Made by a program: the position numbers and the translations under genes. Positions 1 through 36,471 of a DNA stretch of 36,471 nt are shown piece by piece (position 1 is the first letter of the stretch; each line of letters starts with the position of its first letter). The notes under the pieces are model-generated. The model made no database searches, was not told where the DNA came from, and saw nothing but the letters and a program-made list of their open reading frames with translations. Source of the DNA: Oscillospiraceae bacterium. Lineage in GTDB: Bacteria; Bacillota; Clostridia; Oscillospirales; Oscillospiraceae. Where the stretch lies: contig JAFXUU010000066.1 of assembly GCA_017524845.1 (NCBI GenBank), positions 1 through 36,471 of the forward strand, written 5' to 3'.

Positions 1-938
1 GTCACCACTGCGGAGATGACCTGGGTGATGCAGGCGTTGAGGGAGTGGGACACGGTGTCCACGTCGTTGGTGATGCGGCTCATCACTTCGCCGTTGGAAT
101 ACTTGTGGAAGAAATTGATGGGCAGCTTGTTGATCTTGGCGATGATGGCGTTGCGCAGGTTATAGGAGACCTTGTTGGAGACGTATGCCAGGGTGAAGCC
201 CTGGGCGTAGGAGAAGAGCATGCTCAGTACGTACAGCCCCAGCAGGATCAGGATGACCTGGCCGACGTAGTGGAAATCCACACCGTTGGTGCCGCCGGCG
301 GTGACCGCGGCCACGCCGCGCACGATCTCGTTGGTGATACGCGCCAGGATCTTGGGGTTGATGGTGCTCAGCAGGGTGGAGCAGACGGAGCAGACGGCCA
401 CCAGCAGGATCAGCCACTTATAGACCATCATGTACTTTATGAGCTGCTTCATGCTGGTCTTGAAGTCCTTGGCCTTCTCGCCGCCGCCCCGCATGCCCGG
501 AGGACCTCCGCCGCCGGGACGGCCGCCCCGCCGCTGGTTCTTCATTTTGCTGGTGTCAGGGCGCACCAGGGGCCGGTAGCCGGGGGGATAGGCGTTGAGG
601 TCAGCTTTGTCGATCTCGTTGGGGTCGGGGAATTTGGGCATCAGGAGCTTCATGAGCCCTTTGGGCTTGGGCATGCCTTCGGGGAATTCGCCCTTTTCGA
701 TCATTTCCTTCATCTTTTCGGGGTCGAAATCCTCCGGCGGCGTGAACCCGCCGGGGCCCTTCTTCCCGCCGGGCTTGCCCGGCATCTTGGAGGGATCGAA
801 ATCCTTGGGCATTTTGCTCGGATCGAAGTCTTTGGGCATTTTGGAGGGGTCAAACCCCTTGGGCATTTTGGAGGGGTCAAAGCCCTTCGGCGGCTGCTGG
901 GAATCGGCCGGGAAGGCGTTTTTCTTTTCTTCGCTCAT
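1..938 (-). CDS. ABC exporter half-transporter, N-terminal part (runs off window)
   Basis: Only the first 312 or so residues are in the window; the C-terminal ATPase lies beyond base 1. Residues 1-140 are a Pro/Met/Gly/Lys-rich soluble extension carrying four tandem nine-residue repeats. After that come the hydrophobic helices of a type IV (B-family) ABC exporter (YKWLILLVAVC, then VGQVILILLGLYVLSMLFSY). The family-typical stretch LPINFFHKYSNGEVMSRITND marks the first coupling region. Its ATG overlaps the TGA of the upstream exporter gene by four bases (ATGA), so the two are translationally coupled and probably form a heterodimer. The upstream partner has a degenerate ATP site, which predicts that this subunit carries the intact Walker B glutamate and switch histidine. 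That cannot be seen here. The substrate is unknown. Confidence 0.9.
   Translation of the reverse strand, partial: MSEEKKNAFPADSQQPPKGFDPSKMPKGFDPSKMPKDFDPSKMPKDFDPSKMPGKPGGKKGPGGFTPPEDFDPEKMKEMIEKGEFPEGMPKPKGLMKLLMPKFPDPNEIDKADLNAYPPGYRPLVRPDTSKMKNQRRGGRPGGGGPPGMRGGGEKAKDFKTSMKQLIKYMMVYKWLILLVAVCSVCSTLLSTINPKILARITNEIVRGVAAVTAGGTNGVDFHYVGQVILILLGLYVLSMLFSYAQGFTLAYVSNKVSYNLRNAIIAKINKLPINFFHKYSNGEVMSRITNDVDTVSHSLNACITQVISAVV
780..887 (-). repeat. Four tandem 27-bp repeats encoding KGFDPSKMP / KDFDPSKMP
   Basis: Residues 18-53 of the truncated ABC subunit are four back-to-back nine-residue units, KGFDPSKMP twice then KDFDPSKMP twice. A degenerate fifth copy (DFDPEKM) follows about 20 residues later. 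The units differ at synonymous positions, so they are not a very recent duplication. They lie in the cytosolic N-terminal extension before the first membrane helix. Confidence 0.9.
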
Positions 939-3115
939 GCCAATTCCTCCTTTGAAAGCTGGCTTTCGGCGATCTCGCGGTAGGCCTCGCAGCTCTCCAG
1001 GAGCTCGCGGTGGGTGCCGTGGCCCACGATCTTGCCTTCCTCCAGCACGAAGATCTGGTCTGCGTTCATGATGGTGCTGACCCGCTGGGCCACCACCAGC
1101 ACCGTGGCATTCTCCGTAGTGGCGTAGAGGGCCTTGCGGAGGGCCGCGTCGGTGCGGAAGTCCAGGGCGGAGAAGCTGTCGTCAAAGATGAAGATGGGCG
1201 GGTTCTTGATGAGGGCCCGGGCGATGCTGAGACGCTGCTTCTGACCGCCGGAGACGTTCTCGCCGCCCTGAGCGATTGCGATGCTGAGGCCGTTGTTCTC
1301 CTCGTTGATGAAGTCGCCCGCCTGGGCGGTCCGGATGGCCCGGTACATCTCCTCGTCCGTGCCGTCCTCCTTGCCCAGGGACATGTTGGTGGCCACGTCG
1401 CCGGAGAAGAGCACGCCCTTCTGGGGCACATAGCCGATGTTGTTGCGCAGCTCATGGAAATCCAGATCCCGGACGTCCACGCCGTCCAGCCGGATGCTGC
1501 CGGCGGTCACGTCGTAGAAGCGGGGCACCAGATTGATGAGCGTGCTCTTGCCGGAGCCGGTGGAGCCGATGAAGGCCACCGTCTGGCCCGGCAGGATATC
1601 CAGGTTGATATCCTCCAGAACATTGGATTCCGCGTCGCCGTATTTGAAGGAGACGTGGTCGAACTCGATGTGGCCCTTGGCCCGTCCGCCCAGGGTCTTG
1701 AGGTTCTCCCGGTTGCGGATGGTGGGCTCACGCTGCAGGACCTCCTCCACACGGCTGGCCGCCACCAGGGCGCGGGGCAGCATGATGAACATCTGGGCAA
1801 TCATCAGGAAGGCCATGATGATCTGCATGACGTACTGCATGTAGGCCATCATATCGCCCACGGGCATGTAGAACCTCGCCACCAGGTGGCCGCCCACCCA
1901 GATGATGAGCAGGGTCACGGCGGAGAGCATGAAGTTTTCGATGGGGTTCAGGGTCGCCATGGTGCGCTGCACGAAGAGGCCGGTTTCCGTGATGTCCTTG
2001 TTGGCCACGTCGAAGCGCTCCTCCTCCAGCCTTTCGTTGCCGAAGGCGCGGATGACCAGCATGCCGGTGAGGCTCTCCCGGGCCACCAGGTTCAGGCGAT
2101 CGGTGAGCTTCTGCATGATCTTGAACTTGGGGACCACCAGCTTGAAGGTGATCACCTGCAGCGCCAGGAGCAGCACCACGGCGATGGCCACGATCCAGCT
2201 CATGTTGGCGCATTTCCGCAGGGCCATGATGATGCCGCCCACGGCGTACAGCGGCGCCATAAAGACCATGCGGATGCCCATCATGGCCACCTGCTGCACC
2301 TGCTGCACGTCGTTGGTGCTGCGGGTGATGAGGGTGGCGGTGCTGAAGGCGTCCACGTCCTCGCTGGAGAAGCTGGTGACCTTCGTGTAGATGTCGTGCC
2401 GCAGCTTCTTGCCGATGCCGGCGGAGACCCTTGCCCCGCAGAAGCCGTTGCCCACGGTGCAGAGGCCGCTCATCAGGCTGAACAGCAGCATGATGCCGCC
2501 GATTTTCAGGATGTAGCCCTGCTGCACCTTCGGCACGTCTCCGCCCAGAGAGGCATGGATGCCCTTGGTGAGGGTGACTGCCACGCTGCTCATCATGAGG
2601 CTGGCGTTGTCCTCTCCCGCCATGGACTTTCCGGCGGCGACGGCGCTGTCGCTGAGGGTCGCGGCCTGGGCCAGCACTCCCTCGGGCCCCAGCACGCTGA
2701 AGTCCGCGCCGCCCATGCTCATGTTCAGCGCGTAGTACGCCTTGCTGACGGCTGCGTTCACCGCCGCCAGCGCCGCCTTATCCGGCGTCTTTCTGACGTA
2801 TGCCCCCTTCCCGGCAAGGGCGGGATAGGCCTTCAGCGTTTTGCCGTCCGCCTTGCCCGCTTCCACCCAGGTGTACGCATTCTTCACCGTTGCCTCGTCC
2901 GCTCCGTCGGTAAAGCGGAGGGTGAGGTCCATCATGTCCGCGTCCATGACGTCGGGGGCGGCGTTGGAAATGCCGCTCTGGACGATGCCCACGTTCACGA
3001 TGCTGCTCATGTAGTTCGGCAGATAGAGCTCCAGGATCGTCTGCGCGAACAGCAGAAGCAGGGCGATGACCACCAGGGGGATGAAGGGCTTTAGGTATCT
3101 CAGGATCAGTTTCAA
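935..3115 (-). CDS. ABC exporter half-transporter with degenerate ATP site
   Basis: A 726-residue membrane/ATPase fusion of the type IV ABC exporter family, longer than the usual 580-600. The extra length is a polar insertion of about 150 residues (roughly 48-195) between the first and second membrane helices, predicted to face outside. The nucleotide-binding domain has Walker A GSTGSGKST (517-525), signature VSGGQ (621-625) and Walker B ending D645. The catalytic glutamate position is Asp646 and the switch histidine is Gln677 (AQRVSTI). This pair of changes is the known signature of the non-hydrolysing site in heterodimeric exporters such as TM287/288. Translation starts at TTG 3115, with GGGAG nine bases upstream; no in-frame ATG fits before the first helix. 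It follows iorB after 45 bases and couples by ATGA to the next subunit. The substrate is unknown. Confidence 0.93.
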   Translation of the reverse strand: MKLILRYLKPFIPLVVIALLLLFAQTILELYLPNYMSSIVNVGIVQSGISNAAPDVMDADMMDLTLRFTDGADEATVKNAYTWVEAGKADGKTLKAYPALAGKGAYVRKTPDKAALAAVNAAVSKAYYALNMSMGGADFSVLGPEGVLAQAATLSDSAVAAGKSMAGEDNASLMMSSVAVTLTKGIHASLGGDVPKVQQGYILKIGGIMLLFSLMSGLCTVGNGFCGARVSAGIGKKLRHDIYTKVTSFSSEDVDAFSTATLITRSTNDVQQVQQVAMMGIRMVFMAPLYAVGGIIMALRKCANMSWIVAIAVVLLLALQVITFKLVVPKFKIMQKLTDRLNLVARESLTGMLVIRAFGNERLEEERFDVANKDITETGLFVQRTMATLNPIENFMLSAVTLLIIWVGGHLVARFYMPVGDMMAYMQYVMQIIMAFLMIAQMFIMLPRALVAASRVEEVLQREPTIRNRENLKTLGGRAKGHIEFDHVSFKYGDAESNVLEDINLDILPGQTVAFIGSTGSGKSTLINLVPRFYDVTAGSIRLDGVDVRDLDFHELRNNIGYVPQKGVLFSGDVATNMSLGKEDGTDEEMYRAIRTAQAGDFINEENNGLSIAIAQGGENVSGGQKQRLSIARALIKNPPIFIFDDSFSALDFRTDAALRKALYATTENATVLVVAQRVSTIMNADQIFVLEEGKIVGHGTHRELLESCEAYREIAESQLSKEELA

Positions 3116-3160
3116 GCCTCGATTCTCCCTTTCTTCTTTTTATTTTTTTTATTTACTCTT
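3116..3160 (-). other. AT-rich spacer between iorB and the exporter genes
   Basis: On the minus strand this 45-base gap is almost pure purine plus A/T (runs of A separated by T or G), unlike the GC-rich surroundings. It ends in GGGAG, the ribosome binding site for the TTG-started exporter gene. I see no hairpin. It may be an unstructured leader favouring ribosome loading, or an RNase target between operon segments. Confidence 0.5.
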
Positions 3161-3727
3161 TCAGGCCTCCCGGCCCCTGCGGAAGGCGGCGAGGTTCATC
3201 TCCACCGTCTTCGGCGGCACCATGGCGGCGATGAGACCCTCCCAGTCGAAGGACGGCAGGGGAAGCGCCTTCACCAGGGCTCCCAGCAGACAGATGTTCT
3301 GGCTCTTGGGACTGCCCAGGCTCTCAGCGATCTCCCCGGCGGCCACCACCTTGGCGCCCGCCAGCTTTTCCAGCTCTTTGTCGGCCCCGTGGGGGTATTC
3401 CGCCGCGCCGGTGAGGACGCTCATGGGCATGATCTCCTTCCGGTCCATGAGGATGGAGCCGCCCTTTTTCAGATAGGGCAGGGCCCGGAGGGCTTCCGTC
3501 TTTTCAAAGGCGACGATCAGGTCCGCTTCGCCCTCCCCGATGTTGGGAGCGTAGACCCTGTCGCCGTAGCGGAGCTGGGTGTTCACCGTGCCGCCCCGCT
3601 GGCTCATGCCGTGGATCTCGCTCATTTTCACGTCGTAGCCCATTTGGGCCAGGCCGGCGGAAAGAATCTTCGTGGTCAGGATCGTGCCCTGGCCGCCCAC
3701 GCCGGTGAGAAGAATGCTGGTGATCAT
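3161..3727 (-). CDS. iorB: Indolepyruvate:ferredoxin oxidoreductase beta subunit
   Basis: A 188-residue protein of the pyruvate ferredoxin/flavodoxin oxidoreductase gamma-type family. With IorA it converts aryl pyruvates (indolepyruvate, phenylpyruvate, hydroxyphenylpyruvate) to aryl-acetyl-CoA plus CO2, reducing ferredoxin in the cytoplasm. The family's opening glycine-rich loop GVGGQG is at residues 9-14. Next comes the conserved segment MSEIHGMSQRGGTVNTQLRY. The start is ATG 3727, inside the ATGA overlap with the iorA stop. A longer frame back to 3778 would run deep into iorA and add residues unlike the family. The strict overlap and adjacent alpha subunit make the call firm. Confidence 0.95.
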   Translation of the reverse strand: MITSILLTGVGGQGTILTTKILSAGLAQMGYDVKMSEIHGMSQRGGTVNTQLRYGDRVYAPNIGEGEADLIVAFEKTEALRALPYLKKGGSILMDRKEIMPMSVLTGAAEYPHGADKELEKLAGAKVVAAGEIAESLGSPKSQNICLLGALVKALPLPSFDWEGLIAAMVPPKTVEMNLAAFRRGREA

Positions 3728-5505
3728 GCCTTTCCACCTGCCTTTCGGATGGCGCCGAAGCGGCATTGCTGCATGCACAGGCCGCAGCCGGTGCAGCTGG
3801 CCGGATCGGAAATGAGGGCCTTTTTCGTCTTCGCGTCGAAGGTGAGGGCGGGGCAGACCACCTTCGTACAGGCCCGGCAGCCCCTGCAGGCCTCCGCGTC
3901 GATCTCGCAGCGAAGATCGCCCCGGGCCTTGATGACCTCCTTGAGCAGGGCGCAGGGCCTCCGGCTGAGGATCACCCAGGTCTCCTTCGTGGAAAGAGCC
4001 TTTTCGATGGCGGCGTTCATGGCCGCCTGGTCGATGGGATCGACCTCCAGCACCCGCTCCTCCGGCAGGCCGGTGGCCAGCACCATGCGCCGGATGTTGA
4101 TGGCGGGGACCTCGTAGCCCATCAGGCTGATCTCGGTACCGGCGTTCTGCTGGTGCCCGGTCATGGCGGTGATGGAATTGTCCAGCACCACGAGGCAGAC
4201 GTTTGCCTTCGCGTGCACCGCGTCCACCAGGCTGTTGAAGCCGGAGTGGAAGAAGGTGCTGTCTCCCAGAATGCCGAAGACCTTGCGCCCGTCGCCCTGC
4301 TTCTCCAGGGCCTTGGCAAGGCCGATGGGGATGGAGAAGCCGGAGCCCATGCAGATGCAGGTGTCGAAGCCGCGGAAGGGCTCGCCCACGCCCAAGGAGT
4401 AGCAGCCGATGTCGCCCACGGCCACCAGGCGCTTATGGTAGTTCTGCATGGCGAAGTAGAAGCCCCGGTGGGGGCAGCCCGCGCAGAGGGCGGGCGGACG
4501 GGCGGGGGCCGTGAGGCTGCTCTGCACCGTTTCCGGCGCGCCGCCCAGGCCGAAAGCGGCCCGGATGCGCTGGGCGCTCAGCTCGCCCTGCCGGGTGGTG
4601 TACGCCTTGCCCTCGCAGGGGATGCCCAGGGCCTTCACGGCCTCCTCCAGATAGGGCTCCCCCTCCTCGATGACGATGATCCGCTCCATCCCGGCGCAGA
4701 AATCCCGGATGAGCCGGTCCGGCAGGGGATGGGTGATGCCCAGCTTCAGATAGCTGGCGTCCTCCCCGAAGGCTTCCCGGGCGTGGAGCCAGCACACGCC
4801 GGAGGCGATGACGCCCAGCTTCGTGCCGTGCATCTCCGTCCGGTTCAGGGGGCTCGTTTCCGCATATTCCTTCAGGGCCGCCAGATTGGCCTCCACGGCC
4901 ACGTGGCGCTTCCGGGCGTTGGCCGGGAGCATGGCGTACTTCGCGGGATCGGGCTTATACACGCCCGGATGCTCCGCGCGCTCCCCCTGCTCCACCAGGC
5001 TCTTGGAATGACAGACCCGGGTGGTCATGCGAAGGAGCATCAGAAGGTCGAATTTCTCGCTCAGCTCAAAGGCCGCCTTCACGTAGTCCAGACATTCCTG
5101 GCTGTCGGCGGGCTCCAGCATGCCCAGCCGGGCATGGGGAGCGTACAGCCGGTTGTCCTGCTCGTTCTGGCTGCTCCAGCAGCCGGGATCGTCCGCCGAA
5201 ACCAGGACCATGCCGCCGTTCACGCCGGTGTAAGCAGCGGAAAAAATGGGATCCGCCGCCGCGTTCATGCCCACGTGCTTGAAGGCGGCCAGGCTGCGAA
5301 GGCCCCCGAAGGAGGCCCCCAGGGCGATCTCCACCGCGATCTTCTCGTTGTTGGCCCACTGGCAGTACACGTCGTCCTTATACAGGGACATGTTCTCCAG
5401 AATCTCCGTGCTGGGCGTGCCGGGATAGGCGGCGGCAACGCCGACGCCGGCCTCCCATGCGCCCCGGGCGACGGCCTCGTCGCCGCTCATGATGACCTTG
5501 CTCAA
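3724..5505 (-). CDS. iorA: Indolepyruvate:ferredoxin oxidoreductase alpha subunit
   Basis: A 593-residue thiamine-diphosphate enzyme subunit, the normal size for IorA. The N-terminal pyrimidine-binding domain opens with SGDEAVARGAWEAGV and the YPGTPSTEI segment. The TPP/Mg motif begins GDSTFFHSG and ends at the conserved DNS about 30 residues later. The C-terminus carries two 4Fe-4S sites: Cys540, 543, 546, 551 and Cys571, 574, 577, 581. The best start is TTG 5505, which aligns with the usual IorA N-terminus; the internal ATG at 5490 would trim it. It lies 54 bases after marR and overlaps iorB by ATGA. The enzyme should act in anaerobic aromatic amino-acid catabolism and is expected to be oxygen sensitive. 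Confidence 0.96.
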   Translation of the reverse strand: MSKVIMSGDEAVARGAWEAGVGVAAAYPGTPSTEILENMSLYKDDVYCQWANNEKIAVEIALGASFGGLRSLAAFKHVGMNAAADPIFSAAYTGVNGGMVLVSADDPGCWSSQNEQDNRLYAPHARLGMLEPADSQECLDYVKAAFELSEKFDLLMLLRMTTRVCHSKSLVEQGERAEHPGVYKPDPAKYAMLPANARKRHVAVEANLAALKEYAETSPLNRTEMHGTKLGVIASGVCWLHAREAFGEDASYLKLGITHPLPDRLIRDFCAGMERIIVIEEGEPYLEEAVKALGIPCEGKAYTTRQGELSAQRIRAAFGLGGAPETVQSSLTAPARPPALCAGCPHRGFYFAMQNYHKRLVAVGDIGCYSLGVGEPFRGFDTCICMGSGFSIPIGLAKALEKQGDGRKVFGILGDSTFFHSGFNSLVDAVHAKANVCLVVLDNSITAMTGHQQNAGTEISLMGYEVPAINIRRMVLATGLPEERVLEVDPIDQAAMNAAIEKALSTKETWVILSRRPCALLKEVIKARGDLRCEIDAEACRGCRACTKVVCPALTFDAKTKKALISDPASCTGCGLCMQQCRFGAIRKAGGKA

Positions 5506-5559
5506 TTTTCTGTTCGCTCCTTGAATATTGGGATCCGGCCGCCCCGGGGGCGGCTTCGC

Positions 5560-6021
5560 TTATTCCTCGAAATCCTCGGGCTCCGGCCCGCCGGGACCTA
5601 CCAGCTTCCGCAGCAGCTCCGTGAGCTGTGCCTTCTCCCCGTCGGAGAGGGGGGATAGGAACAGCGCCGCGAAATCCGGCCGATTCTCGATGAGCTCCGA
5701 GACCCGGTCCCGCCCCTCGTCCGTGAGGAAAATGTTGAAGATGCGCTTGTCTCTGGCGGACTGCCGCCGTTCCACCAGCCCGGCGGACACCAGCTTCCCC
5801 AGAGTCTCGCTGACGGATTGGGGCCGCAGCTGCAGCAGCGTGGTCATGTCCCGCTGGCTGATGCCGTCGGATTCGCTGAGCATGATGAGGATGCGGTTCT
5901 GAGCGCTGGGGCGGCCGCCCTTTTCCCACTCGCCGCCCAGACCGGGGCCGCGGCGGAGGACGGCGTAGAGCCGGAAGATCTGCTCCATAAGCTGCTCGTT
6001 GGGGCTCAGCTGATAATCCAT
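5560..6021 (-). CDS. MarR-family transcriptional regulator
   Basis: A 153-residue winged-helix repressor. The core reads GISQRDMTTLLQLRPQSVSE (helix-turn-helix), then LVSAGLVERRQSARDKR and the wing IFNIFLTDEGRD, the standard MarR layout. The C-terminal helix forms the dimer interface. The start is ATG 6021, with AAAGGAG seven to eight bases upstream; the frame extends further but reads through promoter and operator sequence. It is the first gene of the minus-strand operon with iorAB and the exporter pair. The operator-like repeats at its own promoter suggest autorepression relieved by a small, probably aromatic, ligand. The ligand is inference. Confidence 0.94.
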   Translation of the reverse strand: MDYQLSPNEQLMEQIFRLYAVLRRGPGLGGEWEKGGRPSAQNRILIMLSESDGISQRDMTTLLQLRPQSVSETLGKLVSAGLVERRQSARDKRIFNIFLTDEGRDRVSELIENRPDFAALFLSPLSDGEKAQLTELLRKLVGPGGPEPEDFEE

Positions 6022-6043
6022 CGCGCATCTCCTTTCCCAAGAA

Positions 6044-6061
6044 TTGTAAGGTACTTGACAA
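6044..6061 (-). promoter_or_regulatory. Imperfect 18-bp palindrome, candidate MarR operator
   Basis: TTGTAAGGTACTTGACAA matches its own reverse complement at 14 of 18 positions. It lies between the predicted transcription start and the marR start codon. It contains the 11-base word AAGGTACTTGA (6048-6058), which recurs at 6063-6073 and, inverted, at 6117-6127. MarR proteins typically bind such 16-20 bp dyads, so repression of the operon is a reasonable inference. Confidence 0.65.
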
Positions 6062-6129
6062 TAAGGTACTTGAACAAACTTCATTATACGCCGCCCCTCC
6101 CCGAATGTCAAGATATTCAAGTACCTTAT
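6061..6129 (-). promoter_or_regulatory. Promoter TTGACA-N17-TATAAT inside a 14-bp inverted repeat
   Basis: On the minus strand the -35 TTGACA is at 6111-6106 and the -10 TATAAT at 6088-6083, both perfect consensus with a 17-base spacer. The 14-base word ATAAGGTACTTGAA at 6061-6074 is repeated exactly, inverted, at 6116-6129. It therefore brackets the core promoter. One site overlaps the expected start of transcription and the other sits just above the -35. This is the expected geometry for repression by the MarR protein encoded directly downstream. Confidence 0.85.
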
Positions 6130-6487
6130 TTTATAAAAATTCTACATTTCTGTCCGGACGTTTCGGCCGCCGGTGACGGGAAGACGACAGAGGACGAAGA
6201 AACAGCGGACCCGGCGGGACCGCCGCCGAACCGGGCCGAAGCCCGCCGGATCAGCGAACATGATCCTGAAATCTGTTCCGAAAGGCAGGAAAAGTGCCGA
6301 AAAGAAGCCGCGCATATCCCCATGGGGGGCTTGACGGCCGGGGATCGGCAATATATGTTCTTCAATAGATAATTATAAGCAGCGCATCCCCGCAGGATCG
6401 AAGGGAAAAACCGGCCCGAGGGCCGCTCCTGTCCCGCCGGGGGCAAATCCGCACGTAATCGGGCTTGAAAGAAAGGAAACGGATGCC
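6130..6487. other. Intergenic region between two divergent operons
   Basis: About 360 bases with no convincing gene on either strand. The open frames here lack ribosome binding sites and have no family-like protein character. The region holds upstream sequence of the marR operon, a candidate plus-strand promoter at 6331-6359, an AT-rich patch (6351-6379) and a GC-rich leader with short dyads (for example GGCCC GA GGGCC near 6412-6423). The leader ends at AAAGGA before the ATG at 6488. I find no confident riboswitch. Confidence 0.5.
6331..6359 (+). promoter_or_regulatory. Candidate promoter TTGACG-N17-TATGTT
   Basis: TTGACG (5 of 6 to consensus) at 6331-6336 and TATGTT (4 of 6) at 6354-6359 are separated by 17 bases. 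This predicts transcription from about 6366 and a leader of about 120 bases before the transporter operon. It is the best match in the region. Confidence 0.55.
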
Positions 6488-7690
6488 ATGAAGAGAACAT
6501 ATGCGATCTTCCTGCTGGCCGCGCTTCTGCTGGCCCTGGCGGCCGGCTGCGGCGGCAATACCTCCGCGCCCACAGCCGCGCCTACCGAGGCGCCTGCCGC
6601 CGCTCCCGCGCCGGCGACGGAAGCCCCGGCCCCGGCGACGGAAGCCCCGGCGACGACGGAGGAACCCGCACCTGAGACGCCGGCGCCCTCCGGTACCCGC
6701 ACCGTTACGGACGTGCTGGGCCGGGAGGTGGAGATCCCCGCAGAGGTGACCTCCGTCGGCGCTCTGGGCAGCGCCACCCGCACCATCGCCTATGCCGGCG
6801 GCATCGATAAGGTTACGGGCACCACGGAGATGGAGATCCGGGGCGACGCGGGCATGCCCTTTGCTTACGCCTGCCACGAGCACCTGAAGGACTGCACCGC
6901 CATCGCCTCCGGCGGCAGCGGCAATACGTATTACGACGAGGCCATCGCCGAGCTCAGCCCGGACGTGATCATCATCAACACCAACAACGCGGACACCTGC
7001 AACGACTTCCAGGCGAAGTTCAACATCCCCGTCGTCGCGATCTACGCGGACAAGTTCACCTCCCCCAATCTGACGGATTCCATCCGCCTCTGCGGCGAGG
7101 TGCTGGGCACCGAAGCCCACGCCGAGGCGGTGATCGCCGCCATCCAGGGCTGGCTGGCAGAGCTGGACGGCCTGACGAAGGACATCCCCGATGCCGGGAA
7201 GCCCGGCGTCTACCTGGGCGCGGTCAGCTTCTCCGGCGGCCACGGCTTCTGCGGCACCTACTGCAACTATGCGCCCCTGATCGCCATCCACGCCAATAAC
7301 CTGGCCGACAGCCTGGGGGAGAAGGGCGGCGTGGAGATCGCCATGGAGCAGGTCATCGAGTGGGATCCGGACATCATCTTCCTGAATCCCGGCAACATGA
7401 ACCTGGTGATGGACGACTATGCGGTTAACCCCGACGCCATCGACAGCCTGCGGGCCGTGCAGAACGGCAGTGTCTACTCCCAGGTGAACTTCAATTACTA
7501 CAGCACCAACATGGAGCTGGCCATCGTGGATGCCTATTACGCCGGGTCCGTCATCTATCCCGAAGCCTTCAGGGACGTCGACTTCCGGGCCAAGGCGGAG
7601 GAGATCTTCAACGTGATGATCGGCAGGGATTACCTGGGCGTCCTGGAAGAAAACGGCCTCACCTTCGGCCCCATCACCATCGGGGAATAA
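6488..7690 (+). CDS. Lipoprotein substrate-binding protein of a metal-chelate/corrinoid ABC importer
   Basis: 400 residues. A short signal ends in lipobox LAAGC with Cys21, so the protein is lipid-anchored outside the membrane. A Pro/Ala/Thr/Glu tether with repeated APATEAPAP units runs to about residue 70. The class III binding-protein fold follows (TVTDVLGREVEIP; LSPDVIIINTNN; WDPDIIFLNPG), as in the FepB/BtuF group that binds iron-siderophores, heme or cobalamin. The segment SFSGGHGFCGTYCNY carries two cysteines near the presumed ligand site and is not typical of simple siderophore binders. The start is ATG 6488 after AAAGGA. It begins an operon with permease, ATPase, methyltransferase and FmdE. 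The ligand cannot be read from sequence. Confidence 0.9.
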   Translation: MKRTYAIFLLAALLLALAAGCGGNTSAPTAAPTEAPAAAPAPATEAPAPATEAPATTEEPAPETPAPSGTRTVTDVLGREVEIPAEVTSVGALGSATRTIAYAGGIDKVTGTTEMEIRGDAGMPFAYACHEHLKDCTAIASGGSGNTYYDEAIAELSPDVIIINTNNADTCNDFQAKFNIPVVAIYADKFTSPNLTDSIRLCGEVLGTEAHAEAVIAAIQGWLAELDGLTKDIPDAGKPGVYLGAVSFSGGHGFCGTYCNYAPLIAIHANNLADSLGEKGGVEIAMEQVIEWDPDIIFLNPGNMNLVMDDYAVNPDAIDSLRAVQNGSVYSQVNFNYYSTNMELAIVDAYYAGSVIYPEAFRDVDFRAKAEEIFNVMIGRDYLGVLEENGLTFGPITIGE

Positions 7691-7693
7691 GGA

Positions 7694-8770
7694 ATGGACA
7701 GGGAACCGGTCCTGAGCGGGAAGGAATACCGTTCCTTTATCCGGGAGAAGAAGCTCTTTCTTCTGGGCCTGGCCCTGGCCACCGTCGCCGTTTTCATCCT
7801 CTCCATCGCCCTGGGCTCCTCCAATCTGCCTCTGGGCAAGGTGCTGGCCGCCCTGGCCGGCAGGGCGGAGGGGAAGGAGAAGATCATCGTCTCCAACCTG
7901 CGCCTGCCCCGCTCGGCCACGGCCGTGGTGGTCGGCGTGGGCCTGGGGATCGTCGGCTGCGTGATGCAGGGGGTCCTTCGGAACCCCCTGGCCTCCTCCG
8001 GCACGGTGGGCGTCTCCCAGGGCGCGTCCTTCGGCGCGGCCTTCGCCATCATCGTCCTGGGGGGAGGCGCCATGTCCTCCAACACGGCGGGGGCCACCCT
8101 TTCGGTCATCAATCCCGCCCTGGTGAGCACCTGCGCCTTCCTGGGGGCCATCTCCTGCACGGTGGTGGTGGTGATCCTGGCCCAGCTCAGCAGATCCAAT
8201 CCCGGCACCCTCATCCTGGCGGGCGTGGCCCTGTCCAACCTCTTCGGGGCGGCCACGACCCTCATGCAGTATTTCGCCGACGACGTGAAGGTTGCCGCCG
8301 TGGTCTACTGGACCTTCGGCAACCTGGGCAGCACCTTCTGGAAGGACATCGCCATCATGGCCGCCGCCGTGGTAATCGCCCTCGTTTTCTTCTGGCTCAA
8401 CAGCTGGAACTACAACGCCATGCAGAGCGGGGAGGATACGGCCAAGGGACTGGGGGTCAACACCCGGCAGATCACCATCTGGAGCATGGCCGTGGGCGCC
8501 CTGACGGCGGCGGTCATCGTCTCCTTCATCGGCATCATCAATTTCGTGGGCCTCATCGCCCCGCACCTGGTCCGCCGCTTCGTGGGCACGGACTACCGCT
8601 ATCTGATCCCGGCCTCCGGGCTGGCGGGGGCCTGCCTCCTCCTGCTGAGCGACACCTTCGCCCGCATCGTGGTGGCCCCCATCGTGCTGCCCGTGGGCGC
8701 CATCACCTCCGCCCTGGGCGCGCCTCTTTTCCTGTGGATCGTCTTCAAAGGGGGGATCCGGCGCAAATGA
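7694..8770 (+). CDS. FecCD-type ABC importer permease
   Basis: A 358-residue polytopic protein of the BtuC/FecCD family, expected to have about ten membrane helices and to work as a homodimer. Family landmarks are LRLPRSATAVVVGVGLGIVG, MQGVLRNPLASSGTVGVSQG and, near the end, the ATPase-contacting stretch IIGIINFVGLIAPHLVRRFVG. It starts three bases after the binding-protein stop and its TGA overlaps the ATPase ATG (ATGA), so stoichiometric production is expected. Substrates of this family are ferric siderophores, heme or corrinoids. Confidence 0.95.
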   Translation: MDREPVLSGKEYRSFIREKKLFLLGLALATVAVFILSIALGSSNLPLGKVLAALAGRAEGKEKIIVSNLRLPRSATAVVVGVGLGIVGCVMQGVLRNPLASSGTVGVSQGASFGAAFAIIVLGGGAMSSNTAGATLSVINPALVSTCAFLGAISCTVVVVILAQLSRSNPGTLILAGVALSNLFGAATTLMQYFADDVKVAAVVYWTFGNLGSTFWKDIAIMAAAVVIALVFFWLNSWNYNAMQSGEDTAKGLGVNTRQITIWSMAVGALTAAVIVSFIGIINFVGLIAPHLVRRFVGTDYRYLIPASGLAGACLLLLSDTFARIVVAPIVLPVGAITSALGAPLFLWIVFKGGIRRK

Positions 8771-9555
8771 TCAAAGCAGAGCATGTGCGCTACGCCTACC
8801 GCGGCGCGAAAGAGGTGCTGAAGGATCTGAACATGTCCGAGTCCGCCGGGCATTGCCTGGCCCTGCTGGGCAACAACGGGGCGGGAAAGAGCACCTTCCT
8901 CAAATGCATCAACCGCATCCTCTCCCGGCAGGGGGGCGTCATCAGCGTGAGCGAGCAGGACGTGAAGGCCCTCAGCCGGGGGGAGATCGCCCGCACCATG
9001 GCCTACGTGGAGCAGCATACCGGCGTCAGCCGCCTCACCGTCTACGACACCGTGCTCCTGGGAAGGAAGCCGCACATGAGGTTCGGCCCCGGCCGGGAGG
9101 ATTACAGGATCGTGGACGAGGCCATCGCCAGGCTGAGCCTGCAGGAATTCCAGCTGCGTTACGTGGACGAGCTCTCCGGCGGCGAGCTGCAGAAGGTGGT
9201 GCTGGCCAGGGCGCTGGCCCAGCAGCCCAAAGTGCTCCTGCTGGACGAGCCCACCGCCAGCCTGGATCTGTATAACCAGCACGAGGTGATGCGCAACGTC
9301 TCTGAGATCGCAAAGGCGGACCGGCTGCTGGCCGTGGTGGTCATCCACGACCTGAACCTGGCCCTCCAGTACTGCGACCGCTTCATGCTGATCCACGACG
9401 GCTTTACCTATCGCTACGGGGACGCCTCGGTGATCACCGAGGAGAGCATCCGGGAGGTTTACCGGGTCCCGGCCTCGATTCTCACGGTGAAGGGCAGGCC
9501 CTTCGTGGTGGTGGACACGGGAATTGCGGAAGGAGAAGAGATCCATGGAGCTTAA
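8767..9555 (+). CDS. ABC importer ATPase (FecE/BtuD type)
   Basis: 262 residues with all ABC ATPase motifs: Walker A GNNGAGKST (35-43), signature LSGGE, Walker B VLLLDEPTASLD and the switch histidine in VVIHDLNLAL. These match the FecE/BtuD group that pairs with FecCD permeases. The start is ATG 8767 in the ATGA overlap with the permease; a longer frame from 8734 lies inside the permease. Its 3' end overlaps the methyltransferase start by 11 bases. Confidence 0.95.
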   Translation: MIKAEHVRYAYRGAKEVLKDLNMSESAGHCLALLGNNGAGKSTFLKCINRILSRQGGVISVSEQDVKALSRGEIARTMAYVEQHTGVSRLTVYDTVLLGRKPHMRFGPGREDYRIVDEAIARLSLQEFQLRYVDELSGGELQKVVLARALAQQPKVLLLDEPTASLDLYNQHEVMRNVSEIAKADRLLAVVVIHDLNLALQYCDRFMLIHDGFTYRYGDASVITEESIREVYRVPASILTVKGRPFVVVDTGIAEGEEIHGA

Positions 9556-10357
9556 AGAGCTGCGCGCCGCCTGGAGGGCGGACGCCGGAAGGGACAGGGA
9601 CGCTGTCGTCCGCCTCTGGGACGGGATGGCCTCCCGTTTTGTGAGGAGAGACGTGACCCTGGAGAACAACGTGTTCCTCCGGCTGATGGCCGAAAAATCG
9701 GAGCTTTCGGAAAAAACCGCCGTGCTGGACCTGGGCTGCGGCACGGGGAGTTATATCCTGGCCCTGGCGCCCCGGATCGGCCGGGGCGTGGGCTGCGACA
9801 TCTCTGCGGAAATGCTCTCCGCCGCCCGGGCCGGCGCCGGGGAAAAAAGGCTGGACAACGTGGAATTCCTTCGCCTGGACTGGCAGACGGCGGATATCGA
9901 CGAACTTGGCTGGCGGGAAAAGTTCGACGTGGTCTTCGCTCACATGACCCCCGCCGTGGCGGATTACGACACCCTGGATAAGATGGTGCTCTGCGCCCGG
10001 AAGCACTGCTATCTGACGAAGCCCTGCCGCAGGACGGACCTGTTGCTGGACGCGGGCATGGACGTTCTGGGACTCCGCCGCCGGGACGCGGGCGGGGATA
10101 CGATGATGGAAAACACCTTCGCCTACCTTTGGAGAAAGGGCTTTGAGCCCGCATTCACCTATGAGCATCGCGACAATGAAACGGAAACGGGCGTGGAGGA
10201 CGCCGTGAGCAGCGCCCTTCGCTGGGCCGCCCTGCAGCGGGAGACCGGCCCCGAGGACGAGGAGAAGCTGCGGGAATACTACGCCTCCGTCGCCGGGAAC
10301 GGGAAAGTGAAAGGAAGGACGGTATCCACCGTCGTCACCATCGACTGGGCGGTATGA
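9545..10357 (+). CDS. Class I SAM-dependent methyltransferase in the importer operon
   Basis: 270 residues of Rossmann methyltransferase. Motif I is LDLGCGTGSY, followed by GVGCDISAEML (acidic residue for SAM ribose) and VEFLRLDWQ. The motif IV position is FAHMTPAV. The substrate is unknown; the fold resembles general methyltransferase_11/25 types. The start is ATG 9545 with AAGGAG nine bases upstream; an upstream in-frame TTG at 9524 would place that ribosome site inside the gene. It overlaps the ATPase gene by 11 bases and precedes an FmdE-family gene, so it probably acts on the imported compound or a metal cofactor. Confidence 0.88.
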   Translation: MELKELRAAWRADAGRDRDAVVRLWDGMASRFVRRDVTLENNVFLRLMAEKSELSEKTAVLDLGCGTGSYILALAPRIGRGVGCDISAEMLSAARAGAGEKRLDNVEFLRLDWQTADIDELGWREKFDVVFAHMTPAVADYDTLDKMVLCARKHCYLTKPCRRTDLLLDAGMDVLGLRRRDAGGDTMMENTFAYLWRKGFEPAFTYEHRDNETETGVEDAVSSALRWAALQRETGPEDEEKLREYYASVAGNGKVKGRTVSTVVTIDWAV

Positions 10358-10383
10358 CGCCGCCCCGAAAGGAAGGAAAGACC

Positions 10384-10917
10384 ATGGACGAGAACAAGGA
10401 ACTGTGGGAAAAATGCGCGGCCTTCCACGGCCACGTGTGCGGCGGCCTCACCATCGGCTATAAGGCCGCGCTTTACGCAAAAAAGCTGCTCAACCTGGGC
10501 TTCTCCAGGGACGAGCAGGTGGTCTGCATCGCGGAAAACGACGCCTGTGGCGTGGACGCGATCCAGGTGGTGCTGGGCTGCAGCGTGGGGAAGGGGAATC
10601 TCCTCTTCCACATGACCGGGAAGCAGGCGTTTTCCATATACGAGCGGGCAAGCGGCAAGTCCGTGCGCCTGGTGCTGAAGCCCCGGCCCGAGGGCATGAA
10701 TAAGGAGCAGTCCTTCGCCTATTACCAGAGCTGCGAGCCGGAGGCCATGTTCGAAGTGAAGGAGACGAAGCTCCGGCTGCCGGAGCAGGCCCGCATTTTC
10801 GATTCCTATGTCTGTGAGTGCTGCGGCGAGACCGCCGGGGCCAACTGGATCCGCCTCCAGGGGGGAAAGAAGCTCTGCGTCGACTGTTATCAGACGTACG
10901 ACCGCTTTCACGTATGA
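10384..10917 (+). CDS. FmdE-family protein with C-terminal zinc ribbon
   Basis: 177 residues. The N-terminal FmdE domain has the hallmark FHGHVCGGLTIGYKA (His and Cys of the presumed metal site) and ENDACGVDAIQVVLGCSVGKGN. The C-terminus carries a CECCGE...CVDC zinc-ribbon-like pair. FmdE proteins were named from molybdenum formylmethanofuran dehydrogenase operons; their biochemical role is unsettled and they recur beside molybdenum or metal-complex genes. ATG 10384 follows GGAAGGAAAG. An ATG at 10354 overlapping the methyltransferase stop would only translate the ribosome-binding region. It is the last gene of the importer operon. Confidence 0.87.
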   Translation: MDENKELWEKCAAFHGHVCGGLTIGYKAALYAKKLLNLGFSRDEQVVCIAENDACGVDAIQVVLGCSVGKGNLLFHMTGKQAFSIYERASGKSVRLVLKPRPEGMNKEQSFAYYQSCEPEAMFEVKETKLRLPEQARIFDSYVCECCGETAGANWIRLQGGKKLCVDCYQTYDRFHV

Positions 10918-10950
10918 TACCGTGACCCCGTTTCCTGCGAAAAGGTAAGC

Positions 10951-11000
10951 AAATTCCCCCGCGGTGGCGGCGTTGTCAAACCGTCTCCGCGGGGGAGTTT
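10951..11000. terminator. Bidirectional terminator-like hairpin
   Basis: AAATTCCCCCGCGG (10951-10964) pairs with CCGCGGGGGAGTTT (10987-11000): 14 pairs including one G-U, with a 22-base loop. It lies between the converging ends of the FmdE gene and the WYL regulator gene. The A/T ends of the stem supply short U tracts in both directions. Confidence 0.7.
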
Positions 11001-11085
11001 CCCTATGGTAGCGACGGTTCTGTCTGACACGCCTGTGCCCGCCGCGTGTCGATCGGAACCTTTCCCAAGGTCGCATCATTTTCCG

Positions 11086-12078
11086 TTACGCTTCATATGC
11101 TTCCAGAATGCTCCGGAGCTTCGCCTTCATATTCTCCCGCACGTCCTCCGGCTCCAGGACCCGGATCGTCTCGCCGTATTTCAACAGGAAATAATACAGA
11201 CCCCGGTTGTCGGCCACCTTGAACATGGCGTTTACGGTCCCGTCCCCGTTGTTGGAAAGATTGATCTCCCTGCCGAAATGGTCGATGATGGTATCGACCA
11301 TTTTTTCCTGCGCGCGGAGCGTTACGGTCCTCGCTTCCCCGTGAAAGCTGTAGACGCTCTGCCGGATGAAATCCCGCAGCCTCTGCGGCCCGTCATGTCC
11401 GAATGCGTCCTTCAGGGTGATCGCCGGGGCGTTTTCGATGATGCGGACGTTTTCCATGCGGCTCAGCCGGTAGCAGGAGAAGCCCCGGTTCAGGTTGTAA
11501 AGCGCGATGAGATAATAGGAATCCTCCCGCCAGACCAGGGCGTAGGGATGCACGGCCTGAGGGTCGGCGTACTTCCTCTGCTCCTCCCCGTCCGGCCCGG
11601 TGACGTAGTAGTCGAAGCGGACCTGGCGGTGGGTGCGGATGGCCTTCATCAGCCGGTCGATGTTGTTCTTCGTGGTCTTCCGGCCCGTTTTCACCACTTC
11701 CGATACCGGCGGGACCGAGTTCAGCAGCGCCTGTTTTCCGCTCTTGCCGGCCATGTCCGCCAGCTTGCCGATGAGCTTCGCCGTGTCGGCGCTCGTCAGG
11801 AACTTCGCGCCGGACACCGCGTCCGCCATGACCTTCAGTTCCCAGTCCTCAAAGGGCCGCTCCATGAGATACTGGCCGTTCTTCGCGTCCTCCGCGGAGC
11901 CGATCTCCAGCCAGTTTTCGCTCAGGGAGCGGACGTCCTCCAGGATCGCCTTGCGCGCCCCGTCGATACCCATGGAGCTGAGCTGCTTTTCGATCTGCTG
12001 CGCCGTCAGCGGATGCTCCTCGTCGGTTTCCTTCATCAGCTTCTGAATGGCCAGAAGCCGTTTTCTGTTGTCTGCCAT
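11086..12078 (-). CDS. WYL-domain transcriptional regulator (HTH plus WYL)
   Basis: 330 residues. The N-terminal helix-turn-helix (RKRLLAIQKLMKETDEEHPL then IEKQL...GIDGARKAILEDVRSL) is of the DeoR-like HTH_11 type found in WYL regulators. The central WYL domain includes VRFDYYVTGPDG, VHPYALVWREDSYYLIAL and CYRLSRMENV, and a WCX-like C-terminal domain follows. WYL domains are ligand-sensing modules, several binding nucleic acid or nucleotide-like molecules. The start is ATG 12078 after AAGGAGG; 20 more in-frame codons upstream have no ribosome site. It is divergent from an ADP-ribosylglycohydrolase gene across a 166-base gap holding a perfect inverted repeat, so it probably regulates that gene. 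Confidence 0.93.
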   Translation of the reverse strand: MADNRKRLLAIQKLMKETDEEHPLTAQQIEKQLSSMGIDGARKAILEDVRSLSENWLEIGSAEDAKNGQYLMERPFEDWELKVMADAVSGAKFLTSADTAKLIGKLADMAGKSGKQALLNSVPPVSEVVKTGRKTTKNNIDRLMKAIRTHRQVRFDYYVTGPDGEEQRKYADPQAVHPYALVWREDSYYLIALYNLNRGFSCYRLSRMENVRIIENAPAITLKDAFGHDGPQRLRDFIRQSVYSFHGEARTVTLRAQEKMVDTIIDHFGREINLSNNGDGTVNAMFKVADNRGLYYFLLKYGETIRVLEPEDVRENMKAKLRSILEAYEA

Positions 12079-12136
12079 CTGCTTCCTCCTTCTTTGCTCA
12101 GATGCGCCCTTTTCAGCATAGCGCACGGGACTTTCC

Positions 12137-12175
12137 AAAATCGGGACCGGTCAGGCTCGCACCGGTCCCGATTTT
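12137..12175. repeat. Perfect 15-bp inverted repeat between divergent genes
   Basis: AAAATCGGGACCGGT (12137-12151) and ACCGGTCCCGATTTT (12161-12175) are exact reverse complements around a nine-base loop. On either strand the hairpin ends in TTTT, like an intrinsic terminator. However, it sits between two divergent gene starts where a terminator would be unusual. It could be an operator for the WYL regulator, a transcript attenuator or an insulator. Confidence 0.9.
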
Positions 12176-12244
12176 GACGGGCTGCCGGGAGTATGATGAA
12201 GCCGCAGGCAAGGGAAACGAAAAACGGAAACGGAGGAATGAACG

Positions 12245-13558
12245 ATGATCGGTGCGATTATTGGCGACATTGCGGGCTCGGTGTATGAGTTCGACAACAT
12301 TCATACCAAGGACTTCGAGCTGTTTGCGGAGCACCACGGGAAGTCCTGCTTTTTCACGGACGATACGGTGATGACCTGCGCCGTGGCCAAAGCCCTGCTG
12401 GACTGCGAGGACCCGGAGACCCTGCCGGAAGTGACGGTCAGGACCTTGCGCGAGGTGGGACAGCCCTACCCCCGCTGCGGCTACGGCGGCCGGTTCTACC
12501 GCTGGATGTATTCCAGGGACCCGAAGCCCTACGGGAGCTTCGGGAACGGGGCCGCCATGCGGGTGAGCCCCGTGGGCTTCCTGGCGGACAGCCTGGAGGA
12601 GGCCCTGGACCTGTCCCGGAAGGTGACCGCGGTGACCCACAACCACCCGGAGGGCATGAAGGGCGCGGAAGCGACGGCGGCCGTGATTTACCTCGCCCGG
12701 ACCGGGCGGAGCAAGGAACAGATCCGGGCATACGTCCGGGAGCATTATTACCCCCTCGATGAGACTGTGGATGAGATTCGGCCTCACTATGTCCACAACG
12801 AAACCTGCCAGGAGACCGTGCCCCAGGCGATTCAGTGCTTCCTGGAGGGGGAGGACTTTGTGGACGTGATTCGCAACTGCATTTCCCTCGGCGGAGACAG
12901 CGACACCCTGGCAGCCATTGCCGGCGCGATGGCGGAAGCCTTCTTCGGCGTGCCCGACGAGCTCAGGGACAGGGCCCTGGAGTACCTGGACGAAAACCTG
13001 AGGGGCATTTTCTGGGAATTCACCCTTCGGCTGATTGAAAAGGACGCGGAGGAGGAAGCGGAGAGGGACGCGAAGAAGGATGCGGAGGAAGCGGAAAAGG
13101 ACGCCCTGCGGGACGGAACGCTCCTCCTGGACGTGAAGCGGGAATTTGCGGAAGACCCCTCCGAGGAGAGCTTCGCGAGGCTGTGCGCGGCCCTCGCCCT
13201 GTCCTTCGTGACGATACCCGGCAGCTTCGGGTTCGGCAGCGAGGACCTGGAACAGCTCCGTGATGCGAAGGTCGACGTCACCTATACCCTGAAGGAGAGC
13301 CTGCGCTTCCGGCCGGACTTCCTCCGGGACAAGGAGGGCGGGCTTTATTTCCCGATTTTCTCCAACAGAGAGCAGATGCCGGAGGAATATGCCTCGCAGT
13401 TTTCCGCCATTACGGTCACGGCCCGGGAAGCGATGCGGATGGCCGAGGGGCCGGAGGGCCTGCAGGGGCTGGTGCTCGACCCCTTCACGGAGCCCTTCGA
13501 GATTCCCATGCCGCTGGCGGAGCAGATAAAAGAGCTGGCGGATAAATTGAAGGAATGA
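12245..13558 (+). CDS. ADP-ribosylglycohydrolase fused to an SseB-like domain
   Basis: 437 residues in two parts. Residues 1-262 are an ADP-ribosylglycohydrolase (DraG/ARH) domain that removes ADP-ribose from proteins or related substrates. The two-metal site residues are visible: FTDDT (37-41), HNHPEG (132-137) and GGDSDT (216-221). A charged Glu/Lys/Ala linker (263-290) leads to a C-terminal segment (about 295-425, including KEGGLYFPIFSNREQMPEEY) that resembles the SseB N-terminal domain. SseB-type domains occur near toxin or secretion-related proteins and are poorly understood. The start is ATG 12245 after GGAGGA. It is divergent from the WYL regulator. No ADP-ribosyltransferase partner is in the window. 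Confidence 0.88.
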   Translation: MIGAIIGDIAGSVYEFDNIHTKDFELFAEHHGKSCFFTDDTVMTCAVAKALLDCEDPETLPEVTVRTLREVGQPYPRCGYGGRFYRWMYSRDPKPYGSFGNGAAMRVSPVGFLADSLEEALDLSRKVTAVTHNHPEGMKGAEATAAVIYLARTGRSKEQIRAYVREHYYPLDETVDEIRPHYVHNETCQETVPQAIQCFLEGEDFVDVIRNCISLGGDSDTLAAIAGAMAEAFFGVPDELRDRALEYLDENLRGIFWEFTLRLIEKDAEEEAERDAKKDAEEAEKDALRDGTLLLDVKREFAEDPSEESFARLCAALALSFVTIPGSFGFGSEDLEQLRDAKVDVTYTLKESLRFRPDFLRDKEGGLYFPIFSNREQMPEEYASQFSAITVTAREAMRMAEGPEGLQGLVLDPFTEPFEIPMPLAEQIKELADKLKE

Positions 13559-13646
13559 GCATTCCTGCTTATGCATTATACCGGACGCAGGGCTCCGACG
13601 CAACGGAAAGAATGCTGAAAGGCGTGGGAACGGGGAGGGACGTTTC

Positions 13647-14597
13647 ATGACCAGAATGAAGTTCAACGGCTACATGGACTATGAAAACGGGAAAATGGCG
13701 CTTTGCGAGACGGTGGGCCGCGACGAGATCCCGGTCCATATTTTCATTGACAACGCGGAGGAATACGCCTGGTTCGAGAACGGCCTGTGTCTGATGGAGC
13801 TTGGCGGCGTCGGCAGCAATTACAGCTTTTACCCCTCGGAAGAAGCATACCTGGCGTCAAAACCCAGGATGGCGCCCGTTTCCATGATACCGATGGGGAC
13901 GTTTCCGCTGCGCGAAGAGGATGAGGACTTCGAGCCGAGCCCGCATATTCTGTTCACCGGGAAGGTCCTTGATGTGGACCGGAATGAAAATGCCGGGCCG
14001 GAGGACGCCAATTGCTGCTTGATAATTGAAACGCTGGGCCTGACATTTCGCCTGTATTGTCGTTGTGAAACCCCGGTCGAAGAGGGGTATTACGTGCATG
14101 GCGTCGCCTGGCTTTTCGGAATGATTACGGAAGCCAGGAGCCTGGGCCCGGCGTTTCTCCGGGAATACCGGGCGAACCGGGAAGCCTGGCTGCCCATGGT
14201 GGACCACGCCGAAGAAGTCTTTCCGAAACGTTCCGAATACGGAGAACACAATGTTGGGTGGAGCGCAGGAGCCTATGACGAAACCCGGCCGTTCTTCGCG
14301 GAATGCTGGGCTGAGGATGGGGTCACGGTGCTGACGGTCTTCATTTCCGCCATAGGCATGGAGGATGCCTCCGCCGAAGAGCTGATTGGCCGTTTGGAAG
14401 AAATCGGCTGGCTGACGTGCCCGGAGGGAAGCGCTCCCTGCGAGCTCCTGCGTTACAGGGACCGCCTGGGCAATGAATTTTACTCACTGAACATTTGCGT
14501 CGGCGACGAGGAAAAGACGTATATTGAGGGCGCCGCCATATATGGCTATTCTCTCCTGAACCGCGAAAACGGCCGGGCGGAGCAGGCGGAAGGGTGA
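13647..14597 (+). CDS. Hypothetical protein downstream of the ADP-ribosylglycohydrolase
   Basis: 316 residues, unrecognised. It is acidic and soluble, without signal peptide or membrane helix. The first half looks like a beta-rich fold (HILFTGKVLDVDRNE; CCLIIETLGLTFRLYCRCETP; YYVHGVAWLFG), possibly OB-like. The second half alternates strands and helices (VTVLTVFISAIGMEDASAEE). Cysteines are scattered with no clear metal motif. The start is ATG 13647 with GGGAGG nearby; ATG 13656 is possible. It sits 88 bases after the glycohydrolase gene and before a strong bidirectional terminator, so it is probably co-transcribed. Base composition looks less GC-rich than the flanks, a mild hint of transfer. 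Confidence 0.75.
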   Translation: MTRMKFNGYMDYENGKMALCETVGRDEIPVHIFIDNAEEYAWFENGLCLMELGGVGSNYSFYPSEEAYLASKPRMAPVSMIPMGTFPLREEDEDFEPSPHILFTGKVLDVDRNENAGPEDANCCLIIETLGLTFRLYCRCETPVEEGYYVHGVAWLFGMITEARSLGPAFLREYRANREAWLPMVDHAEEVFPKRSEYGEHNVGWSAGAYDETRPFFAECWAEDGVTVLTVFISAIGMEDASAEELIGRLEEIGWLTCPEGSAPCELLRYRDRLGNEFYSLNICVGDEEKTYIEGAAIYGYSLLNRENGRAEQAEG

Positions 14598-14612
14598 GCG
14601 AGGCTGAAAAGA

Positions 14613-14659
14613 GCATAACGGCAAAAAGTCCGCCTCGGGCGGACTTTTTGCCGTTATGC
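14613..14659. terminator. Strong bidirectional intrinsic terminator
   Basis: A perfect 22-bp stem (14613-14634 with 14638-14659) closes on the three-base loop TCG. The stem contains AAAAAG/CTTTTT, so a U-rich segment follows the GC-rich inner stem in both directions. It lies between the converging ends of the hypothetical gene and oadB. Confidence 0.93.
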
Positions 14660-14685
14660 GTCTGCTTGCGTTGATTTGAATATCC

Positions 14686-15825
14686 TCAGTGATTGAACAG
14701 GCTTAGGAGGATGCCCGCCGCCACGGCGGAGCCGATGACGCCGGCCACGTTGGGGCCCATGGCGTGCATCAGCAGGAAGTTCTTGGGGTTTTCCTTCTGC
14801 CCCACCATCTGGCTGACCCGGGCCGCCATGGGCACGGCGGAGACGCCGGCGGAGCCGATGAGGGGATTGATGCGGTTTTCCTTTTTCATAAAGAGATTCA
14901 TGAACTTGGCCAGCAGGACGCCGCCGGCGGAGCCCACGCCGAAGGCGATGACGCCCAGGATGATGATCTCGATGGTCTGGAGGGTGAGGAAGGTGTCCGC
15001 CTTGGCGGAGGCGCCCACGGCCAGGCCCAGCATGATGGTGACGATGTTGCACAGGGCGTTGGATGCGGTGTCGCTGAGACGGTTCGTGAGGCCGCTCTCC
15101 TTGAAGAGGTTGCCCAGCATCAGCATGCCCACCAGGGGGATGGCGTCGGGCACCATGAGGGCCACCACGATGGTGACCACGATGGGGAAGAGGATCTTCT
15201 CCTTCTGGCTCACGGGACGCAGCTGCTTCATCACGATGTTGCGCTCCTCCTTGGTGGTGAGGGCCTTCATGATGGGGGGCTGGATCACGGGCACCAGGGC
15301 CATGTAGGAATAGGCGGCGATGGCCACGGCGGGCAGGATCTGCTTGGCCATGCGGGTGCAGGTGAGGATGGCGGTGGGTCCGTCGGCGCCGCCGATGATG
15401 GCGATGCTGCCCGCCTCCTGGGCGTTGAAGCCCAGCAGGATGGCGCCGATGAAGGTGATGAAGATGCCCAGCTGGGCGCCCGCGCCCAGGAGCAGGGACT
15501 TGGGGTTGGCGATCAGGGGACCGAAGTCCGTCATGGCGCCCACGCCCAGGAAGATGAGCGGCGGAAGGATGCCGATCTCGTCCAGCAGGAAGAAATAGCG
15601 GAAGAGGCCCGCGGCCTCCGTCTCCGTGGCCTCATTGAAGATGGCGCTGCCGAAGAGGTTGGAAAGGAGCATGCCGAAGGCGATCGGGATCAGCAGCAGA
15701 GGCTCGAATTCCTTGACCAGGGCCAGGTACAGCAGGACGCAGGCGATGACGACCATCACCAGCTGCCGCCAGTCGAACAGGGCGATGCCCGTATTGCCCA
15801 GGAAGCTCACGATACCGTCAATCAT
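14686..15825 (-). CDS. oadB: Sodium-translocating decarboxylase beta subunit
   Basis: A 379-residue membrane protein of the OadB/GcdB/MmdB family, the carboxybiotin decarboxylase that couples CO2 release to Na+ export. Family hallmarks visible are LIPIAFGMLLSNL, ISILP-type EIGILPPLIFLGVGAMTDFGP, NAQEAGSIAIIGGADGPTAI and GSAGVSAVPMAARVSQ. The parent enzyme (oxaloacetate, glutaconyl-CoA or methylmalonyl-CoA decarboxylase) cannot be told from the beta subunit. Its ATG overlaps the upstream gamma-like gene by eight bases. No alpha (carboxyltransferase) subunit is nearby, so that part must be encoded elsewhere or the pair has another use. Confidence 0.95.
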   Translation of the reverse strand: MIDGIVSFLGNTGIALFDWRQLVMVVIACVLLYLALVKEFEPLLLIPIAFGMLLSNLFGSAIFNEATETEAAGLFRYFFLLDEIGILPPLIFLGVGAMTDFGPLIANPKSLLLGAGAQLGIFITFIGAILLGFNAQEAGSIAIIGGADGPTAILTCTRMAKQILPAVAIAAYSYMALVPVIQPPIMKALTTKEERNIVMKQLRPVSQKEKILFPIVVTIVVALMVPDAIPLVGMLMLGNLFKESGLTNRLSDTASNALCNIVTIMLGLAVGASAKADTFLTLQTIEIIILGVIAFGVGSAGGVLLAKFMNLFMKKENRINPLIGSAGVSAVPMAARVSQMVGQKENPKNFLLMHAMGPNVAGVIGSAVAAGILLSLFNH

Positions 15826-16294
15826 CGCCTTCGCCCTCCTTTTCCCTGAGAATGACCAGCACCTGACCGGCCGAGACCGCGTCGCCCTCAGCGGCGCAGA
15901 CGCGCGCCACCGTCCCCTCCGCGGGAGCGGGGAACTGGAAGACCGAGCCGTCGGCCTCCATCAGCAGCAGCACGTCGCCCTCCCGGACGGCGGCGCCCTC
16001 AAAAGCGTTGAGGGTCTGCACCGTGCCGGCGCAGGGGCTGGCGACGCCGCATTCCCCGTCGGCCAGGGCGGGGGCTGCCGGAACGGGCGCGGGTGCGGGA
16101 GCGGGCCCCTCCGCGGGGGCGTCCTTTCGGCTCATCAGGGCGTGCATGATGCGGATGGCGAGCATGATGATCGCCAGAACGACCATGCATACCAGCATGC
16201 CGATCACGGCGGTAATGAGGGAACCCAGCAGCTTCTGACCCAGGCTCATCTGGCCCAGCAGCTCGGGATCGCTCAGGCGTTCGAGTATGCTCAA
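15818..16294 (-). CDS. OadG-like membrane anchor fused to a biotinyl-like domain lacking the biotin lysine
   Basis: 158 residues. One membrane helix (about 22-50) matches the gamma-subunit anchor, followed by a Pro/Ala linker (58-78) and a lipoyl/biotinyl fold (82-150). The expected biotinylation motif EAMKM is replaced by EADGS (113-117), so the lysine position is Gly116; I confirmed this in the codons (gag gcc gac ggc tcg). The flanking hairpin architecture (VREGDVLLLM; APAEGTVARVCAAEGDAVSAGQVLVIL) is otherwise intact. Translation begins at TTG 16294 with GGAGG eight bases upstream. It overlaps oadB by eight bases. It probably scaffolds OadB but cannot carry biotin itself. Confidence 0.88.
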   Translation of the reverse strand: MSILERLSDPELLGQMSLGQKLLGSLITAVIGMLVCMVVLAIIMLAIRIMHALMSRKDAPAEGPAPAPAPVPAAPALADGECGVASPCAGTVQTLNAFEGAAVREGDVLLLMEADGSVFQFPAPAEGTVARVCAAEGDAVSAGQVLVILREKEGEGDD

Positions 16295-16349
16295 GGCGGT
16301 TTCCTCCCCGGCGGCTCCCGGGAGCCGCCCGAATTTGATGATGCTCCAC

Positions 16350-16379
16350 AGTATACCCCAAACTCACCCGCCAAGTAAA
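16350..16379 (-). promoter_or_regulatory. Candidate promoter TTTACT-N18-TATACT for the oadG-like/oadB pair
   Basis: On the minus strand -35 TTTACT is at 16379-16374 and -10 TATACT at 16355-16350, spacing 18. The -35 lies inside the last codons of the upstream small gene. This would give oadB its own start. Confidence 0.5.
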
Positions 16380-16612
16380 GACCTTTTCAGCTCGGAATCG
16401 CTCAAAAAATCGGAAATAACGTCGGCCACATGGACCGGCTCTGCCTTCTCCCGGTTGAGCACGGCGGCCAGCAGCTCCGCAAAGCGCCTGTCCTCCGTCA
16501 CGTCCTCCAGGCGCAGGCGCTCCCCGCCGTCGCCGACACCCTCGATCCCCCAGCCCACGTAGCGGATCCCGTCCGCCGTGCGGCAGCGGGAGGCAAAGAT
16601 CCGATAGGTCAC
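16364..16612 (-). CDS. Small conserved-type protein (DUF6514-like)
   Basis: 82 residues starting at GTG 16612, with AAAGGAGG upstream at good spacing. The sequence MTYRIFASRC, GIRYVGWGIEGVG and LAAVLNREKAEPVHVADVI resembles small clostridial proteins of the DUF6514 type; that match is from memory and tentative. The pattern is a beta-rich N-terminus and a helical C-terminus with no membrane helix. Function is unknown. It sits between a P-loop gene with its own terminator and the oadG-like gene. Confidence 0.7.
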   Translation of the reverse strand: MTYRIFASRCRTADGIRYVGWGIEGVGDGGERLRLEDVTEDRRFAELLAAVLNREKAEPVHVADVISDFLSDSELKRSLLGG

Positions 16613-16693
16613 GCGCGTCCCCTCCTTTCTTTGCCGCCCACTCTAGCATGTCCCGGAGGAGAGCGCAAAGAAAAGCGTTCCCCGTATTCCGAC

Positions 16694-16731
16694 AAAAAAC
16701 GGGAGCACCGCAGGATACAGCGGTGCTCCCG
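16694..16731 (-). terminator. Intrinsic terminator of the P-loop gene
   Basis: CGGGAGCACCGC (16700-16711) pairs perfectly with GCGGTGCTCCCG (16720-16731) around an eight-base loop. On the minus strand it is followed by six T (16699-16694). It lies 43 bases after the stop of the gene at 16774. Confidence 0.92.
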
Positions 16732-16773
16732 AAGCTCACGACGATATCCGCCCTTTTCCGGCGGCGAAGGGAC

Positions 16774-17184
16774 TCAGAAATATTTGCGGATGCGCTCCGT
16801 GGCCGACTCCAGAGGGGCAGACAGAGTCAGCGTAAAGCTGATGCCCTCCTTTTCGCTGAAGGCCTCCAGCCAGTCGAGAAAATCCTCGGCTCCGGCGACG
16901 GACTTGTCCTCGAACATTTTATAAAGGTTATCGATGAAAACGTGGGTGATGTCGTAGTTGCTGGCATGCATGGCGCTGATAAAGCCCTTCATGAACTCGG
17001 TGGAGCCGAAATCATAGTTGGAGGCCACGATCAGCCGGGCCTGATGCGGGATATCGTAGGTCAGGCTCCGCTCCTTTTCGATCACGACCACGTCGCCGGG
17101 GGATTCCTCCAGGGCTTTTTCCACCATCTCGATGAGCAGCTTGGTCTTGCCCGAACCCTTCACGCCCATGATTACCTTGACCAT
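16774..17184 (-). CDS. Small P-loop ATPase-like protein
   Basis: 136 residues with Walker A GVKGSGKT at residues 6-13 and a hydrophobic strand ending in D (THVFIDNLYKMF), a likely Walker B. A middle segment (VVIEKERSLTYDIPHQARLIVASNYD) and the whole length suggest a minimal RecA/ASCE nucleotide-binding fold without extra domains. The start is ATG 17184 after GGAGAGGTGAC; six codons further upstream lack a ribosome site. It has its own promoter and terminator, so it is a single-gene unit. The partner and role are not evident. Confidence 0.85.
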   Translation of the reverse strand: MVKVIMGVKGSGKTKLLIEMVEKALEESPGDVVVIEKERSLTYDIPHQARLIVASNYDFGSTEFMKGFISAMHASNYDITHVFIDNLYKMFEDKSVAGAEDFLDWLEAFSEKEGISFTLTLSAPLESATERIRKYF

Positions 17185-17247
17185 GTCACCTCTCCTTTGC
17201 ATAGTTGATAGTTGACCGTATATGGCAGGCAGATATATTCTACCCTC

Positions 17248-17276
17248 AGTATACCATCATCCCACGGACACTTCAA
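17248..17276 (-). promoter_or_regulatory. Promoter TTGAAG-N17-TATACT of the P-loop gene
   Basis: On the minus strand -35 TTGAAG is at 17276-17271 and -10 TATACT at 17253-17248, spacing 17. This gives a leader of about 55 bases before ATG 17184. Confidence 0.75.
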
Positions 17277-17318
17277 CACCGACTTTCTCCCTTCCCCCGA
17301 TCTTTTGCGCGGGGTCCC

Positions 17319-18527
17319 TCACGGCCGCCCGGTGAAGAGCAGCCGCAGGCAGAGAAGGAAAGCGCCGCCCCAGCCCAGGCGCGGCACCGCCGCCGGGGCG
17401 ACGACGGGGACCACGGCCAGCTCCCGGCCCGAAGCGTCCAGCAGGCGGAGGCTCCCCAGCGCCTGTCCCGCCGCCACGGGGGCCGCCACGGCCTCCGGCA
17501 GGTCAAGCTCCCGGCGCAATCCGGCGGCCTCGCTCTTTTTCAGCAGCAGCCTCGTTTCGCTGCCCAGGACCGGCTGGAGGTATTTCTCCCGCCCCAGGTC
17601 CACGGCCACCGGCGGCAGAGGCCCGTCGGGGAGCACATCGGCCAGCTGCCAGCCCGCGAAGGCGTAGTCCAGCAGGAGCTTCGCCGCCTCGAAGCGCTCT
17701 GCGCTGCTCTCCGCATGGAGGACGACGGCGATGTATTCCGTCCCGTCCCGGCGGGCGGAGGCGGAGACGCAGTACATGGCTTCCCGGGTGTAGCCGGTCT
17801 TCAGGCCGGTGCAGCCCTCGTAGAAGCGCACCAGCTTGTTGGTGCTGGAGAGGCCGAAGGCCCCGTCCCGCACGCTGTCGGTCCAGATGGCGGTATAGGC
17901 GCGGATGCGCTCGTGGCCCAGCAGGGCCCGGCTCATGAGGGCCACGTCCCAGGCGGAGGTGAGGTGTTCCCCCTCCGCGGGCAGGCCCGTGCAGTTGGAA
18001 AAGCAGGTGTCCGCCATCCCCAGCTCGGCGGCCCGCTCGTTCATCCGGGCCGTGAAGGCCCCCTCGGAGCCGCTCACCGCCTCGGCCAGGGCCACGGCGG
18101 CGTCGTTGGCGGAGGCCACGGCCACGCTTTTCAGCAGGTCCCCGGCGCTCATGCGCTCCCCCTCCTTCAGGAAAATCTGGCTTCCTCCCATCCCGGCGGC
18201 GCGGGCGGAGCAGACGATCTCCGTTTCCTCCGTCAGCAGACCCTCGTCCATGGCCTCGCAGACCAGCAGCATGGTCATGATCTTCGTCACGCTGGCGGGC
18301 GCCAGGCGGGCATGGGCCTCATGCTCGAAGAGGCAGGTCCCCGTCTCCCGTTCGATGAGCACGGCGGCGCCCACCCGGGCGGCTACGTCCTCCGGGGAGG
18401 CCAGGGCCTCCACGCTCTCCCAGAGCTCCGGGTCGAAGGCCTCCTCTTCCTCCGCCGCCGACGCGGGAGCGGGGGCGAGCAGGAAAAGGGCCAGCAGGAG
18501 ACAGATACAGCGGACGCGCAGACGCAT
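17319..18527 (-). CDS. dacF: D-alanyl-D-alanine carboxypeptidase (DacF/PBP5 type)
   Basis: A 402-residue penicillin-binding protein that trims the terminal D-Ala from peptidoglycan stem peptides outside the membrane. The signal peptide ends near APASA (residue 24). The serine peptidase S11 motifs are in order: S79-V-T-K82, S139-A-N141 and K243-T-G245. A beta-rich C-terminal domain and a final hydrophobic segment (GWGGAFLLCLRLLF) probably anchor it to the membrane. The start is ATG 18527 after AAAGGAGGG. It stands alone, divergent from thiI. The gene symbol is by family resemblance. Confidence 0.94.
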   Translation of the reverse strand: MRLRVRCICLLLALFLLAPAPASAAEEEEAFDPELWESVEALASPEDVAARVGAAVLIERETGTCLFEHEAHARLAPASVTKIMTMLLVCEAMDEGLLTEETEIVCSARAAGMGGSQIFLKEGERMSAGDLLKSVAVASANDAAVALAEAVSGSEGAFTARMNERAAELGMADTCFSNCTGLPAEGEHLTSAWDVALMSRALLGHERIRAYTAIWTDSVRDGAFGLSSTNKLVRFYEGCTGLKTGYTREAMYCVSASARRDGTEYIAVVLHAESSAERFEAAKLLLDYAFAGWQLADVLPDGPLPPVAVDLGREKYLQPVLGSETRLLLKKSEAAGLRRELDLPEAVAAPVAAGQALGSLRLLDASGRELAVVPVVAPAAVPRLGWGGAFLLCLRLLFTGRP

Positions 18528-18565
18528 GGGAAACCCTCCTTTCGTCGATCTAACCTATGCCCGGA

Positions 18566-18594
18566 TTGACAGAAACATGCCGCCGGGATAGAAT
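18566..18594 (+). promoter_or_regulatory. Promoter TTGACA-N17-TAGAAT for thiI-cinA
   Basis: A perfect -35 (18566-18571) and a 5 of 6 -10 (18589-18594) with 17-base spacing lie just upstream of thiI. The expected transcript starts near 18601, about 30 bases before the ATG. Confidence 0.85.
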
Positions 18595-18630
18595 AGTCTG
18601 CCAGAGAAAGAAGGAAACGGAGTAGCTCCC

Positions 18631-19809
18631 ATGAACGATATGATCCTGCTGAAGCCCGGCGAGCTGGTGCTCAAGGGCCTGAACCGCCACTTTTTCGAGG
18701 ACCGGCTCCGGGCAAACGTGGCCCGGCGGCTGCGGAGTCTGGGTCCCTTCCGCATCACCTCCGTGCAGTCCACGGTCTACGTGGAGCCCCTGTCCGACGA
18801 GATCGACATGGAGGAGGCCTTCCGCCGCTGCCATGAGATCTTCGGCGTCATCGCCGTCTGCCGGGCGGCAGCCTGTCCCAAGGAAAAGGAGGCCATCGCC
18901 CGGACGGCGGTGGAATATCTGCACGAGCAGCTGTCCGCGGCAAAGAGCTTCAAGGTGGAGTCCAAGCGCAGCGACAAGACCTTTCCCATGACCTCCATCC
19001 AGCTGAGCCAGTATGTGGGCGGGGCCATCGGGGACGCCTTTCCGGAGCTGCCCGCGGATATGCATCACCCCGACCTGGAGGTGAACGTGGAGATCCGGGA
19101 GCAGGCGGCCTACGTCCACGCCGGGGGCGAGCCGGGGGCGGGCGGCCTGCCCGTGGGCACCTGCGGACGGGCGGTGAGCCTCCTGTCCGGCGGCATCGAC
19201 AGCCCCGTGGCCACCTGGATGATCGCCCGCCGGGGCGTGCAGATCATCCCCGTGCATTTCTTCTCCTTCCCCTATACCAGCGAGCTGGCGAAGCAGAAGG
19301 TACTGGACCTGGCCCGGAAGCTCCTGCCCTGGTGCGGGCGGCTCACGGTGGAGGTCGTCCCCTTCACCCACATCCAGGAGGAGATCCGGGACAAGTGCCC
19401 TGAGCCCTATTTCACCCTGGTCATGCGCCGCTTCATGATGCGCATCAGCCAGGAGGTGGCCCTGCACAACGGCTGCGGCGCCCTGGTCACCGGGGAGAAC
19501 CTGGGCCAGGTGGCCAGTCAGACCATGGAGGCCCTCCGCTGTACCGAAGCGCCTCTGACCCTTCCGGTGCTGCGGCCCCTCATCGGCATGGACAAGGAGG
19601 AGATCATACGCCGGGCAAGGGCCCTGGATACCTATGAGACCAGCATCCTCCCCTACGAGGACTGCTGCACCGTCTTCACCCCGAAGCATCCCCGCACCCG
19701 CCCCACCCCGGAGGAGGTGGCGGAGGCGGAAGCCGCGCTGGACGTGGAGGCGCTGATGAAAGAGGCACTGGCGGGTACGGAAAGGGTGCAGATCAAATAT
19801 GAAGGCTGA
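18631..19809 (+). CDS. thiI: tRNA 4-thiouridine synthetase ThiI (short form)
   Basis: 392 residues. An N-terminal ferredoxin-like/THUMP region (about 1-165) binds tRNA. The PP-loop ATPase motif SGGIDS (186-191) adenylates U8, and the conserved PYEDCCTVFTPKHP follows near the C-terminus. The C-terminal rhodanese domain of the enterobacterial enzyme is absent, as is common in Firmicutes, where a dedicated cysteine desulfurase hands over sulfur. No desulfurase gene is adjacent here. The start is ATG 18631 after GGAAACGGAG. The stop overlaps cinA by 11 bases. Confidence 0.96.
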   Translation: MNDMILLKPGELVLKGLNRHFFEDRLRANVARRLRSLGPFRITSVQSTVYVEPLSDEIDMEEAFRRCHEIFGVIAVCRAAACPKEKEAIARTAVEYLHEQLSAAKSFKVESKRSDKTFPMTSIQLSQYVGGAIGDAFPELPADMHHPDLEVNVEIREQAAYVHAGGEPGAGGLPVGTCGRAVSLLSGGIDSPVATWMIARRGVQIIPVHFFSFPYTSELAKQKVLDLARKLLPWCGRLTVEVVPFTHIQEEIRDKCPEPYFTLVMRRFMMRISQEVALHNGCGALVTGENLGQVASQTMEALRCTEAPLTLPVLRPLIGMDKEEIIRRARALDTYETSILPYEDCCTVFTPKHPRTRPTPEEVAEAEAALDVEALMKEALAGTERVQIKYEG

Positions 19810-21058
19810 AAACTGGAGAGCGGAGATCCTCTGCGTGGGCACGGAGCTCCTGCTGGGGGACATCGTGAACACCAACGCCAGGGAGCTTTCCGCGGCCCTG
19901 AAGGGCCTGGGCGTAGGCGTCTACTGGCACAGCGTGGTGGGGGACAATCCCGACCGCCTGCGGCGCGCGGCGGAGATCGCCCGCAGCCGGGCAAACCTCA
20001 TCATCACCACCGGGGGCCTGGGCCCCACCTACGACGATCTCACCAAGGAGACGATCTGCTCCGTCTTCGGGGTGCCTCTGGCCCTCCGGGAGGAGGAGGC
20101 GGAGAAGATACGGGAATACTTCCGCAGCACCGGCCGGGCCATGCCGGAGAACAATCTGCGCCAGGCCATGCTGCCGGAAAACTGCACCGTGTTCTCCAAC
20201 GGCAACGGCACCGCTCCCGGCTTCGCTTTTGAGGCGGCGGGGACCACGGTGATCCTCCTGCCCGGTCCGCCCCGGGAGATGCGCCTCATGCTGGAGACCG
20301 GGGTGATCCCCTACCTCCGGAGGCGCACGGACGAGGTACTCTTCAGCCGGGACATCCGCATCTTCGGCCTGGGGGAGAGCAGCGTGGAGGCCCGCCTGCA
20401 CGAGTATATGGAGTCCCTCACGAATCCGACCCTGGCCCCCTACGCGGGCACGGCGGAGGTCCGCCTGCGGGTGACCGCCATGGCCCCCGACGCCGCGGCG
20501 GCGGAGGCGATGACCCGCCCCGTGGTGGAGCGGGTGCGCGCCGAGCTGGGAGACCTCGTCTACGCCGTGGACGAACCCAGCCTGGAGGCCCTCTGTCTCC
20601 GGCTGCTGAAGGAGAAGGGCCTGACCTTCGCCGCCGCCGAGAGCTGCACCGGCGGCCTCATCGCCAAGCGCATCACGGATATCCCCGGGGCCAGCGCCGT
20701 CTTCATGGGGGGCGTGGTGTCCTATACGAATCTGGTGAAGGCGGAGGTGCTGGGGGTGCCGAAGGAGGCCCTGAAGACCTTCGGGGCCGTGAGCGCCGAG
20801 ACCGCCGGGGCCATGGCGGAGGGCGTCCGCGCCCGCTGCGGGGCGGACCTCGCCGTCTCCGTCACCGGCTGCGCCGGACCGGACCCGGACGAGCGGGGCA
20901 CCCCCGTGGGCACCGGCTTCGTGGGCTTCTCCGCTCCGGACGTGAGCCTGGTGAAGCCCATACAGATGGGGAGGGACCGGGAGTGGGGGAGGATCTACGC
21001 CGCCTCCACAGCCTTCGACCTCATCCGCCGCTACCTCACCGGCTGTCTGAGCGTATGA
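19799..21058 (+). CDS. cinA: CinA-family protein (MoCF domain plus NMN amidase)
   Basis: 419 residues, full length for the two-domain form. The N-terminal MoaB/MogA-like domain starts EILCVGTELLLGDIVNTNA and includes TTGGLGPTYDDLTKE. The C-terminal nicotinamide-mononucleotide deamidase domain has AAAESCTGGLIAKRIT and VSVTGCAGPDPD. The protein recycles pyridine nucleotides (ADP-ribose pyrophosphatase and NMN amidase activities are known in the family) and was first linked to competence. It overlaps thiI by 11 bases. In many Firmicutes cinA sits beside recA and pgsA; here it is about 8 kb away from them. Confidence 0.96.
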   Translation: MKAENWRAEILCVGTELLLGDIVNTNARELSAALKGLGVGVYWHSVVGDNPDRLRRAAEIARSRANLIITTGGLGPTYDDLTKETICSVFGVPLALREEEAEKIREYFRSTGRAMPENNLRQAMLPENCTVFSNGNGTAPGFAFEAAGTTVILLPGPPREMRLMLETGVIPYLRRRTDEVLFSRDIRIFGLGESSVEARLHEYMESLTNPTLAPYAGTAEVRLRVTAMAPDAAAAEAMTRPVVERVRAELGDLVYAVDEPSLEALCLRLLKEKGLTFAAAESCTGGLIAKRITDIPGASAVFMGGVVSYTNLVKAEVLGVPKEALKTFGAVSAETAGAMAEGVRARCGADLAVSVTGCAGPDPDERGTPVGTGFVGFSAPDVSLVKPIQMGRDREWGRIYAASTAFDLIRRYLTGCLSV

Positions 21059-21073
21059 ATCCGTGAGCCTGCC

Positions 21074-21196
21074 GCAAAACGCGCCGCTCCGTCATTTCGA
21101 GGCCCCGCAAGGGGCCGTGGCAATCCGTCCCCGATGCTTTGGGGACGGATCCCCACGTCAGTGCAGGCACTGGCTCGGAACGGCGGGGCGTTTTGC
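21074..21196. repeat. REP-like palindromic element with three nested hairpins
   Basis: Outer arms GCAAAACGC (21074-21082) and GCGTTTTGC (21188-21196) enclose an imperfect palindrome. Its centre is ATCCGTCCCC/GGGGACGGAT around GATGCTTT (21123-21150). Each half holds its own small hairpin: GCCCC GCAA GGGGC on the left, CAGTGCAGGCACTG on the right. The motif TCGAG...CGTGGCAATCCG resembles interspersed repeats recalled from Faecalibacterium-like genomes. The outer stem is followed by TTTT, so it probably also terminates thiI-cinA. Confidence 0.8.
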
Positions 21197-21237
21197 TTTT
21201 ATGCGGCAATCCATTTTTCCTTTTTCGGCAGACCTTG

Positions 21238-21255
21238 GGAACCATTTAAGGTTCC
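21238..21255. promoter_or_regulatory. Short palindrome upstream of the SLH gene
   Basis: GGAACC (21238-21243) and GGTTCC (21250-21255) flank ATTTAA, 46 bases before the TTG start. It could be an operator or a leader hairpin. No clear promoter hexamers are visible around it. Confidence 0.35.
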
Positions 21256-21300
21256 GTGCGTCCAAAGAAGCATAAGAGAGTCCGAAAGGAGAGAAACGAA

Positions 21301-23514
21301 TTGAAAAGGACCCTGTGCCTGATCCTGGCCCTGGCCCTCTGTCTGGCCCTGGGCATCCCCGCCGCTGCGGAGTCGCCGGATGAGCAGCTGAAGCGGGTGA
21401 CCCTGCGGGTGAAGACCACCCTGGACATCGGGGACGACTACGACGCCTTCAACGGAGACAGCTACGCTTACGCCGGAAGGACCTGGTGGCGTCTCAGCTG
21501 GTCGAAGGACGGCGAGTCCCTCTATGTGACGAGCGACGACGAGGGCAAGGTCTACGCCTACGATCGCTATTTAGACAACGAGGACTACGTCCGCGCCTCC
21601 GGCCTCCACTTTCCCGCCTTCGGCCGGGAGGCGGCAGCCACCGCGGCGGAGCGCTTCCTCCCCACGGTGTTGGGGGACGAAGAGGGCTTCGTGCTGGACG
21701 AGCAGCGGGACAGCCTGCGGGATTACGGCCGGTATTACCTCAGCGGCAGCCTCACCCTGAAGGGCGTCCCCACGGAGGTGGGCCTCAATCTCACCTTCCG
21801 CAGCGCCGACGGGCTCCTGACCTCCTTCCGCCGCTCGGACGCGGAGAGCTTCATCACCGGGCCCGTCCCCTCCGCGACGCCCGCCCTCGGCGAGGCGGAG
21901 GCCATCGAGGCCCTCCGGGCCGCCGTGGGCAATGAGCTGAGCTGGAGCTACACGGATTACGAAGCCCATGAAGCCCGCCTGTTCTACCATGTGAGCATGG
22001 ATTCTTCTGTAATGGTGGACGCCCGGACCGGGGAGCTGCGCAATCGCTGGAACGGCTTCCGCGGCTACTCCAACGCCTCCGGCGGCGCTTCGGAGCCGGA
22101 GGAAGCGGCCGCTGCGGACGAGGCCAAGGGCCTCACGCCCCAGGAGCTGGCCGGGGCGGAGAAGCTCATCGGCGTGCTGGACGGAGAAGCCCTGAAGGCT
22201 GCCGCCCTTCGGGAGGCCGCCTTTGGCCTCACGGAGGACTTCGTGCTGGGCAGCGTCACCTACCGCTCGACCCAGCCCAGCGTGGACCCCGCCGCCCTGG
22301 GGGAGGGTGAGGAGCCCGACGATACGGTCACCGCGTACTACCGTCTGACCAGGACCCTCGACGGGCCGGAATACGGCCTCACGCAGGAGGAGTACGACGG
22401 GCTGCTGAAGGATGGCTACACCCCCACGGTCGTAAAGCAGATCACCGCCGACGCCCGCACGGGGGAGGTGCAGTATCTCTATACCAACTACAACGGCTTC
22501 GGCTGGCGGGATAAGGACGATCCCAAGGATACCCCCGCCATCTCCCCGGCGGCCCTTACCTTCCTGCAGGAACGCTGCGGTTCCCGGCTTCCCCTCTGCG
22601 AGCAGAGTCGGGCCGAGCAGCATACCTGGAGCGTACCGGTGGATTCCTTTACCTATACCCGCATGGAGGCGGGCTATCCCTGCCCCATGAACACCATCTC
22701 CGTCAGCGTCAACCACGCTACCGGCTTCGTGGATTCCTTCTCCGCCGTCTGGGATGAGGAGCTGCGCTTCGGACCCTCCGGTCCCCTGGTGGGAGAGGAG
22801 GCCGCCGTGGACAGCTTCCTTGCCTGCTATCGGGCGAAGCTCTGCTACGTCACCGTCCCCGAGGACCCGGACAACTGGGAGAGTCCCCGGTCCTGGCTGC
22901 TGGTCTACCTGCCCGAGTCGGAGGGCTGGGTGAGCGGCGTTGACGCCGTTACCGGCGAAGCGGATCTCAGCAGCCGGAGCGGCGGGGAGACCGTCGTTTC
23001 CTACGGCGACCTCTCCGGCAGCTATGCCCGGAAGGAGATCGAAACACTGGCCGCCTACGGCGTGGGCTTCTACGGCGTGGACGAATTCCGGCCCGCGGCT
23101 CAGGTGACGGAGCTGGATATGCTGCTGTTCATGCTCTCCGCCGTGGGCTGGCAGCCGGACTATGAGACTTACGCGAATGCCGGTGAAGAGGAACTGGCCC
23201 GGCTATACAGCGCGGGGTATTCCCAGGGCTTCCTCGACACCCGGGAACAGCAGCCGGGCAGGATCGTGACCCGAAGTGAGCTCTGCCGCTGCTTCGTCTC
23301 CCTCAGCGGCCTGGAGGAGGCCGCCCGCCTGCAGGGCATCTACCGCTGCGGCTTCACCGACGAGGAGGATATCCCCGCCGCCGACCTGGGCTTCGTGGCC
23401 ATCGCCAAGGGCCTGGGCGTCGTCTGCGGCGACACCGACGGGGCCTTCCGTCCCGGGGACGGGGCCACCCGCCAGGAGCTGGCGGTCATGCTCTTCCGCT
23501 ACCTTTCCAGATAA
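21301..23514 (+). CDS. Secreted protein with YcdB/YcdC-like repeats and SLH segments
   Basis: 737 residues starting at TTG 21301, with AAAGGAG nine bases upstream. From there the product begins with a clean signal peptide (KRTLCLILALALCLALG, cleavage near AAA-ES). A GTG at 21256 would bury that signal behind 15 basic residues. The body has repeated segments resembling YcdB/YcdC domains (DARTGEVQYLYTNYNGFGW; FTYTRMEAGYPCPMN), tentatively assigned. The last 180 residues look like S-layer homology units (ELDMLLFMLSAVGW; TRSELCRCFVSLSG; GDTDGAFRPGDGATRQELAV), which bind pyruvylated wall polymers. It is probably a cell-surface protein, expressed alone between a REP-like element and a terminator. 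Confidence 0.85.
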   Translation: MKRTLCLILALALCLALGIPAAAESPDEQLKRVTLRVKTTLDIGDDYDAFNGDSYAYAGRTWWRLSWSKDGESLYVTSDDEGKVYAYDRYLDNEDYVRASGLHFPAFGREAAATAAERFLPTVLGDEEGFVLDEQRDSLRDYGRYYLSGSLTLKGVPTEVGLNLTFRSADGLLTSFRRSDAESFITGPVPSATPALGEAEAIEALRAAVGNELSWSYTDYEAHEARLFYHVSMDSSVMVDARTGELRNRWNGFRGYSNASGGASEPEEAAAADEAKGLTPQELAGAEKLIGVLDGEALKAAALREAAFGLTEDFVLGSVTYRSTQPSVDPAALGEGEEPDDTVTAYYRLTRTLDGPEYGLTQEEYDGLLKDGYTPTVVKQITADARTGEVQYLYTNYNGFGWRDKDDPKDTPAISPAALTFLQERCGSRLPLCEQSRAEQHTWSVPVDSFTYTRMEAGYPCPMNTISVSVNHATGFVDSFSAVWDEELRFGPSGPLVGEEAAVDSFLACYRAKLCYVTVPEDPDNWESPRSWLLVYLPESEGWVSGVDAVTGEADLSSRSGGETVVSYGDLSGSYARKEIETLAAYGVGFYGVDEFRPAAQVTELDMLLFMLSAVGWQPDYETYANAGEEELARLYSAGYSQGFLDTREQQPGRIVTRSELCRCFVSLSGLEEAARLQGIYRCGFTDEEDIPAADLGFVAIAKGLGVVCGDTDGAFRPGDGATRQELAVMLFRYLSR

Positions 23515-23526
23515 GTACCGTCCCCG

Positions 23527-23570
23527 CCCGCGGCGGCGCCGAAAAGGGCCCGCCGCGGGATTTTCTTTTG
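23527..23570 (+). terminator. Intrinsic terminator after the SLH gene
   Basis: CCCGCGGCGG (23527-23536) pairs with CCGCCGCGGG (23550-23559) and is followed by ATTTTCTTTT. It lies 13 bases after the stop codon. Confidence 0.9.
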
Positions 23571-23599
23571 CAAAAAGTCTACCCAGAAAAGGAGAACTG

Positions 23600-23608
23600 T
23601 GATACAAT
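23600..23608 (+). promoter_or_regulatory. Extended -10 promoter TGATACAAT
   Basis: TG-A-TACAAT at 23600-23608 fits an extended -10 element, which can work without a good -35; none is obvious at the proper distance. It lies after the terminator and about 54 bases before the lipoprotein ATG, so it could drive the long downstream gene string. Confidence 0.55.
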
Positions 23609-23661
23609 TACAAAATAGGAATATGGGAAAGTGCCGGCTTTCGGCGGATGGGAGCGACCTC

Positions 23662-24981
23662 ATGAAGAGAGTTTTCCGCGTGCTTCCGCTCCTCCTGCTG
23701 CTGGTCCTCACCGGGGGCTGCAGCCTCGGCGGCGGCATCGACGCGCTGTACAGCCTGCCCCAGATGGCGGACGAATATCTGGAGCTGCAGCACGCCATCG
23801 ACGGGGTGCTGGCCTCCGGCGCGGTCTATTCCGCCCCTGTGGACGGCGTCCACCGCCAGAGCGTGCAGCTCTGCGACCTGAACGGGGACGGGACGGAGGA
23901 GGCCGTGGCCTTCTTCTCCGCGGCGGGGGAAAAGCCCCTGAAGATCTGGTTCTTCATTCAGACGGAGGACGCTTACGAGAAGGCCGCCGTCATCGAGGGG
24001 GACGGGAGCAGCATCGAGAGCATCGACTATGTGGACCTGGACGGCGACGGCTGGCTGGAGGCCGTGGTGGGCTGGGGCATGGGCGGCGATCTGAAGATGC
24101 TGGAGGTCTACACCCTCCGGGGCTTTCAGGCGGCCTCCATTGCGGCGGCGGACTACAGCCGCTACCTGACGGCCGACCTCAACGGCGACGGGAGGAAGGA
24201 GCTGGTGGTCGTCCGTCGGGGATCGGCGGAGAGCCCCGGCAGCGTGACCCTCTATTCCGTCGCCGGGGATGGGGAGACCGTCTCCGTCTCCGAGCGGCTC
24301 TCCGCGGGCCTGGACGGGATCACCAAGCTGGCCGCCGGCGCCCTGGAGGATACGCCCTACGCCGTCTTTGTGGAGGGCAGCTGCCAGGGCGGTCTGGTGA
24401 CGGACATCCTCACCTACCGGGACGGCGTGCTGAAGAACATCACGCTGGAGCCCGCCGGGGGCGTCAGCGAGGGGACCCTCCGGGCCTCCACCGCCTCCTT
24501 CCAGGACCTGCTGGGGAACGGGAAGCCCCTGGTGCCCCTGCCCCGGTCCCTCCCCGTCCAAGGGGAGACGGTCTTCCGCGTGCTGGACTGGTACGGCTAT
24601 GACAGCCGGGGAGAGCGGGGCATCGTCTGCACCACCTACCACAATTATTCCGACAGCTGGTATCTCATCCTGCCGGAGAGCTGGGGAAGGGCCATCACCG
24701 TCCGCCGGGAAGACAGCGACATGGGCGAGCGGGCCGTGGTCTTCTCCCTCTGGAACGGGGAGGGAGAGCAGGTTACGGATTTCCTGGCCCTTTACAGCCT
24801 TTCCGGGGAGAACCGCTATGAGCTGGCGGCCCGGCCCGGCCGGGTCATCATCCGGGAGAGCGGCGAGACCGTATACGCCGCCGAGCTCCGGGCGGAGGGG
24901 ATCGACTGGAGCGGGGCTCCGGACATGAATTACCTGCGGCAGAATTTCCGCCTGATCTACGCCGAATGGAACGCGCAGTGA
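23662..24981 (+). CDS. Lipoprotein with FG-GAP/VCBS-like calcium loops
   Basis: 439 residues. The signal peptide ends in lipobox LTGGC with Cys20, so the protein is anchored outside. Three acidic loops DLNGDGTEE, DLDGDGWLE and DLNGDGRKE match the DxDxDG calcium-binding pattern of FG-GAP/VCBS beta-propeller repeats. The remainder is beta-rich. The start is ATG 23662 because it opens the signal peptide; an in-frame start at 23599 would precede it with 21 polar residues. It ends 19 bases before the response regulator gene, so it is probably co-transcribed with the two-component pair and may be a target or accessory sensor. Specific function is unknown. Confidence 0.82.
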   Translation: MKRVFRVLPLLLLLVLTGGCSLGGGIDALYSLPQMADEYLELQHAIDGVLASGAVYSAPVDGVHRQSVQLCDLNGDGTEEAVAFFSAAGEKPLKIWFFIQTEDAYEKAAVIEGDGSSIESIDYVDLDGDGWLEAVVGWGMGGDLKMLEVYTLRGFQAASIAAADYSRYLTADLNGDGRKELVVVRRGSAESPGSVTLYSVAGDGETVSVSERLSAGLDGITKLAAGALEDTPYAVFVEGSCQGGLVTDILTYRDGVLKNITLEPAGGVSEGTLRASTASFQDLLGNGKPLVPLPRSLPVQGETVFRVLDWYGYDSRGERGIVCTTYHNYSDSWYLILPESWGRAITVRREDSDMGERAVVFSLWNGEGEQVTDFLALYSLSGENRYELAARPGRVIIRESGETVYAAELRAEGIDWSGAPDMNYLRQNFRLIYAEWNAQ

Positions 24982-25000
24982 CGCGCAGGGAGGATATGGA

Positions 25001-25690
25001 ATGAAAAAAGTTCTGGTTCTCGAGGATGAGGTGGCCATCCGCAGCTTTCTCGTCATCAATCTGAAGCGCTCGGGCTACGAACCCCTGGAGGCGGGTACCG
25101 GGGCGGAGGCCTTCGAGCTGCTGCGCCAGAATCCGGATATCAGGCTGGCCCTGCTGGACATCATGCTCCCGGATACGGACGGCTTCGAGGTCTGCCGGAG
25201 GATCCGGGCCTCGGGGAGCAAGATGGGCATCATCATGCTCACCGCCCGCACCCAGGAGATGGACAAGGTCACCGGCCTCATGACCGGGGCGGACGACTAC
25301 GTGACGAAGCCCCTGGCCTCCATCGCCGAGCTCACCGCCCGGGTGGACGCCCTGTACCGCCGGGTGGGGGGCGACGATATGCCCGAGACCGGGGAGGTCG
25401 TGCGGGGGCCCTTCCGGCTCAATACCCGCAACCGCACCCTGGAGAAGAACGGGACGCGCATCCGCCTCACCCAGGTGGAGTACGCCATCGTGAAGCTGTT
25501 TATGGACAATCCCGGCAAGGCCCTGAGCCGGGAGGAGATCCTCTCCTCCGTCTGGGGCCCGGACGCCGGGGGCGACCTGAAGATCGTGGACGTGAACATC
25601 CGCCGCCTTCGCCTGAAGGTGGAGGACGATCCCCAGAACCCCGCCTGCATCACCACCGTGCGGGGCTACGGTTATATGTGGGGCTTCTGA
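25001..25690 (+). CDS. OmpR/PhoB-family response regulator
   Basis: 229 residues. The receiver domain has the acidic pair E8/D9, the phospho-acceptor Asp53 (LLDIMLPDTDG), the switch Thr in MLTART and Lys in VTKPLA. The C-terminal winged helix is complete (RLTQVEYAIVKLFMDNPGKA through VDVNIRRLRLKVEDD and the wing TTVRGYGYMW). The start is ATG 25001 after GGGAGG. The stop TGA shares one base with the kinase ATG (TGATG), so the pair is coupled. Target genes are unknown, though the lipoprotein upstream is a natural candidate. Confidence 0.96.
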   Translation: MKKVLVLEDEVAIRSFLVINLKRSGYEPLEAGTGAEAFELLRQNPDIRLALLDIMLPDTDGFEVCRRIRASGSKMGIIMLTARTQEMDKVTGLMTGADDYVTKPLASIAELTARVDALYRRVGGDDMPETGEVVRGPFRLNTRNRTLEKNGTRIRLTQVEYAIVKLFMDNPGKALSREEILSSVWGPDAGGDLKIVDVNIRRLRLKVEDDPQNPACITTVRGYGYMWGF

Positions 25691-27150
25691 TGCCCGGCAG
25701 AAGCGTGTTCCGCCTGCTGCGGGTGCGGGGCCTGCGCAACCGCTGGATGGTGGGCAGCATGGCCTTCATCGTCCTGCTGGCCCTGGCGGCCGTGGCGGCC
25801 TATGGCGTCGCCATCGGCGGCTATTACTACAGCGGCGTGCGAACGGCCCTGGAGACCAAGGCTTCCTCCTCCTCCGCATTCTTCTCCAACTACGTGACCA
25901 GGACCTACGCGGAGTATTATCAGAGCGCCTACCGCTATACCGGCCTTTTTGACGAGCGGGACAAGCTGGACCTCCAGTTCATCAGCCCCTCCGGGCGGAT
26001 CGAGGTCTCCACCTACGGGCTCACCGCAGGGACCATGCCCGGCACGGGGGATATCGCGGATGCCCTGGCGACCGGGGAGCTTCGCTCCTTCATGGGACGG
26101 GACCCCTCCACCGGGGAGCGGATCATCGCCGTCTCCAGCCCCCTCATCTACAGCGACGGGCGCATCATGGGCATCATCCGTTACGTGTCAAGTCTGCGGC
26201 TGGTGGACCGGCAGGTGGTCTACAACATCCTCATCGCGTTCGGCATCGCCCTGGGCCTGGTGCTGGTGATGTTCCTGACGAACCTGGTCTTCATCCGCAG
26301 CATCGTCACCCCCATCGGGGAGGTGACGGCCATGACGAGGCGGATCGCCGACGGGGGCTACGGCAGCCAGATCCAGAACAAATACGAGGACGAGATGGGG
26401 GAGATGGTGGACGCCATCAACGACCTGTCCATCCAGATCAGCCATTCGGAAAAGGTGAAAACGGAGTTTATCTCCTCCGTCTCCCACGAGCTGCGGACGC
26501 CCCTCACGGCCATCACCGGCTGGACGGAGACCCTCAGCTACGATGAGAACCTGGACGCGGAGACCCGGCGGAAGGGCCTCGGCATCGTGCTGGAGGAGGC
26601 CCGGCGGCTGACGAACATGGTGGAGGAGCTGCTGGACTTCACCCGCATCGAGGACGGGCGATTCACCGTGAACATCGAGAAGATGGACGTGGAGGCGGAG
26701 CTGGAGGACACCCTCTTCACCTGCCGGGAGCTGATGAAGCAGGAAAACCTGCAGCTGGACTATTCGCCGCCGGAGGAGCCCATGCCCGTCATCCCCGGGG
26801 ACCCGGAGCGGCTGAAGCAGGTCATCCTCAATCTGCTGGACAACGCCGCCAAGCACGGGGGCAGCGGCGGGCGCATCGAGGTCTCCCTGGAGCTGCAGAA
26901 GAACTATCAGGACTCCGGGAAGGACTTTGTCACCATCCGGGTGCGGGACTTCGGCCCCGGCATCCCGCCGGACGAGCTGGGCAACGTGAAGCTGAAATTC
27001 TACCGGGGCAGCAGCAAGGCCCGGGGCAGCGGCATCGGCCTCGCCGTGTGCGACGAGATCGTGCGTCTGCACAACGGCATCCTGGACGTCACTAACGCGC
27101 CGGAGGGCGGCTGCGTCGTCAGCGTCCGCCTGCCGGCAGCCGAGGGCTGA
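25690..27150 (+). CDS. Membrane sensor histidine kinase
   Basis: 486 residues. Two membrane helices (about 21-45 and 179-202) enclose an extracytoplasmic sensor domain of about 130 residues. A HAMP linker follows (IVTPIGEVTAMTRRIADGGY), then the HisKA box SVSHELRTPL with phospho-acceptor His266. The ATPase boxes are N (NLLDNAAKHG), G1 (VRDFGPGIP) and G2 (GSGIGLAV), so the protein looks intact and active. The start is ATG 25690 in the TGATG overlap; an upstream in-frame GTG at 25678 lies within the regulator gene. The signal is unknown. Confidence 0.95.
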   Translation: MPGRSVFRLLRVRGLRNRWMVGSMAFIVLLALAAVAAYGVAIGGYYYSGVRTALETKASSSSAFFSNYVTRTYAEYYQSAYRYTGLFDERDKLDLQFISPSGRIEVSTYGLTAGTMPGTGDIADALATGELRSFMGRDPSTGERIIAVSSPLIYSDGRIMGIIRYVSSLRLVDRQVVYNILIAFGIALGLVLVMFLTNLVFIRSIVTPIGEVTAMTRRIADGGYGSQIQNKYEDEMGEMVDAINDLSIQISHSEKVKTEFISSVSHELRTPLTAITGWTETLSYDENLDAETRRKGLGIVLEEARRLTNMVEELLDFTRIEDGRFTVNIEKMDVEAELEDTLFTCRELMKQENLQLDYSPPEEPMPVIPGDPERLKQVILNLLDNAAKHGGSGGRIEVSLELQKNYQDSGKDFVTIRVRDFGPGIPPDELGNVKLKFYRGSSKARGSGIGLAVCDEIVRLHNGILDVTNAPEGGCVVSVRLPAAEG

Positions 27151-27189
27151 GACGCCTGCCGAAATAACGAGAACGTAAGGAACGGATCC

Positions 27190-28149
27190 ATGAAGGAAAA
27201 AACCGAGAAAAAGGAACAGTGCTTCCGCACCACCATCGGCGGACAGGCCCTCATCGAGGGCATCCTCATGCGGGGGCCGGAGAAGCAGGCCATCGTGGTC
27301 CGCCTGGCCGACGGGACCCTGCAGGAAAAGACCGAGGAGCTGAAGTATATCAAAGACCGCTATCCCATCCTGGGCTGGCCCCTTATCCGGGGCGTGGTCA
27401 TCTTCTTCTCCTCCCTCATCAACGGGGTCAAGGCCCTCATGTATTCCGCCGACTGTCTCCCCGAGGAGGAGCAGGCGGCTCAGGAGGACGCGGTGGACCG
27501 TTGGATCAACGCCCACTTCGAGGGGGAAAGGGCCAAAAAGCTCATCATCGGCGTTTCCGTCGTCCTGGGCATCCTCCTGGCGGTGGCCATCTTCATGGTG
27601 CTGCCCTACCTGATCACCGGCCTCTTCACGAATTCCATCGGCTCCTCCTTCGTGAAAAACGTGATCGACGGGGTGCTGCGCATCATCATTTTCCTGGTTT
27701 ATATCCGCCTCGTCACCCTGTCGAAGGACATTCACCGGGTCTTTGAATACCACGGGGCGGAGCACAAATCCATCCACTGCTATGAAAAAGGCCTGCCCCT
27801 CACGGTGGAGAACATCCGGCCCCAGCCCCGGGAGCATCCCCGCTGCGGCACGAGCTTCCTCTTTGTGGTCATGATCGTGAGCTTTCTGGTGTTCAGCGTG
27901 GTGAGCTGGAAAAACCGTCTGGTCGCCTTTTTCCTGCGCCTCCTGCTGCTGCCTGTGGTCGTGGCCTTCAGCTATGAGATCAACCGCTGGGCCGGCCGAC
28001 ACGACAATCTGCTCAGCCGCATCCTCTCCGCCCCCGGCCGGGCCCTGCAGAAGCTCACCGTCTTCGAGCCGGACGAGAGCATGATGGAGGTTGCGGCCCG
28101 GGCCCTGACCCTGGTGATCCCGGAGGAAAAAGGGGCGGACCGCTGGTGA
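27190..28149 (+). CDS. DUF1385 membrane protein (YqhQ-like)
   Basis: 319 residues of the DUF1385 family. It opens with the family hallmark [20 protein letters not shown], followed by [22 protein letters not shown] and later [13 protein letters not shown], containing conserved His and Glu residues. Three to four hydrophobic segments (for example [17 protein letters not shown] and [16 protein letters not shown]) indicate an integral membrane protein. Function is not established. It is usually found directly before prmC in clostridia, as here, where its TGA overlaps the prmC GTG by four bases. Confidence 0.93.
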
Positions 28150-29036
28150 AGACCTACAACGACGTATATATCGAGACCCGGCGCGCCCTGCGCGCCGCCG
28201 GGGTGGAGGCCTTCGGCACGGAGGCCCGCATCCTCCTTGCCGCCGCGGCGGACAAGACGCCGGAGGCCTTCCTGCGGGACCTCCGCCTGTATCCCGGCGC
28301 GGATTTCGAGCCCCGGGCGGCGGAATACCTCCGGCGGCGGTTGGCGGGGGAACCCGCAGCCTACATCGCCGGGACCTGGGAGTTTTACGGGCTGGAGCTG
28401 GAGGTGAACCCCTCCGTCCTCATCCCCCGCTCCGACACGGAGGTGGTGACGGAGGCGGCCCTGGACTACCTTCGGCAAAAGCCGGGCGCCCGGGTGCTGG
28501 ACCTCTGCACCGGCAGCGGCTGCATCGGCCTTGCCCTGGCGGCGGCTGCGCCGGGCTGCCGGGTGGTGCTGGCGGATATCGACCGCCGGGCCCTGATCCT
28601 GGCCAAGCGCAACGCCCTGCGCCTGAAGCTCAGCCGGCGGGTGCTGGCCCTGGAGGCGAACGTGCTGGCCCCGCCCGCCCGGCAGCTGGGGGAATTCGAC
28701 CTCATCGTGTCGAATCCGCCCTATGTTCCCACCGGGGAGCTGGAGGGGCTGGACGTTTCCGTGCGGGACTTCGAGCCCTGGCTCGCCCTGGACGGCGGGG
28801 AGGACGGGCTGGATTTCTACCGGGCCATTTTCGCCCGTTGGACGGCGATCCTCCGGCCCGGCGGCTGCCTCGCCCTGGAATGCGGGGAGGGGCAGAGCGA
28901 GGAAGTGCAGCGCATGGCCCGGGCGTCGGGCTTCGGGGAAGCCGCCGTGTTCCGGGATACCGGGGGCACGGAGCGGGCCCTTGCCTTCCGGAAGCCGGAG
29001 GAAACGGAAACAAAAGAAAGCGAGAGCGAAGAATAA
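28146..29036 (+). CDS. prmC: Release factor glutamine methyltransferase
   Basis: 296 residues. PrmC methylates the glutamine of the GGQ motif in peptide chain release factors using SAM. The N-terminal helical domain ([21 protein letters not shown]) is followed by the Rossmann domain with [16 protein letters not shown] and the substrate-binding VSNPPYVP. The start is GTG 28146, inside the GTGA overlap with DUF1385. The C-terminus is lysine/glutamate-rich ([11 protein letters not shown]). In related genomes prmC is commonly followed by prfA; here recA follows after only 11 bases. Confidence 0.95.
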
Positions 29037-29047
29037 GGAGGAGACCC

Positions 29048-30145
29048 ATGGCCAAGAAAACGAACGTAGCACCCGCCGCCCCGGCGGCAGACAGGAAAAA
29101 AGCGCTGGAGAGCGCCATGGCCCAGATCGAGCGCACCTTCGGCACGGGCAGCATCATGCGCCTGGGCGACGCGTCCCACGTGTCCGTGGAAGCCATCAGC
29201 ACCGGTTCCCTTTCTCTGGACCTGGCCCTGGGTATCGGCGGCGTTCCCAAGGGACGCATCATCGAGATCTACGGACCCGAGTCCTCCGGAAAGACCACCC
29301 TGGCCCTGCATATCCTGGCCTCCGCCCAGAAAGCGGGGGGCGTAGCCGCTTTCATCGACGCGGAGCACGCCCTGGATCCGGTCTACGCCCGCAACCTGGG
29401 GGTCAACATCGACGAGCTCCTCATTTCCCAGCCGGATACCGGCGAGCAGGCCCTGGAGATCACCGACGCCCTTGTCCGCAGCGGCGCGGTGGACGCCATC
29501 GTCATCGACTCCGTGGCGGCCCTGGTTCCCAAGAGCGAGATCGAGGCGGAGATGGGAGACAGCGTGGTAGGGCTCCAGGCCCGGCTCATGTCCCAGGCCC
29601 TGCGGAAGCTCACCGGCTCCATCAGCAAAACGAACTGCGTCGTCATCTTCATCAATCAGCTGCGGGAGAAGATCGGCGTCATGTACGGCAACCCGGAGAC
29701 CACCACCGGCGGCAAGGCGCTGAAATTCTATGCCAGCGTGCGGCTGGACGTGCGTCGGGTGGAGACCCTCAGCGTGGGGGGCACCAAGGTGGGCAACCAC
29801 ACAAGGGTAAAGGTGACGAAGAACAAGGTCGCGCCCCCCTTCCGGGAGGCGGAGTTCGACATCATCTACGGCGAGGGCATCTCCCGCACCAGCGAGCTGG
29901 TGGACACGGGCCTGAAGCTGGGCTTCATCGAAAAGGGCGGCAGCTGGTTCACCTACGGGGATCAGCGCCTCCAGGGCAAGGACAGCATGAAGGATTACCT
30001 GAAGCAGAATCCGGAGATCGCCGACGAGCTGGAGGAGCGGATCAAGGAGAAGCTCATGGGCGCCGCCGCGCCCGACCCGGCGGAGGAAGCGCCTGCCGTC
30101 GCCGGCCGCGCCGTCAGCATCAGCGCGGACGATTTCGAGGATTAA
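29048..30145 (+). CDS. recA: Recombinase RecA
   Basis: 365 residues. RecA forms the nucleoprotein filament for homologous recombination and SOS induction. The start is ATG 29048 after AAGGAGGAG. Walker A is GPESSGKT (76-83); other hallmarks are [23 protein letters not shown], the L2-region [21 protein letters not shown] and the C-terminal basic/acidic tail ending ADDFED. I see no independent SOS-type operator immediately upstream; it appears to be read from an upstream promoter. Its TAA abuts the recX ATG. Confidence 0.98.
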
Positions 30146-30769
30146 ATGCTTCTGACGAAGCTGGAGCCCCTGGGAGAGGACCGTTTTTCCCTCGCCCTGG
30201 AGGACGGCTCGAGCCTCCGCTGCGGGCCGCAGGAGGTGCTGGACTTCGGCCTTCACGGCGGCATGGAGCTGGACGGGGAGACCCTGGAGAAGCTGCGGGA
30301 GGCCTGCGCCTACTGGGCCGTGCGCCGGAAGGCGGCGGCGCTGATCTCCGCCCGGGCCATGTCCGCGGGGGAGCTCCGGCGCAAGCTGCGGGAGAAAGGG
30401 GCCGACCCCCTCCATGCGGAGAAGGCGGCGAATTGGCTGCTGGACCTGGGGGCCATCGACGAGGCGGCCTATGCCGCCATGGTGGCGCGGCACTATGCCG
30501 CCAGGGGCTACGGGAGAAAGCGCATCGAGCAGGAGCTCTTTCGCCGCGAGCTCCCCCGGGAGACCTGGGAAGCGGCTCTGGAGGAGCTGCCCGACGGGCG
30601 GGATACCCTGGACGCGCTGGTGCGCAGGCGCCTGCAGAGCGCGCCCATCGACCGGCAGGGCCTGAAAAAACTGGCGGACAGCCTCCTTCGCCGGGGCTAC
30701 GGCTGGGAGGAAGTGCGCGCGGCCATCGCCCGCAGCACGGCCCAGGAGGACAACGATTTTGACGACTGA
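30146..30769 (+). CDS. recX: RecA regulator RecX
   Basis: 207 residues, with ATG directly after the recA stop (TAAATG). RecX-type three-helix repeats are visible: ALISARAMSAGELRRKLREKG, the repeat-two stretch DEAAYAAMVARHYAARGYGRKRIEQEL, and RRLQSAPIDRQGLKKLADSLLRRGYGWEEV. An N-terminal beta segment of about 50 residues precedes them, as in many Firmicutes. RecX limits or modulates RecA filaments, and the zero-base junction ties its level to RecA. Confidence 0.93.
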   Translation: MLLTKLEPLGEDRFSLALEDGSSLRCGPQEVLDFGLHGGMELDGETLEKLREACAYWAVRRKAAALISARAMSAGELRRKLREKGADPLHAEKAANWLLDLGAIDEAAYAAMVARHYAARGYGRKRIEQELFRRELPRETWEAALEELPDGRDTLDALVRRRLQSAPIDRQGLKKLADSLLRRGYGWEEVRAAIARSTAQEDNDFDD

Positions 30770-30791
30770 AGGGATTTCGGAGGAATAAGGC

Positions 30792-32123
30792 ATGGCCGAA
30801 AAAGTGGGGATGGTATCCCTGGGCTGCGCGAAGAACCTGGTGAACGGGGAGCAGATGCTCTGGCTGCTGCGGGAGGCGGGCTACGAGCTCGTTTCCGACC
30901 TGGCGGAGACGGAGGTGCTCATCGTCAACACCTGCGCCTTTATCGACAGCGCCAAGCAGGAGGCCATCGATACCATTCTTGAATTTGCGGAACTGAAAAA
31001 GGAAGGCAAGCTGAAAAAGCTGCTGGTCACGGGCTGTCTCAGCCAGCGCTACCGGGAGGAGATCCTTCGGGAGCTCCCGGAGGTGGACGGCGTCCTGGGC
31101 ACGGGGAGCTACGACGAGATCGTGCCCGCCGTGGCCGCGGCCCTGGCAGGGGAGACCCCGGAGCTCTTCGGGGATATCTCCGGCCCCGTCAGCGAGGCGG
31201 GACGGGTGGTGTCCTCCGGGCCGGGCTGGGCCTATCTCCGCATCGCCGAGGGCTGCGACAACCGCTGCAGCTACTGCGTCATCCCCTCCATCCGGGGACG
31301 GTACCGCTCCCGGCCCATGGAGAACGTTCTTCGGGAGGCGGAGGCCCTGGCGAAGGACGGGGTGAAGGAGCTCATTGTGGTAGCTCAGGACATCACCCGC
31401 TACGGAACGGACCTCTATGGAAAGCCCCGACTGGCGGAGCTGGTGCGCGCCCTGGCGAAGATCTCCGGCATTCACTGGATCCGCCTGCATTACCTCTATC
31501 CCGACCTGATCGACGACGAACTCATCGACACCGTGGCCGCCGAGCCCAAGGTGGTGAAATACCTGGACATCCCCATCCAGCATATAAACGATGGGATCCT
31601 GAAAAAGATGAACCGGCGGGGCACCGGCGCCGAGATCGAGGCCCTGCTGACGAAGCTGCGTCGGCGCATCCCCGGCCTCGTGCTGCGCACCAGCCTCATC
31701 ACCGGTCTGCCGGGGGAAGGGGAGGCGGAGTTCGAGGAGCTCTGCGCCTTCCTGCGCCGCATGAAGCTGGAGCGGGCGGGGGTCTTCGCCTACAGCCCCG
31801 AGGAGGGCACCCCGGCCTATAACATGGAGCGGCCCGATGAGGAGACCGCCGCCCACCGGGCGGAGCTGGCGGTGGATATCCAGTCGGAGATCATGGACGA
31901 GTTCAACGCCGCCCGCATGGGGACCGTGCTGGAGGTGCTGGCGGAGGGCTACGACCGCATCGCCGAGTGCTGGTACGGCCGCAGCTATGCCGACAGTCCG
32001 GAGGTGGACGGCAAGGTGTTCTTCACCGGGGGACGGCCCCGGGCGGGGGAATTCATCCGGGTGCGCATCACCGACACCCTGGAGGGCGATCTGGTGGGGC
32101 AGGCAGAGGAGGCAGAAGCATGA
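30792..32123 (+). CDS. rimO: Ribosomal protein S12 methylthiotransferase RimO
   Basis: 443 residues of the MiaB/RimO radical-SAM family. N-terminal cluster cysteines are Cys12, Cys48 and Cys82. The radical SAM cluster motif is Cys155-x3-Cys159-x2-Cys162 (GCDNRCSYCVIPSIRGRYRS). A C-terminal TRAM domain (TVLEVLAEGYD to FIRVRITDTLEGDLVG) contacts the substrate. The opening SLGCAKNLVN is the RimO version and distinguishes it from MiaB. The product thiomethylates an aspartate of S12. The start is ATG 30792 after GGAGG. It couples to pgsA by an ATGA overlap. Confidence 0.95.
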   Translation: MAEKVGMVSLGCAKNLVNGEQMLWLLREAGYELVSDLAETEVLIVNTCAFIDSAKQEAIDTILEFAELKKEGKLKKLLVTGCLSQRYREEILRELPEVDGVLGTGSYDEIVPAVAAALAGETPELFGDISGPVSEAGRVVSSGPGWAYLRIAEGCDNRCSYCVIPSIRGRYRSRPMENVLREAEALAKDGVKELIVVAQDITRYGTDLYGKPRLAELVRALAKISGIHWIRLHYLYPDLIDDELIDTVAAEPKVVKYLDIPIQHINDGILKKMNRRGTGAEIEALLTKLRRRIPGLVLRTSLITGLPGEGEAEFEELCAFLRRMKLERAGVFAYSPEEGTPAYNMERPDEETAAHRAELAVDIQSEIMDEFNAARMGTVLEVLAEGYDRIAECWYGRSYADSPEVDGKVFFTGGRPRAGEFIRVRITDTLEGDLVGQAEEAEA

Positions 32124-32734
32124 CGACGGCAAACAAGCTCACCATTCTCCGGGTGGTCATGATCCCGGTATACATCGTCCTGATGCTGCTGGACTTTCCC
32201 GGTCACAAGTGGATCGCCCTGGGGGTGTTCATCCTCGCCAGCCTGACGGATTTTCTGGACGGGCACATCGCCCGGAAATACAACCAGATCACCACCTTCG
32301 GAAAGTTCATGGACCCGCTGGCGGACAAGCTGCTGGTCACGGCGGCCCTGATCCTCTTTGTCCAGTGGGGCCAGGTTCCCGCCTGGGTTGCCATTATCAT
32401 CCTGGCCCGGGAATTCGGCGTCACAGCCCTGCGCCTGGTGGCCGCCGCGGACGGAACGGTGATCGCCGCCGGCATTTCCGGCAAGGTGAAGACCTTTTCC
32501 AGCATGGTGTGCCTCTGCCTGATGATGACCCCCTGGCACGACCTGGTCCTGATCCCCTTCGGACCGTCTACCCCCCTCATCGGGGCGGCGCTGACTTCCT
32601 CCCAGCACAGCCTGGTGCAGATCCCCACGGCCTTCACTCTGGATTGGCTGTGCAACCTGGTGATGCTGATCACCACCGTCTGGTCCGGCGCGGAATACTT
32701 CGTGAAATACGGGAAGCTCCTGAAGCTCAAGTAA
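32120..32734 (+). CDS. pgsA: CDP-diacylglycerol-glycerol-3-phosphate phosphatidyltransferase
   Basis: A 204-residue membrane enzyme of the CDP-alcohol phosphatidyltransferase family, making phosphatidylglycerol phosphate. The catalytic metal motif D-x2-D-G-x2-A-R-x8-G-x3-D-x3-D is complete (SLTDFLDGHIARKY then TFGKFMDPLADK). The opening NKLTILRVVMIPVYIV is typical of PgsA. A segment between the last helices (PFGPSTPLIGAALTSSQHS) is longer than I expect. The start is ATG 32120, overlapping the rimO stop by four bases; a frame starting at 31967 lies inside rimO. Confidence 0.95.
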   Translation: MTTANKLTILRVVMIPVYIVLMLLDFPGHKWIALGVFILASLTDFLDGHIARKYNQITTFGKFMDPLADKLLVTAALILFVQWGQVPAWVAIIILAREFGVTALRLVAAADGTVIAAGISGKVKTFSSMVCLCLMMTPWHDLVLIPFGPSTPLIGAALTSSQHSLVQIPTAFTLDWLCNLVMLITTVWSGAEYFVKYGKLLKLK

Positions 32735-32742
32735 AAGAATAC

Positions 32743-32768
32743 GGCCCTCCGCCCAGAGGCGGGGGGCC
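32743..32768 (+). other. GC-rich hairpin between pgsA and hslO
   Basis: GGCCCTCCGCC (32743-32753) pairs with GGCGGGGGGCC (32758-32768) around CAGA, 11 pairs including one G-U. No U tract follows, so it is not a classical terminator. It ends a few bases before the GAGGT ribosome site of hslO and could modulate translation or read-through. Confidence 0.6.
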
Positions 32769-32781
32769 GCGAGGTCAAAGT

Positions 32782-33738
32782 ATGGAAAACAAAGGAACGG
32801 TAACTACATTCCTGACGGAGGACGGCTTCGCCCGTCTCATCTTCGCGGAAACCACCGGCGTGGTGCAGTACGCGGGCGGGCGGCACACCCTGTCCAAAAC
32901 CGTCACCGCCGCCCTGGGCCGGGGCCTCACCGCCGCCGTGCTCATGGGCTCCACCCTGAAGGACGAGGGGAGCAGCCTCACCCTGCGCTTCCGGGGCGGC
33001 GGCCCCGCCGGCGGCATGACCTGCGTGTGCGACGGGACCGGCAGCGTCCGGGGCTGCGTGGATGAGCCCACGGCGGAGCTGCCCCCCAACGCCCTGGGCA
33101 AGCTGGACGTGGGCGGCGTCATCGGCCGGGAGGGCGAGCTCTACGTGGTGCGGGACGACGGCTTCGGGGAGCCCTACGTGGGCCATGTGCAGTTGGTCTC
33201 CGGGGAGATCGCCGAGGACATCACGAATTACTATGCCGTGAGCGAACAGACCCCCACGGTCTGCGCCCTTGGGGTCCGGGTCAATCGGGACGGGAGCCTG
33301 AAGAGCGCGGGGGGCTTCCTCCTGCAGCTGCTTCCCGGCGCGCCGGACAGCCTGGCGGAAAAGCTGGAAGGGCGCGTCTCCGTCCTGCCCTCCCTCTCCG
33401 CCCTCATCGCCGAGGGGAAGGGGGCGGAGGATATCGCCGCCCTGGTCTTCGGGGATATCTCCTGGGCTGCCGTGGGCAGCACGGAGACCCGCTATCGCTG
33501 CTCCTGCTCCCGGGCGAAATACCGGGGCAGCATCAAGAGCATCGGCATCCGGGAGCTGGCGGACATCGCAGGAGCCCGGGAGGGGGCGGAGGTGGTCTGC
33601 CGTTTCTGCGGGGAGACCTATTTCTTCCCCCCTGAGGAGGTGGACGCCATGTACGCCGAGCGGAAGGCGGAGCTGCGCGCCTCCGCGGAGAAGCGCCGGG
33701 CCGGGGAGACTACCCCTCCGTCGGAAGAAACTCCGTGA
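32782..33738 (+). CDS. hslO: Redox-regulated chaperone Hsp33
   Basis: 318 residues. The Hsp33 core has the conserved TLRFRGGGPAGGMTCVCDG and ALGVRVNRDGSLKSAGGFLLQLLPGA. The zinc redox switch is at the C-terminus: Cys240-x-Cys242 and Cys273-x2-Cys276, which bind zinc when reduced and form disulfides to activate the chaperone under oxidative stress. An extra tail of about 40 charged residues follows. The start is ATG 32782 with GAGGT upstream. The last 29 bases overlap the 3' end of the oppositely oriented SSB-like gene. Confidence 0.96.
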   Translation: MENKGTVTTFLTEDGFARLIFAETTGVVQYAGGRHTLSKTVTAALGRGLTAAVLMGSTLKDEGSSLTLRFRGGGPAGGMTCVCDGTGSVRGCVDEPTAELPPNALGKLDVGGVIGREGELYVVRDDGFGEPYVGHVQLVSGEIAEDITNYYAVSEQTPTVCALGVRVNRDGSLKSAGGFLLQLLPGAPDSLAEKLEGRVSVLPSLSALIAEGKGAEDIAALVFGDISWAAVGSTETRYRCSCSRAKYRGSIKSIGIRELADIAGAREGAEVVCRFCGETYFFPPEEVDAMYAERKAELRASAEKRRAGETTPPSEETP

Positions 33739-34309
33739 CGGAGATCTCGAAGGCCGTGCGCTGGACGGAGCCCGTTTCCGTCACCTTTATGTAATTCCTG
33801 CTCTGGAAGCGCCCCGTCAGCCGGACGGGGCGTCCCTGTTCCCAGGCGGCCGCGTCCCGGGCCGTGCGGCCCCAGGCGATGCAGGGGAGATAGTCCGTGC
33901 GCCCGTAGCGCCGGGGCACCGCCAGCATCAGATCGCAGATCTCCCGGCCCATGGGGGTGCGCCGCCAGACGGGCGGGCGGCAGAGAATGCCGGAGAGGAG
34001 CACGGTATTGCAGTCGTCCCCTGCCGGGACCAGGTTTTGGGCGAATACGTAAAGCTGCAGGCGATTCCCCTCTCCGCCCCGGTTGTTGAAGGAGCGGACC
34101 TCTCCCTCGATCCCCAGGCGCTGTCCCCCCTCGGGGAGGGTCCGCGCCTCGTCCTCCCCCAGGATCACGTTCAGCCGGTCCGCCGTCCCCGAGAGGCGGC
34201 GCGTCACCAGGGGGAAGATGTAGTAGTCCACGCCGCGGCTGCGGTGACTGAAGGCCGCCGGGGCGTCCATGCGGCCGCAGAGGGCGGCGGTGTTGTTCTG
34301 CCATGCCAA
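33710..34309 (-). CDS. SSB-like protein with two OB-like segments
   Basis: 199 residues with two apparent OB-fold units. The first (AALCGRMDAPAAFSHRSRGVDYYIFPLVTRR to NRLQLYVFAQNL) and the second (TVLLSGILCRPPVWRRTPMGREICDLMLAV to AFEISVTEF) each have the strand pattern of SSB/PriB proteins. The second matches SSB most clearly (IAWGRTARDAAAWEQGRPVRLTGRFQSRNY). It lacks the acidic SSB C-terminal tail that recruits partners. Translation starts at TTG 34309 with AAGGAGG eight bases upstream; the nearby ATG and GTG are out of frame. This tandem type is recalled from other clostridia. Its DNA-binding role is inferred. Confidence 0.83.
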   Translation of the reverse strand: MAWQNNTAALCGRMDAPAAFSHRSRGVDYYIFPLVTRRLSGTADRLNVILGEDEARTLPEGGQRLGIEGEVRSFNNRGGEGNRLQLYVFAQNLVPAGDDCNTVLLSGILCRPPVWRRTPMGREICDLMLAVPRRYGRTDYLPCIAWGRTARDAAAWEQGRPVRLTGRFQSRNYIKVTETGSVQRTAFEISVTEFLPTEG

Positions 34310-34334
34310 GGCACATACCTCCTTCGCTGCCCCG

Positions 34335-34373
34335 CCGGTAGGCGGCAAGTATCAGCCGGTGGGCGGCGGGTAT
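34335..34373. repeat. Two direct 18-bp repeats upstream of the SSB-like gene
   Basis: CCGGTAGGCGGCAAGTAT (34335-34352) and CCGGTGGGCGGCGGGTAT (34356-34373) agree at 15 of 18 positions, 21 bases apart, equal to two helical turns. They sit directly upstream of the ribosome site of the minus-strand gene and could be regulator sites. Confidence 0.6.
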
Positions 34374-34411
34374 TAAGAAGGTATGCGTGGGGGCTCGGGG
34401 ATATGCCGGAC

Positions 34412-34846
34412 CTACAGACGGAGGCCCCGGGTGGGATCGGCCCCCAGGAGCAGCATGGCCCCGGCGGCGGCCAGCACCGCCTCCGGCTCCGGGGCCCGCG
34501 CTCCCTCCAGCGTGACCGGGATCTCCTGGGGCTCCAGCAGGGCCCCGTCCAGGGTACGCAGGTCCCGGCGCAGGCTCAGCATGGCCCCGTCGGCCCGGAT
34601 GCTGCTGAGGGTGAGGTCGTCTCCCTCCCCCAGGCCGCAGCGCACGTCCCCGCCGCCGGACCCTACCGTCAGGCGGCAGCGGGCGTCCGCGTCCGCCGCT
34701 GCGCCCCGGGGCACGATCAGCAGATCCGCCTTCCCGGCGCAGAGGGCCGCGTCCACCAGTCCCTCCCGGCTGGCCTTTTTCAGAGTCCGAAGCAGATAGG
34801 GCAGGGTCTTCCGGTTATCCCCCGGCGCGACGTGTACGCTGAACAA
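34412..34846 (-). CDS. Hypothetical protein
   Basis: 144 residues, unrecognised. It starts at TTG 34846 behind GGGGGGA; no in-frame ATG is suitably placed. The first 40 residues are helical and basic (NRKTLPYLLRTLKKASREG), followed by beta-like segments (KADLLIVPRG; CRLTVGSGGGDVRCG; DDLTLSSIRADGAML) and a hydrophobic Ala/Leu-rich end (AVLAAAGAMLLLGADP). There is no signal peptide. It fills the space between two minus-strand genes in consistent orientation, which supports it as real, but the weak start and biased composition leave doubt. Confidence 0.55.
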   Translation of the reverse strand: MFSVHVAPGDNRKTLPYLLRTLKKASREGLVDAALCAGKADLLIVPRGAAADADARCRLTVGSGGGDVRCGLGEGDDLTLSSIRADGAMLSLRRDLRTLDGALLEPQEIPVTLEGARAPEPEAVLAAAGAMLLLGADPTRGLRL

Positions 34847-34853
34847 TACGCAT

Positions 34854-34884
34854 CCCCCCGCAGGCAGTATGCGCCCGCGGGGGG
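34854..34884 (-). promoter_or_regulatory. Hairpin that covers a ribosome binding site
   Basis: CCCCCCGC (34854-34861) pairs with GCGGGGGG (34877-34884) around 15 bases. In the minus-strand transcript the downstream arm is the G-rich ribosome site of the TTG-started gene at 34846. Folding would hide that site, so translation of this gene could be conditional or coupled to the upstream gene. Confidence 0.5.
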
Positions 34885-34903
34885 AGGGTTATACAGGAGC
34901 GGT

Positions 34904-35299
34904 TCAGACCCTTTTCTCCGGCAGGAGGGAGAGGACCAGCTCCAGAGCCAGGAGGGCGCAGATGCAGCCCCCGGCCGGGGTGAAGCTCTCGGGAACGTAG
35001 CACAGGGGCGAGAGGCCCGCCAGCAGGGCGGCGCCGGAGAGTATGGGGACGGCGCGGCTCCGCGCCTTTTTCACCGCCGCCAGGGCGGCGATCAGGAGGC
35101 AGACCGTGAGCAGGGCGGCGATCGGCGCTCCGAAGACGGCGGCGCCGAAGGCGGTGAAGGAGCTGAACCAAGGGTAGAAGCGCACGATGCGCGTCTCCGG
35201 TCCCGGCGCGAAGAAGACCCGCACGCCGATGGGCAGCGCTTCCAGGATCAGCGCGAGGAGGGGAACGGCGATGCGCGTGATGCGCCTTCCCTTGCCCAT
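34904..35299 (-). CDS. Small four-helix membrane protein
   Basis: 131 residues with four predicted membrane helices (IAVPLLALILEALPIGVRV; SSFTAFGAAVFGAPIAAL with LLTVCLLIAALAAV; AVPILSGAALLAGLSPL; GGCICALLALELVLSLL) and short polar loops. The start is ATG 35299 after AAGGAGG; nine extra codons upstream have no separate site. I do not recognise a family. It has its own AT-rich promoter region, divergent from ribU, and heads a possible three-gene minus-strand unit ending in the SSB-like gene. Confidence 0.75.
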   Translation of the reverse strand: MGKGRRITRIAVPLLALILEALPIGVRVFFAPGPETRIVRFYPWFSSFTAFGAAVFGAPIAALLTVCLLIAALAAVKKARSRAVPILSGAALLAGLSPLCYVPESFTPAGGCICALLALELVLSLLPEKRV

Positions 35300-35344
35300 G
35301 GAAACGCCTCCTTTCCGCAACCACAAACATTACAAATATATTAC

Positions 35345-35374
35345 ATAATTAGCACAAAAGAATGAAACTGTCAA
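35345..35374 (-). promoter_or_regulatory. Candidate promoter TTGACA-N18-AATTAT
   Basis: On the minus strand a perfect -35 TTGACA (35374-35369) is followed after 18 bases by AATTAT (35350-35345, 4 of 6) within an AT-rich tract. It is correctly placed for the membrane protein gene and is back-to-back with the riboswitch promoter. Confidence 0.6.
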
Positions 35375-35404
35375 GGGGAGCGGCCCGACCGCTGCGCTTT
35401 CCTG

Positions 35405-35432
35405 TTGACAAACTGCCGCTGTATGCTATAAT
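35405..35432 (+). promoter_or_regulatory. Promoter TTGACA-N16-TATAAT of the FMN riboswitch
   Basis: Perfect -35 (35405-35410) and -10 (35427-35432) hexamers with a 16-base spacer and an extended TGC just before the -10. Transcription should begin around 35439, right at the start of the riboswitch. Confidence 0.9.
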
Positions 35433-35438
35433 GGACCC

Positions 35439-35550
35439 GTCTTCAGGGCGGGGTGCGATTCCCCACCGGCAGTATAGTCTGCGAACCCTCTTCGGAGGGC
35501 CGATTCGGTGCGATTCCGAAACCGACGGTATAGTCCGGATGAGAGAAGAC
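35439..35550 (+). ncRNA. FMN riboswitch (RFN element)
   Basis: The conserved RFN core is plain: CTTCAGGGCGGGGTGCGATT, then CCCCACCGGC...GTATAGTC, then GGTGCGATTCCGAAACCGAC, GGTATAGTCCGGATGAGAGA and the closing AGAAGAC that pairs with GTCTTC at the 5' end. All arms P1 to P6 can be placed. FMN binding should favour the downstream terminator and switch off the riboflavin transporter gene. Confidence 0.97.
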
Positions 35551-35577
35551 GGTTTTTGCCCCATTATCGGCAGCCGT

Positions 35578-35611
35578 GCGCCTGTGAAGTGATTTCACCG
35601 GCGCGTTTTTT
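35578..35611 (+). terminator. Riboswitch-controlled terminator
   Basis: The stem GCGCCTGTGAA / TTTCACCGGCGC (one mismatch, loop GTGA) is followed by six T (35606-35611). It lies between the FMN aptamer and the ribU start, the standard arrangement for transcription attenuation. Confidence 0.9.
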
Positions 35612-35649
35612 GTGGAAAAACGCAGCCGGGAGCAAAGGAGAAGGAAATC

Positions 35650-36333
35650 ATGGAAAAACAAGCAAACAACAAGACGCGCATCGAAACGCGGACCCTGGTC
35701 ATGCTGGCCCTGCTGGCGGCGCTGGCCTACGTGGTCATGTTCCTGTCCAAGCAGATCCCGGTAAACGTGCTGGGCTTCCTGAACTTCGACCTGAAGGACG
35801 TGATCGTCTGCATCACCGGCTTCCTCTTCGGCCCCCTGGCCGCGGCGGGGGTCAGCCTGGTGGTCTCAGTCATCGAGATGATCACCATCTCCTCCACGGG
35901 TCTCTGGGGCCTGCTGATGAACGTGCTCAGCACCTGCGCCTTCGCGTGCACCGCCGCCTGGTTCTATCAGCGGCACCGCACCCTGAAGGGCGCGATCCTG
36001 GGCCTCGTGATCGGCGTCCTGCTCATGACCGTCGTCATGCTTCTGTGGAACTACCTCATCACCCCCATTTACATGAAGATGCCCCGGGCGGCGGTGGCGG
36101 GCCTGCTGATCCCCACCTTCCTGCCCTTCAATCTCATCAAGGGCGGCATCAACGCCACCCTGACCTTCCTCCTGTATAAGCCCGTGGTCACGGCTCTGCG
36201 GAAGGCAGGCCTGGTGCCTCCCTCCAGCGGCAGCGGCCAGAGCGGCCGGAAGAAGCTCGGCATCGTCATCGTGGCCTTCGTGCTGCTGGCGACCTTCATC
36301 CTCCTGGCTCTGGTGCTGGCCAAGGTGATCTGA
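35650..36333 (+). CDS. ribU: Riboflavin ECF transporter S component
   Basis: 227 residues. RibU is the substrate-capturing membrane subunit that works with a shared ECF module (not in this window) to import riboflavin. The family pattern is clear: TRTLVMLALLAALAYVVMF, then GFLNFDLKDVIVCITGFLFG and STGLWGLLMNVLSTCAFA, with six helices. An additional C-terminal Ser/Gly/Lys linker (SSGSGQSGRKK) leads to a seventh hydrophobic segment (IVIVAFVLLATFILLALVL). The start is ATG 35650 after AAAGGAGAAGG. FMN riboswitch control confirms the vitamin B2 role. Confidence 0.96.
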   Translation: MEKQANNKTRIETRTLVMLALLAALAYVVMFLSKQIPVNVLGFLNFDLKDVIVCITGFLFGPLAAAGVSLVVSVIEMITISSTGLWGLLMNVLSTCAFACTAAWFYQRHRTLKGAILGLVIGVLLMTVVMLLWNYLITPIYMKMPRAAVAGLLIPTFLPFNLIKGGINATLTFLLYKPVVTALRKAGLVPPSSGSGQSGRKKLGIVIVAFVLLATFILLALVLAKVI

Positions 36334-36346
36334 TCTGTACGAGCAA

Positions 36347-36381
36347 AAGAGGACCGTCCGCGGAATGCGGGCGGTCCTCTT
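36347..36381. terminator. Bidirectional terminator after ribU
   Basis: AAGAGGACCGTCCGC (36347-36361) pairs with GCGGGCGGTCCTCTT (36367-36381), 15 pairs with one G-U and a five-base loop. On the minus strand it is followed by TTTTGC. It lies between ribU and a gene end on the opposite strand. Confidence 0.8.
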
Positions 36382-36387
36382 CGCTGT

Positions 36388-36471
36388 TCAGCCGACGCCG
36401 CTGCCGTGGGCGGCGTTCCCGTTCGTCCCGTGCGCGCCGGTCCGGTCCGCGTCCGTGCCGCTGCCGTCGAC
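36388..36471 (-). CDS. C-terminal tail of a gene entering from the right (partial)
   Basis: Reading in from the window edge on the minus strand, 27 codons are open and end at TGA 36390-36388, seven bases before the terminator hairpin. The tail is rich in Gly, Ser, Thr, Asn and His (GSGTDADRTGAHGTNGNAAH), a low-complexity end. The hairpin placement supports a real gene end, but 27 codons are little evidence. Function cannot be stated. Confidence 0.45.
   Translation of the reverse strand, partial: VDGSGTDADRTGAHGTNGNAAHGSGVG

Follow-up and report, generated by a model that had tools for sequence, protein, structure and literature searches.

PatAB, BmrCD and EfrCD are MarR-controlled operons of Firmicutes that encode heterodimeric ABC exporters of the TM287/288 type, which are known chiefly as exporters of drugs and lipids of a hydrophobic or amphiphilic kind and not of small anions. 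Few MarR-controlled exporters have a known natural cargo, and exporters of this type are not known to have evolved to carry an end product of fermentation. Genes for two-gene OFORs of the IorAB kind bring a different chemistry: those from gut anaerobes, when tested, favour aromatic 2-oxoacids, according to PMC13290082. The word 'transporter' does not occur in the main text of either of two papers on arylpyruvate oxidation by gut anaerobes (PMC13290082 and PMC13285125), so the exit route of aryl acetates looks open there. Titles and abstract openings, mostly from outside subscription journals, named no marR-iorAB-exporter operon, and the most direct search for this combination listed two unrelated papers.

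The locus described here combines the two. The window, i.e. the whole stretch of DNA analysed (36,471 nucleotides), is one entire contig (G000:C124:1-36471), and its host bacterium is known from a metagenome. Re-derived ORF coordinates place marR, iorA, iorB and two exporter half-genes, ABC1 and ABC2, in one direction (Table 1), with gaps of 54 bases between marR and iorA (5506-5559) and 45 bases between iorB and ABC1 (3116-3160), and with ATGA overlaps at 3724-3727 (iorA/iorB) and 935-938 (ABC1/ABC2). This bears out the gene order, direction and spacing given in the first-pass annotation, and its family calls are likewise matched by profiles (MarR; POR_N, TPP_enzyme_C and Fer4; POR; ABC_membrane and ABC_tran; ABC_membrane). 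Because the contig ends there, ABC2 is cut off at base 1. The assembly is 71% complete and has a second ABC1-ABC2 copy on another contig, with an ABC1 that is 90% identical, so the bin may mix two species.

Table 1. Genes and predicted regulatory sites of the marR-iorAB-exporter locus (window coordinates).
Feature	Position	Strand	Description
marR	5560..6021	-	ATG start at 6021; 153 aa winged-helix regulator; PF01047 46.0 bits, PF12802 44.0 bits
iorA	3724..5505	-	TTG start; 593 aa; TPP domains and C-terminal 4Fe-4S motifs
iorB	3161..3727	-	ATG start; 188 aa; PF01558; NF005325 235.1 bits
ABC1 (exporter half 1)	935..3115	-	TTG start; 726 aa; ABC_membrane and ABC_tran
ABC2 (exporter half 2)	1..938	-	N-terminal 312 codons; ABC_membrane; stops at contig end
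Putative promoter TTGACA-N17-TATAAT	6083..6111	-	12/12 consensus matches; between operator arms, just upstream of marR
Predicted upstream operator arm TTCAAGTACCTTATT (minus strand reads AATAAGGTACTTGAA)	6116..6130		15-nt perfect inverted repeat with 6060-6074
Predicted downstream operator arm AATAAGGTACTTGAA	6060..6074		Inverted-repeat partner of 6116-6130
Predicted third operator copy TAAGGTACTTGA	6047..6058		15 nt from the 6060-6074 arm

Copies of GGTACTTGA flank the promoter, with three in the window against 0.05 expected, and the same promoter/operator plan is found upstream of marR in five relatives. Among the marR upstream regions compared, the third copy is also present in G001 and G002 and absent from G003, G004 and G013. 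In seven of the eight genomes searched, with or without iorAB, the operator pair occurs at a single place, and the reversed-sequence control returned zero; MarR thus looks like a local autorepressor, as would befit a winged-helix protein (PF01047 and PF12802 both over cut-off) with predicted palindromic sites on either side of its own promoter. The minus strand from the marR promoter down to base 900 contains no further promoter-like site, so that the single MarR-type operon proposed earlier, read from one strong promoter, is supported; the right-hand limit of 6129 then given to it includes the promoter/operator region. A search of 40 genomes also gave 21 MarR matches at greater distance, six of which have an ABC half-gene directly downstream. 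The best NCBIfam model for the regulator, BilQ (the MarR of bilirubin utilisation), was rejected at 43.7 bits against a cut-off of 125 (NF045593).

The nucleotide-binding domain of ABC1 is degenerate, with FDDS where the catalytic Glu is expected and VAQR where the switch His is expected, while VSGGQ is intact (motifs IFIFDDSFSALD and VAQRVST). These residues are invariant in 12 aligned relatives; they were taken from the alignment, and a strict Walker B expression matched fewer than half of the ABC1 rows. Full-length ABC2 proteins of relatives have the canonical Glu (LDEATSSVD) and His (IAHRLST), a site read from these relatives as the operon's own ABC2 NBD lies beyond the window, and the strict signature expression has no match in some ABC2 rows; the G003 ABC2 row was read out of frame. 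The half-transporters are encoded side by side, each with the TMD fused to the NBD (ABC2 is complete in relatives, G001 and G013 among them, and on contig C104), and the best PDB relatives of ABC1 include TM287 (3qf4_A). The pairing of a degenerate with a canonical site corroborates the heterodimeric exporter of the original annotation and places it with TM287/288. An anti-phage role was considered and set aside, the PADLOC matches (mad3, mad8 and LeoBC to the ABC protein, CARF and Csa3 to MarR) having the look of generic-domain matches.

IorA scored 634.8 bits against TIGR03336, 16 bits below the equivalog cut-off of 650.9, and is consequently named an IOR-like subunit and not a certified equivalog. 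Of the eight relatives scored, seven pass this cut-off, the G013 and G008 orthologues among them; the exception is G012 at 626.6 bits. IorB is over the NF005325 cut-off of 230, and the domains are those of an IOR, with POR_N, TPP_enzyme_C and 4Fe-4S in this order in IorA and a POR domain in IorB. By analogy with tested relatives, it is plausible that IorAB oxidises aromatic keto acids (arylpyruvates). The reverse, biosynthetic direction, i.e. reductive carboxylation of aryl acetates, was set aside; prephenate dehydratase is present in 14 of 14 genomes, and a PaaK-type ligase domain is present in nine of the 14 and absent in the window's genome, G001, G003, G004 and G005. An acyl kinase partner was also rejected: five of 14 genomes have a match over the TIGR02707 cut-off, but the window's genome is not one of them and has an acyl kinase family match in two pieces on contig C74, away from the iorAB contig.

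The exporter follows iorAB in 13 of the 25 genomes that have this IorA group, in five genera (g1, g3, g7, g8 and g80) and with close or overlapping genes, and the linkage is hence not the property of a single strain; an order confined to this strain would have refuted the first-pass annotation, which on this point is upheld. The linkage persists down to ~53% ABC1 identity, a sign of a closer tie than a mere passenger would have. In 11 of the 25, iorB is not followed by the exporter. A marR gene lies upstream in four of ten assessable linked loci and is absent in the other six, and the full five-gene order was seen in just four genomes from two genera, counting that of the window. Within the window's genus, G003 and G004 have kept MarR (71-72%), the exporter (70%) and the operators, but lack iorAB between regulator and exporter; as these assemblies are 71% and 76% complete, respectively, iorAB may lie elsewhere in them, though not within this operon. 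The grouping of iorAB and exporter is real and old, but modular, as both also occur apart. Since MarR, operators and exporter occur without iorAB, and iorAB without the exporter, the steadier partner of MarR is the exporter, and iorAB is dispensable.

The phylogenies give this a direction. All 13 iorAB-linked loci fall into one IorA clade of 18 rows and one ABC1 clade of 17 rows, both supported (99/97 and 100/99, respectively), and the ABC1 proteins of G003-G005 nest within the iorAB-linked ABC1 clade. A tree that grouped the 13 linked rows apart from G003-G005 was rejected (AU test, p-AU 3.8e-5, with the group defined after the tree was inspected and contig C104 excluded from both sides), and loss of iorAB is thus the simplest reading. 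The IorA tree had 36 rows (L108, L109, L040-L051, L091-L093 and L111-L172 left out) and the ABC1 tree 31, with some weaker ABC1 matches left out. A scar of the loss was sought in a 9-nt word, TTTTGTAGA, common to the marR-ABC1 gap of G003 and the iorB-ABC1 gap of G013, and this word is kept as a hint, not as evidence: 12 of 1000 shuffles scored as high for the core and 65 of 1000 for the whole gap. For the iorB-ABC1 gap of the window the corresponding counts were 541 and 106 of 1000, and for the two marR-iorA gaps at least 408 of 1000.

On balance I favour, with modest confidence, a single autorepressed operon in which MarR and a general exporter are the steadier unit, and iorAB is a co-expressed, old and sometimes lost member to which the exporter is not dedicated. 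As the sites and the way they are conserved suggest, MarR dimers would bind the GGTACTTGA sites on either side of the consensus sigma-70 promoter and so block transcription of marR-iorA-iorB-ABC1-ABC2, until some inducer frees the operon. Judged by its family, the exporter would most likely have a broad specificity and pump out amphiphilic or toxic compounds, while IorAB, judged by tested relatives, would most likely convert arylpyruvates to arylacetyl-CoA and reduce ferredoxin. The pair would have stood next to the exporter since the ancestor of the five genera and been lost later in some species, leaving regulator and exporter in place. Coexpression of iorAB and exporter is probably useful.

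The first-pass annotation had gone further and suggested that the regulator responds to an aromatic catabolite, such as indoleacetate or phenylacetate, which the exporter then clears from the cell. As an overflow valve, this would work through IorAB turning arylpyruvates into arylacetyl-CoA and aryl acetates accumulating, with MarR sensing these or the arylpyruvate and the exporter expelling them. The coding order behind one promoter and the recurrent linkage in five genera speak for it, an ADP-forming acyl-CoA ligase was not matched in 12 of the 14 genomes searched, and a thioesterase-like gene that lies beyond the exporter genes in G001, in G002 and on contig C104 could free the acid from its CoA ester. 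However, MarR, operators and exporter persist in G003 and G004 where iorAB is absent, 11 genomes do not have the exporter after iorB, MarR is missing from six linked loci, and small anions are not the usual cargo of the exporter type, all of which makes a dedicated valve unlikely.

Inherited adjacency and nothing more, with iorAB and exporter physiologically unrelated and MarR control of iorAB incidental, appears slightly less likely again. The upstream neighbourhood is indeed partly common to genera, as Na+-pumping decarboxylase genes lie upstream of iorAB in g1, g3, g24, g86, g88 and g95, whether or not the exporter is there, and three more gene clusters are common to G001 (g1) and G013 (g8); losses are also seen on both the iorAB and the exporter side. 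Yet in the stretches read downstream of the exporter no gene cluster is common to different genera, and iorA-iorB-ABC1-ABC2 stayed together all the same, although the iorB-ABC1 spacing varies: the two genes overlap by 4 bases in four g7 loci and lie as much as 217 bases apart in G001, where a repeat element has been inserted. Passive gene linkage usually decays at divergence like that between these genera. A fully self-contained unit for the fermentation of aromatic amino acids, in which arylpyruvate or aryl acetate would lift MarR, IorAB reduce ferredoxin and the exporter expel the aryl product, is improbable.

The operon offers a natural experiment, with species of one genus that have or lack iorAB behind the same kind of operators. 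Should inducer and cargo differ with iorAB, dedicated aryl acetate export would gain; should they be the same regardless, the exporter would be general and iorAB a co-induced passenger.

Compared with IorAB and PPFOR-like two-gene OFORs (TIGR03336, NF005325; PMC13290082), the locus shares an alpha subunit in which the TPP domains are fused and 4Fe-4S motifs lie at the C terminus, a small beta subunit and the ATGA overlap. Unlike its relatives at 55-57% identity, the window's iorAB has no phosphotransacylase or acyl kinase alongside; genes adjoining iorAB in these relatives encode a kinase (L104, L105, L107, L108), a phosphotransacylase (L101, L107, L108) or a D-2-hydroxyacid dehydrogenase (L101, L104, L105). 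The Hpd/IOR clusters of PMC13285125 have the same proposed chemistry, from arylpyruvate to aryl-CoA and reduced ferredoxin, but regain ATP through HpdJ/HpdK-like enzymes, in whose place the window has an exporter. With the MarR-controlled TM287/288-type exporter operons of Firmicutes, the locus has in common that MarR comes first, that the half-genes are adjacent and that a degenerate ATP site is paired with a canonical one, and it differs from them in the insertion of iorA and iorB between the regulator and exporter genes.

The order marR-iorA-iorB-ABC1-ABC2 (iorAB, indolepyruvate:ferredoxin oxidoreductase-like genes; ABC1 and ABC2, the halves of a heterodimeric exporter) was correctly read in the first-pass annotation, and the gene spacings it claimed matched the coordinates found. 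The window spans bases 1-36,471 of contig C124 in its assembly (G000; other G numbers are compared genomes, L numbers loci, g numbers genera), which comprises 153 contigs with a completeness of 70.7% and a contamination of 3.46%. The MarR protein exceeded the Pfam cut-offs for MarR and MarR_2, and reached no cut-off among the 16 NCBIfam families listed. IorA has the domain order of IOR and scored 634.8, below the TIGR03336 cut-off of 650.9, while IorB scored 235.1, above the NF005325 cut-off of 230. TIGR03336 was passed by IorA from seven of eight scored relatives, including the G013 and G008 orthologues, with that of G012 failing; the window's IorA is a near miss in a group straddling the cut-off. 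Among the named relatives scanned, Ruminococcaceae bacterium RUG14053 came closest, its IorA being 89% identical.

Coordinates of the operon, its control region and associated features
Feature	Sequence	Coordinates	Strand
marR	window	6021-5560	minus
iorA	window	5505-3724	minus
iorB	window	3727-3161	minus
ABC1	window	3115-935	minus
ABC2, first 312 codons	window	938 to contig end	minus
Operator arms, 15-nt inverted repeat	window	6060-6074 / 6116-6130	
Third copy of operator core	window	6047-6058	
Divergent run adjoining marR	window	6488-10354	
27-base tandem repeat, 4.1 copies	window	781-891	
Second ABC1-ABC2 pair	L231 (G000:C104)	41-4455	
MITE-like element	L034	7479-7639	
MITE-like element	L033	about 7350-7520	
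marR-ABC1 gap, G003/G004	L232	8708-8853	
marR-ABC1 gap, G003/G004	L233	9255-9401	

The IorA group, defined by 60% identity or more (next best matches, 53%), was present in 25 of 400 genomes sampled across the family, G000 included, and its surroundings were read in all of them, for G000 from the window. ABC1 followed iorB in 13, so iorAB with the exporter after it is not confined to the window's strain and recurs in five genera: g1 (G000, G001, G002), g8 (G013), g3 (G008, G136), g7 (G012, G138, G202, G251, G290, G326) and g80 (G085). Eleven genomes had iorB without ABC1 after it (G015, G029, G089, G091, G093, G100, G147, G171, G175, G209, G258), and in G066 the contig ends. One of the eleven, G091, does have an ABC2-like gene, truncated where its contig stops, on the strand opposite to iorAB and facing it at a distance of 0.75 kb. 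Outside the group, a pair of full-length ABC half-genes lay downstream on the same strand at one of 90 loci (L173), many of them cut short, and 394 genomes sampled across the order yielded three matches over 1e-200, one of them new (G526, 57%).

In the ABC1 tree, all linked genes, the C104 copy and ABC1 of G003, G004 and G005 formed one clade (100/99). G003 and G004 carry marR followed directly by ABC1 and ABC2 across a gap of 136-137 bases, with no iorAB between and no full-length IorA found elsewhere in either genome; the order in G005 is broken by contig ends. Holding the 13 iorAB-linked ABC1 rows together and apart from 17 others, including G003-G005, was rejected (p-AU 3.8e-5, for a group chosen with the tree already in view). 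In the IorA tree, every one of the 13 linked rows fell into a group with five unlinked rows (99/97). Read most simply, the linkage arose once, and afterwards the G003/G004 line lost iorAB while other lines lost the link to the exporter; the trees are unrooted, and repeated gain is compatible with the counts. The upstream neighbourhood was partly common, with decarboxylase genes in g1, g3, g24, g86, g88 and g95, and another three clusters common to G001 and G013, so the pattern owes something to inheritance of the whole region from a common ancestor. In the stretches read past the exporter, no gene clusters were common between genera.

These decarboxylase-like genes (carboxyltransferase, biotin carrier, OAD gamma and beta of a biotin-dependent Na+-pumping type) were assigned by clustering, with four representatives checked against Pfam. 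They lie 5' of iorAB in six genera, with or without the exporter, upstream of iorA in L036, L037, L074-L079 and L081 and further upstream in L033 and L034, and may be the older setting of this iorAB. A MITE-like element, about 160 bases long and bounded by inverted ends GCGGTGTTGCC, was also seen, its ends matching 30 times in G002, three times in G001 and not at all in the further seven genomes searched. In G002 a copy sits 5' of marR, and in G001 a copy sits between iorB and ABC1. In the marR-ABC1 gap of G003/G004, inspection by eye suggests an inverted repeat, long and imperfect (GAGCGC..GCGCTC), which might fold into a transcript hairpin. The second exporter pair of the window's assembly, at the very start of its contig, has an ABC1 90% identical to the window's, and the thioesterase-like and FAD genes that come after the pair are those seen in G001; it is either a paralogue or a sister-species contig in the bin.

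MarR, sought by tblastn, which a very divergent MarR could escape, was upstream in four of the ten linked loci whose upstream sequence extends to at least 1.3 kb (G000, G001, G002, G013); G085, G138 and G251, with 0, 194 and 580 bases, were omitted. At the MarR-less loci the nearest upstream ORF encoded a decarboxylase beta subunit (G008; same cluster in G136), a ribulose-phosphate epimerase (G202), a radical SAM protein (G290) or a PHP-domain protein (G326); in G012 it was a divergently oriented 143-aa ORF without a Pfam match. Among 21 more distant MarR matches from 40 genomes, six were followed immediately, on the same strand, by an ABC half-gene, one had such a gene upstream only, and none had iorAB within 1.5 kb flanks (one locus has 23 bases downstream). 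MarR of the window's kind thus accompanies exporters more often than iorAB.

The marR promoter (minus strand, TTGACA-17-TATAAT, 12/12 matches) is bracketed by the perfect operator repeat, and no further promoter-like site was found downstream on that strand in region 900-6600. The core word GGTACTTGA occurred three times in the window, always in the marR control region (0.05 expected). The arm-TTGACA-TATAAT-arm layout also precedes marR in G001, G002, G003, G004 and G013. The paired operator occurred at exactly one place in seven of eight genomes searched (G000-G005, G013) but not in G006, its reversed control matching nowhere in the eight; in G005 a contig end falls 63 bases away from it, so that its gene is out of view. 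Given this single place per genome, in a search of incomplete genomes that single or weaker sites would escape, MarR looks like a dedicated local regulator. The divergent run beside marR (Peripla_BP_2 binding protein, FecCD permease, ABC ATPase, methyltransferase) was not counted in the unit because other genes stand there in G001 and G013.

The MarR-operator-exporter module is independent of iorAB, and iorAB is independent of both MarR and the exporter; the pairing of iorAB with the exporter is a real variant of the common MarR-exporter operon, and a lineage-restricted one. MarR control of iorAB means coexpression with the pump; any closer tie would be inference. PMC13290082 reports activity on aromatic 2-oxoacids for two-gene OFORs of gut anaerobes, and PMC13285125 describes IOR genes as frequent neighbours of genes for phosphate acyltransferase and for acyl kinase or ligase; from these tested enzymes and gene neighbours, IorAB is likely to act in arylpyruvate oxidation. 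In relatives at 55-57% identity, iorAB has beside it a kinase (L104, L105, L107, L108), a phosphotransacylase (L101, L107, L108) or a D-2-hydroxyacid dehydrogenase (L101, L104, L105), and in L102 (58%) an AMP-binding ligase. The window's locus has none of these four. The earlier proposal that MarR senses, and the exporter removes, an aromatic catabolite stands as a hypothesis, with evidence both ways and more against than for.

In ABC1 the signature VSGGQ is intact, the catalytic Glu is replaced by Asp (IFIFDDS) and the switch His by Gln (VAQR), all without variation across 12 aligned rows. Complete ABC2 proteins (contig C104, G001, G002, G004, G013) carry LDEATSSVD, IAHRLST and the signature ISAGQ. 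The tandem repeat encodes a KGFDPSKMP-like repeat in the long N-terminal tail of ABC2, which is probably disordered and varies in length and repeat between genera. The best PDB relative of ABC1 was 8wcw_A (4.6e-142), with TM287 (3qf4_A, 1.7e-120) among the best. Heterodimers of the TM287/288 type pair one degenerate with one canonical half, and ABC1 and ABC2 share this division of labour.
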